Of a DNA stretch of 64,000 nt, positions 1 to 64,000 are shown piece by piece (positions within the stretch are counted from its first letter, which is position 1; every line of letters starts with the position of its first letter). The stretch is from Streptomyces lunaelactis. Its GTDB lineage: Bacteria > Actinomycetota > Actinomycetes > Streptomycetales > Streptomycetaceae. A program made the translations under genes and the position numbers. The notes beneath the pieces are model-generated. The model saw only the letters and a list, made by a program, of their open reading frames with translations. It ran no database searches and was not told the origin of the DNA. The DNA lies in contig NZ_CP026304.1 in the NCBI RefSeq assembly GCF_003054555.1, positions 1,550,001 to 1,614,000 of the forward strand, read 5' to 3'.

Positions 1-111
1 GTCCCCGGCTTCGAGGTCCGTGCCGACCTCGGCGATGGTCTCGCCGTCGATCAGGACGTCCTGCGCCTCGCCGCCCAGCACCTTCGCGCCGCGAATAAGG
101 ATCTTGCTCAT
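1..111 (-). CDS. pyrC: dihydroorotase, N-terminal fragment (cut by window edge)
   Basis: Only the first 37 codons are inside the window. They begin MSKILIRGAKVLGGE, the usual first beta-strands of an amidohydrolase-type dihydroorotase; the metal site lies outside the window. Dihydroorotase closes carbamoyl-aspartate to dihydroorotate, the step after aspartate carbamoyltransferase in cytoplasmic pyrimidine synthesis. The ATG lies 2 nt downstream of the pyrB stop, so the two are translationally coupled in a pyrR-pyrB-pyrC operon. The assignment rests on the short N-terminus plus gene order, and both agree. Confidence 0.85.
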   Translation of the reverse strand, partial: MSKILIRGAKVLGGEAQDVLIDGETIAEVGTDLEAGD

Positions 112-113
112 GG

Positions 114-1100
114 TTACTGGTTCTCCTCGGTGCGCGCGGGGGTGGGGCTGACGGCGGGCTCATTGCCGCCCAGAAGCAGATACAGGACGGCCATACGGGT
201 CGAGACGCCGTTGGCGACCTGCTCGACGGCCGTGCAGCGGTCGGAGTCCGCGACCTGCGCGGTGATCTCCATGCCGCGGTTCATCGGGCCGGGGTGCATC
301 ACGATCGCGTGCTCGGGCATCCGGGCCATGCGGTCGCCGTCCAGGCCGTAGCGGCGCGAGTACTCGCGCTCGGTCGGGAAGAAGGCGGCGTTCATCCGCT
401 CGCGCTGCACACGCAGCATCATCACCGCGTCGGACTTCGGCAGCACCTCGTCCAGGTCGTACGACACCTCGCACGGCCAGCTTTCGACGCCGATGGGCAC
501 GAGGGTGGGCGGGGCGACGAGGGTGACCTCGGCGCCGAGGGTGTTCAGCAGCAGGACGTTGGAGCGGGCCACGCGGCTGTGCAGGATGTCGCCGACGATC
601 GTGATCCGGCGGCCTTCCAGGTCACGCCCCAGGCCGGCGTCCGCGCCGACCAGGCGGCGGCGCATCGTGAAGGCGTCGAGCAGTGCCTGGGTGGGGTGCT
701 CGTGCGTGCCGTCGCCGGCGTTGACGACCGCGCCGTCGATCCAGCCCGAGGTGGCGAGCCGGTAGGGAGCGCCGGAGGCGCCGTGCCGGATGACGACGGC
801 GTCCGCGCCCATCGCCTCGAGCGTCAGCGCGGTGTCCTTGAGGGACTCGCCCTTGGAGACCGAGGACCCCTTGGCGGAGAAGTTGATGACATCGGCGGAC
901 AGCCGCTTGGCGGCGGCCTCGAAGGAGATCCTGGTCCGCGTCGAGTCCTCGAAGAAGAGGTTGACGACGGTACGGCCGCGCAGGGTCGGCAGTTTCTTGA
1001 TCGGCCGGTCGGCGACCCGGGCCATCTCTTCGGCGGTGTCGAGGATCAGCACGGCGTCGTCGCGGGTGAGGTCGGCGGCCGAGATGAGGTGACGCTTCAT
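114..1100 (-). CDS. pyrB: aspartate carbamoyltransferase catalytic subunit
   Basis: This 328-residue protein transfers carbamoyl phosphate to aspartate, the committed step of pyrimidine synthesis. The carbamoyl-phosphate site STRTR is at residues 53-57, the SKGES loop with its lysine at about 82-86, HPTQ at 135-138, and HPGPMNRG near the C-terminus. The start is the ATG at 1098-1100, preceded by a GGAG ribosome site about 8 nt away; the open frame runs upstream into pyrR but has no comparable start there. No regulatory chain gene (pyrI) is adjacent, which fits actinobacterial enzymes. It lies 142 nt downstream of pyrR and is probably co-transcribed with it, so it would share PyrR control. Confidence 0.97.
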
Positions 1101-1242
1101 CTGGGTGTGCTCCGTTTGTCTGGAGGTCGTGGGTCCGGCCTGCGGCGGAGCCGCTTTGGGATGCGGCGCCGGACAAGCACAGCGGCATGCGGGCGCGCAG
1201 GTGGCACGTCCGTACGGGGATTCGGAGGCGTACGGAGAGGTG

Positions 1243-1860
1243 CTACTGCTCGCCGGCCGGGGCGGTCTCGCTCCCCCAGACTTCGTCCGGGGGGACCCCC
1301 ACCTCGCTTCGCTCGCCGAGCAGCACGGTGTCGCGACCGTCCTCCTCGGCGAGCAGGACCTTGACCGTCTCCCGCAGCGACGTGGGGAGGTTCTTGCCGA
1401 CATAGTCGGCGCGGATGGGGAGTTCGCGGTGGCCGCGGTCGACCAGGACCGCGAGCTGCACGGCGCGCGGCCGGCCGATGTCGCCCAGCGCGTCGAGCGC
1501 GGCGCGGATGGTGCGGCCGGAGAAGAGCACGTCGTCGACGAGGACGACCAGCCGGCCGTCGATGCCGTCACCGGGGATCTCGGTGCGGGCCAGCGTGCGG
1601 GCGGGCCGCATACGCAGGTCGTCGCGGTACATGGTGATGTCGAGGGAGCCGACCGGGATCTTGCGGCCGGTGATCTCTTCGAGCTTGTCGGCGAGCCGGC
1701 GGGCGAGGAAGACACCGCGGGTCGGAATGCCGAGAAGCACCACGTCGTCGGCGCCCTTGGCGCGTTCGACGATCTCGTGGGCGATGCGGGTCAGTACCCG
1801 CGCGATGTCGGGAGCCTCGAGAACGGGGCGGGCGACATCGGAACTGCCTTGCGTGTCCAT
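1243..1860 (-). CDS. pyrR: bifunctional pyr operon regulator / uracil phosphoribosyltransferase
   Basis: PyrR binds pyr mRNA when UMP is abundant and also has uracil phosphoribosyltransferase activity. The 205-residue protein carries the type I phosphoribosyltransferase PRPP loop [13 protein letters not shown] at about residues 105-117 and the LGIPTRG segment near 43-49 typical of PyrR. The ATG at 1858-1860 follows a strong AAGGAGG at about 9 nt. It is the first gene of a pyrR-pyrB-pyrC operon divergent from bldD. A sequence resembling the conserved PyrR-binding RNA lies in its leader and includes the ribosome site, so autogenous translational control is likely. Confidence 0.96.
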
Positions 1861-1870
1861 ATGAAACGGA

Positions 1871-1898
1871 CCTCCTTCTCCGCCTCACGGGACGGATC
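1871..1898 (-). promoter_or_regulatory. candidate PyrR-binding RNA element in the pyrR leader
   Basis: Read on the minus strand the leader contains GATCCGTCCCGTGAGGCGG followed directly by AGAAGGAGG. The UCC-x-GUGAGGC core next to an AAGGAG ribosome site matches the PyrR-binding element as I recall it from Bacillus and actinobacterial pyr leaders. Because the Shine-Dalgarno sequence is part of the element, PyrR binding would be expected to block translation rather than act by attenuation; no terminator hairpin is visible between it and the ATG. The motif is seen; its function is inferred. Confidence 0.7.
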
Positions 1899-1946
1899 TT
1901 AAAGGACGTCGAAATTGCGCCACCCACGTTACCAGGGCCTTGCGCG

Positions 1947-1982
1947 GCCCCTTGTACCGCCCCTTGTACCGCCCCTTGTCCG
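1947..1982. repeat. three tandem 12-bp direct repeats between pyrR and bldD
   Basis: The unit GCCCCTTGTACC occurs twice exactly (1947-1958, 1959-1970) and a third time as GCCCCTTGTCCG (1971-1982). The array lies 86-122 bp upstream of the pyrR start. It sits just upstream of a possible minus-strand -10 TAACGT (1926-1931) that has no obvious -35. Direct repeats in helical phase ahead of a weak promoter can be an activator site, but no binding protein can be named. Confidence 0.75.
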
Positions 1983-2014
1983 GCCCGGGCAGAGACCGGT
2001 GTGGACCATTCGGC

Positions 2015-2044
2015 TTGACGCATCCAAGTAACGCTGCGTAACCT
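2015..2044 (+). promoter_or_regulatory. probable bldD promoter
   Basis: TTGACG (2015-2020) and TAACCT (2039-2044) are separated by 18 bp and would start transcription near 2051, about 54 nt before the bldD ATG. The -35 matches the vegetative consensus at 5 of 6 positions; the -10 is weak. The -10 touches the candidate BldD operator, which fits the known autorepression of bldD. Confidence 0.5.
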
Positions 2045-2056
2045 CACAGTGAGTTA
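2044..2056. promoter_or_regulatory. candidate BldD operator at its own promoter
   Basis: TCACAGTGAGTTA fits the BldD pseudo-palindrome TnACnCwGnGTnA at 8 of 9 specified positions. It lies in a wider interrupted inverted repeat, GTAACCTCAC-A-GTGAGTTAC. It overlaps the end of the -10 and the expected transcription start of bldD. BldD of S. coelicolor is known to repress its own gene. Confidence 0.6.
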
Positions 2057-2104
2057 CCAGCCGCGCGGCGGAGCCGCACGTTGTCACAGCGTCCGGGGAG
2101 CTAT

Positions 2105-2605
2105 ATGTCCAGCGAATACGCAAAGCAGCTCGGGGCCAAGCTCCGCGCCATCCGCACCCAGCAGGGACTTTCCCTCCACGGCGTGGAAGAGAAGTCCCAG
2201 GGCCGCTGGAAGGCCGTAGTGGTCGGGTCGTACGAACGCGGTGACCGTGCCGTCACCGTGCAGCGCCTCGCCGAGCTGGCGGACTTCTACGGCGTCCCGG
2301 TGCAGGAACTGCTTCCGGGCACCACGCCGGGCGGGGCCGCCGAGCCGCCGCCGAAGCTCGTCCTGGACCTGGAGCGCCTGGCCCATGTGCCGCAGGAGAA
2401 GGCAGGTCCGCTCCAGCGGTATGCCGCCACGATCCAGTCCCAGCGGGGCGACTACAACGGCAAGGTGCTGTCGATCCGTCAGGACGACCTGCGCACGCTG
2501 GCCGTGATCTACGACCAGTCGCCGTCGGTTCTGACCGAGCAGCTCATCAGCTGGGGCGTCCTCGACGCGGACGCGCGGCGCGCGGTCGCCCACGACGAGG
2601 GCTGA
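2105..2605 (+). CDS. bldD: developmental master regulator BldD
   Basis: BldD is the dimeric repressor that holds Streptomyces in vegetative growth. Tetrameric c-di-GMP binds its C-terminal domain and glues two protomers together on DNA. The 166-residue product has an XRE-type helix-turn-helix at about residues 8-70. The c-di-GMP signature RGD-x8-RQDD is intact, with R114, D116, R125 and D128. The start is the ATG at 2105, 4 nt after GGGGAG; an upstream in-frame start at 2081 would add eight residues and lacks a ribosome site. It is transcribed alone, divergent from pyrR, and ends at a strong hairpin (2654-2688). Confidence 0.98.
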   Translation: MSSEYAKQLGAKLRAIRTQQGLSLHGVEEKSQGRWKAVVVGSYERGDRAVTVQRLAELADFYGVPVQELLPGTTPGGAAEPPPKLVLDLERLAHVPQEKAGPLQRYAATIQSQRGDYNGKVLSIRQDDLRTLAVIYDQSPSVLTEQLISWGVLDADARRAVAHDEG

Positions 2606-2653
2606 CGCCACTTCAGGAGAAACGTCACGTCGCCGTCACCTCGGCGTCATGTC

Positions 2654-2688
2654 GGAGGGCGAACCCGGCTGTTCCGGGTTCGCCCTCC
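2654..2688 (+). terminator. hairpin terminator after bldD
   Basis: A perfect 15-bp inverted repeat (2654-2668 with 2674-2688) encloses a 5-nt loop, 48 bp after the bldD stop. There is no U-run, as is usual in high-GC actinobacteria. Confidence 0.8.
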
Positions 2689-2720
2689 GCTGCGTTTCTC
2701 CGGGGACGCCCTTCAGACGT

Positions 2721-2745
2721 GTCCGGGGTTCGGGGCGGAGCCCCG
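2721..2745. repeat. GC-rich intergenic repeat, copy 1
   Basis: The core GTCCGGGG-TT-CGGGGCGGAGCCCC belongs to a family seen four times in this window (2721, 23629, 40631, 50459), always near gene 3' ends. Similar CGGGGCTCCGCCCCGG elements are common between Streptomyces genes. This copy lies between the bldD and nusB terminators. Confidence 0.6.
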
Positions 2746-2762
2746 ACGGGGCGGCCAGGACA

Positions 2763-2815
2763 TGCACCAGGCCCGAAGCCCAGGACTGTTCGTCCTGGGC
2801 TTCGGGCCTGGTGCA
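2763..2815 (-). terminator. strong hairpin at the 3' end of the nusB operon
   Basis: A perfect 24-bp inverted repeat (2763-2786 with 2792-2815) has a 5-nt loop. It starts 18 bp past the nusB stop. With the bldD hairpin 75 bp away it separates two converging transcription units, and it could act in both directions. Confidence 0.85.
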
Positions 2816-2832
2816 GCCGTCCGGCTGCCCGG

Positions 2833-3267
2833 TCAGTCGCGGTCGCGCCGCAGACTCGGCTTGAGGTCCTTGAAGCGGCCCAGCAGGCCGTTCACGAACG
2901 ACGGGGACTCATCGGTGGAGAACTCCTTGGCGAGTTGCACCGCCTCGTCGATCACCACCGCGTCCGGGGTCTCGTCGACCCACACCAGCTCGTACGCACC
3001 GAGCCGGATGATGTTCCGGTCGACAACCGGCATCCGGTCGATCGTCCAGCCGACGGCGTAGGTGGCGATGAGGTCGTCGATCCGGTCCGCGTACTGCGCG
3101 TACCCCTCGACGAGCTCCATGGTGTACTCGCCGACCGGCGGCTGCCGGTCGTCGCTCCGCGCGTGCCGCACCCAGTCCGCGAGGACCGTCTGCACGGACG
3201 CCCCGCGCTGGTCGGCCTCGAAGAGGATCTGGAAGGCCCGCTTACGGGCCTTGTTCCGGGCAGCCAC
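2833..3267 (-). CDS. nusB: transcription antitermination factor NusB
   Basis: NusB pairs with ribosomal protein S10 (NusE) on boxA RNA to support rRNA antitermination. The 144-residue protein is all-helical, begins with the basic ARNKARKRAFQILFEAD motif and ends with the family's FVNGLLGRF segment at about residues 125-133. Translation starts at GTG (3265-3267), only 2 nt after the efp stop, so it is coupled to efp. It is the last gene of the minus-strand aro-pepQ-efp run and is followed by a 24-bp hairpin. Confidence 0.96.
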   Translation of the reverse strand: MAARNKARKRAFQILFEADQRGASVQTVLADWVRHARSDDRQPPVGEYTMELVEGYAQYADRIDDLIATYAVGWTIDRMPVVDRNIIRLGAYELVWVDETPDAVVIDEAVQLAKEFSTDESPSFVNGLLGRFKDLKPSLRRDRD

Positions 3268-3269
3268 GG

Positions 3270-3836
3270 TTAGCTGTTCACCCGGCCGAGGTACTCACCG
3301 GAGCGGGTGTCGACCTTGATCTTCTCACCGGTGGTGATGAAGAGCGGAACACCGATCTCGTAGCCGGTCTCCAGCGTTGCGGGCTTGGAGCCGCCGGTGG
3401 AGCGGTCGCCCTGGACACCCGGGTCGGTGTGCTGGATGGTCAGCTCGACGGCGGCGGGCAGCTCGACGTAGAGCACCTCGCCCTCGTGCTGGGCGACCGA
3501 GGCGGTGAAGCCCTCGATCAGGAAGTTGGCGGCGTCACCGACGGACTTGCGGTCGACCATGAGCTGGTCGAACGTCGACATGTCCATGAAGACGAAGTAC
3601 TCGCCGTCCATGTACGAGAACTGCATGTCGCGGCGGTCGACGGTGGCCGTCTCGACCTTCACGCCGGCGTTGAACGTCTTGTCGACGACCTTGCCGGACA
3701 GCACGTTCTTGAGCTTGGTGCGCACGAAGGCAGGGCCCTTGCCGGGCTTGACGTGCTGGAACTCGACGACGGACCAGAGCTGGCCTCCGTCGAGCTTGAG
3801 CACCAGGCCGTTCTTGAGGTCGTTCGTGGAAGCCAC
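3270..3836 (-). CDS. efp: elongation factor P
   Basis: EF-P enters the ribosomal E site and speeds peptide-bond formation at polyproline stretches. The 188 residues give the usual KOW-like N-domain and two OB domains. The tip loop reads KPGKGPAF with lysine 33 at the apex. The palindromic PGKGP loop is the actinobacterial type reported to work without lysine modification, and no modification genes (epmA or ymfI type) are nearby. The start is GTG with AGGAG about 11 nt upstream. Neighbours include several proline-rich proteins (5075-6028, rel, SecD) that would be plausible clients. Confidence 0.97.
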
Positions 3837-3887
3837 GGTTGCGGAATCTCCTGGACTGAAGCTGGTGGGACCGCGAAGGCGTACGCG

Positions 3888-4994
3888 CTACAGCGCGAGA
3901 AGCTCCTTGGTCGTAATGGTGAGTAGCTCGGGTCCGCCGTCCGCCTCCTGGCGCACGACGAGCGTGTCATCGATCCGGACCCCGCCCCGGCCCGGGAGGT
4001 GAACCCCCGGTTCGACGGTGACCGGCACACAAGCGTCCAGTTTACCCATGGCCGCAGGCGCCAGCTGCGGGTCCTCGTCGATTTCGAGCCCGACGCCGTG
4101 CCCGGTGAGCGGCGCGACGCCCTCTCCATGGCCTGCGGCGTCCAGGATCTGGCGGGTCGCGTGGTCCACATCGCGGTACGCGGCGCCAGGTGCGAGAGAC
4201 TCCCGCCCGGCCCGCTGAGCGGCGAAGACGAGGTCGTACAGCTCGATCTGCCAGTCGGCCGGAGTCGTCCCGATGACAAACGTACGGCCGATCTCGCAGC
4301 GGTAGCCGCGATAGTTGGCGCCGACGCAGACGGAGAGGAAATCACCCTCCTCGACCCGGCGGTCGGAGGGCCGGTGGCCGCCTTGGCCCGAGTTCGGGCC
4401 GGTCGCGACCGAGGTCGCGAAGGCGGGGCCGTCGGCGCCGTGGTCGACGAGCCTGCGCTCCAGCTCCAGCGCGAGATGCCGCTCGGTGCGGCCCACCAGG
4501 ATCGACTCCAGCAGTTCGCCGAGGGCCTGGTCGGCGATCTCCGCCGCGATCCGCATGCAGGCGATCTCCTCCTCGTCCTTGACGAGCCGCTGCTGCTCGA
4601 CGGCGAGACCGAGGTCGGCGAGGTACAGCCGGGGCGCCACCGAGCCCACCGCACGGTGCCGGGCGACCGTCAGATGGTGTTCCTCGACGGCGAGCGACTC
4701 CACGCCGGCCGTCCTGGCCAGCTCGGCGGCCGCGACCGCCGGATCGCCGGCCGAGCTCGGCAGCACGGTCAGCCGCAGCTGTTCGTCGGGGCGGCCGTCG
4801 GCGGGATCGCCGGTGGGCGTACGGGGGCAGAGCAGGACATCCTCGCCCGGACCGAGCAGCAGTACGGCGCCGGGCGGCGCGCCACCGGCGAGATAGCGGA
4901 CGTTGGCGGGGCGGGAGACCAGGACCCCGGCACTCCCGGTCGCCGCGCACCGGTCGCGCAGCCGGCCACGGCGGACACCGAACACCTCTGACAT
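3888..4994 (-). CDS. M24 (prolidase/aminopeptidase P)-like protein with altered metal site
   Basis: A 368-residue protein with a creatinase-type N-domain (about 10-130) and a pita-bread M24 domain (about 145-360). The five canonical metal ligands D, D, H, E, E align here with C223, E234, H299, E328 and D342, and the second conserved His aligns with D306. Only two of five ligands are unchanged, so metal binding and Xaa-Pro cleavage are doubtful. The protein may be a relic, use a different metal, or bind rather than cut substrates. The position beside efp is that of pepQ in mycobacteria. The start is the ATG at 4992-4994. The fold is clear; activity is inferred to be changed. Confidence 0.85.
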   Translation of the reverse strand: MSEVFGVRRGRLRDRCAATGSAGVLVSRPANVRYLAGGAPPGAVLLLGPGEDVLLCPRTPTGDPADGRPDEQLRLTVLPSSAGDPAVAAAELARTAGVESLAVEEHHLTVARHRAVGSVAPRLYLADLGLAVEQQRLVKDEEEIACMRIAAEIADQALGELLESILVGRTERHLALELERRLVDHGADGPAFATSVATGPNSGQGGHRPSDRRVEEGDFLSVCVGANYRGYRCEIGRTFVIGTTPADWQIELYDLVFAAQRAGRESLAPGAAYRDVDHATRQILDAAGHGEGVAPLTGHGVGLEIDEDPQLAPAAMGKLDACVPVTVEPGVHLPGRGGVRIDDTLVVRQEADGGPELLTITTKELLAL

Positions 4995-5074
4995 GCTCCG
5001 AGCGTACGAGCGGGAGCACGGCACGGCCTGGTCAGCGCGTCCGACCGGGGGTGGGCACGCGAGTGGGCGGCGGC

Positions 5075-6028
5075 CTACCAGCTCGGCGGGCTGGCGATCG
5101 AGCGGGCGAGTACGTCGTCGAGGACCCGCGCCGTGGTCTCCACGTCGTACTTGGAGTTGTCGATGATCGGCAGTCCTGAGCCGTACCAGCCGGCCATCCG
5201 GCCGTGGATGCTGGCGACTTCCTCGTCCGAGAGGCGGCGGTTGCCGCTGCGCTCGGCGTTGCGCTCCAGCACGATCTCGAGGCCGGGGAGCAGGACGACG
5301 GGCAGCAGACCGGGGCCGACATGGCGCTTCCAGCCGCCGAGCCCGACGACGGGACGGTCCGGGAAGACCGCGTCGTCGAGGATGCAGGAGATCCCGTTGG
5401 CCAGGAAATTGCGGGCGGCGAAGCCGCAGGTGCGGCGTGCGAGGCGGTACTGGGCCTCGGAGTGGTCGTTCCAGCCGGACTGGGGGTCGGCGAAGCCGGA
5501 GTGGACCCATTCGCGCACGTCGTCGAGGCTGATGTGCGCGGTGGGGACGCGACGGCCGGCTGCCCAGTGACGGGCCACGGTCGTCTTCCCGGCGCCCGCC
5601 GGGCCGATCAGCAGGACGGCGAGAGTGGTGGCACCGGTGCCGCCGCCCGCCTGCGGCGGCGCGGGTATGGGAACCGGACCGCCGGGCGGCAGCTGGATGT
5701 GCCCCGTCGTCTCGCGGGAGGGCGGCACGGAGGCGTGCTGGGAGGCGGGAGCCGTCCAGCCGAGGGCGGGAGGCTGCCCCTGGCGCGGCGGCGCCCCGGG
5801 CGGAGGCCCGGCGGGAGCACGGTGCGGAGGACCCGCGGGAGGTCCGGAGGGAGCACCGGGCGGCGCGCCGGACGGAGCGGCAGGCGGCGGAGGACCAGCA
5901 GGGGCCGCGGGCGGTGGAGGACCTGCGGGCGGTCCGGGCAGAGGCCCCGGGTGCTGGGCGCTGTGCGTCCATCCGGCCGGTCCGTGCCCCGGTCCGTGGG
6001 GCGGCGGAGCCCCCACTGCGTGCTGCAT
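5075..6028 (-). CDS. proline-rich protein with zeta/kinase-like P-loop domain
   Basis: Two parts are visible in 317 residues. Residues 7-125 are low-complexity Pro/Gly/Ala with many PPG and APSG runs. Residues 135-317 form a P-loop NTPase with Walker A GPAGAGKT at 142-149, an ISLDD segment near 166-170 and an RN...SGNRR lid-like segment. This resembles AAA_33 / zeta-toxin-like small-molecule kinases; the substrate is unknown and no antitoxin is beside it. ATG 6028 is preferred because GGAG lies 9 nt upstream; an open frame continues to a TTG at 6167-6169 without a ribosome site. It is 149 nt downstream of aroQ. Confidence 0.7.
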   Translation of the reverse strand: MQHAVGAPPPHGPGHGPAGWTHSAQHPGPLPGPPAGPPPPAAPAGPPPPAAPSGAPPGAPSGPPAGPPHRAPAGPPPGAPPRQGQPPALGWTAPASQHASVPPSRETTGHIQLPPGGPVPIPAPPQAGGGTGATTLAVLLIGPAGAGKTTVARHWAAGRRVPTAHISLDDVREWVHSGFADPQSGWNDHSEAQYRLARRTCGFAARNFLANGISCILDDAVFPDRPVVGLGGWKRHVGPGLLPVVLLPGLEIVLERNAERSGNRRLSDEEVASIHGRMAGWYGSGLPIIDNSKYDVETTARVLDDVLARSIASPPSW

Positions 6029-6177
6029 CCGGTGCCACTCCGTCTCGTACGACTGACGCTGGTCAAGCGGCAGCTCGGCTGCCCTGCTACCGAACGGTAC
6101 CTCTCCCGGCCACCGCTGGGAGGTGCCCCCTCCGGCCGCCACAGTGAGAACGGCCGGAGACGGCCCCAAGTGCCCTG

Positions 6178-8214
<2,037 letters not shown>

Positions 8215-8218
<4 letters not shown>

Positions 8219-9399
8219 CGGATCTGGAGGTTGTCGAGGAAGGACTGCACATTGCGGCGGGTCTCGGAGACGCTGTCGCCGCCGAACTTCTCCCCCACCG
8301 CGTCCGCCAGGACCAGCGCGACCATCGCCTCGGCCACGATCCCGGCGGCCGGCACGGCACACACGTCGGACCGCTGGTGGTGCGCCGCCGCGACCTCGCC
8401 CGTGGCCACGTCGACGGTGGCCAGCGCTCGCGGCACCGTCGCGATCGGCTTCATCGCCGCGCGAACCCGCAGCAGCTCACCGGTCGACATGCCGCCCTCC
8501 GTGCCGCCGGAGCGGCCCGACGTGCGGCGGATCCCGGCCTCGGTCGGCACGATCTCGTCGTGCGCCTGCGACCCCGGCACGCGCGCCAGCTCGAAGCCGT
8601 CGCCGACCTCGACACCCTTGATGGCCTGGATCCCCATCAGCGCGGCCGCGAGACGGGCATCGAGGCGGCGGTCCCAGTGGACATGCGAGCCGAGACCGAC
8701 GGGCACGCCGTACGCGAGCACCTCGACGACACCACCGAGGGTGTCGCCGTCCCTGTGGGCCTGGTCGATCTCCGCGACCATCGCCTTCGACGCATCGGCG
8801 TCCAGGCAGCGCACGGGGTCCGCATCCAGCTTCGCCTCATCGGCGGGGGCCGGGTACACGCCGTACGGGGCCTTCGCCGACGCCAGCTCCACCACGTGGG
8901 AGACGATCTCGATGCCCGCCGTCTCCTTGAGGTACGAGCGGGCGACCGCGCCGAGCGCGACACGTGCCGCGGTCTCGCGGGCGCTGGCGCGCTCCAGGAT
9001 CGGCCGGGCCTCGTCGAGTGCGTACTTCTGCATGCCCGCCAGGTCCGCGTGGCCGGGCCGCGGCCGGGTCAGCGGCGCGTTACGGGCCAGCTGCGCGAGC
9101 TCGTCCGGATCGACGGGGTCGGCCGCCATGACCTTGTCCCACTTCGGCCACTCGGTGTTGCCCACCATGACCGCGACCGGCGATCCCATGGTCAGCCCGT
9201 GGCGCACGCCGCCGAGGAAGGTCACCTCGTCGCGCTCGAACTTCATCCGCGCACCGCGCCCATAACCGAGCCGCCGCCGGGCGAGGTGGTCCGCCACCAT
9301 CTCCGTCGTGATCGGTACACCGGCGGGAAGACCCTCCAGAGTCGCCACCAGTGCGGGTCCGTGAGACTCCCCCGCCGTCAGCCAACGCAACCTGCTCAA
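8215..9399 (-). CDS. aroC: chorismate synthase
   Basis: AroC removes phosphate from EPSP to give chorismate, using reduced FMN as cofactor. The 394 residues include the N-terminal [12 protein letters not shown] motif, the GRGARMKFE region, [12 protein letters not shown] near 125-140 and the [11 protein letters not shown] helix. The start is TTG (9397-9399) with an AGGAGGAG ribosome site 7 nt upstream, which makes the rare start convincing. It heads the aroC-aroK-aroB-aroQ operon. The 150-bp gap to aroE (9400-9549) holds the promoter space and no gene. Confidence 0.97.
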
Positions 9400-9549
9400 C
9401 GGTGCTCCTCCTGCTCGCGCCTGGAACTGCGACGGCGCGACCGGGTGCGCGGCCCTGGCCCGCCTACCCCGATCCTCCCACGACCGGGGCCGTGACCCGA
9501 TCTCCGGTCCAGGAACCGGACGGTCGGTCCCGGGCACAGAAGACAGGCC

Positions 9550-10380
9550 CTAGCTCTGTGCGAGGGCCCGCTCCCCGGCCTCCCTCATGACGCTCAGGGG
9601 CGCGGGCGAGCGGCCGGTCATCTGCTCGACCTGGAGTACGGCCTGGTGGACCAGGAGGTCGAGGCCGCCGACGACGGCTCCGCCCCGCGCGGACCAGCGG
9701 GTGGCCAGAGCCGTCGGCCATGGCTCGTACAGCACGTCGAACAGCGTCCCGGGCCGCTCGGGCACCTCGGCCGCGAGTTCGTCGGTGGTGCCGGCCGGGG
9801 TGGTGGCGATGACCAGCGGTGCCCGCAGGGCCTCGCCCGCCTCCGCCCAGTCGGCGATACGCACATCGACGCCGAGCCGCTCGCCCCAGCCGCGCATCTC
9901 GGCGGCCCTGGCGGCACTGCGTACGTACGCGGTGACCGGTCCCGTACAGATCCGCGAGAGCGCGGCGAGCGCGGACGACGCCGTCGCGCCCGCACCCAGC
10001 ACCGCCGCCGACTCGGCCTTGTCGACGCCCCGCTCGCGCAGTGCGGCGATCATGCCGGGGATGTCGGTGTTGTCGCCGAGCCTGCGGCCGTCCTCGGTGA
10101 AGATCACCGTATTGACAGCCTCCACCGAGGCCGCGGTGTCGCTGACGCTGTCGAGCAGCGGCATGATCGCGCGCTTGAGGGGCATGGTCAGCGACAGCCC
10201 GGCCCAGGAGCCGTCGAGGCCCTCGACGAATCCCGGGAGTCCGGCCTCGTCCACCTCGAAACGGTCGTACGACCAGTGGGTGAGACCGAGTTCCGCGTAG
10301 GCCGCTCGGTGCAGCACCGGAGAGAGCGAGTGGGCGATCGGCGATCCCAGGACCGCCGCGCGCTTCGTCGGGGTACTCAC
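9550..10380 (-). CDS. aroE: shikimate dehydrogenase
   Basis: AroE reduces 3-dehydroshikimate to shikimate with NADPH. The 276-residue protein has the substrate-binding GSPIAHSLSP motif near residues 12-21, the SLTMPLK segment with its catalytic lysine, NTVIF, and the nucleotide-binding VLGAGATASSA turn. The start is GTG 10378-10380, overlapping the mltG stop (GTGA). It is coupled to mltG rather than to the downstream aro genes, as in many actinobacteria. Confidence 0.96.
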   Translation of the reverse strand: MSTPTKRAAVLGSPIAHSLSPVLHRAAYAELGLTHWSYDRFEVDEAGLPGFVEGLDGSWAGLSLTMPLKRAIMPLLDSVSDTAASVEAVNTVIFTEDGRRLGDNTDIPGMIAALRERGVDKAESAAVLGAGATASSALAALSRICTGPVTAYVRSAARAAEMRGWGERLGVDVRIADWAEAGEALRAPLVIATTPAGTTDELAAEVPERPGTLFDVLYEPWPTALATRWSARGGAVVGGLDLLVHQAVLQVEQMTGRSPAPLSVMREAGERALAQS

Positions 10381-12110
10381 TGCCCGCTCTTCTCCTGCTC
10401 CGCCTCGTACTTCTTGCGGTTCCGCTCGTGCTCCGCGTTGGTGACCGCGAAGAGCGTCTTGTCCTCGGTGATCGACACGAAGTAGTACCAGGGGCCTGGC
10501 GTCGGCTTGAGCGACGAGTTGAACGCGTCCAGGCCCGGGTTCGCGATCGGCCCCGGCGGCAGACCCTTGACGTTGTACGTGTTGTACGGATCCTTGAGCT
10601 TCCGCAGATCGTCGACAGCACCGACGTCCAGCGTGGACTCGCTCTTGATGTAGTTGATCGTGGAGTCGAACTCGAGCCGTCCGACCGTCTCCAGATTGTT
10701 CGGCTTGAGACGGTTGTAGACGACCCGCGAGACCTTGTCGAAGTCGTGCTTGTACTTGCCCTCGGCCTGCACGAGGCTCGCGACGGTGAGCACCTGGAGC
10801 GGCGACTTCAGGCCCAGCCTCTCGGCCTCGGCCTTGAGGTCCTTCTTGCCGAACTCGGCGTTTGCCTGGGCAACCATCTTCTGCAGCACTGCTTCCGGCT
10901 TCATGCCCTTGGCGACGGGATAGGTCGCGGGGAAGAGGAAACCTTCGAGCGGGTCCTTGATGTCCGGGTTGTCGTCGGCCCAGTCGGGCAGTCCGAGCGT
11001 TTTCGCCTTCGCCTTCGCGACGGCCTTGGTGGTGCCCACCTTGACCTCGAGACGTTTGTCGACCTGCTCGTAGACCCAGGAGTTGCGCTTGCCCGGGGGG
11101 ACGATCAGGTTGTTCCGGCTGGCCGGATCGAGCATCAGGTCCACGGCGTTCTCGCCGGACATGCCCTTTTTCAGGATGTAGACGCCGGCCTGGATGCTCT
11201 TGCCGTCGGCCGCCGAGACGAACGCGCCCGAGCTCTTGACGACCCCGGCCTCCTTCAGGATGCTGCCGATCTCTCCGAGGCCCGCGCCCTTGGGGATCTC
11301 GACCTGTGTGGAGCCACTGCCGCTGCCGCTGAAGTCCTCGGCCGCGCCGAACTGGCCCTGCCAGAACTGGTAGCCGAAGTAGCCGACCCCGCCGAGGCCG
11401 CCCGCGAGAACCAGCGAAACGACCAGGCACGCACAGCCGTTGCGGCTCTTCTTCTTGCCCTTGCCGCGGCGTTCACGCCCGCCGCCCCGGCGCGACTCGC
11501 GCGGGTCGTCGTCGTATTCGCCGTCGTCGTCCCGGCCGTCGTCGCCGGTGAAGAAGGGGTGGGTCTCCTCCTGGGGCGCCTCGGCATCCCAGTCGGTCGT
11601 GGGCTCGGGCTCGGCCCGGCGCCGACTCGGGGGCTGCGGCGGCGGGTACGCCTCGGGAGTGCCGTAGTAGTCGGCATTCTCACCGCTGTAGCCGGGCTGC
11701 TGGCCGTCGTAGGGATCGGGCCGGCCGGCTCCGTACGGCATGGCGGCCTGCTGGCCGGTGTCCCAGCCGGTGTTGTACTGCTGCTGGTTGTACTGCTGCT
11801 GCTGGTACTGCTGCTGTTGCTGTTGCTGCTGGTTGTACTGCTGCTGTTGCTGCTGGTTGTACTGCTGCTGCTGTTGCTGGTTGTACTGCTGTCGCTGCTG
11901 TCCGTTGTACTGCTGCTGCTCGTTGTACTGCTGGTAAGGGTCCTGCTGAGTGCCGTACTGCTGCGGCTGCTGCGGGTCCTGCTGCTGCGGCTGGCCGCCG
12001 TACGGAGTCTGGCCGGCTGCGGCCTGCTGTCCTCCCCATCCCTGGTCCCCGTACAACGGGTCCTCGGGATGCCACGGTTCGGAGCCGGGGCTCCGGCCAT
12101 ACTCAGTCAT
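10377..12110 (-). CDS. mltG: endolytic murein transglycosylase MltG (YceG-like), poly-Q N-terminus
   Basis: MltG cuts nascent glycan strands at the membrane and so sets their length. The 577 residues are: a cytoplasmic low-complexity tail (1-225) with a glutamine-rich QQQQQYN array at 40-122 and an acidic stretch near 190-205; a transmembrane helix at about 226-248; a LysM-like region; and the YceG catalytic domain with EGFLFPATYP (389-397) and ASLVQAEG carrying the conserved glutamate E450. Most bacterial MltG proteins are about 340 residues, so the cytoplasmic tail is a large extra. The start is ATG 12108-12110; the stop overlaps aroE. Confidence 0.93.
   Translation of the reverse strand: MTEYGRSPGSEPWHPEDPLYGDQGWGGQQAAAGQTPYGGQPQQQDPQQPQQYGTQQDPYQQYNEQQQYNGQQRQQYNQQQQQQYNQQQQQQYNQQQQQQQQYQQQQYNQQQYNTGWDTGQQAAMPYGAGRPDPYDGQQPGYSGENADYYGTPEAYPPPQPPSRRRAEPEPTTDWDAEAPQEETHPFFTGDDGRDDDGEYDDDPRESRRGGGRERRGKGKKKSRNGCACLVVSLVLAGGLGGVGYFGYQFWQGQFGAAEDFSGSGSGSTQVEIPKGAGLGEIGSILKEAGVVKSSGAFVSAADGKSIQAGVYILKKGMSGENAVDLMLDPASRNNLIVPPGKRNSWVYEQVDKRLEVKVGTTKAVAKAKAKTLGLPDWADDNPDIKDPLEGFLFPATYPVAKGMKPEAVLQKMVAQANAEFGKKDLKAEAERLGLKSPLQVLTVASLVQAEGKYKHDFDKVSRVVYNRLKPNNLETVGRLEFDSTINYIKSESTLDVGAVDDLRKLKDPYNTYNVKGLPPGPIANPGLDAFNSSLKPTPGPWYYFVSITEDKTLFAVTNAEHERNRKKYEAEQEKSGQ
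11772..11933 (-). repeat. in-frame CAG/CAA repeat coding poly-Gln/Tyr-Asn units in mltG
   Basis: About seven imperfect units of the form (Gln)2-8-Tyr-Asn lie at residues 60-113 of MltG. The unit length varies (QYN, QQQYN, QQQQQYN), the pattern expected from slippage or unequal crossing-over. All changes keep frame. It is coding, not an intergenic array. Confidence 0.85.
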
Positions 12111-12205
12111 CGATCCCCTAGGGCCGCGAGACGACGATCCGCCTCTCTGCTGTGCGTCAGCTGTTCGAACACCGCCGCATCGCGCGGAACGTTACCGTAT
12201 CGCGA

Positions 12206-12682
12206 TCAGATAACCACTTGGACGCCCTCGCCCGGAGCAACGCCGGACGCCCGTTCGGACTCCAGAGCGTTCTGAAGGATCACCACAGCGGCAGCCTGGT
12301 CGATGACGGAACGGCCCTTTTTGGACTTCACGCCCGAAGCGCGAAGTCCCTGACTGGCCGTCACTGTGGTCATCCTCTCGTCGACCAGTCGTACCGGAAT
12401 CGGCGCGATGCCGCGTGCCAGCTCCTGGGCGAAGCCGCGGATCTTGACCGCGGCCGGGCCCTCCCCGCCGCTGAGCGAACGGGGCAGGCCCACGATGACC
12501 TCGATCGGCTCGTACTCCTCGACGAGTTGCCCGAGCCTGCGGTGGGCGGCCGGGACATCGCGTCCCGGCACGGTCTCCACCGGGGTGGCGAGGACCCCGT
12601 CGGGGTCGCACGAGGCGACCCCGATCCGGGCGTCCCCGACATCGAACGCGAGGCGACGGCCTCTGCGCATCCGCGCCGTCAC
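12206..12682 (-). CDS. ruvX: RuvX/YqgF family Holliday-junction resolvase-like protein
   Basis: A 158-residue RNase H-like fold with [11 protein letters not shown] (catalytic Asp 14), [11 protein letters not shown] near 65-75, [10 protein letters not shown] and a C-terminal [10 protein letters not shown] helix. YqgF proteins act in pre-16S rRNA end processing in E. coli and have been proposed as junction resolvases in mycobacteria; the sequence cannot decide which. The GTG start (12680-12682) overlaps the alaS stop (GTGA). An internal ATG at 12670 is a weaker alternative. Confidence 0.93.
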
Positions 12683-15348
12683 GCCGTCTCGGCGACGAGG
12701 CGCTCGACGGCGGCCACGGCGTCCCCGATGGCATCCGGGTTCTGGCCGCCGCCCTGGGCGACGTCCGGCTTGCCGCCACCGCCGCCGCCGAGGGTCTTGG
12801 CGGCGGTACGGACCAGGTCACCGGCCTTGAGACCGCGCTCACGGGCGGCCTCGTTGGTGGCGATGACGGTGAGCGGGCGGCCGTTGGCCGTGGTGAAGAG
12901 GGCCACGACAGCGGGACGGTCGCCCTGGATGCGGCCGCGGACGTCGAGGACCAGCTTGCGCAGGTCGTCGGCGGAGGTACCGTCCGGCACCTGACCGGTG
13001 ACCAGGGCCACGCCCCGCACGTCCTTGGCGCCCGCGGCGAGACCGGCGGCGGCCTGGAGGACCTTCTCCGCGCGGAACTTCTCGATCTCCTTCTCGGCGT
13101 CCTTCAGCTTGGCGAGCATGCCGGAGATCTTCTCGGGGAGCTCCTCGGGACGGCCCTTGACCAGCTCCTGGAGCTGGGCGACGACCGTGTGCTCCCTGGC
13201 GAGGAAGCTGTAGGCGTCGACGCCGACGAGGGCCTCGATACGGCGCACGCCGCTTCCGATCGACGACTCGCCGAGCAGCTTCACCAGACCCAGCTGGGCG
13301 GTGTTGTGCACATGCGTACCACCGCACAGCTCCTTGGAGAAGTCGCCGATCGTGACGACGCGCACCCGCTCGCCGTACTTCTCGCCGAACTCGGCGATGG
13401 CGCCCTGCTTCTTGGCCTCGTCGATGCTCATGACCTCGGCCTGGACATCGAGTTCACGGGCGAGGACTTCGTTGATCTTCTGCTCGACGTCGGTGAGGAC
13501 CGTGCCGGGTACGGCGGCGGGCGAGCCGAAGTCGAAGCGGAAGCGGCCCGGCGAGTTCTCGGAACCGGCCTGGGCGGCAGTGGGACCCAGCGCGTCGCGC
13601 AGCGCCTGGTGCGTGAGGTGCGTGGCGCTGTGGGCGCGGGCGATGGCCCGGCGGCGCCTGATGTCGATCGCGGCGTAGGCGGAGGCACCGACGGTCACCT
13701 CGCCGACCTGCACCGAGCCCTTGTGTACGGAGACACCCGGGACGGGCTGCTGGACGTCGCGGATCTCGATGACGGCGCCGGTGTCGAGCCGGATCCGGCC
13801 CTGGTCGGCGAGCTGGCCGCCGCCCTCGGCGTAGAAGGGGGTGCGGTCGAGGACGACCTCGACCTCGTCGCCTTCGGTGGCCGCGGGCGACGGGACGCCG
13901 TCGACGAGCAGGCCGACGATCGTCGACTCGCCCTCGGTGGAGGTGTAACCGGTGAACTCGGTGGAGCCGGAGTTGTCGGCGACCGCGCGGTAGGCGGAGA
14001 GGTCGGCGTGGCCGGTCTTCTTGGCCCTGGCGTCGGCCTTGGCGCGCTCCCGCTGCTCCTTCATCAGACGGCGGAAGCCGTCCTCGTCCACCGACAGGCC
14101 CTGCTCGGAGGCCATCTCCAGTGTGAGGTCGATCGGGAAGCCCCAGGTGTCGTGGAGCAGGAAGGCCTTGTCGCCGGGGAGGACCTTGCCGCCGGCGGCC
14201 TTTGTCTCGGTGACGGCGGTGTCGAGGATGTTGGTGCCGCCCTTGAGGGCCTTGAGGAACGCGGCCTCCTCGGCGACGGCGACCGTCTCGATGCGCTTGC
14301 GGTCGGTGATCAGCTCCGGGTACTGCTCGCCCATGGTTCTGATGACCGTGCCGGCGAGCTCGGCGACGACCGGCTCGGTGGCACCCATCAGCCGCATATT
14401 GCGGATGGCACGGCGCATGATGCGGCGCAGGACGTAACCGCGGCCCTCGTTGCCGGGGGTGACGCCGTCGCCGATGAGCATCACGGACGTACGGATGTGG
14501 TCGGCGACCACACGCAGGGAGACGTCCGAGCCGTGGTCGGCGCCGTAGCGCACGCCGGTCAGCTCGGTGGCCTTGTCCATGACGACACGCAGGGTGTCGG
14601 TCTCGTACATGTTCTGCACGCCCTGCAGGATCATCGCGAGGCGCTCGAGGCCGAGGCCGGTGTCGATGTTCTTGGAGGGCAGGTCGCCGAGGATCGGGAA
14701 GTCCTCCTTGCCCTCACCGGCGCCGCGCTCGTACTGCATGAAGACCAGGTTCCAGATCTCCACGTACCGCTCGTCGTTGACGGCCGGGCCACCCTCTTCG
14801 CCGAACTCGGGGCCACGGTCGTAGTTGATCTCGGAGCAGGGTCCGCAGGGGCCCGGGACGCCCATCGACCAGAAGTTGGGCCCCATGCCCAGCCGCTGGA
14901 TGCGCTCGGCAGGTACGCCGATGACGTCACGCCAGATCTGCTCGGCCTCGTCGTCCTCCTTGTAGACCGTGATCCACAGACGCTCGGGGTCCAGGCCGTA
15001 GCCACCGTCCGCGACGGAGCCGGTCAGCAGCTCCCAGGCGAACTTGATGGCGCCTTCCTTGAAGTAGTCGCCGAAGGAGAAGTTGCCGCACATCTGGAAG
15101 AACGTGCCGTGCCGGGTGGTCTTGCCGACCTCTTCGATGTCCGGCGTACGCACGCACTTCTGCACGCTGGTGACGCGCGGCGACGGCGGCTTGACCTCGC
15201 CGAGGAAGTACGGCTTGAAGGGGACCATGCCCGCGGGGACCAGCAGCAGAGTCGGGTCGTCCGCGATGAGCGACGCCGAAGGGACGACGGTGTGCCCGCG
15301 CTCCTCGAAGAAGCTCAGCCAGCGGCGGCGGATTTCAGCCGACTCCAT
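12679..15348 (-). CDS. alaS: alanyl-tRNA synthetase
   Basis: This 889-residue synthetase charges tRNA-Ala and edits mischarged Ser and Gly. The catalytic class II core begins right after the N-terminus ([21 protein letters not shown]). The editing domain carries the zinc motif as HSATH (about residue 570) and CGGTH (about 675). A coiled coil and a glycine-rich [16 protein letters not shown]-Ala domain follow. The length is normal. The ATG shares one base with the stop of the preceding small gene (TGATG), and its own stop overlaps ruvX. No T-box-like leader is visible. Confidence 0.98.
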
Positions 15349-15683
15349 CAGTGGTCCTCATTCCGGTTGTACGAGTTGTACGTGTGCTTGTTGTACGTGT
15401 GCTCGGGGCGATCGATGGCAGCGAAGCGCCGCTGCGCGGGGAGTTCAGGGTCGACGGGTGCCTCCAGGCCCAGCCGCTCGCCCAGTTCGGCCTCGCGCTG
15501 GACCATTCCGGCCCTGACGTCGAGTGCGAAGTCCTTGAGCTTGTGGCCCGCGTCGATCGCCTTGTTCGCGGCCTGCGCCGCGAGGCTCTCGGGGGTCAGC
15601 TGCCTGAGCTTGCGGTTGACCTTGGTGGTGGCCCAGACACCGGCTGCGGCGCCCGCGGTGAACCAGAAGGTGCGGCGGAACAT
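15348..15683 (-). CDS. DUF6167-type small membrane-associated protein
   Basis: A 111-residue protein begins with a short hydrophobic stretch ([22 protein letters not shown]), followed by a helical, charged region with [32 protein letters not shown]. The tail is Asn/Tyr/His-rich with a repeated HTYN. It matches the conserved actinobacterial family next to alaS (DUF6167 as I remember it). The function is unknown. It sits 6 nt downstream of the DUF948 protein and overlaps alaS by one base. Confidence 0.8.
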
Positions 15684-15689
15684 CGTGCG

Positions 15690-16121
15690 TCAGCCTTTCC
15701 GCTTCTTGCGCCGGGCGGCCGGCACCGTACGGCCGACGATCACCGGACGACGGGACGGCGCGGGCGGCAGGTCGTCGCCCTTGCGGCTCATGGCCCTGCG
15801 CACGCCGTATCCGAAGGCGGCGACCTTGACCAGCGGCCCGCCGAAGGTGGATGCGACCGTCGTGGAAAGCGCGGAGGCGTTCGATGTGACTTCCTGGACG
15901 TCCGTCGCGATGGCGTCGACCCGGTCGAGCTGGGTCTGTGCGGAGCGCACCGTCGCAGAGGCGTCGGCCAGCAGCGGAACTGCCTGCTCGGTCACGTCCG
16001 CCACGAGCTTGGTGGTCGCCCTGAGCGTCTGGGCCAGCCTCACCAGCACCACGGCGAGGAAGGAGACCAAGATCGCCCAGAAGACGGCCACCAGCATCCC
16101 GGCAACCTCTCCACCGGTCAC
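15690..16121 (-). CDS. DUF948 membrane protein
   Basis: A 143-residue protein has one N-terminal transmembrane helix (MLVAVFWAILVSFLAVVLVRL, about residues 9-29). A coiled-coil region rich in Thr/Ala/Val with TVRSAQTQLDRVDAIATDVQEV follows, then a basic tail ending RRKKRKG. This is the DUF948 layout, related to YtxH-type general stress proteins, but the role is unknown. The GTG at 16119-16121 is preferred because it gives the family's VTGGEVAGMLVAVFWA start; the frame is open further upstream. Confidence 0.8.
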   Translation of the reverse strand: MTGGEVAGMLVAVFWAILVSFLAVVLVRLAQTLRATTKLVADVTEQAVPLLADASATVRSAQTQLDRVDAIATDVQEVTSNASALSTTVASTFGGPLVKVAAFGYGVRRAMSRKGDDLPPAPSRRPVIVGRTVPAARRKKRKG

Positions 16122-16265
16122 TCTGCACCGCTCTCTGCTGGTCGATGGGTACCTCGAAAATCGTCCTCCGACCCTATCGCGCCCAGGCTCGGACCCCATA
16201 CCGCATTGGCAATGGTGCTGGCGATCGAGCTGCCGGCCCTGGTGACGGCGAGCGAGAAACGCGAG

Positions 16266-16310
16266 AGCCCGCCGGCTCCCCCACCGGTAAGGGCGGGGAA
16301 GCGGCGGGCT
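16266..16310 (-). terminator. hairpin after rpsD
   Basis: AGCCCGCCG (16266-16274) pairs with CGGCGGGCT (16302-16310), with further pairing of CTCCCC and GGGGAG-like bases inside. It begins 25 bp past the rpsD stop on the minus strand and probably ends the rpsD transcript. Confidence 0.6.
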
Positions 16311-16334
16311 GAAGCGTGGTGAGCTACGCCTTGA

Positions 16335-16949
16335 TCAGCGGGCGTAGTACTCGACGACCAGCTGCTCGTCGCAGATGACCGGAACTTCCTTGCGCTGCGG
16401 GTCACGGTCCAGGCGGAACGCCAGGGCCTTCAGGTTGACCTGCAGGTAGCGCGGGGTCTCGCCGTCGGCGGCGAAGCCACCCTCACGCGAGACCTGGAAG
16501 AGCGACTTCTCGCGGCTGCGCTCGCGGACCATCACGACGTCGTCGGGACGGACGCGGAACGACGGCTTGTCGACCTTGCCACCGTTGACCTCGATGTGGC
16601 CGTGGACGACCATCTGACGGGCCTGGTAGATGGTGCGGGCGATGCCCGAACGCAGGACCAGGGCGTCGAGGCGGCGCTCGAGCTCGATGACGAGCGCGTC
16701 GCCGGTCTTGCCCTCGGCCTTCTTGGCGCGGTCGTAGGCACGCGCCATCTGGCGCTCGCTGATGTCGTACTGGGCACGCAGACGCTGCTTCTCGAGCAGA
16801 CGGACCTTGTAGTCAGAGTTCTGCTTGCGGCCACGGCCGTGCTCGCCCGGCGGGTAGGGGCGGGCTTCGAAGTACTTGACAGCCTTCGGCGTCAGCGCGA
16901 TACCGAGCGCGCGTGACTTCTTGACCTTGGGACGCGACTGGTTAGGCAC
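16335..16949 (-). CDS. rpsD: 30S ribosomal protein S4 (zinc-free type)
   Basis: S4 nucleates assembly of the 16S 5' domain. The 204 residues contain the S4 RNA-binding region [31 protein letters not shown] and the C-terminal [16 protein letters not shown]. The N-terminus has no Cys-x2-Cys zinc knuckle, so it is the C-minus form that does not need zinc. The start is GTG (16947-16949) with GGAGGT upstream. It stands alone, away from the rpsM-rpsK-rpoA cluster. Its start codon is 56 bp from the divergent DUF2470 gene, and an iron box lies in that gap. Confidence 0.98.
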
Positions 16950-16972
16950 GTTCTCCAGACCTCCGTTGTAGG

Positions 16973-16991
16973 TTAGGTTAGGCTCACCTTA
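16973..16991. promoter_or_regulatory. iron box (DmdR/IdeR-type operator)
   Basis: TTAGGTTAGGCTCACCTTA matches the 19-bp actinobacterial iron box TTAGGTTAGGCTMACCTAA at all but one position. Its two 9-bp arms agree at 7 of 9 positions. It ends 14 bp before the ATG of the DUF2470 gene and just ahead of its AGGAG ribosome site, so occupancy by iron-loaded DmdR1 should block that gene. It is also 24 bp upstream of the rpsD start codon. Confidence 0.8.
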
Positions 16992-17005
16992 CTCAAGGAG
17001 ATCGC

Positions 17006-17827
17006 ATGTCTCGCCCTGGGAACACCAAGCGCATCACGGACAGCACAAAGAACACCGACGCTTCTGAGAACGTCGAGGCGACGGAGGTCCGATCAGCTCA
17101 TGGTCAGCCGCGTCCCAGCGGGCTTGAAATCACTCGGATGCCGTCAGCAGCCGAGCGCACACGAACTCTCGTACAGAGTACATGCTCCGCGGTGCTGCTC
17201 ATCCCGGGGCTGGACGGGGCCCGTCCCGAGCAGCTGGCGCCGGAGGCCCGGGTCGTGGGGCCCGACGGTGAGGTGTTCCTGCTGTTTCCCGCCGACTCAC
17301 CCGCGGTACGGGCCGCCACGCACGCGCAGGACGACGAACTGTCCGCTGTGCTGGAGCTCACCGATGTCGCACCGGTCTCCGTGCCCCATCGCATCCGCGG
17401 CCGCGCCTGGGTCTCAGGCTGGCTCACCTGCGTACCCGGGCTGGCCGAGCCCGGCGGCATGATGCTGCGGCTCGAGGTGGGCGAGGCGAGCGTCGACGAT
17501 CTGTGGGGCGCCGAGAACGTCGAGCCGGAGGAGTTCACGCGGGCATCCGTCGATCCCCTCGTGGGACACGAGACCGAGCTGCTGCAGCACCTGCACTCCA
17601 CGCACAGCGAGCAGGTGCAGGGGCTGTGCGGGCTGCTCGGCGAGAAGGCCGAGGTGTACGAGAACGGGCAGCGGGCGGTGCCACTGGCGCTGGACCGGTT
17701 CGGGCTGCGGGTGCGGTTCACCGGGGAGCGGTGCTTCGACGTGCGCTTCGACTTTCCCTCGCCGGTGCGCGATCTCACCGAGCTGCGCCGGGCGATGCAC
17801 ACGCTCTTCGAGGCCGCGTCACACTGA
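17006..17827 (+). CDS. DUF2470 protein, predicted haem/iron utilisation
   Basis: A 273-residue protein. The N-terminal two thirds resemble a split-barrel/FMN-binding-like region (VLLIPGLDGARPEQLAPEARVVGPDGEVFLLFP). Residues about 188-270 form a DUF2470 domain (VGHETELLQHLHSTHSEQV), a domain found at the end of HugZ-type haem-utilisation proteins. The ATG follows AGGAG at 6 nt. An iron box sits directly upstream, which strongly suggests expression when iron is scarce. Whether it degrades haem is unproven; no haem transporter is adjacent. It converges on rarA with a 43-bp gap. Confidence 0.85.
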   Translation: MSRPGNTKRITDSTKNTDASENVEATEVRSAHGQPRPSGLEITRMPSAAERTRTLVQSTCSAVLLIPGLDGARPEQLAPEARVVGPDGEVFLLFPADSPAVRAATHAQDDELSAVLELTDVAPVSVPHRIRGRAWVSGWLTCVPGLAEPGGMMLRLEVGEASVDDLWGAENVEPEEFTRASVDPLVGHETELLQHLHSTHSEQVQGLCGLLGEKAEVYENGQRAVPLALDRFGLRVRFTGERCFDVRFDFPSPVRDLTELRRAMHTLFEAASH

Positions 17828-17870
17828 GGTCCCGTACTCGGCTCACTCGGCGCACGTGGACCTCTGGGCG

Positions 17871-19244
17871 TCAGTCGCCGGACGGGCCCGATGTGCCCTC
17901 GCCCCGGAGCCGCTCGCGCACCTTCTCGACCACGTCCGCGTACCGCGCCTCCGCGCCGTACCGCGTCGGCTCGTAGTAGCGCTTGCTGTGCACCTCGTCC
18001 GGGGCGTACTGCTGGGCGGCGATACCGCCCGCGACATCGTGCGGGTACACGTACCCCTGTGCGTGGCCGAGCTTGGCCGCGCCCTTGTAGTGGCCGTCGC
18101 GCAGATGCGGCGGGACCGCTCCCGCCAGCCCGTTCCGTACGTCCGCGAGGGCGGCGCCGATCGCCGTGGTCGCGGCGTTCGACTTGGGGGCGAGCGCCAG
18201 CGCGATGGTGGCGTGGCTGAGGGTGAGAGCGGCCTCGGGGAAGCCGATCATGGCCACGGCCTGGGCGGCCGCGACCGCGGTCGGCAGCGCCGTCGGGTCG
18301 GCGAGACCGATGTCCTCGCTCGCGGAGATCATCAGCCGACGGGCGATGAAACGGGGGTCCTCCCCCGCCTCGATCATGCGGGCCAGATAGTGCAGCGCGG
18401 CGTCCACGTCGGAGCCGCGGATGGACTTGATGAGGGCGCTGGCCACGTCGTAGTGCTGGTCGCCGTCCCGGTCGTACCTCACCGCCGCACGGTCGACGGT
18501 CTCCTCCAGGGTCTGGAGGCTGATCTCCTTCTCGCTCTTGTCGATCGCCGCACCGGCGGCCGCCTCCAGTGCCGTCAGCGCCCGGCGTGCGTCGCCGCCC
18601 GCGATGCGCAGCAGATGCGCCTCGGAGTCCGCGGGGAGTGTGACCGCGCCGCCCAGCCCACGCTCCTCCGTGAGCGCCCGGTGCAGCAGCCCGCTCAGAT
18701 CCTCGTCGGTGAGCGTCTCCAGTGTGAGCAGCAGGGAGCGGGAGAGCAGCGGCGAGATGATCGAGAAGTAGGGGTTCTCGGTGGTGGCCGCGATCAGCGT
18801 GACCCAGCGGTTCTCCACGGCGGGCAGCAGGGAGTCCTGCTGGGCCTTGGAGAAACGGTGGATCTCGTCGAGGAAGAGGACGGTCTCCTTGCCGAAGCCG
18901 CCGGCGGCGCGGCGCGCGCTGTCGATGACCGTGCGCACCTCCTTGACGCCGGCGGTGATCGCGGACAGCTCCACAAAGCGCTTGTTGGTAGCCCTGGAGA
19001 CGACGTACGCGAGGGTCGTCTTACCGATGCCCGGCGGACCCCAGAGAAGCACCGACGAGGGGCCCGCGGGGCCGCCGCCGCCCTCGCCGACGAGCCGGCG
19101 CAGCGGCGAACCCGGCTTCAGCAGATGCTGCTGGCCGACGACTTCGTCGAGGGTGCGCGGGCGCATCCGTACGGCCAGGGGGCTGCTGGACGGATCCTTC
19201 TCCTGGCGTGCTTCGGCTGCGGCGGTAAAGAGGTCGGGCTCCAC
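17871..19244 (-). CDS. rarA: replication-associated recombination protein A (MgsA family AAA ATPase)
   Basis: A 457-residue AAA+ ATPase related to clamp loaders that acts at stalled replication forks. Walker A is GPPGIGKTT (69-77), Walker B FLDEIH (124-129), and sensor 1 ATTENP follows near 146-151. The C-terminal MgsA tetramerisation region contains [10 protein letters not shown] and [19 protein letters not shown]. The start is GTG 19242-19244. It appears to be a single-gene unit, convergent with the DUF2470 gene and 82 bp downstream of the VKOR-like gene on the same strand. Confidence 0.95.
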
Positions 19245-19326
19245 GCTGTGAAGCCTATGCCAGGGGTCTGACAGTGCCCTCGGCCCGGGGCAGGTGGTAC
19301 CGCCGCCCTGTTCGCGCCGGTCCGGG

Positions 19327-19962
19327 TCAGCTGGTCCAGAAGTCCCACCAGCGGGTCAGGATCAGCATCCCGATGATCCCGATCCACAGCACCGGCGGCA
19401 TCCAGTGGAACTCCAGCAGTCCCTTGCGCAGCCCCTCCGGGACCTTGAAGATCCGGTGCTCGATGTTGTGCAGCGTGACGTAACAGAACATCACGATCGT
19501 GGCGACCCAGGCCAGCGAGCACCACAGGCACAGCGAGTTGATCGTGTAGAGCGACTGGTACTGCAGCCACGTGCAGAAGCCGACACCGAACAGGCAGCCC
19601 GCATTGAGCCCCAGCCAGTACCAGCGGCGGTAGCGGGCCCCGGCCAGCAGCGCGACACCGATCGCGATCACCATCGCGTACGCCACAAGCCCCAGCATCG
19701 GATTCGGGAACCCGAGCGCCTCCGCCTGCTCGCTCTTCATGATGTTCCCGCAGGACACCACCGGATTCAGACTGCACCCCGGCGTGAACGACGGATCCTC
19801 GAGCAGCTTGATCTTGTCGATCGTGATGACCCACGAAGCCAGCAGCCCCGCCGCACCCGTGATCACCAGCAGCCAGGCGAAGGCACGACTGCCGCCGATC
19901 GTGCCCTTGGAACCGTCGGCCCGCCGGCCGGAGGACACGTCGTCAACAGCTGCAGTCGTCAT
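19327..19962 (-). CDS. vitamin K epoxide reductase (VKOR) family membrane protein
   Basis: VKOR homologues pass electrons from DsbA-like proteins to menaquinone and so replace DsbB in actinobacteria. The 211 residues have about five transmembrane helices. Both cysteine pairs are present: loop cysteines C63 and C71 (CSLNPVVSC) and the active-site CLWC at 145-148. ATG 19962 is preferred; a further in-frame ATG at 20043 lacks a ribosome site. A DsbA-like CPDC protein occurs at 59534, a possible but distant partner. It is divergent from the ABC transporter genes. Confidence 0.92.
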
Positions 19963-20099
19963 TTCGCCGTTCCATCGCTCAGTAGGCTGCCGGGCAGGGT
20001 CATTCTGCCGCACCCGCGCCCGTGTCCACCGTTCGATGGACATAAGGATGTACGGACGGTCGTCCCGGACCGCTCAGTTCCGGGCGCAGGCTCGTGCCC

Positions 20100-20954
20100 A
20101 TGACAGAACTCGCGGTGAACGTACGCGGACTTCGCAAGCGCTATGGCGAACTGACGGCAGTGGACGACCTGGACCTGGGCATCAGGCCCGGCGAGGTCTT
20201 CGGCATCCTCGGTCCCAACGGGGCGGGCAAGAGCACCACGGTGGAGATCCTCCAGGGACACCGCACCCGGGACGCGGGCGAGGTGACGGTCCTCGGCGCG
20301 GATCCCGCGACGGGAAACCGCCTCTGGCGCTCCCGTATCGGCATCGTCTGGCAGGACGAATCCGCGCCCGCGGAGTTGACGGTCCGCGAGACGGTGTCCC
20401 ATTTCGCCCGCTACTACCCGAAACCGCGTGACCCCGAAGAGGTCATCGCCCTGGTGGGCCTCGAGAAGAAGGCCTCGAGCCGGGTCAAGACGCTCTCCGG
20501 CGGGCAGCGGCGACGGCTGGATGTGGCGCTCGGCGTGATCGGCGGCCCCGAGCTGCTGCTCCTCGACGAGCCGACAACCGGTTTCGACCCGGCCGCCCGC
20601 CGCCAGTTCTGGGAGCTGATCAGACAGCTCGCGGACGAGGGCACCACCATCGTCCTCACCACGCACTACCTGGAGGAGGCGGAGGCGCTGGCCGACCGTC
20701 TTGCCGTGATCGCGGCGGGCCGGGTGGTGGCCGAGGGCACTCCGGCCGGGCTGCGCGAGCAGCACGACACGGCGGCCACCGTCGCCTGGACGGAGCCGGA
20801 CGGCTCGTCGCGCTCGCAGCGGACGGCTACCCCGACCCGTACCGTCGCGGAGCTGACGCAGCGCTTCGACGGCGAGATCCCGGGCCTGCTGATCAGCCGG
20901 CCCACCCTGGAAGACGTCTATCTGCGGCTCACCGGACAGGAGGCCGCACGATGA
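20100..20954 (+). CDS. ABC exporter ATPase
   Basis: A 284-residue nucleotide-binding subunit of the DrrA/CcmA type: Walker A GPNGAGKST (38-46), Q-loop near 85, signature LSGGQ (132-136), Walker B LLLLDE (152-157) and H189. The C-terminal 60 residues after AEGTPAGLREQ are an extension typical of drug or lipid exporters. It overlaps the permease by ATGA. Two starts are possible, GTG 20094 and ATG 20100; the ATG has better spacing to a weak GCAGG. The substrate is unknown. A two-component pair follows at once, suggesting signal-controlled export. Confidence 0.93.
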   Translation: MTELAVNVRGLRKRYGELTAVDDLDLGIRPGEVFGILGPNGAGKSTTVEILQGHRTRDAGEVTVLGADPATGNRLWRSRIGIVWQDESAPAELTVRETVSHFARYYPKPRDPEEVIALVGLEKKASSRVKTLSGGQRRRLDVALGVIGGPELLLLDEPTTGFDPAARRQFWELIRQLADEGTTIVLTTHYLEEAEALADRLAVIAAGRVVAEGTPAGLREQHDTAATVAWTEPDGSSRSQRTATPTRTVAELTQRFDGEIPGLLISRPTLEDVYLRLTGQEAAR

Positions 20955-21799
20955 CCACGGTCACGGACCGGCTCGACAGCGTACGGACCACGTCGGCGAA
21001 GCTTCCCGGTGCCTGGCGGCTGGGGCTGGCACGCGGCGGTCTCGAGGTGCGGGCCTTCTTCCGCCAGCGCGAACAGGCCGTCTTCACCTTCGCGTTCCCC
21101 ATCGTCTTTCTCTTCCTCTTCGCGTCGATCTTCAGCGACGACGTGGAGGGCGCGGGCATCACCGCGTCACAGCTCTATGTCCCGGCGATGATCGCCGCGG
21201 GCATCATGTCGACGAGTTTCCAGTCGCTGGGCATCTCGATCGCGATCGAGCGGGACCAGAAGCAGCTGCGACGGCTGCGCGGAACACCGATGCCGCCCGC
21301 CGCGTACTTCCTCGGCAAAGTGTGGCTCGTGCTGGTCACCGGGCTGCTGGAGACGGCCGCGCTGCTGCTGGTGGGCACGGTGTTCTACGACATCGACCTG
21401 CCGACCGGCGTCGGCACCTGGCTGACCTTCGGCTGGATCTTCGTACTCGGGCTCACCGGGTGTGCGCTGCTCGGGATCGCGATCAGCAGTGTGCCGAAGT
21501 CGGGCCAGAGCGCGACCTCCGTGGTCGTACTGCCCTTCCTGGTGCTGCAGTTCATCTCCGGTGTGTACATAGCGATCGACACGATCCCGGACTGGATGCT
21601 GAACATCAGCGCGCTGTTCCCTCTGAAGTGGATGTGCCAGGGGCTTCGCGGGGTGTTCCTGCCGGAGTCGGCCGCCGTGCTGGAACAGGCGGGGAGCTGG
21701 GAGTACGGCCGTATCGCTCTGGTGCTCGGGGCCTGGTGCATCGGAGGATTGGTGCTGTGTCTGTTGACCTTCAAGTGGAAGAGCCGGCGCGACGGCTGA
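20951..21799 (+). CDS. ABC-2 type permease
   Basis: This 282-residue ABC2 membrane subunit has six predicted helices. The first, FAFPIVFLFLFASIF, lies at about 48-62 and the last, ALVLGAWCIGGLVLCLLTF, near the C-terminus. The conserved cytoplasmic segment IERDQKQLRRLRGTPMPPAAY is present. Its start overlaps the ATPase stop (ATGA, 20951-20954), and its last 43 bases also encode the start of the histidine kinase. Together they make one exporter (two ATPases, two permeases assumed). Confidence 0.93.
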   Translation: MTTVTDRLDSVRTTSAKLPGAWRLGLARGGLEVRAFFRQREQAVFTFAFPIVFLFLFASIFSDDVEGAGITASQLYVPAMIAAGIMSTSFQSLGISIAIERDQKQLRRLRGTPMPPAAYFLGKVWLVLVTGLLETAALLLVGTVFYDIDLPTGVGTWLTFGWIFVLGLTGCALLGIAISSVPKSGQSATSVVVLPFLVLQFISGVYIAIDTIPDWMLNISALFPLKWMCQGLRGVFLPESAAVLEQAGSWEYGRIALVLGAWCIGGLVLCLLTFKWKSRRDG

Positions 21800-23001
21800 G
21801 CGAGCCGGCCGGGGCGCGCGACTCGGACGTGTGGGACCGCACCTGGCGACCGTGGGACCTGTACTTCGCGGTCGTCTGGGTGGCGACGCTGGTCATCACG
21901 CTCGGCGCACCGGGGTCCACGGAGCCCGTACGGCTCGTCGCCTCCGCGCTGTTCGTCCTGCTCGTGCCCTGGTACGTGTGGGTCGGGCGTCGCGAGCTGA
22001 TGGCGCAGGGCGAGGACGAGCGGCGCTCGGTGCGCTACATCGTCGGTCTGGTGCTGCTCTTCCTGCTGCCCGCGATCCTGGTGGGCGAGACGCGGCTCGC
22101 GACGTTCGCGCTCGCCCCGCAGTGCTTCATGCTGCTGCGGATGAGGGCTGCCCTGGTGGCCGTGGCGGTGATCAACATCGTTCCGGTGGTGGGGTGGGCG
22201 GTCCTGTGGCGGCCCGACGCCGGGATCGTCTTCTTCAACGCCCTGTTCGCCGTGGTCAGCCTGCTCTTCTCGGCGGTCTTCGGCAGCTGGATCATCCGCA
22301 TCATCGAGCAGAGCGAGGAACGGGCCGCGCTGATCGCCGAGTTGGACGCGAGCCGGGAGGAGATCGCGCGGCTGTCCGCGGAACGGGGCGCGCTGGCCGA
22401 GCGGGAGCGGATGTCCCGCGAGATCCATGACACGCTCGCGCAGGGATTCACCAGCCTGGTGATGCTCGTCCAGGCCGTGGACTCGGAGCTGGAGCGCGAT
22501 CTGCCGCAGGCCCGCCGTCATCTGGATCTGATGGCCGAGACGGCCCGGCAGAACCTCGCCGAGGCGCGCGCCCTGGTCGCCGGCGGCGCGCCCGCGGATC
22601 TGGACGGCAACTCACTGCCGGACGCGCTGCGGCGGCTGGCGGCGCGGCATGGCTCCGCCACGACGGTGGAGGTGACGGGCACGGCGCGGCCGCTGTCCCC
22701 GGCGCTGGAGGTGGTGGCGCTGCGCACCTGCCAGGAGGCTCTCGCCAACGCCACGAGACATGCGGGACCGGAGGCGACGGTGGCCATTTCACTGACGTAC
22801 GCCGCCGCCGCGCTGTCCATGGCGGTACGGGACACGGGCTGCGGCTTCGACGACTCCGTGCCGCCGCGGGGGTACGGGCTCAGCGGGCTGCGCGCCCGCG
22901 CCGCGGAGGTGGGCGGCAGCGCGGAGGTGCGCAGCTCGCCGGGCGAGGGGACGACCATCGCCGTACGACTACCACTACTGCCGGACAGGAGCTCCGCGTG
23001 A
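21757..23001 (+). CDS. sensor histidine kinase, HisKA_3 (NarL-type partner)
   Basis: The GTG at 21757 lies inside the permease gene but has GGAGGA exactly 8 nt upstream, so I choose it; GTG 21829 is the alternative. From there the 414 residues have about six helices (35-180), a short coiled coil (185-215), the HisKA_3 phosphoacceptor box ERERMSREIHDTLAQG with H224, and an HATPase_c domain (CQEALANATRHAG, GCGFD, GYGLSGLRARA). There is no extracellular sensor domain, so it probably senses within the membrane, like kinases that monitor cell-envelope stress. It overlaps the response regulator by GTGA. Confidence 0.9.
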   Translation: MSVDLQVEEPARRLSEPAGARDSDVWDRTWRPWDLYFAVVWVATLVITLGAPGSTEPVRLVASALFVLLVPWYVWVGRRELMAQGEDERRSVRYIVGLVLLFLLPAILVGETRLATFALAPQCFMLLRMRAALVAVAVINIVPVVGWAVLWRPDAGIVFFNALFAVVSLLFSAVFGSWIIRIIEQSEERAALIAELDASREEIARLSAERGALAERERMSREIHDTLAQGFTSLVMLVQAVDSELERDLPQARRHLDLMAETARQNLAEARALVAGGAPADLDGNSLPDALRRLAARHGSATTVEVTGTARPLSPALEVVALRTCQEALANATRHAGPEATVAISLTYAAAALSMAVRDTGCGFDDSVPPRGYGLSGLRARAAEVGGSAEVRSSPGEGTTIAVRLPLLPDRSSA

Positions 23002-23618
23002 TCCGCATTCTGCTCGCCGACGACCATCCCGTCGTACGGGAGGGCCTGCGCGGCATGCTCGGCGCCGAGCCCGACCTGGCGGTCGTCGGCGAGGCGTCGA
23101 GCGGACCCGAGGCCGAGGCTCTCAGCGCCGAACTGCGCCCGGACATCGTCCTGATGGACCTTCGGATGCCGGGTGGCGGCGGCGTCGAGTCCATCGACCG
23201 GATGCGAACCGCGGGGCTGCCCTGCCGGGTGATCGTGCTGACGACGTACGAGACGGACGGCGACATCCTGCGGGCGGTGGAGGCGGGGGCGGCGGGCTAC
23301 TTGCTGAAGGACCTGGCCCGCGGTGAACTGGCCGACGCGGTAAGGGCGGCGGCCCGCGGCGAGACGGTACTGGCCCCGTCGGTGGCGGCGCGCCTGGTCG
23401 ACCAGCTGCGCAGCCGCCCGGAGCGCCCGCGGCTCTCGGAGCGGGAGACGGCGGTGCTGCGGCTGGTGGCGGAGGGGTGCACGAATGCGGAGATCGGGCG
23501 GCGGCTGTTCATCGGCGAGTCGACGGTGAAGACGCATCTCTTGCGGGTGTTCGCGAAGCTGGGAGTGGACGACCGCACGGCGGCGGTGACGAGCGCGATG
23601 CGGAATGGGTTGCTGTAG
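22998..23618 (+). CDS. NarL/LuxR-family response regulator
   Basis: A 206-residue regulator. The receiver domain has DD at residues 8-9, phospho-acceptor D54 (VLMDLRMPG), T82 (VLTTYE) and K104 (LLKD). The LuxR helix-turn-helix spans about 141-200 (LSERETAVLRLVAEGCTNAEIGRRL). It is co-translated with the kinase and very likely controls the ABC exporter just upstream. It ends at a repeat-type hairpin facing hisS. Confidence 0.95.
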   Translation: MIRILLADDHPVVREGLRGMLGAEPDLAVVGEASSGPEAEALSAELRPDIVLMDLRMPGGGGVESIDRMRTAGLPCRVIVLTTYETDGDILRAVEAGAAGYLLKDLARGELADAVRAAARGETVLAPSVAARLVDQLRSRPERPRLSERETAVLRLVAEGCTNAEIGRRLFIGESTVKTHLLRVFAKLGVDDRTAAVTSAMRNGLL

Positions 23619-23628
23619 CGGGGCGTAC

Positions 23629-23676
23629 CTGGGGCTCCGCCCAGACCCGTGCGCGGGGTCCGGGGCAGAGCCCCAG
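23629..23676. terminator. hairpin/intergenic repeat between response regulator and hisS
   Basis: CTGGGGCTC (23629-23637) pairs with GAGCCCCAG (23668-23676), with GACCC/GGGTC pairing inside. It is copy 2 of the GGGGCTCCGCCCC repeat family. It sits between two convergent genes and could end both transcripts. Confidence 0.65.
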
Positions 23677-23691
23677 CAACCGGCTCTGGCG

Positions 23692-24954
23692 TCAGGCCAG
23701 GCGTTCGCGGATCGCGTTCACCGCGTCCACCAGTGCCACCGGCGTCTGCTCGCCGGACTCCATGTCCTTCAGCTGGACCACACCCTCCGCGAGGTCACGC
23801 TCACCGGCCACCAGCGTGTACCGCGCCCCCGAGCGGTTCGCGCTCTTCATCGCGCCCTTCAGGCCCTTCCCGCCGTACGAGAAGTCGGCCGCGACGCCCG
23901 CCCGGCGCAGCTCCGTCACCAGAGCGAAGAGCACGCGCCGCGCCTCATCGCCCAGCGGGACCGCGAACACGCTCGTGGTGGCGGGGAGTTCGAGCTCGAT
24001 GCCCTCCGCCTCCAGTGCCAGGACCGTACGGTCCACGCCGAGCGCCCAGCCCACCGACGGCAGCGCCGGGCCGCCGATCATCTCGGAGAGGCCGTCGTAG
24101 CGGCCGCCGCCGCCCACCGCGGACTGCGAGCCGAGGCCGTCGTGGACGAACTCGAAGGTCGTCCGCGTGTAGTAGTCGAGGCCGCGCACCAGCTTCTCGT
24201 CGTCCTCGTACGTGACACCCGCCGCCGTCAGCAGCTCGCGCACCTCCTCGTGGTACGCCTTGCACGCGTCGCACAGGTAGTCGCGCAGCATCGGCGCCCC
24301 GACGAGCTGCTTCTGCACGGCGTCGCGCTTGTCGTCGAGGATCCGCAGCGGGTTGATCTCGATCCGGCGCCGGGTGTCCTCGTCCAGCTCGAGCGCGCGC
24401 AGGAAGCCCTGCAGCGCGTCCCGGTAGACGGGCCGGCACTCCTTGTCGCCCAGGGAGTTCAGCAGGATGCGGAACTGACGCAGCCCGAGCGAGCGGTACG
24501 CCTGGTCGGCCAGGATGATCAGCTCGGCATCCAGCGCCGGGTCCTCCGCGCCGATCGCTTCGGCGCCGACCTGGGAGAAGTGCCTGTAGCGGCCGGCCTG
24601 CGGACGCTCGTAGCGGTAGTACGAGCCGGAGTACCAGAGCTTGACCGGCAGGTTGCCGAGCTTGTGGAGGTTGGCCTGCAGTGCCGCGCGCAGCACCGAC
24701 GCGGTGCCCTCGGGGCGCAGCGCCAGCTTGGTGCCGCCCTTGGTCTCGAAGGCGTACATCTCCTTGGAGACGATGTCGGTGGACTCGCCGACGCCGCGCG
24801 AGAACAGCTCCACGTTCTCGAAGCCGGGCGTCTCGATGTAGCCGTAGCCGGAGTTCTTCAGCGGTGCGGCGATGGCCTCACGCACTGCCAGGGTCACTCC
24901 GGACTTCGGCGGGATCAGGTCGTACGTGCCCTTGGGGGCCTGAAAGGTGCTCAC
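23692..24954 (-). CDS. hisS: histidyl-tRNA synthetase
   Basis: A 420-residue class II synthetase. Motif 2 is [18 protein letters not shown], the histidine-specific motifs [15 protein letters not shown] and GGGGRYDGL are intact, and motif 3 ALGVDR follows. The C-terminal anticodon-binding domain spans about 330-420. The start is GTG 24952-24954, 11 nt after the stop of the metallo-hydrolase gene, so the two are one transcription unit. No T-box is visible. Confidence 0.97.
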
Positions 24955-24965
24955 GGAAACTCTCG

Positions 24966-25673
24966 TCACATTCCTCGTCGAGGAGCGGGTTCCGCTCCCA
25001 GGCCGGCGGCCACTTCCCGAAGGTACGGGTTGGCGGCGCGCTCTTGGCCGATGGTCGTCTGGGGGCCGTGGCCGGACAGCACCACGGTCGAGTCGTCGAG
25101 GGGCAGGCACACACGCGCCAGCGACTCGAGCATCTCGGCGTGGTCGCCGCCGGGCAGGTCCGTGCGTCCGACGGAGCCGGCGAACAGCAGGTCGCCCGAG
25201 AAGAACACGGACGGAATGTCCGCGGACTCGGGCATCCGGAAGGTCACCGACCCCTTCGTATGGCCGGGCGCATGCGCGACGGAGAAGTCGAGACCGGCCA
25301 GTCTCAGCTCGGCGCCGTCGGCCAGCTCCTTGACGTCGTCGGGCTCCCCCACGGTGAGCTCGCCCATCAGCTGCGTCCCGATGGAGCGCCCGAGCGCCTT
25401 CTCCGGGTCGCTCATCATGTACCGGTCGGCGGGGTGGATCCACGCGGGTACGTCATGGGCCCCGCACACCGGGACGACCGAGGCGACATGGTCGATGTGG
25501 CCATGGGTGAGCACAACGGCGACGGGCTTGAGCCGATGCTTCGCAAGCGCTTCTTCGACTCCCTGGGCGGCCTGGTGGCCCGGGTCGATGATCACGCACT
25601 CCTCGCCTGCGGCCGGGGCGACCAGGTAACAGTTGGTCCCCCAGGCCCCAGCGGGGAACCCGGCAATAAGCAC
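24966..25673 (-). CDS. metallo-beta-lactamase fold hydrolase (glyoxalase II-like)
   Basis: A 235-residue MBL-fold protein with the dinuclear metal motif THGHIDH at 56-62, a second-site histidine in [15 protein letters not shown] and a final SGHGPQT. These match the glyoxalase II / GloB-like subgroup, which hydrolyses thioesters; the actual substrate is unknown. The start is GTG 25671-25673. The same gene precedes hisS in mycobacteria. It is divergent from the cyclophilin gene across a 154-bp gap. Confidence 0.92.
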
Positions 25674-25827
25674 GATCGTCCTCAGTGTGGTCGTCGAGAG
25701 GGATATTGCTGTGTCGAATTGCAGCAGATCAGAGCCTACCGGCGCTGCTCATCCCACAGCCAACCCGTATACGGTACGGGGCACACTCGACCGGTCGGCA
25801 TCAAGCGACGTACAAGGAGAAGACCCG

Positions 25828-26622
25828 GTGGTCACCAGCGATCAGCGGCGGCGGCAGCTCGCCAGGGAGAAGTTCGAGCGCCAGCAGCAGCGTCGGCAGC
25901 AGTCCCGTAAGAGGAAGCAGCGGAACACGGTTATCGCGGCCGCGCTCGCCGTGGTACTGGCGGCGGGCGCAGCCGCCTTCGCCTCGGTAGGCCTGTCCGA
26001 CGGGGACACCAAGTCCGACGCCTCGTCGGCGGGCGACAGCCAGTCCCCCAGCGCCGCCCCGTCCCAGAGCGAGAGCGCCGCTCCCGAGCCCGCCATGTCG
26101 ATCGACAAAAAGGCGAAGTACTCGATGTCGCTGAAGACGAGCGGGGGCGACATCGCCATCGCGATGGACGCGGCGAAGACCCCGCACACAGTGAACTCCT
26201 TCAAGTCCCTCGCGGACAAAGGATTCTTCAACGGCACGAAGTGTCACCGCCTGACCACGGAGGGCATCTTCGTGCTGCAGTGCGGCGACCCGAAGGGCGA
26301 CGGCACCGGCGGGCCCGGCTACACGATCCCCGACGAGAATCTGACCGCGCTGGGCAAGGCGGGCGCCGACGGCACCGTGACGTTCCCGGCGGGGACGGTG
26401 GCGATGGCCAACACCGGCCAGCCGCACACCGGCGGCAGTCAGTTCTTCCTCGTCTACAAGGAGACCAAACTGCCGCCCGGCTACACACCGTTCGGAACGA
26501 TGGACGCCGCGGGCCTGAAGGCCGTGCAGGACGTGGCGAAGGCCGGAGTCGCGGGCGGTGCCAAGGACGGCGCTCCGAAGACGGCCGTCACCATGGAGAA
26601 GGCGTCCGTCTCGAAGGTGTGA
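25828..26622 (+). CDS. membrane-anchored cyclophilin-type peptidyl-prolyl isomerase
   Basis: The 264-residue protein has a basic, Gln-rich cytoplasmic start, one transmembrane helix at about 34-54, a Ser/Ala/Pro linker (60-90) and an extracytoplasmic cyclophilin domain (about 100-262). The core reads NSFKSLADKGFFNGTKCHRL, then GTVAMANTGQPHTGGSQFFLVY. Cyclophilins normally have FHR..Q in place of CHR..., so one active-site position differs, but the MANTG...SQFF face is kept. It probably helps fold exported proteins. GTG 25828 follows AGGAGA at 7 nt. Confidence 0.9.
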   Translation: MVTSDQRRRQLAREKFERQQQRRQQSRKRKQRNTVIAAALAVVLAAGAAAFASVGLSDGDTKSDASSAGDSQSPSAAPSQSESAAPEPAMSIDKKAKYSMSLKTSGGDIAIAMDAAKTPHTVNSFKSLADKGFFNGTKCHRLTTEGIFVLQCGDPKGDGTGGPGYTIPDENLTALGKAGADGTVTFPAGTVAMANTGQPHTGGSQFFLVYKETKLPPGYTPFGTMDAAGLKAVQDVAKAGVAGGAKDGAPKTAVTMEKASVSKV

Positions 26623-26748
26623 GCCGGGGAATTTCGGCCGCGCTGAGTGCGGACAGCCGGGCGGCCGGTCGCCTAGATTGGCGTTGTGCAGCGCGGCCGG
26701 ATTCGCGTTGGAGAGGGCGGGCGAGGCCCGTCCGGGGAAACTGTGGAC

Positions 26749-26781
26749 GATGCCCGGGGGGCCAACCCCCTCGCAGGCATC
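26749..26781 (+). promoter_or_regulatory. structured leader hairpin before the DUF349 gene
   Basis: GATGCC (26749-26754) pairs with GGCATC (26776-26781). Inside, GGGGG (26756-26760) pairs with CCCCC (26766-26770) around a short loop. The hairpin ends 4 bases before the GGTGGAGGAGG ribosome site. It lies in a 175-bp gap, and a possible -10 TAGATT is at 26674-26679. It could control translation; the ligand or protein, if any, is unknown. Confidence 0.5.
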
Positions 26782-26797
26782 AGGTGGAGGAGGCGCT

Positions 26798-28027
26798 GTG
26801 AGCAGCGACCCGTGGGGCCGTGTCGATGAGACGGGCACCGTGTACGTGCGTACTGCCGACGGCGAGAAGGTCGTCGGATCGTGGCAGGCCGGCTCTCCCG
26901 AGGAGGCCCTGGCCTATTTCGAGCGCAAGTACGAGGGCTTGGTGGTCGAGATCGGCCTCCTCGAGCGGCGGGTGAAGACCACCGATCTCTCGGCCAAGGA
27001 CGCCCAGACCGCCATCGACCATCTGCGTCAGCAGGTGGACGAGCATCACGCCGTGGGTGACCTCGACGCGCTGCGCGTCCGCCTCGACGGCCTTGTCGCG
27101 ACGGTCGACAAGCGCCGCGAGGAGCGCAAGGTCCAGAAGGCCAAGCAGAACGACGAGGCACGGCACTCCAAGGAGGCGCTGGTCACCGAGGCCGAGGAGC
27201 TGGCGCAGAGCGAGCAGTGGCGCTCGGCCGGCGAGCGGCTGCGCGCACTGGTGGACACCTGGAAGGGCCTCCCCCGGCTCGACCGGAAGTCCGACGACGA
27301 GCTGTGGCACCGCTTCTCACACGCCCGCTCGGCGTTCTCCAAGCGCCGCAAGGCGCACTTCGCCTCGCTCGACGCGCAGCGCGAGGAGGCCCGTAAGGCC
27401 AAGGAGAAGCTGGTCGCCGAGGCCGAGTCGCTCTCCGGTTCCACCGACTGGGCGCTCACGGCCGCCCGCTATCGCGACCTGATGGCGGAGTGGAAGGCCG
27501 CGGGCCGTGCCCAGCGCGAGGCCGAGGACGATCTGTGGAACCGTTTCCGCGGCGCCCAGGACGTCTTCTTCGCCGCGCGAAGCGGGGTCTTCGCCGAGCG
27601 TGACGCCGAGCAGGGCGAGAACCTCAAGCTCAAGGAGGAGCTCGCCACCGAGGCCGAGAAGCTGCTGCCGGTGACGGATCTGAAGGCGGCGCGTGCCGCG
27701 TTCCGGTCCCTCAACGAGCGCTGGGAGGCCATCGGCCACGTGCCGCGCGACGCCCGTCCCAAGGTCGAGGGCCGCATGCACACGGTGGAGCGTGCGCTGC
27801 AGGAGACCGAGGAGAACGAGTGGCGCCGGTCGAACCCTGAGGCGCGTGCGCGTGCCGCGGGTCTGACGGGCCAGCTGCAGGCGGCCGTGGACAAGCTGCG
27901 CGGGCAGATCGACACTGCGCGCGCCGCGGGCAACAACGCCAAGGCTGACAAGCTCGCCAAGGAGCTCGAGGGCCGGCAGGCGCTGCTCGACCAGGCGCTG
28001 AAGGGCCTGGAGGAGTTCGGCGGCTGA
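26798..28027 (+). CDS. DUF349 coiled-coil protein
   Basis: A 409-residue, almost wholly helical and highly charged protein with three DUF349 repeats, each built around W/WHRF-type motifs: ELWHRFSHARSAFSKRRKAHF, DLWNRFRGAQDVFFAARSGVF and ERWEAIGHVPRDARPKVEGRM. A long C-terminal coiled coil ends in LKGLEEFGG. DUF349 proteins are widespread in actinobacteria and of unknown function. The start is GTG 26798 with GGAGGAGG just upstream. It has its own leader and ends at a strong bidirectional hairpin facing rel. Confidence 0.9.
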   Translation: MSSDPWGRVDETGTVYVRTADGEKVVGSWQAGSPEEALAYFERKYEGLVVEIGLLERRVKTTDLSAKDAQTAIDHLRQQVDEHHAVGDLDALRVRLDGLVATVDKRREERKVQKAKQNDEARHSKEALVTEAEELAQSEQWRSAGERLRALVDTWKGLPRLDRKSDDELWHRFSHARSAFSKRRKAHFASLDAQREEARKAKEKLVAEAESLSGSTDWALTAARYRDLMAEWKAAGRAQREAEDDLWNRFRGAQDVFFAARSGVFAERDAEQGENLKLKEELATEAEKLLPVTDLKAARAAFRSLNERWEAIGHVPRDARPKVEGRMHTVERALQETEENEWRRSNPEARARAAGLTGQLQAAVDKLRGQIDTARAAGNNAKADKLAKELEGRQALLDQALKGLEEFGG

Positions 28028-28053
28028 CAGCAAGCCCCTGGCTGATGTGCCAG

Positions 28054-28100
28054 ACGCGAAGCGGCCCCGGTACGTGACACGTACCGGGGCCGCTTCGCGT
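28054..28100. terminator. bidirectional hairpin between DUF349 gene and rel
   Basis: A perfect 20-bp inverted repeat (28054-28073 with 28081-28100) surrounds GTGACAC, which itself can pair further. It lies between two convergent stops, so it serves both transcripts. Confidence 0.85.
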
Positions 28101-28104
28101 GCTT

Positions 28105-30624
<2,520 letters not shown>

Positions 30625-30850
30625 GAGCGCTCCTCATGCGGTTCCGGGTCCCCCGGTCAGGCCCGGAGAAGCCATGGTATCGACCTCGGAGTCCCGGTGC
30701 TCACGAGGCTGTGGGTCCGCACATGCCACAAGAGGGCTCCCGGTTCCCCTCCGGACGCCCTTGTGTCACTTCCTGTCTCCACGCGACAGCGGCGCGGAGC
30801 GGGGCCGTACTGCGCAGGCGCGCCGATTCGGGGCTCCGGCCGGGGCAAGC

Positions 30851-30887
30851 GAATGGGCGCCCCGGAAAGATCCCGGGGCGCCCGTTC
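30851..30887 (-). terminator. hairpin after apt
   Basis: GGGCGCCCCGG (30855-30865) pairs with CCGGGGCGCCC (30873-30883); four more outer pairs, one a wobble, extend it. It lies 21 bp past the apt stop on the minus strand and separates the secDF-apt unit from rel. Confidence 0.75.
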
Positions 30888-30907
30888 GACGAACCAACGC
30901 GTTCGCG

Positions 30908-31450
30908 TCAGATCTTGATCAGAGCCTCCAGCGGCGCCCCGCGCAGAGCCGGCTCCAGACGGGTCCGGCCGCCGAGGAAGCCGAGCTCCATGAGGACCGC
31001 GACGCCTGCGACATCCGCGCCTGCCCGGCGGATCAGCTCCAGCGAGGCACCGGCGGTGCCGCCGGTGGCGAGGACGTCGTCGATGACCATGACGCGGTCA
31101 CCCGCGCTGAGGTCCTCGGCGTGCACCTCGATCTCGGCGCTGCCGTACTCCAGCTCGTACGCCTGCGAGAGCGTCGCTCCGGGGAGCTTGCCCGCCTTGC
31201 GTACGGGGATGAAGCCCAGCCCGGCGCGGACCGCGGCCGGCGCGGCCAGGATGAAACCGCGCGCCTCCAGACCGACGATCTTCGTGGCCCCGTGGCGTAC
31301 ACAGAGCTCGGCGAGCGCGTCGGTCATGGCCGTGAAGGCCTCGAAGTCCGCGAGCAGGGGCGTGATGTCCTTGAACACCACGCCCGGCTTCGGATAGTCG
31401 GGGACATCACGGATGCGGCTGAGCAGGAGCTCCTGCGTGCCGACGGTCAT
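30908..31450 (-). CDS. apt: adenine phosphoribosyltransferase
   Basis: A 180-residue type I phosphoribosyltransferase that salvages adenine to AMP. The PRPP motif VMVIDDVLATGGTA is at 120-133, and KPGVVFKDITPLL (21-33) and GLEARGF (60-66) are typical of Apt. The ATG overlaps the secF stop (ATGA, 31447-31450). The secD-secF-apt-rel order is conserved with mycobacteria. Confidence 0.96.
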   Translation of the reverse strand: MTVGTQELLLSRIRDVPDYPKPGVVFKDITPLLADFEAFTAMTDALAELCVRHGATKIVGLEARGFILAAPAAVRAGLGFIPVRKAGKLPGATLSQAYELEYGSAEIEVHAEDLSAGDRVMVIDDVLATGGTAGASLELIRRAGADVAGVAVLMELGFLGGRTRLEPALRGAPLEALIKI

Positions 31451-32556
31451 CGACGCCTGCCGGAAGGACGGCCGCGGCCCCGGTTGCGCGGGCCGACGAC
31501 GGCTCCGGCCGCCGCGGCGTCGCCCGGTGCGTCGTCCTGCGGCTCACCCCGCTCGTCCCCGGCGTCCTCCGCGGACTCGCCCTTGGCGGCAGCGGCGGCG
31601 CGCTTGGCGAGGACGCGCTTCTTGAGCGCCTTCATCTGCGGCTCGCGCTCCTTGAGGTCGGCGACGAGCGGCGTGGCGATGAAGATCGAGGAGTACGCAC
31701 CCGCCGCGAGGCCGACGAACAGCGACAGCGAGATGTCGTTGAGCATGCCGGCGCCGAGGACACCGCCACCGATGAACAGCAGGCCGGCCACCGGCAGCAG
31801 CGCGACCACGGTGGTGTTGATGGAACGCACCAGCGTGCCGTTCAGGCTGCGGTTGGCGATCTCGCTGTAGGTGTAGCGGGTCTGCTTGGTGATGTCCTTC
31901 GAGCCCTCCTTGAGACCGTCGAAGACGACGACGGTGTCGTAGAGGGAGTAACCGAGGATGGTCAGCAGACCGATCACGGTGCCCGGCGTGACCTCGAATC
32001 CGACGAGTGCGTACACACCGATCGTGATGGTGAGGTCGTGGATCAGCGCGATCAGGGCGGCGATGGCCATCCGCCACTCGAAGGCGATCGCGAGATAGAT
32101 CACCACCAGGAGCATGAAGATCGCGAGACCGGTCCATGCCTTGTTGGCGATCTGCTCACCCCAGCTGGGGCCGACGATCTCGGCGTTGATCTTGTCCACC
32201 GGGATCTGCAGGTTGTCAGAGAGGGTCTCGTTGACCTTGTTCGCCTGGGTCTGGTCGAGCTCACTGACCTGGATCCGCAGGCCGCCGTTGCCGAGCTCCT
32301 GGACGATCGCGTCGTGGCCCGAGGCCTCTTCCGCGTACGTCTGAGCCTGGCTGACCGAAACACTCGTCTTCGGGGTGGTGAAGACGGCGCCGCCCTTGAA
32401 CTCGATACCCAGGTTGAGACCCTGCACCGCCAGGCCGACGATGGCCGTGATGGTGATCAGGATCGAGACCCCGTACCAGATCATCCGCTTGGCGACGAAG
32501 TCATAGCCGACCTCGCCGCGGTAGAGCCGGGCGCCGAGAGTGCCGAGTCGCGACAT
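31447..32556 (-). CDS. secF: protein translocase subunit SecF
   Basis: SecF joins SecD to pull proteins across the membrane using the proton gradient. The 369 residues contain six helices, the periplasmic GIEFKGGAVFT motif after helix 1 and the GYSLYDTVVVFDGLKE motif in the conserved core. A long basic/acidic cytoplasmic tail (about 320-369), including GRGRPSGRRR, is extra compared with E. coli. The start is ATG 32556, with a single base after the secD stop. Confidence 0.97.
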   Translation of the reverse strand: MSRLGTLGARLYRGEVGYDFVAKRMIWYGVSILITITAIVGLAVQGLNLGIEFKGGAVFTTPKTSVSVSQAQTYAEEASGHDAIVQELGNGGLRIQVSELDQTQANKVNETLSDNLQIPVDKINAEIVGPSWGEQIANKAWTGLAIFMLLVVIYLAIAFEWRMAIAALIALIHDLTITIGVYALVGFEVTPGTVIGLLTILGYSLYDTVVVFDGLKEGSKDITKQTRYTYSEIANRSLNGTLVRSINTTVVALLPVAGLLFIGGGVLGAGMLNDISLSLFVGLAAGAYSSIFIATPLVADLKEREPQMKALKKRVLAKRAAAAAKGESAEDAGDERGEPQDDAPGDAAAAGAVVGPRNRGRGRPSGRRR

Positions 32557-32557
32557 C

Positions 32558-34300
32558 TCAGGCCTCCTTCGGGTGGTCGGTGGGGGCGGAGGCGCGGCGG
32601 GAGCGGCGCAGCGGGGGCTTGGCACCGAGCCGCTTCGGGTCGAGGCCGGACCAGGGGTGGCCGTCCGCGAAGAACTTCATGCGGGCGAGCAGCGTCATGA
32701 TCGGCTTGGTGAAGAAGAACACCACGACCACGTCGAGCACGGTGGTCAGACCGAGCGTGAACGCGAAGCCCTGGACCTTGCCGACGGTGACGAGGAACAG
32801 CACCGCGGCGGCGAGGAACGACACGAAGTCGGAGACCAGGATGGTGCGCCGGGCGCGCGGCCAGGCGCGCTCGACGGCCGGCCGGAGGGTGCGGCCCTCG
32901 CGGATCTCGTCCCGGATGCGTTCGAAGTACACGATGAACGAGTCCGCGGTGATACCGATCGCAACGATCGCACCACACACCGCGGGCAGGTTCAGGGCGA
33001 AGCCGATGCCGGGGCCGAGCAGGGACATGATCGTGTACGTCAGGATCGCGGAGACGATGAGGCTGAGGATCGCGACCAGAGCCAGGCCGCGGTAGTACGC
33101 CACCAGATAGATGATGACCAGCGCGAGACCGATCGCACCGGCGATGAGGCCCGCCTGGAGCTGCTCGCCGCCGAGCGCGGCACTGACGGTCTGGGTGCTC
33201 TGCGCCTCGAAGGAGAGCGGGAGCGCACCGTAGGACAGGATGTTGCCCAGGTCCTGCGCGGACTCCTGGGTGAAGCTGCCGGAGATCTCGGCACTGGCGC
33301 TCAGCGTCTGGTTCACCGACGGCGCGGAGACGACCTCACCGTCGAGGACGATGGCGAACTGGTTCATCGGGGGCTGCTGCTGCGACAGCTTGCTGGTGAT
33401 CGCCTGGAACTTCTTCGAACCGCTGTTGGTGAAGTCCATCGTGACGATCCACATGCCGCGCTGCTGGTCGAGCTGGCCCTTGGCGTCGTCGACGTCCTTG
33501 CCGGAGACCTCGGCCGGGCCGAGTACGTACTTCTCCCACTCACCCGCGGAGTTCTTGCCACAGGCGAGGGTCGTGTCGCTGGGCTTGGCCTTGTCGCCGA
33601 GCGCGCCCCGGACCTTGTCGTTCCTGCAGTCGAGGGCCAGGAAGTCCTTCTGCAGCTTGTCCGCGGCCGCCGCGTCACCCGACGGAGTCGGCGTCGGAGT
33701 GGACTTGGGCGCGCCCGACCCGGAGGGAGTCGGCGTCGGCGCCTTCAGGGCCTCGGTCACCGCACGGCCCTGCGTGGTCGCCGTGGCCGTCGGCGTACCG
33801 GACGGCGGGGTGGCCGTCTCCGTGGCCTTGCCGTCCTTGGCCGTGCCCGACGCCGAGGCGCTCGGGGTGGGCTGCGGAGCCGTGGGAGTGCCGGCGGCGA
33901 CGGTCAGCACCGGCCGGAAGTAGAGCTGGGCGGTGGTACCGACCTGCTCACGGGCCTGCTGGGAATTCGTCCCCTTGGGGATGTTGACGATGATGTTCTT
34001 CTCGCCCTGGGTCTGAACCTCAGCCTCGGAGACGCCCAGACCATTGACACGGCGCTCGATGATGCCGACCGCGGTGTTCATGTTGGTCTCGTTGATGGCG
34101 TTCTTGTTGGCGACGGTGTTCTTCGCCTCGAGCGTGATGGTCGTACCGCCCGCCAGGTCGATACCCAGACGCGGCGTGAGCTGACCCGCAAAGAACATTC
34201 CGCCCGTGAGCGCGACCATGGCGATCAGGATCAGTACCAGGGCACGCCCCGGCTTCCCCTGAGCCCCCGTGGGCCTTCGGCCCCTATTCGGTGCTGCCAC
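32558..34300 (-). CDS. secD: protein translocase subunit SecD
   Basis: The 580-residue partner of SecF has helix 1 at about 19-39, the LGIDLAGGTTITL motif, the large extracytoplasmic domain, and five C-terminal helices starting near 410 with GALPLSFE, GITADSFIVYFERIRDE and DFVSFLAAAVLFL. Residues about 135-212 form a Ser/Thr/Pro/Ala-rich insert (PTPTPSGSG-like) in the extracytoplasmic domain that enteric SecD lacks. Two cysteines (C225, C247) just after it could form a disulfide. The start is GTG 34298-34300. The 146-bp gap to yajC holds no gene. Confidence 0.96.
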   Translation of the reverse strand: MAAPNRGRRPTGAQGKPGRALVLILIAMVALTGGMFFAGQLTPRLGIDLAGGTTITLEAKNTVANKNAINETNMNTAVGIIERRVNGLGVSEAEVQTQGEKNIIVNIPKGTNSQQAREQVGTTAQLYFRPVLTVAAGTPTAPQPTPSASASGTAKDGKATETATPPSGTPTATATTQGRAVTEALKAPTPTPSGSGAPKSTPTPTPSGDAAAADKLQKDFLALDCRNDKVRGALGDKAKPSDTTLACGKNSAGEWEKYVLGPAEVSGKDVDDAKGQLDQQRGMWIVTMDFTNSGSKKFQAITSKLSQQQPPMNQFAIVLDGEVVSAPSVNQTLSASAEISGSFTQESAQDLGNILSYGALPLSFEAQSTQTVSAALGGEQLQAGLIAGAIGLALVIIYLVAYYRGLALVAILSLIVSAILTYTIMSLLGPGIGFALNLPAVCGAIVAIGITADSFIVYFERIRDEIREGRTLRPAVERAWPRARRTILVSDFVSFLAAAVLFLVTVGKVQGFAFTLGLTTVLDVVVVFFFTKPIMTLLARMKFFADGHPWSGLDPKRLGAKPPLRRSRRASAPTDHPKEA

Positions 34301-34446
34301 CTTCTCGTTTCTCCCTGTCCAACCGTCCCGTGCCGGGTGTGCGCCGGGGCGGCCACGAAGTGTTGTGGGGACCTGCCCCCGCAGAAGTCAGCACGGCCCA
34401 GGGACCGCCGGGCGCCGATGGGCGCCGCCGCGGTCCCCGATCGTGG

Positions 34447-34944
34447 CTACTTCGCGTCGGACTCGCCGTTGGTCTTGCCGTCCTTGGACTCGATGTCCTT
34501 CGGCTCGGCGTCGCCCTCGGCCTCGGCCTCGTCCTTGACCTCGTCGGCCTCGGGCTTCTTGCCGAGGTCGATCTTGGCGTCGTCCGAGGTGTCGGAGTCC
34601 GTGGTCCCGGTCAGCGAGGAAGCGTCGTCCGGCACGACATGGCCGTCGACCTCGAGGTCGCCGTCGCCGTGCACGATGCGGTTGTACTCCGCGTCGTCGA
34701 GGACCGCGCCGATAGCGTTCTTGGCGTAGATGGCGTGGACGCCGGGGGCCACCTCGAGGAGGACCGTGTCGTCGTGCAGCTCCTTGACGGTGGCGTACAT
34801 GCCCCCGATCGTCCGAACGCCGGTGCCGGGCTGCATATCGTTGCGCATCTGCGCAGCCGCCTGCTGCTTCTTCTTGGCGGACCGGGTCATCAGGAACATG
34901 GCCCCGATGAGCACGATGAAGGGGAGGAGGGTCACGAGAGACAC
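34447..34944 (-). CDS. yajC: preprotein translocase subunit YajC
   Basis: YajC is the small partner of SecDF. The 165-residue product has one N-terminal helix (VTLLPFIVLIGAMFLMT, about 4-20), a basic turn RSAKKKQQ, and the YajC core GTGVRTIGGMYATVKELHDDTVLLEVAPG. A long acidic tail (about 110-165) is rich in Asp, Glu and Lys. I choose the GTG at 34942-34944 (AAGGA upstream); a GTG at 34965 would add seven residues without a ribosome site. It is the first gene of the yajC-secD-secF-apt unit. Confidence 0.92.
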   Translation of the reverse strand: MSLVTLLPFIVLIGAMFLMTRSAKKKQQAAAQMRNDMQPGTGVRTIGGMYATVKELHDDTVLLEVAPGVHAIYAKNAIGAVLDDAEYNRIVHGDGDLEVDGHVVPDDASSLTGTTDSDTSDDAKIDLGKKPEADEVKDEAEAEGDAEPKDIESKDGKTNGESDAK

Positions 34945-35111
34945 GGGACGGAACTTCCTTCGCACGACCGCGCTGGTGAGGCGGCCTTATCTACGGGGGT
35001 GGGCACGCCGACCTGGAAGGTGCGGCATCGGCGGAGTCTAAGCGAGTCCGCATCGATGGAACAACGCCCAGCATCCCACCGTGGTTCCTGACCGTGCACC
35101 TATCCGCGCCG

Positions 35112-36191
35112 TTACGTCCCGAACAGCCCCGGTTGTCCGCTTGCGCCAGGGGCCTGCTGCGGCGGCAGAAGACCGAGATGCGCCCATGCTGCCGGGGTCG
35201 CGACCCTGCCGCGCGGGGTGCGGGCCAGCAGTCCCTCCCGTACCAGGAAGGGCTCAGCGACCTCCTCGACCGTCTCGCGCTCCTCCCCCACGGCCACCGC
35301 GAGGGTGGACAGACCCACCGGGCCGCCGCCGAAGAGCTTGAGCAGCGCCTGGAGCACGGCGCGGTCGAGGCGGTCGAGGCCGCGGGCGTCGACCTCGTAG
35401 ACCTTCAGGGCCGCGGCGGCCACCTCGCGGGTGATCAGGCCGTCGGCCTTGACCTGGGCGTAGTCGCGGACGCGGCGCAGCAGCCGGTTGGCGATACGGG
35501 GCGTACCTCGGGAGCGGCCGGCGATCTCGGCGGCGCCGTCGGCCTCTATGCCGACGTCGAGGAGCCGGGCGGAGCGGTGGATGACCCGCTCCAGCTCGGC
35601 GGGGTCGTAGAACTCCATGTGTGCGGTGAAGCCGAAGCGGTCGCGCAGCGGGGGCGGCAGCAGTCCGGCCCGGGTGGTGGCGCCGACCAGGGTGAAGGGA
35701 GGGAGCTCGAGCGGGATTGCGGTGGCGCCCGGCCCCTTGCCGACGATCACGTCGACCCGGAAGTCCTCCATCGCCATGTAGAGCATCTCTTCGGCGGGGC
35801 GGGACATCCGGTGGATCTCGTCGAGGAAGAGGACCTCGCCCTCCTGGAGGGAGGAGAGGATCGCGGCCAGATCGCCGGCGTGCTGGATGGCGGGGCCGGA
35901 GGTGATCCGGAGCGGGGCGTTCATCTCCGCCGCGATGATCATGGAGAGGGAGGTCTTGCCCAGCCCGGGGGCGCCGGAGAGCAGCACATGGTCGGCGGTG
36001 CCGCCGCGCGCGAGGGCCGCTTTCAGGACCAGGTCCAGCTGCTCTCGGACGCGCTCCTGGCCGACGAACTCCTCCAGCGACTTCGGCCGCAGCGCCGCTT
36101 CGACCGCCTGGTCCTCGCCGTCGGCGGACGCGCCGACGAGCCGCTCGGTGGCGGTGTCGTCGGTCGGCGGTGCGGTGTCGTCCCAGTTCAC
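35112..36191 (-). CDS. ruvB: Holliday junction branch-migration ATPase RuvB
   Basis: A 359-residue AAA+ motor that drives branch migration with RuvA. Walker [10 protein letters not shown] is at 73-81, Walker B FLDEIHRM follows, then [18 protein letters not shown] and the winged-helix C-domain ([17 protein letters not shown]). The N-terminal 35 residues are an acidic extension. The start is GTG 36189-36191, 63 nt downstream of the ruvA stop. Confidence 0.97.
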
Positions 36192-36254
36192 AGTGGATTG
36201 CCTCGCGGGGTCGGCCGGGTGGGTCAGCGGGTGCGGGTCAGCCAGGTCGTCGGG

Positions 36255-36881
36255 TCAGCGGGTGCGGTTCAGGGTCTGCAGGGCGGCCTTCAGCAGCGGG
36301 CCCACCTGGGGCGTGCCGCCCCCGGCGACGGCGGCCTCGGCCTGCGGAGCGACCGCTGCGACCGCCTCGTCGGCCTCCCGGGTGGCATAGCCGAGCCCGA
36401 TCAGCGCCGCGTGCAGCTGGTCGCGCCATGACGCGGATACGGCGGTGCCGATGCCCTGCCTGCCGATATGCGCGCCCACCGGCTCTCCCAGCCGGTCCTT
36501 CAGCTCCAGCAGCAGCTTCTGTGCGCCCTTCTTGCCGATGCCCGGCACGGCGGTCAGCGTCTTCTCGTCGCCGGTCGCCACGGCGACGCGCAGGGCGTCC
36601 GGGCTGTGCACGGCGAGCATCGCCTGGGCCAGCCGCGGGCCGACGCCGCTCGCGGTCTGCAGCAGCTCGAAGACCTGGCGCTCGTCGTCGTCCACGAAGC
36701 CGTAGAGCGTGAGCGAGTCCTCCCGTACGACGAGGGAGGTGGCGAGCTTGGCCTCCTTGCCGATGCGCAGCCGCGAGAGCGTGTTCGGGGTGCACAGGAC
36801 GGCCATGCCGATGCCGCCGACCTCGATGACCGCGGTGGTGGGGGCGAGGGCGGCGACCGGGCCGCTCACGAAGGCGATCAT
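36255..36881 (-). CDS. ruvA: Holliday junction binding protein RuvA
   Basis: A 208-residue protein: OB-fold N-domain ([25 protein letters not shown]), two helix-hairpin-helix motifs ([13 protein letters not shown] and [18 protein letters not shown]), and a C-terminal domain that contacts RuvB. The length is normal. The ATG overlaps the ruvC stop (ATGA, 36878-36881). Confidence 0.96.
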
Positions 36882-37408
36882 GCGGTACGGCCTTTCGATG
36901 CGTGCAGTGCGACGGCTTGCTGGAGGCGGTTCTGCGCGGGGCCGCGCCAGATGTGACAGATGGCGAGGGCGAGAGCGTCCGCCGCGTCGGCGGGTCTGGG
37001 TGGGGCATCCAGCCGCAGCAGCCGGGTCACCATCGCTCCGACCTGTGTCTTGTCGGCCCGGCCGCTGCCAGTGACGGCGGCCTTGACCTCGCTGGGCGTG
37101 TGCAGTGCGACGGGGATGCCGCGGCGGGAGGCACAGAGCATGGCGATCGCGCTGGCCTGGGCGGTGCCCATCACCGTACTGACGTTGTGCTGGCTGAACA
37201 CCCGCTCCACGGCGACGAATTCGGGCCGGTACTCGTCCAGCCATTGCTCGATGCCCTGCTCGATGGCGACCAGGCGGCTGCCGAGCTCGGCGTCCGCCGA
37301 CGTACGTACGACGCCGACGCCGAGCATCGTCAGCGGGCGGCCCGCGACGCCTTCGACCACACCGACGCCGCACCGGGTCAGTCCGGGATCCACGCCCAGT
37401 ACCCGCAT
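36878..37408 (-). CDS. ruvC: crossover junction endodeoxyribonuclease RuvC
   Basis: A 176-residue RNase H-fold resolvase that nicks Holliday junctions symmetrically. The four acidic residues are present: D7 (GVDPGL), E68 (AVERVF), D141 and D144 ([10 protein letters not shown]). The start is ATG 37406-37408. It heads the ruvC-ruvA-ruvB unit, 168 nt downstream of yebC. Confidence 0.97.
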
Positions 37409-37528
37409 CGTGCGCCCCCTCCCCCTTTGCGGCTAAACCGCCGCCGCTCTCGCGGAGGTGGCTGCTCGCCATCGTGGTTTCTCAATTGATGGTTTCGGTC
37501 CTCAGGCTAACCGGCGCCTCTGACAACG

Positions 37529-37565
37529 ACGGCGGGCCGACGGGTGTGTCCCGTCGGCCCGCCGT
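37529..37565 (-). terminator. hairpin after yebC
   Basis: A 16-17 bp stem (37529-37544 with 37550-37565, core GGCGGGCCGACGGG) has a 5-nt loop. It begins 12 bp past the yebC stop and separates yebC from ruvC. Confidence 0.8.
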
Positions 37566-37576
37566 TTGACCGCCCG

Positions 37577-38329
37577 TCAGGCGTCGACCTTCTCCATGAC
37601 CTCGTCCGAGACGTCGAAGTTGGCGAAGACGTTCTGCACATCGTCGCTGTCCTCGAGCGCGTCGATCAGCTTGAAGATCTTGCGTGCGCCCTCTTCGTCG
37701 AGCTCGACCTGCATGGTGGGCAGGAAGTTGGCCTCGGCGGAGTCGTAGTCGATGCCCGCCTCCTGCAGCGCGGTGCGGACCGCGACCATGTCGGTGGCCT
37801 CGCTGACGACCTCGTACGAGTCACCCAGGTCGTTGACCTCTTCGGCGCCGGCTTCCAGCACCGCGCCCAGGACGTCGTCCTCGGACAGTTCGCCCTTGGG
37901 GACGATCACGACGCCCTTGCGGTTGAAGAGGTACGAGACGGAACCCGGGTCGGCCATCGAGCCGCCGTTGCGCGTCATCGCGACGCGTACGTCGGACGCG
38001 GCGCGGTTGCGGTTGTCGGTCAGGCACTCGATGAGCACCGCGACACCGTTCGGGCCGTAACCCTCGTACATGATCGTCTGGTAGTCGACGCCGCCCGCCT
38101 CAAGACCGCCTCCGCGCTTGACCGCGGAGTCGATGTTCTTGTTGGGGACGGAGCTCTTCTTCGCCTTCTGGATGGCGTCGACGAGCGTCGGGTTACCCTC
38201 GGGGTCCACGCCGCCGGTGCGGGCCGCAACCTCGATGTTCTTGATCAGCTTTGCGAAGAGCTTGCCGCGCTTGGCGTCAACCACGGCCTTCTTGTGCTTC
38301 GTCGTAGCCCATTTAGAGTGGCCGGACAT
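37577..38329 (-). CDS. YebC/PmpR family protein
   Basis: A 250-residue three-domain YebC/TACO1 protein beginning [23 protein letters not shown]. Family members were described as transcription factors; recent work links some to relief of ribosome stalling at proline stretches, parallel to EF-P. The sequence supports the family but not a choice of role. The gene next to ruvC is conserved in many bacteria. The start is ATG 38327-38329. Confidence 0.96.
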
Positions 38330-38391
38330 CTGCCTGTCTCCTTCGCGTAACCAATTTCTGAACGAACCCCAGAGATCCTACCGGGATCGTG

Positions 38392-38991
38392 TCAGGACGC
38401 CGCGCGCACCATGTCGACGAAAAGGGCGTGCACCCGGTGGTCGCCGGTCAGTTCGGGGTGGAACGACGTGGCCAGGACATTGCCCTGGCGTACGGCGACG
38501 ATGTGGCCCCCGTGCTCGGCGAGCACCTCGACCTCGGCGCCCACCGACTCCACCCAGGGAGCGCGGATGAAGACACCCTCGACCGGTCCGTCGTCCACGC
38601 CCGCGACCTCGACGGCCGCTTCGAAGGACTCGTTCTGCCGCCCGAAGGCATTGCGGCGGACGATCATGTCGATGCCGCCGAGCGTCTCCTGGCCCGAGCG
38701 CGGGTCGAGGATCTTGTCGGAGACCATGATCAGGCCGGCGCAGGTGCCGTAGACGGGCAGGCCCGCGGCGATCCGCTCGCGCAGCGGCTCCAGCATGCCG
38801 AAGAGCGCGACGAGCTTGGACATGGTGGTGGACTCGCCGCCGGGGATGACGAGGCCGTCGACCTCCGCGAGTTCCTCGGGGCGCCGGACCGGCCTGGCCA
38901 CGGCGTCCGCCGCGGCCAGGGCGATCAGGTGCTCCCGTACGTCGCCCTGCAGAGCCAGAACCCCGATCACAGGGGAACCGGGAGTGGTCAT
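38392..38991 (-). CDS. pdxT: pyridoxal 5'-phosphate synthase glutaminase subunit
   Basis: PdxT releases ammonia from glutamine for PdxS. The 199-residue class I glutaminase has the triad C84 (GTCAGL), H178 and E180 (SFHPEL), plus the oxyanion loop PGGEST. The ATG shares one base with the pdxS stop (TAATG), so the subunits are made in a coupled way. Confidence 0.97.
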
Positions 38992-39905
38992 TACCAGCCC
39001 CGGTTCGCGTAGCGCTCGGTCTCGGGGAGGGTGTCGCAGTTGATGCCGACCATGGCCTCGCCCAGGTTGCGGGAGGCGTCCGCGATGATCTTGGGGTCGT
39101 CGTAGAAGGTGGTGGCCTTCACGATGGCGGCAGCGCGCTTGGCGGGGTCGCCCGACTTGAAGATGCCGGAGCCGACGAAGACGCCCTCGGCGCCGAGCTG
39201 GCGCATCAGCGCGGCGTCGGCGGGAGTTGCCACACCACCGGCGGAGAAGAGGACCACCGGCAGCTTGCCCAGCTCGGAGACCTCCTTGACCAGCTCGTAC
39301 GGGGCGCGGAGCTCCTTGGCGGCGGCGTACAGCTCGTTGTTGTCGTAGCCGCGCAGGCGAGCGATCTCGTTCTTGATCTGGCGCAGGTGGCGGACGGCCT
39401 CGACGACATTGCCGGTGCCGGCCTCGCCCTTCGAGCGGATCATGGCCGCGCCCTCGGCGATACGGCGCAGGGCCTCACCCAGGTTGGTGGCGCCACAGAC
39501 GAAGGGGGTGGTGAAGGCGAACTTGTCGGAGTGGTTCACCTCGTCGGCCGGGGTCAGCACCTCGGACTCGTCGATGTAGTCGACGCCGAGGGACTGCAGC
39601 ACCTGGGCCTCGACGAAGTGGCCGATCCGGGACTTGGCCATGACCGGGATCGACACCGCGTCGATGATCTCCTCGATCATGTTCGGGTCGGACATCCGGG
39701 CGACGCCGCCGTCCTTGCGGATGTCGGCGGGAACCCGCTCCAGGGCCATGACGGCGACCGCGCCCGCGTCCTCGGCGATCTTCGCCTGCTCGGCGTTGAC
39801 CACGTCCATGATCACGCCGCCCTTGAGCTGCTCGGCCATTCCGCGCTTGACGCGCGCGGTGCCGGTCTCGGGGGCCTGCGGGGTGGTGGGGAGGGTGCTG
39901 GACAC
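38991..39905 (-). CDS. pdxS: pyridoxal 5'-phosphate synthase subunit PdxS
   Basis: PdxS condenses ribose 5-phosphate, glyceraldehyde 3-phosphate and ammonia into pyridoxal phosphate. The 304 residues form a TIM barrel with the lysine-bearing segments MAKSRIGHF and [10 protein letters not shown], both catalytic in this family. The N-terminal 20 residues are variable. The start is GTG 39903-39905 with a GAGG-type ribosome site. No divergent MocR-type pdxR regulator is adjacent. Confidence 0.97.
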
Positions 39906-40035
39906 GGAGGGACCTCGCTCGGTGAAAGGAGTTGATGCCGCACTGATGCAACCCCCGAGGACCAGTCCACAGCAAGGGCCAATGAACAGCCTGTGGATCG
40001 TTTTGGAAGCGCGGGTGCCGGTGTGGCTGTCCGGC

Positions 40036-40581
40036 TCAGGTGCCCGGGCGGTCGGCGAGGGCTACGGGCGGCTCGTCGTCCATCTCGAAGGCCAGCGGGA
40101 ACGGCGCGTGGCCGGCGAGCCGGAACCAGCGGACCGCACGGTGGCGGCGCAGCGCGCGCGCCGCGCGTACGGCGTCGTTGTGGAACCGGCGCGCCATGGG
40201 GACCCGGCGTACGGCCTGCGCGAGCTCGCCGGCGGCTTCCTCACCACCGGGGACCTGGCGCACCGCCTCGACCTGCACCGCTTCCCCGAAGACGGCCCGC
40301 AGCGCGGCGCTGAGCTCGCTCTCCGCGACCTCGCGCTGCTCCTCCTCCGCCTGTCGCGCGGCGTGCGCGGCCTCGTACAGCACGATCGACGCCGCCGGAT
40401 CGAGCACGCCGGAGGTGGCGAGTTCCTGGGTGACCGAGGCGCGGCGCAGGAGCTGGGCGTCGAGGGCCGCTCGGGCTGCGTCGATCCGGGTGTGCAGCCG
40501 GTCGAGCCGTCCGGCGGTCCAGCTCAGATACAGGCCGATCGCGACGAGGGCGACGACGATCCAGATCAGGGTTTCGGTCAC
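40036..40581 (-). CDS. LemA-like membrane protein
   Basis: A 181-residue protein has one N-terminal helix ([17 protein letters not shown]). A helical region with [24 protein letters not shown] and, near the end, [36 protein letters not shown] match the LemA pattern (coiled helical bundle, FN.AV...Y..... F). The similarity is distant and the function unknown. GTG 40581 is chosen because it gives the transmembrane start; a TTG three codons upstream is possible. It lies alone between pdxS and the pim genes. Confidence 0.7.
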
Positions 40582-40630
40582 GGGCGGCAAGGCTACCGGT
40601 GGCCACGCCGGGCGTGAGAGCCCCCCTGGC

Positions 40631-40677
40631 CGGGGCTCAGCCCCGGACCCCGCGCCTCAAACGCCGGCGAGGCTGAA
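40631..40677. repeat. GC-rich intergenic repeat, copy 3
   Basis: CGGGGCTCAGCCCCGGACCC is followed by CGCGCCTCAAACGCCGGCGA and GGCTGAA. The second half (CTCAA-CGCCGGCG) recurs in the 50459 copy. It sits just past the 3' end of the pimA-like gene on the minus strand. Confidence 0.6.
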
Positions 40678-40680
40678 CTC

Positions 40681-41844
40681 TCAGTCCCGTGCCAGTCCGA
40701 ACCTCGCGCGAAAGCCCGTCGCCCTGTCGTCCGCCGCCACCGACGCCGCGCCGTCCGTCACCGTCTCGTACACCGACAGGATGTCCGCCCCCACCGTCGA
40801 CCAGTCGAAGCGCCGCACATGTGCACTCCCCCGCTCCCGCAGCTCCGCCAGCCGCTCCGGGTCCCGGAGCAGCCGTACCGCCGCGGTCGCCAGCGCGTCC
40901 GCGTTCTCGTTCGCGAACAGCTCGCCCGCCGCCCCCTGGTCCAGCACCTGCGCGAACGCGTCCAGGTCGCTCGCCAGCACCGGCGCACCGGCCGACATCG
41001 CCTCGACGAGGATGATGCCGAAGCTCTCCCCGCCCGTGTTCGGCGCGACGTACAGATCGATGCTGCGCAGCAGGCGCGCCTTGTCCTCGTCGCTGACCAT
41101 CCCGAGAAACTCGACCCGTGAGCGCATGTCGACGGGCAGCGAAGCGACCGCCTCCTCCTCGTCGCCCCGGCCCGCCACCAGCAGCCGCGTGTCCGGGCAC
41201 TCCGCGAGAATCTTCGGCAGTGCCTGCATCAGCACCGGCAGGCCCTTGCGGGGCTCGTCGATACGCCCTATGAAGCCGATCGTGCCGCCCTGCCACTCCG
41301 CCTTCGGCTCGGCCTTGTCGAAGAAGCCGACGTCGACGCCGTTCGGGATGACGACCGCGTCCCCGCCCAGGTGCTCGACGAGCGTCCGGCGGGCGTACTC
41401 ACTGACCGCGATCCGGGCGCTGATCTTCTCCAGCGCCGGCTGCAGTATCGGGTATGCGGCGATCATGGCGCGCGACCGCGGATTGGAGGTGTGGAACGTC
41501 GCGACGATCGGCCCCTGCGCCGCCCAGCAGCTCAGCAGCCCCAGGGAGGGCGAGGCCGGCTCATGGATGTGGATGACGTCGAAGGTTCCGTCGTGCAGCC
41601 AGCGCCGCACCCGTGCCGCCGACAGGAAGCCGAAGTTCAGCCGGGCCACCGAGCCGTTGTACGGGACGGGCACGGCCCGGCCCGCCGAGACGACGTACGG
41701 CGGAAGCGGTGTCTCGTCGTCCGCCGGTGCCAGTACCGACACCTCGTGGCCGAGCCGGATCAGATGTTCCGCGAGATCCCTGATGTGGAATTGGACGCCG
41801 CCCGGTACGTCCCAGGAGTACGGGCAGACGATGCCGATCCTCAC
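40681..41844 (-). CDS. pimA: GT4 glycosyltransferase, PimA-like phosphatidylinositol mannosyltransferase
   Basis: PimA adds the first mannose from GDP-mannose to phosphatidylinositol at the inner face of the membrane. The 387-residue GT-B protein has the acceptor loop DVPGGVQFHIRDLAEHL near the N-terminus, FIGRIDEPRKGLPVL, and the EX7E-type donor motif GGESFGIILVEAMSAG. The GTG start (41842-41844) overlaps the acyltransferase stop (GTGA). The gene order PIP synthase - acyltransferase - this enzyme is the mycobacterial PIM order, which supports the specific assignment over a generic GT4. Confidence 0.88.
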   Translation of the reverse strand: MRIGIVCPYSWDVPGGVQFHIRDLAEHLIRLGHEVSVLAPADDETPLPPYVVSAGRAVPVPYNGSVARLNFGFLSAARVRRWLHDGTFDVIHIHEPASPSLGLLSCWAAQGPIVATFHTSNPRSRAMIAAYPILQPALEKISARIAVSEYARRTLVEHLGGDAVVIPNGVDVGFFDKAEPKAEWQGGTIGFIGRIDEPRKGLPVLMQALPKILAECPDTRLLVAGRGDEEEAVASLPVDMRSRVEFLGMVSDEDKARLLRSIDLYVAPNTGGESFGIILVEAMSAGAPVLASDLDAFAQVLDQGAAGELFANENADALATAAVRLLRDPERLAELRERGSAHVRRFDWSTVGADILSVYETVTDGAASVAADDRATGFRARFGLARD

Positions 41845-42746
41845 GTCCGCTCCTCCCGGGGCTCGAGATCCGCGAGCCACAGCCGCTGCAGCATGTGCCA
41901 GTCCTCCGGGTGCTCGGTGATTCCCGTGGCGTAGGCATCGGCCAGCGCCTGTGTCATGGAGGACGTCTTCTCGGTCCGGGTACCTGTCTCCGGCACCTCG
42001 ACAGGTGCGTGGATCCGGCCCTGCATCTTGGACTCGTCGGCATACCACAGCGTCACCGGCAGCAGCAGCGCGCCGGTCTGCTGGGCCAGCAGCGCCGGTC
42101 CGGCCGGCATCCGGGCCGTCTCCCCGAAGTACTTCACCTCGACGCCCGATGCCGACAGATCACGGTCGGCGACCAGGCAGACCAGGCTGCCGGAGCGCAG
42201 CCGCCGGGCCAGCGTGCCGAAGGCCGTGCCGCCGCTGTGGGGCAGCACCTCCATGCCGAGGCTCTCGCGGTAGGCCACGAACCGGTCGTACAGCGTCTCG
42301 GGCTTGAGTCGCTCGGCGACGGTGGTGAACGGGATGCCCAGGGTCCTGGTGACCCACACGCCCGCCAGGTCCCAGTTCGCCAGATGCGGCAGCGCGAGTA
42401 TCACTCCGCGGCCGGAGGCGAGGCCGTCCGTCAGATAGTGGGCGTCCTTGATGTGAACGTTCTTCGCGACGCGCTCGGCGCTCCAGGTGGGCAGCCGGAA
42501 CGACTCCATCCAGTAGCGCATGTACGAGCGCATACCTGCCTTGGAGAGCTCTGCGAGACGCTCGGGGGTCGCGTCGGGCACCACCCGGGCGAGGTTCGAC
42601 TCCAGCCGCAGCACGCTCTTGCCGCGCCGCTTCCACGCGATGTCGGCGATGGTGCGGCCGAGGGCCGCGGCCGCCGGCTCGGGCAGCTTCTTGACGGTGC
42701 TCCAGCCGAGCCCGTACAGCCCGTCGGTCAGACGGTCCCGCATCAC
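41841..42746 (-). CDS. phosphatidylinositol mannoside acyltransferase, LpxL/HtrB family
   Basis: A 301-residue peripheral or single-span acyltransferase that would acylate the mannose of PIM1/PIM2 (PatA-like). The family HX4D motif is HLANWD with H121 and D126. DRDLSASGVEVKYFGE, typical of LpxL-fold proteins, follows. The GTG start (42744-42746) overlaps the PIP synthase stop (GTGA), and its stop overlaps pimA. The patA assignment comes from context. Confidence 0.88.
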   Translation of the reverse strand: MMRDRLTDGLYGLGWSTVKKLPEPAAAALGRTIADIAWKRRGKSVLRLESNLARVVPDATPERLAELSKAGMRSYMRYWMESFRLPTWSAERVAKNVHIKDAHYLTDGLASGRGVILALPHLANWDLAGVWVTRTLGIPFTTVAERLKPETLYDRFVAYRESLGMEVLPHSGGTAFGTLARRLRSGSLVCLVADRDLSASGVEVKYFGETARMPAGPALLAQQTGALLLPVTLWYADESKMQGRIHAPVEVPETGTRTEKTSSMTQALADAYATGITEHPEDWHMLQRLWLADLEPREERT

Positions 42747-43408
42747 GTCGCCTCAGCCTCGTTCCCCTGTGCCGCGGCGGCGTCGGCCTCCGCGGACTCC
42801 CGTCGTACGGTCACCACCCGCTGCCCCAGCGTCACCAGGCTGCCGACGGCGACGATCCACAGTGCGATCGGCAGCAGTACGTCGATTCCGGGCACCCCGA
42901 AGTTGTTCAGTCCCGCCAGGCCCGCCGCGACCAGTGAGATCACCAGCCGCTCGGCCCGCTCGATCAGTCCGTTGACGGCGACCGGCAGGCCAATCGATTC
43001 GCCTCGGGCCTTGGTGTACGAGACGACCTGGCCGCTCGCCAGACAGAAAATGGCGACGGCGCACAGCACATTGTCGTTTCCCGTGCCCGCGTACCAGAGC
43101 GCGAAGCCGGCGAAGATCGCGCTGTCGGCGACCCGGTCGAGCGTCGAGTCCAGGAATGCCCCCCAGCGGCTCGAAACCCCCGCCTGCCGCGCCATGTTGC
43201 CGTCGACCAGATCGGAGAAGACGAACAGCGTGATGACGATCGTGCCCCAGAAGAACTCTCCCCGGGGGAAGAAGACCAGCGCACCCGCCACCACTCCGGC
43301 CGTGCCGACGAGGGTGACAGCGTCGGGGCTCACCCCACGTCGGAGCAGAAATGCGGCGAACGGTGTGAGGACACGCGTGAAGAATGCACGCGCGTACTTG
43401 TTCAGCAT
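42743..43408 (-). CDS. pgsA: CDP-alcohol phosphatidyltransferase, probable phosphatidylinositol phosphate synthase
   Basis: A 221-residue membrane enzyme with six helices. The CDP-alcohol motif D-x2-D-G-x2-A-R-x8-G-x3-D-x3-D is complete: D66, D69, G70, A73, R74, G83, D87, D91. In this gene neighbourhood the enzyme joins CDP-diacylglycerol with inositol 1-phosphate to give PIP, the precursor of PI and PIMs. ATG 43406-43408 is the first credible start; a possible promoter (TTGGAG...TACGAT, 43463-43489 on the minus strand) lies upstream. The gene name follows mycobacterial pgsA1. Confidence 0.9.
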   Translation of the reverse strand: MLNKYARAFFTRVLTPFAAFLLRRGVSPDAVTLVGTAGVVAGALVFFPRGEFFWGTIVITLFVFSDLVDGNMARQAGVSSRWGAFLDSTLDRVADSAIFAGFALWYAGTGNDNVLCAVAIFCLASGQVVSYTKARGESIGLPVAVNGLIERAERLVISLVAAGLAGLNNFGVPGIDVLLPIALWIVAVGSLVTLGQRVVTVRRESAEADAAAAQGNEAEAT

Positions 43409-43677
43409 GGCCTTCCCGAGGGTTCGGTGGGCCGCATGGCCCCATCGGCCACCGGCTGGCCCATCGTAGCCAGGACCGACGTGCTCCAACGAGGCACACC
43501 CTCCTCCCGCGGTCGCGTACGACGTATGGACGCACCGTGACGTGAGTGGAAAGCTCGAAAGACCACCGCGGGCATCGCCGGAGCTGCACCCGAATGCCGT
43601 CCGGGGCCTTCTACACGGCTCCCCGCACCCGCGGCCCCCTCTCCTCACCGTGAAAAATCGATCGGGAGGCAAGAATC

Positions 43678-45885
43678 ATGGGCGACAAGGCAAACGCACA
43701 CCCCGGAGCCGCCGGCAGGGCAGCTACGGCCGACCGGCCCTCTTCCGTACGGAATGTGGTACTGGTCGGCCACTCCGGATCGGGCAAGACAACATTGATC
43801 GAGGCCCTCGCGCTGACCGCGGGAGCGGTCAACCGGGCGGGCCGGGTCGAAGACGGAGGAACGGTCTCCGACTACGACGAGATCGAGCACCGTCAGCAAC
43901 GTTCCGTACAGCTCTCCCTCGTCCCCGTCGAATGGGGCGGGTACAAAATCAATCTGCTGGACACTCCCGGATATGCCGACTTCGTCGGGGAGCTCAGGGC
44001 CGGTCTGCGAGCCGCGGACGCGGCCCTTTTCGTTGTGTCGGCTGCGCAGGAGGCCGATGCGATCGCGGGCGCGACCCGCATGGTGTGGGAGGAGTGCGCG
44101 GCCGTCGGGATGCCGCGGGCGATCGTCGTCACTCATCTGGAGACCGCGCGCACCGACTTCGAGGAGCTGACCCGGGTCTGCGGCCGGATCTTCGGCGGGG
44201 ACGACCCCGACGCCGTACTGCCGCTGTATCTGCCGCAGTACGGGGCCCGGACCCCCGACGGCCACGCCCCGGTCACTGGCCTGGTCGGACTGCTCTCCCA
44301 GAAGATCTTCGACTACTCCTCCGGCGAGCGTAAGGAGACCCTGCCCGATGCCGAGCAGACGCCGCTGATCGAGGAGGCCCGCAATCGGCTGATCGAAGGG
44401 ATCATCGCCGAGAGCGAGGACGAGACGCTCATGGACCACTATCTCGGCGGCGGCGAGATCGACATCAAGACGCTGATCGAGGATCTGGAGAAGGCTGTCG
44501 CGCGCGGCATCTTCCACCCCGTGCTCGCGGCCGCACCCGCGCCGGAGGGCGCCAAGGAGGGCCTCGGCACTGTCGAGCTGCTCGAGCTGATCACGGGCGG
44601 ATTCCCGACCCCGCTGGAGCCCGTGGCCCCCGCCGTCACAACCCCGCAGGGCGCACCGCGCCCGCAGATCAGCTGCGATCCCGAGGGCCCGCTGGTGGCC
44701 GAGGTGGTCAAGACCGCCTCGGACCCCTACGTCGGCCGGATCTCTCTCGTACGCGTCTTCTCCGGCACCCTGCGACCCGACGACACGGTGCATGTGTCGG
44801 GCCACGGGCTCGCCGACCGCGGGCACGAGGACCATGACGTCGACGAGCGCATCGGCGCGCTGTCCGCGCCGTTCGGCAAGCAGCAGCGCCCGCTCCCCCA
44901 GGTCATCGCCGGCGACCTCGCGTGCGTCGCGAAACTGGGCCGGGCCGAGACCGGGGACACGCTCTCGGCGAAGGACGACCCGCTGCTGATGGAGCCCTGG
45001 ACGATGCCCGATCCGCTGCTGCCGGTCGCCATTCAGGCGCACAGCAAGGCGGACGAGGACAAGCTCTCCCAGGGGCTTTCGCGGCTGGTCGCCGAGGATC
45101 CGACGATGCGTCTGGAGCAGAACCGGGCCACGCACCAGGTGGTGCTGTGGTGCATGGGCGAGGCGCATGTGGATGTCGCGCTGGAGCGGCTGCGCAGCCG
45201 GTACGGGGTCCAGGTCGATGTGGTGCCGTACAAGGTGTCGCTGCGGGAGACCTTCGGCGACCGGTCGTCGGGCCGCGGGCGCCATGTGAAGCAGTCCGGT
45301 GGGCACGGCCAGTACGCGATCTGCGAGATCGAGGTGGATCCGCTGCCGCCGGGGTCCGGTATCGAGTTCGTCGACAAGGTCGTGGGCGGTGCGGTGCCGC
45401 GGCAGTTCATCCCGTCCGTGGAGAAGGGGGTACGCGCCCAGGCGGCGCACGGCGTCGCGGCCGGGTACCCGCTCGTCGACGTACGGATCACGCTGCTGGA
45501 CGGGAAAGCGCACTCGGTGGACTCCTCCGACGCGGCCTTCCAGACGGCGGGCGCGCTGGCGCTGCGGGAGGCGTCCGCGGAGGCGCGTATCGATCTGCTG
45601 GAGCCGGTGGCCGAAGTGCGGGTGCTGGTCCCGGACGAGTACGTGGGTCCGGTGATGAGCGATCTGTCGGGGCGGCGCGGCCGGGTGGTCGGCACCGAGC
45701 AGGCCGGCGGGGCGCGCACGCTCGTACGGGCCGAGGTGCCGGAGATGGAGATCGGGCGGTACGCGGTCGATCTGCGGTCCATCTCGCACGGGACGGGCCA
45801 GTTCAGCCGCTCGTACGCGCGTCATGAGGCGATGCCTCCGCAGGTGGCCGCCAGGGTTCGCGAACCGTCCGAAAACGGGGCGTAG
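43678..45885 (+). CDS. elongation factor G-like protein (EF-G2 type)
   Basis: A 735-residue protein with the full five-domain EF-G layout. The P-loop GHSGSGKT (31-38) and G3 DTPGYADF (95-102) are recognisable. The switch I RGIT motif reads RSVQ (75-78) and the guanine-specificity motif NKxD reads THLE (152-155). Domain IV keeps GRGRHVKQSGGHGQYA. Such paralogues in actinobacteria have been reported to bind GTP without ribosome-stimulated hydrolysis. It is not the main fusA, which belongs with the rpsL-rpsG-tuf genes. The ATG follows GGGAGG. Expression may be tied to the membrane-protein gene downstream. Confidence 0.9.
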   Translation: MGDKANAHPGAAGRAATADRPSSVRNVVLVGHSGSGKTTLIEALALTAGAVNRAGRVEDGGTVSDYDEIEHRQQRSVQLSLVPVEWGGYKINLLDTPGYADFVGELRAGLRAADAALFVVSAAQEADAIAGATRMVWEECAAVGMPRAIVVTHLETARTDFEELTRVCGRIFGGDDPDAVLPLYLPQYGARTPDGHAPVTGLVGLLSQKIFDYSSGERKETLPDAEQTPLIEEARNRLIEGIIAESEDETLMDHYLGGGEIDIKTLIEDLEKAVARGIFHPVLAAAPAPEGAKEGLGTVELLELITGGFPTPLEPVAPAVTTPQGAPRPQISCDPEGPLVAEVVKTASDPYVGRISLVRVFSGTLRPDDTVHVSGHGLADRGHEDHDVDERIGALSAPFGKQQRPLPQVIAGDLACVAKLGRAETGDTLSAKDDPLLMEPWTMPDPLLPVAIQAHSKADEDKLSQGLSRLVAEDPTMRLEQNRATHQVVLWCMGEAHVDVALERLRSRYGVQVDVVPYKVSLRETFGDRSSGRGRHVKQSGGHGQYAICEIEVDPLPPGSGIEFVDKVVGGAVPRQFIPSVEKGVRAQAAHGVAAGYPLVDVRITLLDGKAHSVDSSDAAFQTAGALALREASAEARIDLLEPVAEVRVLVPDEYVGPVMSDLSGRRGRVVGTEQAGGARTLVRAEVPEMEIGRYAVDLRSISHGTGQFSRSYARHEAMPPQVAARVREPSENGA

Positions 45886-45893
45886 TTGACGCT

Positions 45894-45925
45894 GCCGCCC
45901 GCCCCGCCCCCTTGCGGCGGGCGGC
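45894..45925 (+). terminator. hairpin after the EF-G-like gene
   Basis: GCCGCCCGCC (45894-45903) pairs with GGCGGGCGGC (45916-45925), followed by ATTTC. It starts 9 bp past the stop. Confidence 0.75.
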
Positions 45926-46021
45926 ATTTCACGGTCCTCTGACGAAGGCGGCACACCCCCGATACGCTGTGGTGCCCAGCTCAGAAGGTGTGCGGGGCGC
46001 GATAGTTGGGAACAGGCCGCA

Positions 46022-47707
46022 GTGCGGACGGGTGCGGCGATGGGGGCGGTAGTGGCCAACAACGGTTTTGATTTCACTCCCGGGGCTCAGGTCCCTCTCC
46101 TGGGCTCGGCCGGGCAGACGGCGGCGACACATGCGCTCGCCTCGGCCGCGTACCGCGACAGTCCCGTCGCGGATCTCCTCAAAGCCAACAGCGAGTGGCA
46201 CAAGTCCGATGTGAAGAAGGGCAAGTTCTCGCTCTTCGAGCCGAATCTGGGCGAGGCGTTCTCGCGTGCCGTGCAGGTCCGGATGCTGGGCGGCGCCCGC
46301 AAGGCCCTGATCCAGTCCTTCGGCACCGAGCCGCAGGCCGTGGTCGAGCACTGTCTGGCCGCCACCCGTATCCGCAAGGAACGGGACTCCAGGCTCACCG
46401 CCGTGATGGCGGCCTTCGGGCTGCTCTTCCTTCCCGGACTGCTGCTCTGGCTGGGGGTCTTCCAGCTCCGCCGCACGATCGCGGGCGCCCAGAACAAGCG
46501 CGCCGGGGCGCTGGGCACCCTGCTGCTCGTGGCCATCGGCCTCCTCGCCGTGATCTTCCTGGTGCGGCTGCCGTTCGGCGGGTTCTGGGCGTACTACGTA
46601 CGAGGCATGATCGTCGCCCCGGTCGTCGGCTGGGTGCTGGCCAAGCGGATCTGCGAGTCCACGGCGAAGGACATGCGCGCCCGCTGGACGAACCTCCTCG
46701 ATGGCGGCGGCATCGGCGCGAAGGTGCCGGAGGCCGTGCCCGGAAGCCCGGGCGAGACCTCGCGCGAGCAGCTGCGCCAGGGCCTGGAGAAGCTCACCGC
46801 CGAGCAGCAGTCCAACGCCGTCTTCTACGCCGGCCCCAAGGGGATACTCGGCATGGGCACCCGCTGGGGCAGCTGGCAGCTGGCCGAGGAGCTGGTCTCC
46901 AAGGAGGCCGGCAAGGAGATCAACCAGTTCCGCAGCTATGACGTGATACGGGCGATCCACGACAAGCTGAAGCTGCTGGAGCGCGGTCCGCTGAACTCCG
47001 GCGGCTTCCCCACTCCGTCGGTCAAGCACTGGATCGTGGCGCCGGTCGGTGAGAACGCCGGGGAGGTGTCCCGGCCGGACGGCCAGGACGTGGACACCTT
47101 CCAGGTCAAGAACCACGAAATACAGCGGATCTGCAACCACCAGCAGTTCGGCGGCGGAAACCGCCACTATCTGGGCGTGCAGTTCACGCTCTGGGACGGC
47201 CAGTTGGTGATCACCATGATGATCACCGTGACCGTGCTCCACGAGACGCTGCGCGTCGAGGTGACCGGGCATGCGCTCGGCCCGGTGCACTCGCTGTTCA
47301 CCACCAAGCCCAAGCCGAAGACCGTCACGGTCGCCAAGACGGTCCGGTTCTGGGAGACGGTCGACCGGCAGCTGCCGCTGGTGGAGGCACCCGAGGTGGT
47401 GCGGCTCGCGGTGCGCGCGCCCTTCACCTGGTACCCGCCGCTGCTGGACTTCCTGGGCGGCAAGCTGGTACTGCCCGAGCCGTTCGGACTGCGGCACGCC
47501 TGGGCGGAGAAGCCCTGGCGGCACCGGTTCATGGCGGACGACGCGATGCGCGCGGCGACGCCTGTGCTGCGTGTGACGCATGCCGCGGCGATGAAGGTGC
47601 TCGAGGAGAACGGCGTGGACACCGAGCGCTTCGGTAACCGCTCCATGGTCGTCAGCGCTTTTGTCCAGGACCCGACACCTCGCACGGCCGATCTCTACGA
47701 CGCGTAG
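46022..47707 (+). CDS. uncharacterised membrane protein
   Basis: Up to 561 residues. A soluble N-terminal part (1-125) is followed by three transmembrane helices at about 126-148, 163-182 and 188-208. A long C-terminal domain contains GPKGILGMGTRWGSWQLAEELVSKE, NHEIQRICNHQQFGGGNRHYLGVQFTLWDGQLVIT and a Trp-rich RAPFTWYPPLLDFLGG region. I do not recognise the family. GTG 46022, ATG 46040 and GTG 46052 are all possible starts, and the last has a G-rich ribosome-like stretch. It follows the EF-G-like gene with its own 136-bp gap and converges on the HIT gene. Confidence 0.75.
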   Translation: MRTGAAMGAVVANNGFDFTPGAQVPLLGSAGQTAATHALASAAYRDSPVADLLKANSEWHKSDVKKGKFSLFEPNLGEAFSRAVQVRMLGGARKALIQSFGTEPQAVVEHCLAATRIRKERDSRLTAVMAAFGLLFLPGLLLWLGVFQLRRTIAGAQNKRAGALGTLLLVAIGLLAVIFLVRLPFGGFWAYYVRGMIVAPVVGWVLAKRICESTAKDMRARWTNLLDGGGIGAKVPEAVPGSPGETSREQLRQGLEKLTAEQQSNAVFYAGPKGILGMGTRWGSWQLAEELVSKEAGKEINQFRSYDVIRAIHDKLKLLERGPLNSGGFPTPSVKHWIVAPVGENAGEVSRPDGQDVDTFQVKNHEIQRICNHQQFGGGNRHYLGVQFTLWDGQLVITMMITVTVLHETLRVEVTGHALGPVHSLFTTKPKPKTVTVAKTVRFWETVDRQLPLVEAPEVVRLAVRAPFTWYPPLLDFLGGKLVLPEPFGLRHAWAEKPWRHRFMADDAMRAATPVLRVTHAAAMKVLEENGVDTERFGNRSMVVSAFVQDPTPRTADLYDA

Positions 47708-47712
47708 CGGTG

Positions 47713-47758
47713 CCTGGCCCGAGGGCCTGATCCGGACGACAGGCCTACGCGGGCCAGG
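47713..47758. terminator. hairpin between membrane-protein gene and HIT gene
   Basis: CCTGGCCCG (47713-47721) pairs with CGGGCCAGG (47750-47758), with GGCCT/AGGCC pairing inside. The right arm overlaps the last codons of the HIT gene. It can serve both convergent genes. Confidence 0.6.
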
Positions 47759-48290
47759 CCTCGGCCAGCATCTTGCGCGTATCGGCGAGAAGCTGCGGCA
47801 GCACCTTGGTGTGCCCGACGACCGGCATGAAGTTGGTGTCCCCGCCCCAGCGCGGCACGACGTGCTGGTGCAGATGCGCGGCAATGCCGGCTCCGGCGAC
47901 CGTGCCCTGGTTCATCCCGATGTTGAAGCCGTGCGCCCCCGAGGCCTTGCGCAGCGCGGTCATCGCGTGCTTGGTGAACAGCGCGAGCTCGGCGGTCTCC
48001 GCCTCGTCCAGCTCGGTGTAGTCGGCGACGTGCCGGAAGGGCACCACCATCAGATGCCCGCCGTTGTACGGGTAGAGATTGAGCACCGCGTAGACGCGCG
48101 AGCCGCGGGCGATGACCAGCCCGTCCTCGTCCGACTGGGAGGGGATGGAGCAGAAGGGACAGCCGTCGTCGGCCCCTGGCCCGGTCGGCTTGTTCTCGCC
48201 CTGGATGTACGCCATGCGATGTGGCGTCCACAGGCGCTGGAACGCGTCCTGCGTCCCCACTCCGATCTGCTGCTCCGGCTCACTCGTCAT
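47745..48290 (-). CDS. HIT family protein, AP4A phosphorylase/hydrolase-like
   Basis: A 181-residue HIT protein with the active-site HLHQHVVPRW (His 139, 141, 143) and a CPFC pair at 44-47. The mycobacterial protein in the same position (between thrS and pgsA) is described as a diadenosine tetraphosphate phosphorylase, so a role in AP4A turnover is likely. That fits the neighbour thrS, since aminoacyl-tRNA synthetases make AP4A. I use ATG 48290; an ATG four codons upstream (48302) is possible, and neither has a strong ribosome site. Confidence 0.92.
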   Translation of the reverse strand: MTSEPEQQIGVGTQDAFQRLWTPHRMAYIQGENKPTGPGADDGCPFCSIPSQSDEDGLVIARGSRVYAVLNLYPYNGGHLMVVPFRHVADYTELDEAETAELALFTKHAMTALRKASGAHGFNIGMNQGTVAGAGIAAHLHQHVVPRWGGDTNFMPVVGHTKVLPQLLADTRKMLAEAWPA

Positions 48291-48328
48291 GCTGTGCAGC
48301 ATATGACTTCACCCGGCCGGGAAGGCCA

Positions 48329-48365
48329 GAGACCCCCGCAGTGCCGATCGCACCGCGGGGGTCTC
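48329..48365 (-). terminator. hairpin between thrS and the HIT gene
   Basis: GAGACCCCCGC (48329-48339) pairs with GCGGGGGTCTC (48355-48365), with an inner GTGC/GCAC stem. It begins 18 bp past the thrS stop and may end or attenuate transcription into the HIT gene. Confidence 0.7.
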
Positions 48366-48382
48366 GTATGCCGTGTCCCGGG

Positions 48383-50359
48383 TCAGAGCTGGACGCGCTC
48401 CTCGACGACCTTCGCGATCTTCGCGATGGCCTCGTCGACCGGGATGCCGTTCTCCTGCGAACCGTCGCGATAGCGGAAGGAGACCGCGCCGGCGGCCATG
48501 TCCTCGTCGCCCGCGATGACCATGAAGGGCACCTTCTGCTTCTGGGCGTTACGGATCTTCTTCTGCATACGGTCCGACGAGGAGTCCACCTCGACCCGCA
48601 GCCCCTTGGCCTTCGCCTTGGCGGCGAACTCCTGGAGGTACGGGATGTGGGCGTCACCGATCGGGATGCCGAGCGCCTGCACCGGCGCGAGCCAGGCCGG
48701 GAACGCGCCCGCGTAGTGCTCGAGCAGCACCGCGAAGAAGCGCTCGATCGAGCCGAACAGCGCGCGATGGATCATGACCGGGCGCTGCTTGGTGCCGTCC
48801 GGACCGGTGTACTCCAGGTCGAAGCGCTCGGGCAGGTTGAAGTCCAGCTGGACGGTGGACATCTGCCAGGTGCGGCCGATGGCGTCCTTCGCCTGCACGG
48901 AGATCTTCGGGCCGTAGAACGCGGCGCCGCCCGGGTCCGGGACCAGCGGGAGGCCCTGCTTTTCGGCCACCTTGCGCAGCGTCTCGGTGGCCTCCTCCCA
49001 GACCTCGTCGGAGCCGACGAACTTCTCCGGGTCCTTGGTGGAGAGCTCCAGATAGAAGTCGGTCAGGCCGTAGTCGCGCAGCAGGTTCAGCACGAAGGTC
49101 AGCGTCGAGTCGAGCTCGTCCGCCATCTGCTCCTTGGTGCAGTAGATGTGCGCGTCGTCCTGCGTGAAGCCGCGGGCCCTGGTCAGACCGTGCACGACGC
49201 CCGACTTCTCGTACCGGTACACGGTGCCGAACTCGAAGAGGCGCATCGGCAGTTCACGGTAGGAGCGGCCGCGCGCATCGAAGATCAGGTTGTGCATCGG
49301 GCAGTTCATGGGCTTGAGGTAGTAGTCCGTGCCCTCGTCCAGCTGCATGGGCGGGTACATACCGTCGGCGTACCAGTCGAGGTGGCCCGAGGTCTCGAAC
49401 AGCTTCCCCTTGGTGGCGTGCGGGGTGTAGACGAACTCGTACCCCTCCTCCTCGTGCCGCTTGCGCGAGTAGTCCTCCATGACCCGGCGGACGACGCCGC
49501 CCCTGGGGTGGAAGACCGCGAGGCCGGAGCCGATCTGGTCGGGGATGGAGAACAGGTCCAGCTCGGAGCCGAGCTTGCGGTGGTCGCGCTTCTCGGCCTC
49601 GGCGAGGAACTCCAGGTGCGCCTTCAGCTCCTCCTTGGAGGGCCAGGCGGTGCCGTAGATGCGCTGCAGCATCGGGTTCTTCTCGCTGCCACGCCAGTAC
49701 GCGGCGGCGTTGCGCATCAGCTTGAACGCCGGGATGTTCCGGGTGGTGGGCAGGTGCGGACCGCGGCAGAGGTCCTTCCAGCACAGCTCACCGGTCTTGG
49801 CGTCCAGGTTGTCGTAGATGCTCAGCTCACCGCCGCCCACCTCGACGTCCGCACCGTCGTCGGAGGAGGCGGAGCCCTTGATCCCGATGAGCTCCAGTTT
49901 GTACGGCTCGTCCGCGAGCTCCGCGCGAGCGGCCTCGTCGGTCACCACCCGGCGGGAGAAGCGCTGGCCGCGCTTCTGGATCTCCTGCATCTTCTTCTCG
50001 ATGGCCTTGAGGTCATCGGGGTGGAAGGGCTTGTCGACATCGAAGTCGTAGTAGAAGCCGTCCTTGACGGGCGGGCCGATGCCGAGCTTGGCGTCGGGGA
50101 AGAGTTCCTGCACGGCCTGCGCCATGACGTGCGCGGTGGAGTGGCGCAGGATGCTGAGGCCGTCCTCGGAGGAGATCTCGACGGGCTCGACCTCCTCGCC
50201 GTCCCTGATCTCCTGCGCGAGGTCCTTGAGCTCACCGGCGATGCGGGCGGCGACGATGGTGCGCTCGCCGGCGAAGAGGTCGGCTGCCGTGGTGCCCGTG
50301 GTCACCACGCGCTCTTCCCGCTCGGAATCGCGTTGGATGATCACACGGACGTCTGACAC
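48383..50359 (-). CDS. thrS: threonyl-tRNA synthetase
   Basis: A 658-residue class II synthetase. A TGS domain (about 1-62) is followed by the editing domain with [11 protein letters not shown], the catalytic core with zinc ligand cysteine in KPMNCPMHN, motif 2 [23 protein letters not shown], motif 3 [11 protein letters not shown] and an anticodon domain. Length is typical. The start is GTG 50357-50359 with GGAGAG upstream. No T-box or operator hairpin is obvious in the 217 bp upstream, which is mostly a repeat element. Confidence 0.98.
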
Positions 50360-50458
50360 CGGTCTCTCCTGACTGAGGGGGCTCGCGCATGGCGTACCGC
50401 CATGGCACTACGGATCCTACCGAGGCGGGGACGTCACTCGCGAAACGGTTGTTCCGAG

Positions 50459-50562
50459 CTGGGGCTCCGCCCCGGACCCCCGTACGGCCTTCGGCCGTGT
50501 CCTCAATCGCCGGACGGACTGACAATGTCAGCCCCGCCGGCGATTGAGGGGCGGAGCCCCAG
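50459..50562. repeat. composite inverted repeat, copy 4 of the intergenic family
   Basis: A nested palindrome of 104 bp. The outer arms CTGGGGCTCCGCCCC (50459-50473) and GGGGCGGAGCCCCAG (50548-50562) are exact complements. The inner arms CCTCAATCGCCGG (50501-50513) and CCGGCGATTGAGG (50537-50549) are also exact. It lies 15 bp past the stop of the 50577 gene (minus strand) and could end its transcript before thrS. No coding capacity was seen. Confidence 0.8.
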
Positions 50563-50576
50563 GTACGGGAACCCCG

Positions 50577-51821
50577 TCACTCCCCCTGGCACGCCTCCTC
50601 GAAGAAGTCCAGGTTCTCGTACAGCGACTTCATCAGCCGGTCCCGCTCCGCCTCATCCACCTGCACCGGCACCACGTTCGACGCATCCGTCAGCCGTCTG
50701 AAGCCCCCGCGGCTCTCCAGCCGGCCCACCACCCGGATCGGCAGTCCGACCAGATGCGCATGGCCCGCCGTACGGTACGAGTCCTCGTCGAGCGCCACCC
50801 GCACATGCGGCACCTCCGCCCCGGCCAGCACCCGCAGGCGTACCGTCCCCTCCCCGCGCGGGCCCGAGCGCCGCATCCGGACCACCGCGCCCGTGATGCG
50901 GACCGGCACGGACGGCTCGTCCTGGAGATAGCGCGCGCCCGCCTCGCGCAGCGCGGGCAGATCCCCCGGCGAGAACTCCACCGCCTCCGACCGCGGCGCG
51001 AACCCTTGCGGCACTCCCGCCGCGGGCGACCACTCCAGCGCGATCCGCGTCCCCTCCGAGCCGCGCACCAGCGCGATCACGGCGTCCGTCAGCTCCCGGC
51101 TCACACCTGCCTGCACCGCCGCGTCGAAGGCCTCCATACCGCCGGTCGCCCGCTGGTAGTCGGCGGCCTCCCGGGCCGCGTGGAGCGCCTGGTACAGCCG
51201 GACCGTGATCGCGCGACCGCTCTCCACCGGCACGAACGCGGTGAGGGTTCGCCCACCGGGCGCCGGTCCCACCAGGACCCCTTCCAGCGAGGCCTGCGCC
51301 TGCCGCCGGTGCCGCGCGCCGTAGTAGCCCGCCCGTCCGCGGGCGGCGAGCGCCCCCGCCATCAGCATCTGCCGGGCGGCCGCCCGCAGTTGCTCCTGTA
51401 CGGTCCACGAGGCGGCGCCCAGAGGCCCCTGCGGCACATCGCGCCACCACCGGATCTCGTCGCTGGGCACGGTCAGCCCGACCAGCACCTCACGGGCCGA
51501 GGGCGCGGCGCTGCGCGCGAGCGCGACGAGCGCTTCGCCCAGCAGATCCTCACAGTCCGGGAAGGCCCTGCTCTCCGGTACGAGCAGACTCGTTCCGCCC
51601 GCGCCAGGACCCGGCGGCGTCCAGCGCGCATAGCGCCCCACCGCTCCCCCGCGCCGCCGCCAGCCGTGCCGGTCGAGCAGCGCGCCGAGGACGACGGGGT
51701 CGACCTGCGCCGGGTCCGGCTCCCCGTTCCCGTACCAGACTCCCGGCACGTCTCCTGTTGGATGGGGGCGTGTGCCTGGCGGTGTCACTTCGTCGACGGA
51801 CTCGTCGAAAGGCCGGTGCAT
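50577..51821 (-). CDS. uncharacterised protein coupled to the DUF4365 gene
   Basis: A 414-residue soluble protein I cannot place in a family. It has an acidic/proline N-terminus (1-40), a Trp/Arg-rich segment RHGWRRRGGAVGRYARW near 50-66, and a middle helical part with SWTVQEQLRAAARQMLMAG. A beta-rich C-terminal region (PVRITGAVVRMRRSGPRGEGTVRLRV, VVGRLESRGGFRRLTD) suggests an OB-like or nucleic-acid-contacting fold, but this is a guess. The ATG shares one base with the upstream DUF4365 stop (TGATG), so the two proteins are made together and probably act together. Confidence 0.8.
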   Translation of the reverse strand: MHRPFDESVDEVTPPGTRPHPTGDVPGVWYGNGEPDPAQVDPVVLGALLDRHGWRRRGGAVGRYARWTPPGPGAGGTSLLVPESRAFPDCEDLLGEALVALARSAAPSAREVLVGLTVPSDEIRWWRDVPQGPLGAASWTVQEQLRAAARQMLMAGALAARGRAGYYGARHRRQAQASLEGVLVGPAPGGRTLTAFVPVESGRAITVRLYQALHAAREAADYQRATGGMEAFDAAVQAGVSRELTDAVIALVRGSEGTRIALEWSPAAGVPQGFAPRSEAVEFSPGDLPALREAGARYLQDEPSVPVRITGAVVRMRRSGPRGEGTVRLRVLAGAEVPHVRVALDEDSYRTAGHAHLVGLPIRVVGRLESRGGFRRLTDASNVVPVQVDEAERDRLMKSLYENLDFFEEACQGE

Positions 51822-52387
51822 CAGGGTTTCCCTCCCGCCCCGACCCTCGTCATGATCTCGCAGAGCGCCCGGTCGTCGAAGATCCGTGAGGTCGGTATCC
51901 GCACAGTGGTCCTGCGCCTGCCCGTCACCGGGTGGCCGGCCAGGTTGGTCCAGTAGCAGCAGTGCCGCAGATCGAGCCGGTCGTGACTGGCGCGCAGCCA
52001 CTCGCCCTGGGTCCGGGGGACGAGCATCACGACAAGGATCTTGTGCACCGAGACGGGGGTGCGGGCCAGCTTCACCAGGTGGTCGTTGTCGAGCGTGAAG
52101 GAGAAGGCGGGGCCCGGCGGGTGCGGGGGGATCTGGTACGTGCACTTGAGCTGCACCTTGATGGTCACCTCGTCGTCGACCGTGTGTCCGGCTGAGCTGT
52201 GACTGACATGCCAGTCGATGCCGTTGTCGGGAAACGGCTGCGACAGCGAGCAGCCGGCCGCCGCGGCGACCGCGTGCAGATAGCCCACCTGGAGTGTCTC
52301 CATGCAGGCGGTGGTGGCGAGTGCGCCGCGCAGCGGAGCTGTCCGCTGGGGCAGCAGCCCGCCCGGTTCGGGCTGCGCGAGCGCCAT
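51821..52387 (-). CDS. DUF4365 protein, PD-(D/E)XK nuclease-like
   Basis: A 188-residue protein with a DUF4365-type core: helix VGYLHAVAAAAGC, then GIDWHV with D58, then VTIKVQLKCTY with Q79-x-K81. Asp followed by (E/Q)xK on the next strands is the PD-(D/E)XK nuclease pattern, here with Gln at the E/Q position as in some repair and restriction-like enzymes. The function is unknown. ATG 52387 is preferred (GGAAGG upstream); GTG 52429 lacks a ribosome site. It is coupled to the 50577 gene and divergent from the exonuclease. Confidence 0.75.
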   Translation of the reverse strand: MALAQPEPGGLLPQRTAPLRGALATTACMETLQVGYLHAVAAAAGCSLSQPFPDNGIDWHVSHSSAGHTVDDEVTIKVQLKCTYQIPPHPPGPAFSFTLDNDHLVKLARTPVSVHKILVVMLVPRTQGEWLRASHDRLDLRHCCYWTNLAGHPVTGRRRTTVRIPTSRIFDDRALCEIMTRVGAGGKP

Positions 52388-52559
52388 GGCTCTTCGTGCC
52401 TTCCGGGCTGTGCCGATGAGTGTCCCCACAACGGGGCGTCAACTTCCGTACCCCTCATCTGTGTTGTCACCGTCCTGAGTACGGCGCAAACAGCCCGGGT
52501 ATCACCGATTCGGGCAGGGGGATCTCGCCATCTGCCAGGCACCTGCGAGGAGTTCGGGG

Positions 52560-53285
52560 ATGACGCTCTGGTATGACGGCCCCCTGGCCGCATTTGACAC
52601 TGAGACCACCGGAGTCGACGTCGAGGAGGACCGGATAGTTTCGGCCGCCGTCGTCGTCCAGGACATGACGGGCGGACGGCCGCGCGTCACACGCTGGCTG
52701 ATCAATCCGGGGGTGCCCGTACCGCCGGGCGCCACCGAGGTGCACGGGCTCACCGACGACCATCTGCAGCGCAACGGCCGCTGGCCGGCGCCGGTGATGG
52801 AGGAGATAGCCAGGGCGCTGGCCGAGCAGTGCGCCGTCGCCCGGCCGCTCGTGGTGATGAACGCGCCCTTCGATCTGACCATTCTCGACCGCGAGCTGCG
52901 GCGGCACCGGGCTTCGTCGCTCGGCCGCTATCTGGAGAACGTCCCGCTGTGCGTACTGGACCCGAGGGTCCTGGACAAGCATCTGGACCGCTATCGCAAA
53001 GGCCGCCGCACGCTCACCGATCTGTGCGCGCAGTACGAGGTGGTGCTGGACGGCGCCCATGACGCGGCCGCGGACGCGACGGCGGCGCTCGAGGTCGTAC
53101 GGGCGGTGGCGCGGCGATTCGCCTCGCGGATGGAGCGGCTGTCGCCGGCCGAACTGCACACCTTGCAGGCGGTGTGGCACGCGGCTCAGGCGCGCGGGCT
53201 GCAGGCGTGGTTCGCCCGCAGTGGCACTCCCGAGATGGTGGACCCGGCGTGGCCGCTGCGGCCCGAACTGCCCGCGGCAGCCTGA
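52560..53285 (+). CDS. DEDDh 3'-5' exonuclease (DNA polymerase III epsilon-like)
   Basis: A 241-residue protein with all exonuclease motifs: FDTETTG (D13, E15), NAPFDLTILD (D105) and HDAAADA (H167, D172). The DnaQ-like domain fills about 1-180; the C-terminal 60 residues (LSPAELHTLQAVWHAAQARGL...) are an extension common to actinobacterial members. It could proofread or trim DNA or RNA; it is not fused to a GIY-YIG or BRCT domain. ATG 52560 has GAGGAG 8 nt upstream. It is followed by a terminator shared with the tRNA-Val gene. Confidence 0.93.
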   Translation: MTLWYDGPLAAFDTETTGVDVEEDRIVSAAVVVQDMTGGRPRVTRWLINPGVPVPPGATEVHGLTDDHLQRNGRWPAPVMEEIARALAEQCAVARPLVVMNAPFDLTILDRELRRHRASSLGRYLENVPLCVLDPRVLDKHLDRYRKGRRTLTDLCAQYEVVLDGAHDAAADATAALEVVRAVARRFASRMERLSPAELHTLQAVWHAAQARGLQAWFARSGTPEMVDPAWPLRPELPAAA

Positions 53286-53313
53286 CCCGTGCCTCACTCC
53301 GTACAACAAGAAA

Positions 53314-53338
53314 GCCGGTCCGTCATCGACGGACCGGC
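53314..53338. terminator. bidirectional hairpin between exonuclease and tRNA-Val
   Basis: GCCGGTCCGTC (53314-53324) and GACGGACCGGC (53328-53338) form a perfect 11-bp stem with a 3-nt loop. On the minus strand it is followed by CTTTCTTGTTG, a U-rich tail, so it is a good tRNA terminator. Confidence 0.8.
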
Positions 53339-53347
53339 CTCTCCCGG

Positions 53348-53419
53348 TGGGCGATACTGGTTTCGAACCAGTGACCTCTTCGGTGTGAACGAAGCGCTCT
53401 CCCACTGAGCTAATCGCCC
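53348..53419 (-). tRNA. tRNA-Val(CAC), copy 1
   Basis: The 72-nt cloverleaf starts GGGCGATTAGCTCAGTGGGA. The acceptor stem GGGCGAT/ATCGCCC, anticodon loop TTCACAC with CAC (codon GUG), and T arm ACTGG-TTCGAAA-CCAGT all pair. CCA is not encoded. It is almost identical to the copy at 56677, differing in the T loop. Confidence 0.97.
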
Positions 53420-53432
53420 GGGAACGCACTGA

Positions 53433-53462
53433 ACCATACAGGCCCCTGCGGGTTTCCTTCAA
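53433..53462 (-). promoter_or_regulatory. promoter of tRNA-Val(CAC) copy 1
   Basis: On the minus strand TTGAAG (53457-53462) and TATGGT (53433-53438) are 18 bp apart, placing the start a few bases before the tRNA. The -35 overlaps the last codons of the SRPBCC gene. Confidence 0.55.
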
Positions 53463-53905
53463 ACTCTGCCGAGGTACGCCGTGAGCCCGCGCCGTCCGCC
53501 GCGCATCATCGCCGCGTGGTTGGCGACGAAGACCGGCCGGCAGGGCAGCGCCAGCCGCCTCATCAGCGGCTTGCGCACCTCCACCTCCTGTTCGTACACG
53601 GCGCGGGTGCCGGAGCCGTCCTCTTTCAGCGTCCACCGAGCCCAGCCCTCGAGGTCCCCCTCCATGCCCGCTTCGAGAACGCCGGCGGACGGGTCGTGCC
53701 GCTGGGCGCGGGCGGTGATGAGCAGGTCGTACGGGAGGAAGGAGCGGAAGCGCGCTGTGCCGGTGTGCTCGTCGACCGGGGTCACCTCGCGGACCTGCGG
53801 CCACCACAGGGGATAGTCCTCGGCCCGCTCCAGCACCGCGTACACCGCGTCCGGGCGGGCGGTCAGGTCCCAGACGGTGCGGAAGCGGAAGTGACTCCAG
53901 TTCAT
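53459..53905 (-). CDS. SRPBCC (START-like) family protein
   Basis: A 148-residue helix-grip fold protein that probably binds a hydrophobic ligand. The N-terminal strand HFRFRTVWDLTARPDAVYAVLERAEDYPLWWPQVREV is the polyketide-cyclase/SRPBCC signature. A long C-terminal helix contains RPVFVANHAAMMRGGRRGL. There is no polyketide cluster nearby, so the ligand is unknown. The start is ATG 53903-53905; it is divergent from the giant membrane-protein gene. Confidence 0.88.
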   Translation of the reverse strand: MNWSHFRFRTVWDLTARPDAVYAVLERAEDYPLWWPQVREVTPVDEHTGTARFRSFLPYDLLITARAQRHDPSAGVLEAGMEGDLEGWARWTLKEDGSGTRAVYEQEVEVRKPLMRRLALPCRPVFVANHAAMMRGGRRGLTAYLGRV

Positions 53906-53998
53906 GGGACCAAGTCTGCTCCCGCGGCGGCGTACTCACTCGCGATCTGAGTATCCGCACGCATGCCATGAGGTGTGGCGGGGGCCACACTTCCGGCC

Positions 53999-56581
53999 AT
54001 GGAGAACGTTCCGCCACCCGCCGAGGAACTGGCGATCCTCGACCGCGAGCTGGTCCGACTGGACGCTCGCCGGGCCCAGTTGCTGGCCCGCAGAGCCTGG
54101 CTGCTCAACGCGATACGGCCGCCGGCCGCGCCCGCGATGCCCGCCGCACCGGTCGCGCGGCCCTTCGCCGCGCCGCCGTCCGAGGCCTCGCCCCCGAATG
54201 TGCAGAACCTGCTGCTCACTCTCGGTGGCATTCTGCTGACCATCGCCGCGATTGCGTTCACGCTGGTCAGCTGGGGTCACTTGGGCATCGGCGGGCGCTC
54301 GGCAGTGCTCGGCGCCGTGACGGTCGCGGCGCTCGCCGCGCCGGTCGCGCTGCTGCGCCGACGGCTCACCTCGACCGCCGAGGTGGTGGCCGCGCTGGGC
54401 CTGGTGCTGATGGTGCTCGACGCGTACGCACTGCACCGGGTGGCACTGGCCGACACCGACGGGCTCGGCTACGCGGCCTTCGCATCGGCGGCGCTCACCG
54501 CGCTCTGGGCGGCGTACGGGCTGTCGCTGGACGAGCTGCGGATTCCCCTGCCGGTGGCGGCGCTCACCGCGCAACTCCCGCTTCCGCTCTGGGCGCTGAC
54601 CGGCGCTGCGGGCGCGCCGTCGATGGAGTGGGCGCTGCTGGCGACCGCCGCGCTCGATGTGGCGGTCGCGCTGTGGGCGAAGCCGGCCGGCGTACGGGCC
54701 ATCGTGGCCACCGGTGGCGCGACGACGGGCGGTTGGGCGCTGCTGATCGGCGGCTCGCAGTCGCTGGCGGCGGACACGCCTCTGGAGGCGATCCCGCCTG
54801 CCGTGCTGCTGCTCGCGGCGGCAGCCCTGGCACTGTTCGCGGCCTGGCGCGCACCGTCGGCCGCGGTCGCGTCCTCCGCGGCCGCGGGTCTCGCGGTGAT
54901 CGCGGCGGTGGGCGGCGTGGTTCGCGCGGGGGTGCCGGAGGGGTGGGCGGTTCTGGGCTATCTGCTGTGCGCGGTGGCCCTGTTGGGGCTCGTACGAACG
55001 GGCCTGCCGGGCCGGCTGACCACTGGGCTGAACGGCGCGTCCGGCGCCGTGCACGCACTCGCCGTCCTCTGGTCGCTGCCGCTGGTGGCACTCACACTGG
55101 CGGGTCCGCTGACCGGCTTGGAGGACATCTGGTCGGGCGCGCCGGCGGGCGCCCGCGAGGCACTTGGCCTCGACCTTCCGCCATCGGCCCTGCCGGCACC
55201 CCCGGTGATCCTGCTGCTGGTGGCCACGGTCCTGGCGGCGGCCTCCCGCCTGCCGTGGCCGGGCGCGGCCGCCGCGGCGACCCCGGGCACGCCGGGCCCC
55301 ACAGAGGGACCCTCCGGACCCGCCGGGGCTCCGGGCACCTCAGCGCCCACCGGCGCGGCAGCGGGCGCCGCCTGGGGCGGCTGGGCTCCGTCAGGCGGTG
55401 CCGGGGCGGCCCGGCCCGCCGGGCCCGCGGTCTCCGGTGTCGCCCGGCGGGCCCTCGCCGCCTGCGGTGCCCTCGTCCTCGCCTGGGCAGGGCTGCTCGT
55501 GCTGCCGTCCTCACTGGACCTCAATTACCCGGCGACCGTGACGCTCCAGCTCCTCCTCACCGCGGCCGCCCTCGCGCTCGCCGTGCGCCCGGGGTGGGTC
55601 ACCCGGCACGCACCCACCGGTGACGCCGTCGCCCTGGCCTGCGGCCTCGTCGGCGCCGTGAGTGCCGGCCTGCTGTCCCTGGCCACCCGCCCCGCGACCT
55701 TCGCGGTGCTCGGGACCCTGGTCGTCGCGTTCGCGGCGGCAGCGGTCACCACCAGGGCGCACCGGGCCGTACAGGCAGTTCTCGCCTGTGCGGGGACCGT
55801 CTTCGCGACCGCGCTCGTCGGTGCCGTCGGCGCCGCCGCCGAACTCCCGCCTCACCGCGTCGCGTTGACGCTCCTCGCCGTCCCCGCCGCGGTGGCCCTC
55901 CTCGCCGCCCGGCCGGGCCGCCACCCGGTCGCGCTCCCGATGGAGTTCACCGGCGCCTCGGCGGGCCTCCTCGCGGTCGCACTCGCCACCGGCCACCGGC
56001 CGACCCTGGCCCTGGTGCTCGCGCTCTGCGGCGTGATCGCCGCGGGCACCGCAGTGCGGGCCGAGCGCCGCCCCGCCGCCGGATACCTCGCGGCGGTGCT
56101 GTTCGTACTGGCCACGTGGGTGCGGCTGGCCGCTTCGGACATCGCGTCCCCGGAGGCGTACACCCTGCCCGTCACGGTCCCCGCGCTCGTCGTGGGAGTT
56201 CTGCGCCGCCGCCGCGACCCGGAGGCGCCCTCCTGGACGGCGTACGGCCCCGGTCTCGCCGCGACGCTCGTGCCGAGCCTCTTCGCGGCCTGGGGCGACG
56301 AGCACTGGCCGCGTCCGCTGCTGCTCGGCCTCGCGGCCCTGGCCCTGACGCTCGTCGGCGCCCGCCTGCGTCTCCAGGCGCTGCTGGTGCTCGGCGGCGC
56401 GGTGCTGGCCCTCGACGCGCTGCACGAGCTGGCGCCGTACGTGGTCCAGGCCGTCGGCGCGCTGCCCCGCTGGCTGCCGCCCGCGCTCGCCGGTCTGCTG
56501 CTCCTCGCGGTGGGCGCCACCTACGAGCAGCGGCTGCGCGACGCCAGGAAGCTGCGGGACACCCTCGGCCGGATGCGCTGA
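53999..56581 (+). CDS. giant polytopic membrane protein (SCO7613 C-terminal domain type)
   Basis: About 860 residues: a short helical, charged N-terminus (EELAILDRELVRLDARRAQLLARRAWLL), a Pro/Ala linker, then over 20 predicted helices starting NLLLTLGGILLTIAAIAFTLVSW. A soluble low-complexity Gly/Pro/Ala/Thr loop lies in the middle (about 425-475). This layout is that of the Streptomyces membrane proteins labelled SCO7613 C-terminal domain, whose function is unknown. ATG 53999 is chosen; GTG 53975 is possible. Composition is extreme (Ala and Leu), but no frame break is visible. Confidence 0.8.
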   Translation: MENVPPPAEELAILDRELVRLDARRAQLLARRAWLLNAIRPPAAPAMPAAPVARPFAAPPSEASPPNVQNLLLTLGGILLTIAAIAFTLVSWGHLGIGGRSAVLGAVTVAALAAPVALLRRRLTSTAEVVAALGLVLMVLDAYALHRVALADTDGLGYAAFASAALTALWAAYGLSLDELRIPLPVAALTAQLPLPLWALTGAAGAPSMEWALLATAALDVAVALWAKPAGVRAIVATGGATTGGWALLIGGSQSLAADTPLEAIPPAVLLLAAAALALFAAWRAPSAAVASSAAAGLAVIAAVGGVVRAGVPEGWAVLGYLLCAVALLGLVRTGLPGRLTTGLNGASGAVHALAVLWSLPLVALTLAGPLTGLEDIWSGAPAGAREALGLDLPPSALPAPPVILLLVATVLAAASRLPWPGAAAAATPGTPGPTEGPSGPAGAPGTSAPTGAAAGAAWGGWAPSGGAGAARPAGPAVSGVARRALAACGALVLAWAGLLVLPSSLDLNYPATVTLQLLLTAAALALAVRPGWVTRHAPTGDAVALACGLVGAVSAGLLSLATRPATFAVLGTLVVAFAAAAVTTRAHRAVQAVLACAGTVFATALVGAVGAAAELPPHRVALTLLAVPAAVALLAARPGRHPVALPMEFTGASAGLLAVALATGHRPTLALVLALCGVIAAGTAVRAERRPAAGYLAAVLFVLATWVRLAASDIASPEAYTLPVTVPALVVGVLRRRRDPEAPSWTAYGPGLAATLVPSLFAAWGDEHWPRPLLLGLAALALTLVGARLRLQALLVLGGAVLALDALHELAPYVVQAVGALPRWLPPALAGLLLLAVGATYEQRLRDARKLRDTLGRMR

Positions 56582-56632
56582 GCGGCAAGCACGGGACGGG
56601 CACCGGACAGACACCGGACAGGCACGAAAACG

Positions 56633-56670
56633 CCGAAGGCCCGGAGACGTTGACGTCTCCGGGCCTTCGG
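56633..56670. terminator. bidirectional hairpin between membrane protein and tRNA-Val
   Basis: CCGAAGGCCCGGAGACGT (56633-56650) is exactly complementary to 56653-56670. On the minus strand it is followed by CGTTTTCG, giving a short U-run for the tRNA transcript. Confidence 0.8.
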
Positions 56671-56676
56671 TCCGGG

Positions 56677-56748
56677 TGGGCGATACTGGGTTCGAACCAG
56701 TGACCTCTTCGGTGTGAACGAAGCGCTCTCCCACTGAGCTAATCGCCC
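56677..56748 (-). tRNA. tRNA-Val(CAC), copy 2
   Basis: A 72-nt cloverleaf with the same sequence as copy 1 except the T loop (TTCGAAC instead of TTCGAAA). The anticodon is CAC. CCA is not encoded. A weak -10-like TAATGT lies upstream, without a clear -35. Confidence 0.97.
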
Positions 56749-56803
56749 GGGCACTCGGGAAACATTACCCCATGTCAGCGAGTCCCCCCGACCATTTTCC
56801 GGG

Positions 56804-57298
56804 TCACTCGTCGATCTTCCAGGGCATCACGATCCCGAACTTCCAGACGTAGATTCCGACCAGTACGGCAATGATCACAAGACCGATCGTGGTCAGGATG
56901 ATGTTGCGTCGCCGCACCTTCGGATCGAGCGCCCGCTGCGCCGCCTCGGTGACCTTGCGCTTGGTCCAGCGCAGCACCAATTGGGCCCAGACGAACTCGG
57001 TCGCCCAGATCGCCATACCGCCGAAGATCACCAGCCAGCCGGGTCCCGGCAGCGGCAGCATCACGACACCGGCGGCGACCACCGCGAGGCCGACGATGAA
57101 GACCGCGACCTGCCAGCTCAGATGCAGCGTCCTTGACCGCTTGATGAAGTGGGGCGCCTTCGAGCCGAGCTCCGGCTCCTTCGCCGCCGTCCCGCCCGCA
57201 GACCCGTCCGTGGCCCCGTCCGCCGTCACGTCCCCCGTCGCGGGCGTCGCGACCGTCTCCGCGACGACCTCTCCCCGCTCGTCACTCTCCGCATTCAT
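56804..57298 (-). CDS. PGPGW-motif membrane protein
   Basis: A 164-residue protein. An acidic Thr/Ala/Gly-rich N-terminus (1-50) precedes three transmembrane segments: VAVFIVGLAVVAAGVVML, then the signature LPLPGPGWLVIFGGMAIWATEFVW, then IILTTIGLVIIAVLVGIYVW near the end. The PGPGW motif defines the family (the actinobacterial TIGR02611 type as I recall). The function is unknown. The start is ATG 57296-57298; an upstream frame lacks signals. It is divergent from ssgB. Confidence 0.85.
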   Translation of the reverse strand: MNAESDERGEVVAETVATPATGDVTADGATDGSAGGTAAKEPELGSKAPHFIKRSRTLHLSWQVAVFIVGLAVVAAGVVMLPLPGPGWLVIFGGMAIWATEFVWAQLVLRWTKRKVTEAAQRALDPKVRRRNIILTTIGLVIIAVLVGIYVWKFGIVMPWKIDE

Positions 57299-57343
57299 GA
57301 GGCCCAACCTACCGGATTGATCCTCGTCACCGGAATGGCCGTA

Positions 57344-57356
57344 TGACACAAAGTGA
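57344..57356. promoter_or_regulatory. candidate BldD operator upstream of ssgB
   Basis: TGACACAAAGTGA matches the BldD pattern TnACnCwGnGTnA at 8 of 9 specified positions. It lies 132 bp upstream of the ssgB ATG and 46 bp upstream of the divergent PGPGW gene. BldD is known to repress sporulation genes, and I recall ssgB in its regulon. Confidence 0.5.
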
Positions 57357-57403
57357 CGCACCGCCGTACGAGCGACATGAAGGATCACAAAACGGTCAGA
57401 GGG

Positions 57404-57430
57404 GTTTACAACGGCACCGTAGGTGGCATG
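57404..57430 (+). promoter_or_regulatory. candidate sigma-H-type promoter of ssgB
   Basis: GTTTAC (57404-57409) and GGCATG (57425-57430) with a 15-bp spacer resemble the GTTT...GGGTAT pattern of stress sigma factors. ssgB transcription in S. coelicolor is reported to depend on sigma-H. The -10 match is partial. Confidence 0.4.
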
Positions 57431-57488
57431 TCGATTTCGCCGACGTGCGAATCCCCGAGCGCACACTGAGCGAAAGGCCCTGGCGCTT

Positions 57489-57902
57489 ATGAACACCACG
57501 GTCAGCTGCGAGCTGCACCTGCGCCTCGTTGTATCGAGCGAGTCTTCACTGCCTGTACCCGCGGGCCTGCGGTATGACACGGCCGATCCTTATGCCGTGC
57601 ACGCCACCTTCCACACCGGAGCCGAAGAGACGGTCGAGTGGGTGTTCGCCCGCGATCTTCTCGCCGAGGGCCTGCACCGGCCCACCGGCACGGGCGACGT
57701 CAGAGTCTGGCCGTCCCGTAGCCATGGCCAGGGCGTCGTCTGCATCGCGCTGAGCTCCCCGGAGGGCGAAGCCCTGCTCGAGGCCCCGGCGCGGGCCCTG
57801 GAGTCGTTCCTGAAGCGGACCGACGCCGCGGTGCCACCCGGCACCGAGCATCGTCACTTCGATCTCGACACGGAGCTTTCGCACATCCTGGCCGAAAGCT
57901 GA
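57489..57902 (+). CDS. ssgB: sporulation-specific cell division protein SsgB
   Basis: SsgB binds FtsZ and, guided by SsgA, marks sites of sporulation septa. The 137-residue protein is a complete SsgA-like (SALP) family member starting MNTTVSCELHLRLVVSSESS and ending LSHILAES, almost the textbook Streptomyces sequence. ATG 57489 is used; an upstream in-frame ATG (57423) gives an Arg-rich leader not found in SsgB. It is monocistronic and ends at a 19-bp hairpin. A candidate BldD operator and a sigma-H-like promoter lie upstream, linking it to the bldD gene at the other end of the window. Confidence 0.97.
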   Translation: MNTTVSCELHLRLVVSSESSLPVPAGLRYDTADPYAVHATFHTGAEETVEWVFARDLLAEGLHRPTGTGDVRVWPSRSHGQGVVCIALSSPEGEALLEAPARALESFLKRTDAAVPPGTEHRHFDLDTELSHILAES

Positions 57903-57974
57903 GCCAGGCAGCGAGCTGCACGGCGCCGTCCGACTCGGGGAGACGGCGCCGCGCGGACAACCACATACGGCGGA

Positions 57975-58020
57975 CACCGGCGCCGTCACCGCGGAATCCA
58001 TCGCGGTGACGGCGCCGGTG
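57975..58020 (+). terminator. strong hairpin after ssgB
   Basis: A perfect 19-bp inverted repeat (57975-57993 with 58002-58020) has an 8-nt loop. A smaller GGCGCCGTC/GACGGCGCC hairpin (57922-57950) precedes it. Confidence 0.85.
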
Positions 58021-58093
58021 CGCTCTCGGCACGAACGGCTAGAGTCAGCGCAATTCGGCGGGCACCGGCCCGCAGCAGGCCAGGGAGCGAATC

Positions 58094-58651
58094 GTGCTGA
58101 TCCCCCACGACACCCGGATCGCCCTCGACACCGTCGTCGATCTGGTGAACACCGCACCGGAGAGCGGGCAGAACGACGGGCTCGCCGACATAGCGGCACT
58201 GTACGAATTCGCAACGAACCACAGCGTGAGCGGCGTGGGCGACCTGAGCCGGCGGGACCTGAAGGCCGTTCACGGCGTACGCGGACTGTTCGCGGAGATC
58301 TTCGCGGCGCCCGACAGCCGTAGCGCCGCCGAGCTGGTCAACCAGCTGGTGGCGGCCGCGGGGACCACCCCGCAGCTCACCGACCACGACGGCTACGACT
58401 GGCACGTGCACTACTTCGCGCCGGGCGCCTCGATCGCCGACCATCTCGCGGCGGACTGCGGGATGGCGCTGGCCTTCATCGTCGTCGCGGACGAGCAGGA
58501 GCGGCTGCGCCGCTGCGAGGCCCCGGACTGTGGACGCGCCTTCGTCGATCTTTCTCGCAATCGCTCGCGTCGCTACTGCGACAGCCGGACCTGCGGCAAC
58601 CGCCTGCATGTCGCCGCGTACCGCGCGCGCCGCAAGGAAGCGGCGGGCTGA
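58094..58651 (+). CDS. CGNR zinc-finger / ABATE domain protein
   Basis: A 185-residue protein. The N-terminal ABATE-type domain (about 1-135; DTRIALDTVVDLVNT at its start) precedes a C-terminal CGNR zinc finger: CEAPDC, then SRRYCDSRTCGNRLHVAAYRAR, giving four cysteines and the CGNR tetrad. Proteins of this type are treated as stress-linked transcription regulators, but evidence is thin. The start is GTG 58094 with GGGAG upstream. It follows the ssgB terminator and is probably transcribed alone. Confidence 0.88.
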   Translation: MLIPHDTRIALDTVVDLVNTAPESGQNDGLADIAALYEFATNHSVSGVGDLSRRDLKAVHGVRGLFAEIFAAPDSRSAAELVNQLVAAAGTTPQLTDHDGYDWHVHYFAPGASIADHLAADCGMALAFIVVADEQERLRRCEAPDCGRAFVDLSRNRSRRYCDSRTCGNRLHVAAYRARRKEAAG

Positions 58652-58668
58652 GCCTCACCGGCCCGCCC

Positions 58669-58821
58669 TCACAGCACGAACAGATCGTGCACCGCGGCCA
58701 TGAGCAGCAGGAAGCCGATCACCGCAAGGAAGATCATCAGGGGCGGCTGGGAGAGAGCGAAGAGGCAGCCGCGGGGCTCTTCGGTCGGTGCGGGGGCCTG
58801 GCCCCGTGAGGTATCGAGCAT
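58669..58821 (-). CDS. small single-span membrane protein (50 aa)
   Basis: A short gene encodes MLDTSRGQAPAPTEEPRGC, then a hydrophobic helix PPLMIFLAVIGFLLLMAAV, ending HDLFVL. The product is 50 residues with one transmembrane segment (about 27-48). No strong ribosome site precedes ATG 58821, which lowers certainty. It fills the gap between the CGNR gene (convergent, 17-bp spacing) and the 58891 gene (same strand, 69 bp upstream). The function is unknown. Confidence 0.55.
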   Translation of the reverse strand: MLDTSRGQAPAPTEEPRGCLFALSQPPLMIFLAVIGFLLLMAAVHDLFVL

Positions 58822-58890
58822 CTCGGGGTGATGATGACGCAGCGCGGCCGGTCGTGATCGACCAACACGCCCCGCGAATGCGCTAGTTCA

Positions 58891-59367
58891 TCAAATTCCG
58901 TGCTTCTTGAGGATCGCCTCGATGTCGCTGAAGTCCTCGCCGGTACCCGTCGCCTTCGGCTTCGCCTTGGACTGGGATTGGGGCTGGGGCCGGGCTTGAG
59001 GCTGGGCGACCGGACTGCCGCCCTGCCGGAGTGCGGGAGCGGACGCAGCCGGGGCGACCGCCTCGCGCTCTGCCGCCCTTGCGGCGGCCTTGCGCTCCTT
59101 GCGCGTCCCACCGCCGCGCCGCTCGATGGCCCGGGTGGTCATGAAGAGCAGCAAGGCGCCGCCGAGCAGGCCGAAGCCGAGCCAGGCGGAGGGGCTGAAG
59201 GCCGTGTCCACGGCCCATTCGACCGCGCCGGTCAGCACCAGTCCGATCGGGACCAGGGAATAGGCGGCTATGCGCGTCGCGGCCAGGAAACGCTTGCGGT
59301 ACGCCGTGACGGCGGCGATGCCCAGGCCCGCCACGGACACCGCGGAACAAATGGTCTCGGCAAGCAT
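58891..59367 (-). CDS. uncharacterised two-helix membrane protein
   Basis: A 158-residue protein with a hydrophobic N-terminus (ETICSAVSVAGLGIAAVTAY) and two further helices (AAYSLVPIGLVLTGAVEW and AWLGFGLLGGALLLFMTTRA). A charged Arg/Ala region follows, then a Gln/Pro/Lys/Ala linker (QPQARPQPQSQSKAKPKATG) and a conserved-looking end, EDFSDIEAILKKHGI. The short terminal helix after a flexible linker looks like a docking peptide. ATG 59367 has GGAGG 6 nt upstream. No family is recognised. Confidence 0.75.
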   Translation of the reverse strand: MLAETICSAVSVAGLGIAAVTAYRKRFLAATRIAAYSLVPIGLVLTGAVEWAVDTAFSPSAWLGFGLLGGALLLFMTTRAIERRGGGTRKERKAAARAAEREAVAPAASAPALRQGGSPVAQPQARPQPQSQSKAKPKATGTGEDFSDIEAILKKHGI

Positions 59368-59533
59368 CCGGTCCTCCAGGCTTCGGCGGGCATGTACGGG
59401 TACGTCCCCTCCATCGTGCACCGTCGGGCGGTGTCCGGGCCACGGTCACGTACGACCTCAGGGAGATCTCCGGGACGGCCTCCTCCCCAGGTCCCGGTCG
59501 GCCCGCACGGCGGCGGGCTGGGACACTGGTCCC

Positions 59534-60088
59534 ATGAGCGACTCCACCACCGCCCGCCCCGTCGTGCTCGACGTCTGGTGCGAGCTCCAGTGCCCCGACT
59601 GCCGCAGCGCCCTGGGCGATCTGCGGGCCCTGCGTGAGCGGTACGGCGACCGGCTGGAGCTGCGGCTGCGGCACTTCCCCCTCGACAAGCACAAGCACGC
59701 GTTTGCCGGCGCGCAGGCCGCGGAGGAGGCGGCCGAGCAGGGCAAGGGCTGGCCCTACGTGGAGGCGGTGCTCGAGCGCACCGGCGAGCTCGCGGCGAAG
59801 GGCGAGCCGTTCCTGGTGGAGGTCGCGCGCGAACTGGGCCTGGACGCCGAGGAGTTCGACACCGCCCTGATCGACGGACGGCACATTCTGATCGTCGACG
59901 CCGACCAGGCCGAGGGCAAGGCGATCGGCGTGACAGGCACTCCGACGTACGTCATCGACGGTGAGCGCCTCGACGGCGGCAAGAGCCAGGAAGGGCTGCG
60001 GGCGCGCATCGAGGAGATCACCGACCGGCTGCTCGGCGGCTCCGAATCCGAGTCCCGTTCCGGCTCCGGCTCCGGCTCCGATGCCTAG
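59534..60088 (+). CDS. DsbA-family thioredoxin-fold protein
   Basis: A 184-residue DsbA/FrnE-like protein. The redox motif is CPDC at 20-23, preceded by another cysteine at 16, and the cis-proline loop is VTGTPTYVID near 140. There is no signal peptide, so it acts in the cytoplasm, which separates it from envelope DsbA proteins fed by VKOR. The tail is a Ser/Gly/Glu repeat (SESESRSGSGSGSDA). The start is ATG 59534. Its TAG stop shares the palindrome CTAG (60085-60088) with the convergent GNAT gene. Confidence 0.9.
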   Translation: MSDSTTARPVVLDVWCELQCPDCRSALGDLRALRERYGDRLELRLRHFPLDKHKHAFAGAQAAEEAAEQGKGWPYVEAVLERTGELAAKGEPFLVEVARELGLDAEEFDTALIDGRHILIVDADQAEGKAIGVTGTPTYVIDGERLDGGKSQEGLRARIEEITDRLLGGSESESRSGSGSGSDA

Positions 60089-60924
60089 AGCAGCTGCTTG
60101 AAGAGGTTGACGGCGGTCGTCTCGTAGCCGAGTGACTCGTAGAGCCTGATGGCCGGGGTGTTGCCCGCGAAGACATGCAGTCCGAGCAGCTCCGCCCCGG
60201 CTTCCCGTGAGACGCGTTCGGCCAGGAGCATCAGGGCCCGGCCGTGGCCCCGCCCCCGGAACTCCTCGGCGACCTCGACGTCGAACACGTACGTGCCCTG
60301 CTCACCGGGGCGCACTTCGCGCGCGGCGACCCACACATGCCCCACCACGGCGCCGTCGGCGGTCAGGACGCTGAACCAGGTGCCCGCCGTCGCGAGTCCG
60401 TCGGGGAGGTTGCCCGTGTGATCGGCCAGGGACTTGGCGCGGGCCTGCTCCTCCGGCACGCCCCGGTCCATCCAGTTCTGTGCGTAGCTGTCGATCGCCC
60501 TGACCAGCCACCGCTCGTACTCCGCCTCGCTCATGGGGCGGCCCTCGACGCCCGCGGGGAGCGCCGGGGGCTCCGGCGGGAGTTCCTTGAGCATGTTGCG
60601 GCCGCGCTCGGTGTAGCCGAGGGCCGACGCCATCCGGAGCGCGGTCGCGGCATCGGCCGGTACGGAGACGCCGACCTGGGTGCAGCCCCAGCCGCGCAGC
60701 ACTTCCTCGGCCGCCAGCGCGGCGACCGTTCCCCTGCCGCGCCGACGGTCGGGCTCGTCGATCCGCAGGGAGCGGATCACGCCCCCGCGCGGCCCGAACC
60801 TGGCATCCGTGCCGATCTCGACCGCGCCGACCGGCCTGCTGTTCACACAGACCTCGTAGGAACGTGATGTGGCGCCGTTGGCCTCGTGCTGAATCGGCCC
60901 GGTCGGCCGCAGGGTGGTGGTCAT
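60085..60924 (-). CDS. tandem GNAT acetyltransferase
   Basis: A 279-residue protein with two GNAT-like halves. The first (about 20-110) has RSLRIDEPDRRRGRGTVAALA; the second (about 150-279) has VFDVEVAEEFRGRGHGRALMLLAERVSREAG and ends with LYESLGYETTAVNLFKQL. The acetyl-CoA loop R/Q-x2-G-x-G/A is clearer in the second half (RGRGHG). This resembles mycothiol-synthase-type doubles, but no specific substrate can be named. The start codon is ATG 60924. Its stop overlaps that of the DsbA-like gene on the opposite strand. Confidence 0.87.
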   Translation of the reverse strand: MTTTLRPTGPIQHEANGATSRSYEVCVNSRPVGAVEIGTDARFGPRGGVIRSLRIDEPDRRRGRGTVAALAAEEVLRGWGCTQVGVSVPADAATALRMASALGYTERGRNMLKELPPEPPALPAGVEGRPMSEAEYERWLVRAIDSYAQNWMDRGVPEEQARAKSLADHTGNLPDGLATAGTWFSVLTADGAVVGHVWVAAREVRPGEQGTYVFDVEVAEEFRGRGHGRALMLLAERVSREAGAELLGLHVFAGNTPAIRLYESLGYETTAVNLFKQLL

Positions 60925-60966
60925 CAGGGGTGTTCTACCCGTCCCCGCGCCCGCGCGTCACCAGGT

Positions 60967-61797
60967 TTACCGGTCCTTCGGGTCCCGGTCGGCGGCCGCG
61001 TGCTCCTCGAAGATCTGCATCGCCTTGGCGGTGACCGGTCCCGGCGCGTCCGCGATGTCCCGCCCGTCGATCCGCCCGACGGCCTGGACGTCGCGGAGGG
61101 TGGAGGTCAGGAAGATCTCCTCGGCCCGGTCCAGTACGTCGAACGGCAGGTCCGTCTCCTTCGCCCCCGTCCACTCCACGGTCAGCGCGCGAGTGATGCC
61201 GGCCAGACAGCCGGAGGCGACGGGCGGGGTGTGCAGTTCGCCGTCGAGCACGACGAAGACATTGGATCCCGTGCCCTCGCAGAGCCGGTCCACGGTGTTG
61301 GCGAACAGCGCCTCGGAGGCTCCCTGCTCGCTCGCCCTGGCGAGAGCGACGACGTTCTCCGCGTACGACGTCGTCTTCAGCCCGGTCAGGGCGCCACGCT
61401 CATTGCGCGTCCAGGGCACGGTGATCACCGCGGTGGTGTCGGGGCGGCGCTTGCTCTCGCCGAGCGCGACGAACAGCGTCGGGCCGGCCGTGCCGCGGTC
61501 GGAGCCGAGCGGTGAGAGACCACCGGTGTACGTGATGCGCAGCCGGCCCAACTCCATGGGATTGGCGTCCAGTACGGCGGCGCAGGCGCGGCGCACCTCG
61601 TCGTGGTCCGGCTCCGGCAGGCCGAGACCGCGGGCGGACCGGGTCAGCCGCTCGAGATGCAGGGTGAGCGCGAAGGGCTGCCCGTGGACCGCCTTGACGG
61701 TCTCGAAAATGCCGTCGCCCACGGTCAGCCCGTGGTCGAGCACGGATACCCGCGCATCGTCGGCATCCCTGAGTCCTCCGTTGACCCAAAGCTTCAT
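60967..61797 (-). CDS. class IV aminotransferase, aminodeoxychorismate lyase-like
   Basis: A 276-residue fold type IV PLP enzyme. K141 in GLKTTSYAENVVAL is the likely PLP lysine. DHGLTVGDGIFET and CEGTGSNVFVV (phosphate cup) are also present. Coupled to a PabB-like protein (TGATG overlap at 61797), it most likely releases pyruvate from aminodeoxychorismate to give p-aminobenzoate for folate. A branched-chain or D-amino acid aminotransferase is the alternative. No pabA glutaminase is adjacent. Confidence 0.85.
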   Translation of the reverse strand: MKLWVNGGLRDADDARVSVLDHGLTVGDGIFETVKAVHGQPFALTLHLERLTRSARGLGLPEPDHDEVRRACAAVLDANPMELGRLRITYTGGLSPLGSDRGTAGPTLFVALGESKRRPDTTAVITVPWTRNERGALTGLKTTSYAENVVALARASEQGASEALFANTVDRLCEGTGSNVFVVLDGELHTPPVASGCLAGITRALTVEWTGAKETDLPFDVLDRAEEIFLTSTLRDVQAVGRIDGRDIADAPGPVTAKAMQIFEEHAAADRDPKDR

Positions 61798-62900
61798 CAA
61801 GCTGTCCTTCCGCTCGCCTCGTACGCCCCCGACGCTACCGCGAGCAGCCGGGAGGCCTTCAGCTCGGTCTCGTCCCACTCGCCCTCGGGGTCGGAGCCCC
61901 AGGTGATCCCGGCGCCGGTACCGAAGCGCAGCACCGGGCCCGCCGGTTCGTCGCGGTCGATCCAGAAGGTACGTATGCCGACGGCGAGCTCGCCCGTGCC
62001 ACGGTCCGCGTCGACCCAGCCGATGCCTCCGCAGTACGGTCCGCGGGGCGCCGTCTCCAGCGCCTCGATGATCTTCAGGGCACTGGACTTGGGCGCCCCG
62101 GTCACCGAGCCGGGCGGGAACGTGGCCGCCAGCAGCTCCTTCCAGCCCGCCTTGGGAGTCAGCTCGCCGCGCACCGTGGAGACGAGGTGCACAAGACCGG
62201 GATGCTGCTCGACCGCGCACAGCGCCGGGACGGTCACGGTGCCGGTCGCACAGACGCGCCCCAGGTCGTTGCGGACCAGGTCGACGATCATCACGTTCTC
62301 CGCGTAGTCCTTGTCCAGCAGGTCCGCGGCGGTGCGGCCGGTGCCCTTGATCGGACCGGATTCGACGGTGCTGCCGGCCCGCCGCAGATAGAGCTCGGGC
62401 GACGCGGTGGCGATCTCCACACCGTGCACCGGCAGCCGGATCGTTCCTGCGTACGGTGCGGGGTTGCCGCGCGCCAGCAGCGCGGTGAGCGCGTCGACAT
62501 CGGCGGCGGCCGGGTCGGGCAGCGGCGCGGACAGGACGCGGCACAGGTTCGCCTGGTAGACCTCGCCCGTGGCGATGTGCTCGCGGATGCGGCGGACGCG
62601 GGCCGTGTACGCGGTGCGGTCGAGCGAGGACGTCCAGTCACCGGCCGCGGGGCCGTGCCACCGTCCCGGCGCCGGCTCGGGCACCGGTTCCGTACGCACG
62701 TCGCCGAAGCGGGCGCAGGTCAGACGGCCCTCGAAGTCCGCGGCGACGGCCCAGAAGCCGGCCGAGTCGAGTGCTTCGGGGTCATGAGTGACATCCCGGA
62801 GGCCGGAAGCGAGGAGACGGCCGAAGCGGGCCAAAGGAGCGAGGTCATGCACGTCTGTGAGTCTATGGCGGGCGCCGATGGCCTGCTGCGACGTAAACAC
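61797..62900 (-). CDS. chorismate-binding protein, PabB-like
   Basis: A 367-residue chorismate-utilising enzyme. The catalytic region holds TGEVYQANLCR, SGPIKGTGRT, DLVRNDLGRVC, PPGSVTGAPK and GGIGWVD, typical of aminodeoxychorismate synthase component I. At 367 residues it lacks most of the N-terminal domain of classical PabB/TrpE (about 450-500). GTG 62900 is used; GTG 62852 would remove a weakly conserved N-terminus. It is translated with the lyase-like gene. The shikimate genes at 6178-10380 supply its substrate. Confidence 0.87.
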   Translation of the reverse strand: MFTSQQAIGARHRLTDVHDLAPLARFGRLLASGLRDVTHDPEALDSAGFWAVAADFEGRLTCARFGDVRTEPVPEPAPGRWHGPAAGDWTSSLDRTAYTARVRRIREHIATGEVYQANLCRVLSAPLPDPAAADVDALTALLARGNPAPYAGTIRLPVHGVEIATASPELYLRRAGSTVESGPIKGTGRTAADLLDKDYAENVMIVDLVRNDLGRVCATGTVTVPALCAVEQHPGLVHLVSTVRGELTPKAGWKELLAATFPPGSVTGAPKSSALKIIEALETAPRGPYCGGIGWVDADRGTGELAVGIRTFWIDRDEPAGPVLRFGTGAGITWGSDPEGEWDETELKASRLLAVASGAYEASGRTA

Positions 62901-62927
62901 ACCTCAGCACGCTGCGGAAACGCGTTT

Positions 62928-62955
62928 TTGTGCTGGCCCAGTAATCCGCTAGAGT
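62928..62955 (+). promoter_or_regulatory. promoter of the tRNA cluster
   Basis: TTGTGC (62928-62933) and TAGAGT (62950-62955) are 16 bp apart. The -10 equals the frequent Streptomyces form. Transcription would begin about 36 bp before tRNA-Gly. It is divergent from the PabB-like gene. Confidence 0.55.
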
Positions 62956-62997
62956 TCAACACGTCGCCGGGACGCGCATGTGAACCGGAAACGACAA

Positions 62998-63070
62998 GCG
63001 GACGTGGCTCAGTTGGTAGAGCATCACCTTGCCAAGGTGAGGGTCGCGAGTTCGAATCTCGTCGTCCGCT
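62998..63070 (+). tRNA. tRNA-Gly(GCC)
   Basis: A 73-nt cloverleaf with acceptor GCGGACG/CGTCCGC, anticodon loop TTGCCAA (GCC, reads GGC) and T arm GCGAG-TTCGAAT-CTCGT. The discriminator is U. CCA is not encoded. It is first in a five-tRNA array. Confidence 0.97.
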
Positions 63071-63103
63071 CGATGGGGGAGCTTCCCGAACCCCAGCACT
63101 CCG

Positions 63104-63177
63104 GGTGGAGTGGCCGAGAGGCGAGGCAACGGCCTGCAAAGCCGTCTACACGGGTTCAAATCCCGTCTCCACCTCCA
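63104..63177 (+). tRNA. tRNA-Cys(GCA)
   Basis: The cloverleaf body is 63104-63174 with acceptor GGTGGAG/CTCCACC, anticodon loop CTGCAAA (GCA) and the cysteine discriminator U. CCA (63175-63177) is encoded, unlike the neighbouring tRNA-Gly. Confidence 0.97.
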
Positions 63178-63178
63178 A

Positions 63179-63250
63179 GGACGATTAGCTCAGCGGGAGA
63201 GCGCTTCCCTGACACGGAAGAGGTCACTGGTTCAATCCCAGTATCGTCCA
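63179..63250 (+). tRNA. tRNA-Val(GAC), copy 1 (GGACGAT acceptor)
   Basis: A 72-nt cloverleaf with anticodon loop CTGACAC (GAC, reads GUC). The acceptor stem is GGACGAT/ATCGTCC. It begins one base after the tRNA-Cys CCA. The body is identical to copies 2 and 3, but the acceptor stem differs by compensating changes. CCA is not encoded. Confidence 0.97.
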
Positions 63251-63269
63251 CTGGATCCGCAAGGATCAC

Positions 63270-63341
63270 GCGCGATTAGCTCAGCGGGAGAGCGCTTCCC
63301 TGACACGGAAGAGGTCACTGGTTCAATCCCAGTATCGCGCA
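63270..63341 (+). tRNA. tRNA-Val(GAC), copy 2 (GCGCGAT acceptor)
   Basis: A 72-nt cloverleaf with acceptor GCGCGAT/ATCGCGC and the same anticodon, D and T arms as copy 1. CCA is not encoded. The spacer to copy 3 contains two short repeats of the form GTACCACG-AAGATCG. Confidence 0.97.
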
Positions 63342-63383
63342 CGCAGTACCACGCAAGATCGCTGTACCACGAAAGATCGTCCC

Positions 63384-63455
63384 GCGCGATTAGCTCAGCG
63401 GGAGAGCGCTTCCCTGACACGGAAGAGGTCACTGGTTCAATCCCAGTATCGCGCA
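63384..63455 (+). tRNA. tRNA-Val(GAC), copy 3
   Basis: Identical over its 72 nt to copy 2. Here the bases after the discriminator A are CCA (63456-63458), so the 3' end may be encoded. It is followed within 6 bp by the array terminator. Confidence 0.97.
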
Positions 63456-63460
63456 CCAGC

Positions 63461-63496
63461 CAGAACCCCCGGCCGTCTCGACGGCCGGGGGTTCTG
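63461..63496 (+). terminator. terminator of the tRNA array
   Basis: CAGAACCCCCGGCCGTC (63461-63477) is exactly complementary to 63480-63496, a 17-bp palindromic stem followed by TCGTT. No gene was seen between it and 63614. Confidence 0.85.
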
Positions 63497-63613
63497 TCGT
63501 TGCCGGGGCCCGCCCGTCAGCCGGTGAAGAGCTGGGTGGCCTTCTGGATCAGCACGTACAGTCACCCCGCGGGTGCAGCTCGCTCAGGGGGCTCAGAGGT
63601 GCTCAGAAGCTGC

Positions 63614-63910
63614 TCAGGAGGAGAAGAGCATCCTGCCGAAGCCCTTCTGGCGGTAGTGCCCACCGCCATGGTGTCCGCCCTGGTGTCCGCCCTGGTGCGG
63701 CGCGCCCCAGGCGGGCGCGGGGGCGGCGGGGTAGGCCTGCGGGGCCGGCGGCGCGGGCGGGGCCTGCTGGGTCCACTGCGACTCGAGGCGGGTCAGGGAC
63801 TCCAGCTCGCCGTAGTCGAGGAATATCCCCCGGCAGCCACTGCACTGCTCGATCTGGACACCATTGCGGTTGTACGTGTGCATCGCTGCATGGCACTTGG
63901 GACACTGCAT
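63614..63910 (-). CDS. TFIIB-type zinc-ribbon protein with His/Gly-rich tail
   Basis: A 98-residue protein. The N-terminus is a zf-TFIIB ribbon: MQCPKCHAAM, then GVQIEQCSGCRGIFLDYGELE (C3, C6, C23, C26). A Pro/Ala linker (PPAPPAPQAYPAAPAPAW) leads to HQGGHQGGHHGGGHYRQKGFGRMLFSS, with at least five histidines that could bind metal. ATG 63910 is chosen because GAGGAG lies 11 nt upstream; ATG 63943 has none. The function is unknown; similar small ribbons are common in actinobacteria. Confidence 0.85.
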   Translation of the reverse strand: MQCPKCHAAMHTYNRNGVQIEQCSGCRGIFLDYGELESLTRLESQWTQQAPPAPPAPQAYPAAPAPAWGAPHQGGHQGGHHGGGHYRQKGFGRMLFSS

Positions 63911-64000
63911 GATCTGCTCAGCTCCTCGCCGTTCGGTCGACATCGCCGGGATGCATGCCCGGTGATGAGGAGTTCAGCCTACGACGGAGGCTCGTACTCC

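Follow-up and report, generated by a model that had tools for sequence, protein, structure and literature searches.

An iron box between rpsD and a DUF2470 gene in Streptomyces, and a possible iron-controlled exchange of ribosomal protein S4 in actinomycetes

The rpsD/DUF2470 locus

The window, by which we mean the whole stretch of 64,000 nucleotides analyzed here, contains two divergent genes that share a gap of 56 bp (16950..17005). The rpsD gene (16335..16949, minus strand) begins with GTG at 16949, and a DUF2470 gene (17006..17827, plus strand) begins with ATG at 17006 behind the Shine-Dalgarno motif AAGGAG (16995..17000, plus strand); the gap and this motif can be read directly. The gap also holds a predicted DmdR/IdeR-type operator, or iron box, at 16973..16991 on the plus strand. 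This near-consensus 19-bp palindrome, TTAGGTTAGGCTCACCTTA, has 2 mismatches to TTAGGTTAGGCTAACCTAA, which we take to be the DmdR/IdeR iron-box consensus, and 23 bp lie between it and the rpsD start. With up to 3 mismatches allowed, nothing in the window matches except this one site, read on its two strands, and the number expected by chance is 0 (100 dinucleotide shuffles). A sequence-only reading of the locus had called the site a near-perfect iron box, and the counts bear this out.

Across the 8.57 Mb genome, the same tolerance yields 16 matches (both strands counted), compared to 0 for the reversed control. The scoring matrix was built only from 15 published DmdR1 sites, which the accessible text of the source assigns to siderophore clusters (PMC7174319); it was applied to the DNA ahead of each gene, to a maximum of 200 bp, and the score cut-off was 13. 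The window box scores 33.1; 4360 first-order Markov resamples of such upstream stretches reach 11.7 at most. The shuffles, the reversed control, and the resamples rule out a chance match as the origin of the box. A DtxR-family repressor domain is found in the same genome (E = 1.4e-19). In a family scan of 10 ORFs adjoining 7 other box loci, we find a PLP decarboxylase, a siderophore-interacting protein, an FecCD permease, and a siderophore-type periplasmic-binding protein; the iron role of the remainder (SBP_bac_5, TauD, ATP-grasp, SBP_bac_6, and two without a family) is not obvious. The motif is found at iron genes of a genome that carries the repressor gene, with only some of the 10 ORFs being of the siderophore type.

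The DUF2470 product matches PF10615 in its C-terminal residues 191-265 (30.5 bits, cut-off 22). Its AlphaFold model has a mean pLDDT of 86.3, with residues 1-27 below 50, and combines a split barrel with the DRI domain. The best structural match is haem-binding MSMEG_6519 (5bnc), and plant At3g03890 and GluTR-binding protein are also recovered. With both the DUF2470 domain and the split-barrel fold present, the modeled protein is by likeness a HugZ/GBP-like haem protein of the DUF2470/DRI group. Judged by its sequence, the window box is a DmdR-type site of the usual kind at a haem-related gene, which supports the earlier proposal that it is placed to control DUF2470. In S. coelicolor, the available account of the DmdR1 regulon names the HugZ-like gene SCO0799, and its main text mentions neither DUF2470 nor rpsD (PMC12161575). 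A DUF2470 gene with an upstream iron motif is listed for S. griseus, where the accessible part of the report does not state adjacency to rpsD (PMC8914203). M. tuberculosis Rv3839 is likewise a DUF2470 gene, with IdeR-dependent induction under iron limitation, but it differs in forming an operon with rv3840, and the available text draws no link to S4 (PMC13258150).

The window S4 has a single cysteine, residue 193, and lacks the four N-terminal cysteines, in agreement with its earlier description as the zinc-free form. A search of the genome for a four-cysteine (C+) S4 found none; the best match is the window rpsD itself (43%), the only S4 gene found. It lies away from the alpha-operon genes and, having neither the N-terminal Cys quartet nor an alpha-operon location, resembles the cysteine-free C-(IV) S4 paralogues. 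Because it is the sole S4 gene of the genome, rpsD is unlikely to be strongly repressed by iron in this strain.

An Rfam scan of the window returned tRNAs and nothing else; five tRNA genes are clustered at 62998-63455 (plus strand). An ORF at 10377-12110 (minus strand), which we guess to be MltG-like, has a long Gln/Asn-rich N-terminal stretch.

The box and the upstream DNA in Streptomyces

The sequence-only reading had pointed to an alignment of the gap across Streptomyces genomes, and this comparison ties the box to DUF2470. Our set comprises 80 rpsD loci: 52 with a full divergent DUF2470 gene, 26 with none, and two with a partial one. The box is present in 52/52 loci of the first kind (scores 26.5 to 34.6) and in 0/26 of the second (-19.4 to -7.3). 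The two partial cases (L069 and L114) were kept apart from these counts. Their DUF2470 can be recognised over no more than the first 61 and 67 residues, and their boxes are weakened to 15.6, above the cut-off of 13, and 7.8. The start-to-start distance between rpsD and DUF2470 is 56 in 42 of the 52 loci, 57 in nine, and 55 in one. Streptomyces loci L318-L329 were scored and left out of the counts, their DUF2470 status not being established. On the Streptomyces tree, DUF2470 changes six times; the box followed in 5.0 of 6 independent pairs and never went the opposite way, and the tree-aware sign test gives a median p of 0.0625, above 0.05.

All 57 DUF2470 hits in a sample of relatives were also inspected. 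At up to 3 mismatches, the box accompanies 18/18 Streptomyces copies that adjoin rpsD and 32/37 fetched stretches around stand-alone copies, and it lies upstream of rpsD in 2/2 cases from family f3 with DUF2470 on the same strand. Two further stand-alone copies have a box at 4 mismatches, and the fetched stretches of three others (L012, L133, and L143) show none at that tolerance. In the same sample, 17/17 Streptomyces rpsD loci without adjacent DUF2470 show no box, and rpsD is full-length in each, as it is in the 26 boxless loci above. Since its presence tracks DUF2470 in these loci, the box seems to be retained for DUF2470 in Streptomyces.

Approximately 185 bp upstream of rpsD, overlapping the N-terminal DUF2470 codons (17005..17190, minus strand), are unusually conserved. 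Third-position identity is 0.92-0.94 over DUF2470 codons 31-60, versus 0.56-0.82 in other blocks. In the protein model, residues 31-40 have low confidence and residues 41-60 do not, so protein constraint may explain part of the conservation. In L069 and L114, the equivalent of 17005-17190 persists and the remainder of DUF2470 is unrecognisable. The stretch could be the promoter and leader of rpsD; possible hairpins on the minus strand show thin covariation (4 of 59 pairs).

A different stretch of about 250 nt is conserved upstream of rpsD in L104 and 20 other DUF2470-less Streptomyces loci (about 2721-3000). Over the 21 sequences, 12/67 predicted pairs change on both sides, and some helices covary. 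Rfam has no match to this stretch in L104 or L082, and scans of L104, L042, L082, L134, and L195 return only a sub-threshold Guanidine-II hit (E = 0.65, L042) away from rpsD. The stretch is possibly an S4 autoregulatory RNA.

Actinobacteria with two S4 genes

Some actinobacteria have two rpsD genes, one four-cysteine (C+) and one cysteine-free (C-), and at least 32 genomes among the matches listed carry both with an intact C- copy. At eight C+ loci, the bases upstream look by eye like the tail of rpsK, which places these copies in the alpha operon. In the first 30 genomes with two copies, the C- copy scores 14.2 to 37.1 in 29, with its box 14 to 49 bp ahead of the start codon; the exception is G037 (-11.1). 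All 30 C+ copies read score -11.5 or less and have no box. Of the two-copy genomes found later, G297 is boxed (37.1, 33 bp) and G413, like G037, shows no box upstream of its C- rpsD. Among the matches listed, the iron box is present at the C- copy in 30/32 genomes, versus 0/30 C+ copies read. The arrangement of the genes and the cysteine pattern are direct observations, as are the sequences and their conservation; six C- proteins of two-copy genomes still have a single cysteine near the N-terminus (residue 22 or 23). Most Streptomyces searched have no C+ S4. It is still present in G139, G284, and G008 (L260, L261, and L264), whose C- copies are boxed.

Left out of the counts were G172 (broken C- S4), G296 (N-terminally truncated C- S4), G043 and G046 (remnants), five loci with a cysteine-less S4 nearer the C+ form and no box (L158, L235-L237, and L241), and L266, a repeat of L202. 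Among the remnants and broken copies, an iron box lies near L287 (G043) and L265 (G172), and none is seen at L286 (G046) and L290 (G296).

A DUF2470-like gene adjoins 47 of the 95 C- loci, and all 47 have the box. In six of these (f20), the neighbor is related by eye only, and the one scanned (L207) has no Pfam match over the cut-off. The 29 boxed two-copy C- genes include 24 that also adjoin a DUF2470-like gene, which in two instances is co-directional and downstream; this leaves few clean cases, all from f3, f4, and f34. Partnerless C- loci, among the matches listed, have a box in 5/6 two-copy versus 2/42 single-copy genomes. With G297 and G413 the two-copy figure becomes 6/8, and the fetched stretches of these eight loci contain no DUF2470 profile match. 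In G045, the order is a dehydrogenase-like ORF, the box, C- rpsD, and DUF2470, with all three genes pointing one way; in G297, tRNA-Met, the box, and rpsD follow one another on one strand. Because the upstream gene is co-directional with rpsD in both genomes, no divergent gene accounts for the box there. In G039, G041, G042, and G049, the divergent neighbor resembles an NAD-dependent epimerase (by Pfam, scanned for L150 only); DUF2470 is located elsewhere with its own boxes, and rpsD has a separate one.

Over the 95 C- loci, tree-aware sign tests give a median p of 0.25 for C+ presence and box and 0.125 for partner and box; for C+ presence in partnerless loci only, the median p is 1. Genomes of f19 with only a C- S4 are not predicted by a simple rule: 12/12 examined keep a full or weak box (L182-L184, L187-L193, L197, and L199), five scoring above 13 and seven 4.6 to 11.0, with palindromes 31-44 bp before rpsD and with no DUF2470 detected in 9/12. 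The divergent rpsD/DUF2470 pair with a common box is spread over f1, f15, f19, f30, f39, and f42, which suggests that this arrangement is old.

The metal of S4 and the role of the box

C+ cysteines 9, 12, 26, and 31 align to the S4 chain of 10px and 1hnw with no gap across the motif, a chain that we take to be from Thermus thermophilus. An Fe4S4 cluster on uS4 was confirmed by long-wavelength data (PMC6555806), and T. thermophilus is stated as the source of the cluster-binding protein (PMC10450194), each according to the accessible text. By this analogy, the relevant metal of S4 is probably that of an Fe4S4 cluster and not zinc. The sequence-only reading had made metal independence of S4 a theme of the locus; the absence of the cysteines stands, and the zinc probably does not, since Thermus uS4 binds Fe4S4. 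The C+ and C- forms of S4 were described by Chen, Roberts and Luthey-Schulten in 2009 (PMC3087516), whose accessible text reports that, wherever a genome has two divergent S4 genes, the C+ one sits in the alpha operon, and names Salinispora and Frankia EAN1pec as two-copy. That C- S4 is a zinc-sparing paralogue, with the iron box reflecting metal cross-talk, would accord with the older literature, which termed the S4 cysteines a zinc finger (PMC3087516). We consider this quite improbable, given the Thermus cluster and the 2009 study, which in its available parts reports that Zur sites were sought near C- S4 paralogues and none found. Our own scan with five Zur patterns (15 positions, reversed patterns as control) points the same way. 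Upstream of 30 two-copy C- genes, the best matches have 5-8 mismatches, as do the reversed controls (8 genes do better than their control, 16 the same, and 6 worse). The window rpsD has no Zur box upstream (best 6 mismatches of 15, control 7), and in L182-L241 the best matches have 5-8 mismatches and the controls 4-8, with some loci 1-3 better than control.

Another explanation leaves S4 unrelated to iron: the box would serve DUF2470 or another divergent gene everywhere, and C- rpsD would hitch-hike in an old pair. The 47/47 boxed C- loci with an adjacent DUF2470-like gene fit this, as does the disappearance of the box along with DUF2470 in Streptomyces. It is nevertheless unlikely in view of G045 and G297, whose upstream genes are co-directional with rpsD, of the four genomes in which rpsD and a distant DUF2470 each have a box, and of the excess of boxed partnerless loci in two-copy genomes. 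The sequence-only reading had further proposed that iron-loaded DmdR also road-blocks Streptomyces rpsD, coupling ribosome assembly to iron. At 23 bp from the rpsD start, the box would perhaps lie inside the leader if transcription covers the conserved block upstream, but the single-copy S4 gene of the window genome and the lack of a box in all 26 and all 17 Streptomyces loci without adjacent DUF2470 make such a block very improbable. What persists of the proposed link between S4 and iron concerns the relatives with both S4 forms, where 30/32 C- copies are boxed.

We favor, with a probability of roughly two in three, an account in which IdeR/DmdR controls C- S4 as a replacement for use in iron starvation and the Streptomyces box now belongs to DUF2470. 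Weighing against it are the boxless G037 and G413, the small number of clean cases, the tree-aware tests, all of which stay above 0.05, and the boxes of the f19 genomes with only a C- S4. C- rpsD would originally have been, and in many actinomycetes would still be, an iron-repressed paralogue. During iron shortage, C- S4, which would need no Fe4S4, would replace the four-cysteine alpha-operon S4, in parallel to the Zur-controlled C- paralogues that replace zinc-binding ribosomal proteins. For actinomycetes with two S4 genes, it appears fairly likely that IdeR/DmdR derepresses the cluster-free S4 in iron starvation, that 30S subunits can then be made without an Fe4S4 protein, with iron spared or even released from old ribosomes, and that Streptomyces fixed the switch by dropping the cluster-bearing S4. 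Apart from rare exceptions, Streptomyces would have lost the four-cysteine gene and made C- S4 constitutive, perhaps via the upstream promoter and leader; with no C+ copy in most species, rpsD had to escape strong iron control. That the box lies beside rpsD in Streptomyces would have historical reasons. When iron is plentiful, Fe-loaded DmdR/IdeR on the box would keep the DUF2470 promoter off, and when iron is short the haem-handling DUF2470 protein would be produced. We infer from sequence the binding of the repressor, the iron response, the use of C- S4 in ribosomes, and the presence of a cluster in actinomycete C+ S4.

Zur-controlled C-/C+ paralogues are described for S14, S18, L28, L31, L33, and others in B. 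subtilis, M. tuberculosis, and S. coelicolor (PMC3087516, accessible text). The arrangement is alike in that a metal-binding copy has a cysteine-free counterpart governed by a metal-responsive repressor site. It differs in having a Zur box, whereas here we find an iron box, and the protein is S4, with a motif that holds Fe4S4 in Thermus. Like such paralogues, the window S4 is without the cysteines that bind metal in the C+ form; a C+ copy beside the C- one is absent from the window genome and present in at least 32 others. The C- rpsD genes share their gene class with the C-(IV) S4 paralogues of the 2009 study, as its available parts describe them, and its main text contains no word starting with "iron", whereas an iron box is found here (PMC3087516). 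The accessible report of IdeR sites in S. erythraea names no ribosomal protein (PMC8464063). A DtxR prediction that includes rpsD in C. diphtheriae (PMC524172, accessible text) concerns a distal gene in the secY-alpha operon and is a different case. Our literature search, with few subscription papers within reach, found no report of an iron-regulated S4 paralogue.

Zinc-controlled swapping of ribosomal proteins is established, and an iron-controlled swap would be a new branch, concerning the assembly-initiating protein S4. If true, it would explain for actinomycetes how C- S4 paralogues are regulated, a point left open in 2009, and would suggest a reason why a ribosomal Fe-S protein requires a substitute.

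A third N-terminal pattern of S4, with three cysteines at residues 11, 19, and 24, occurs in other classes of the phylum (L340, L342, and L344-L347).
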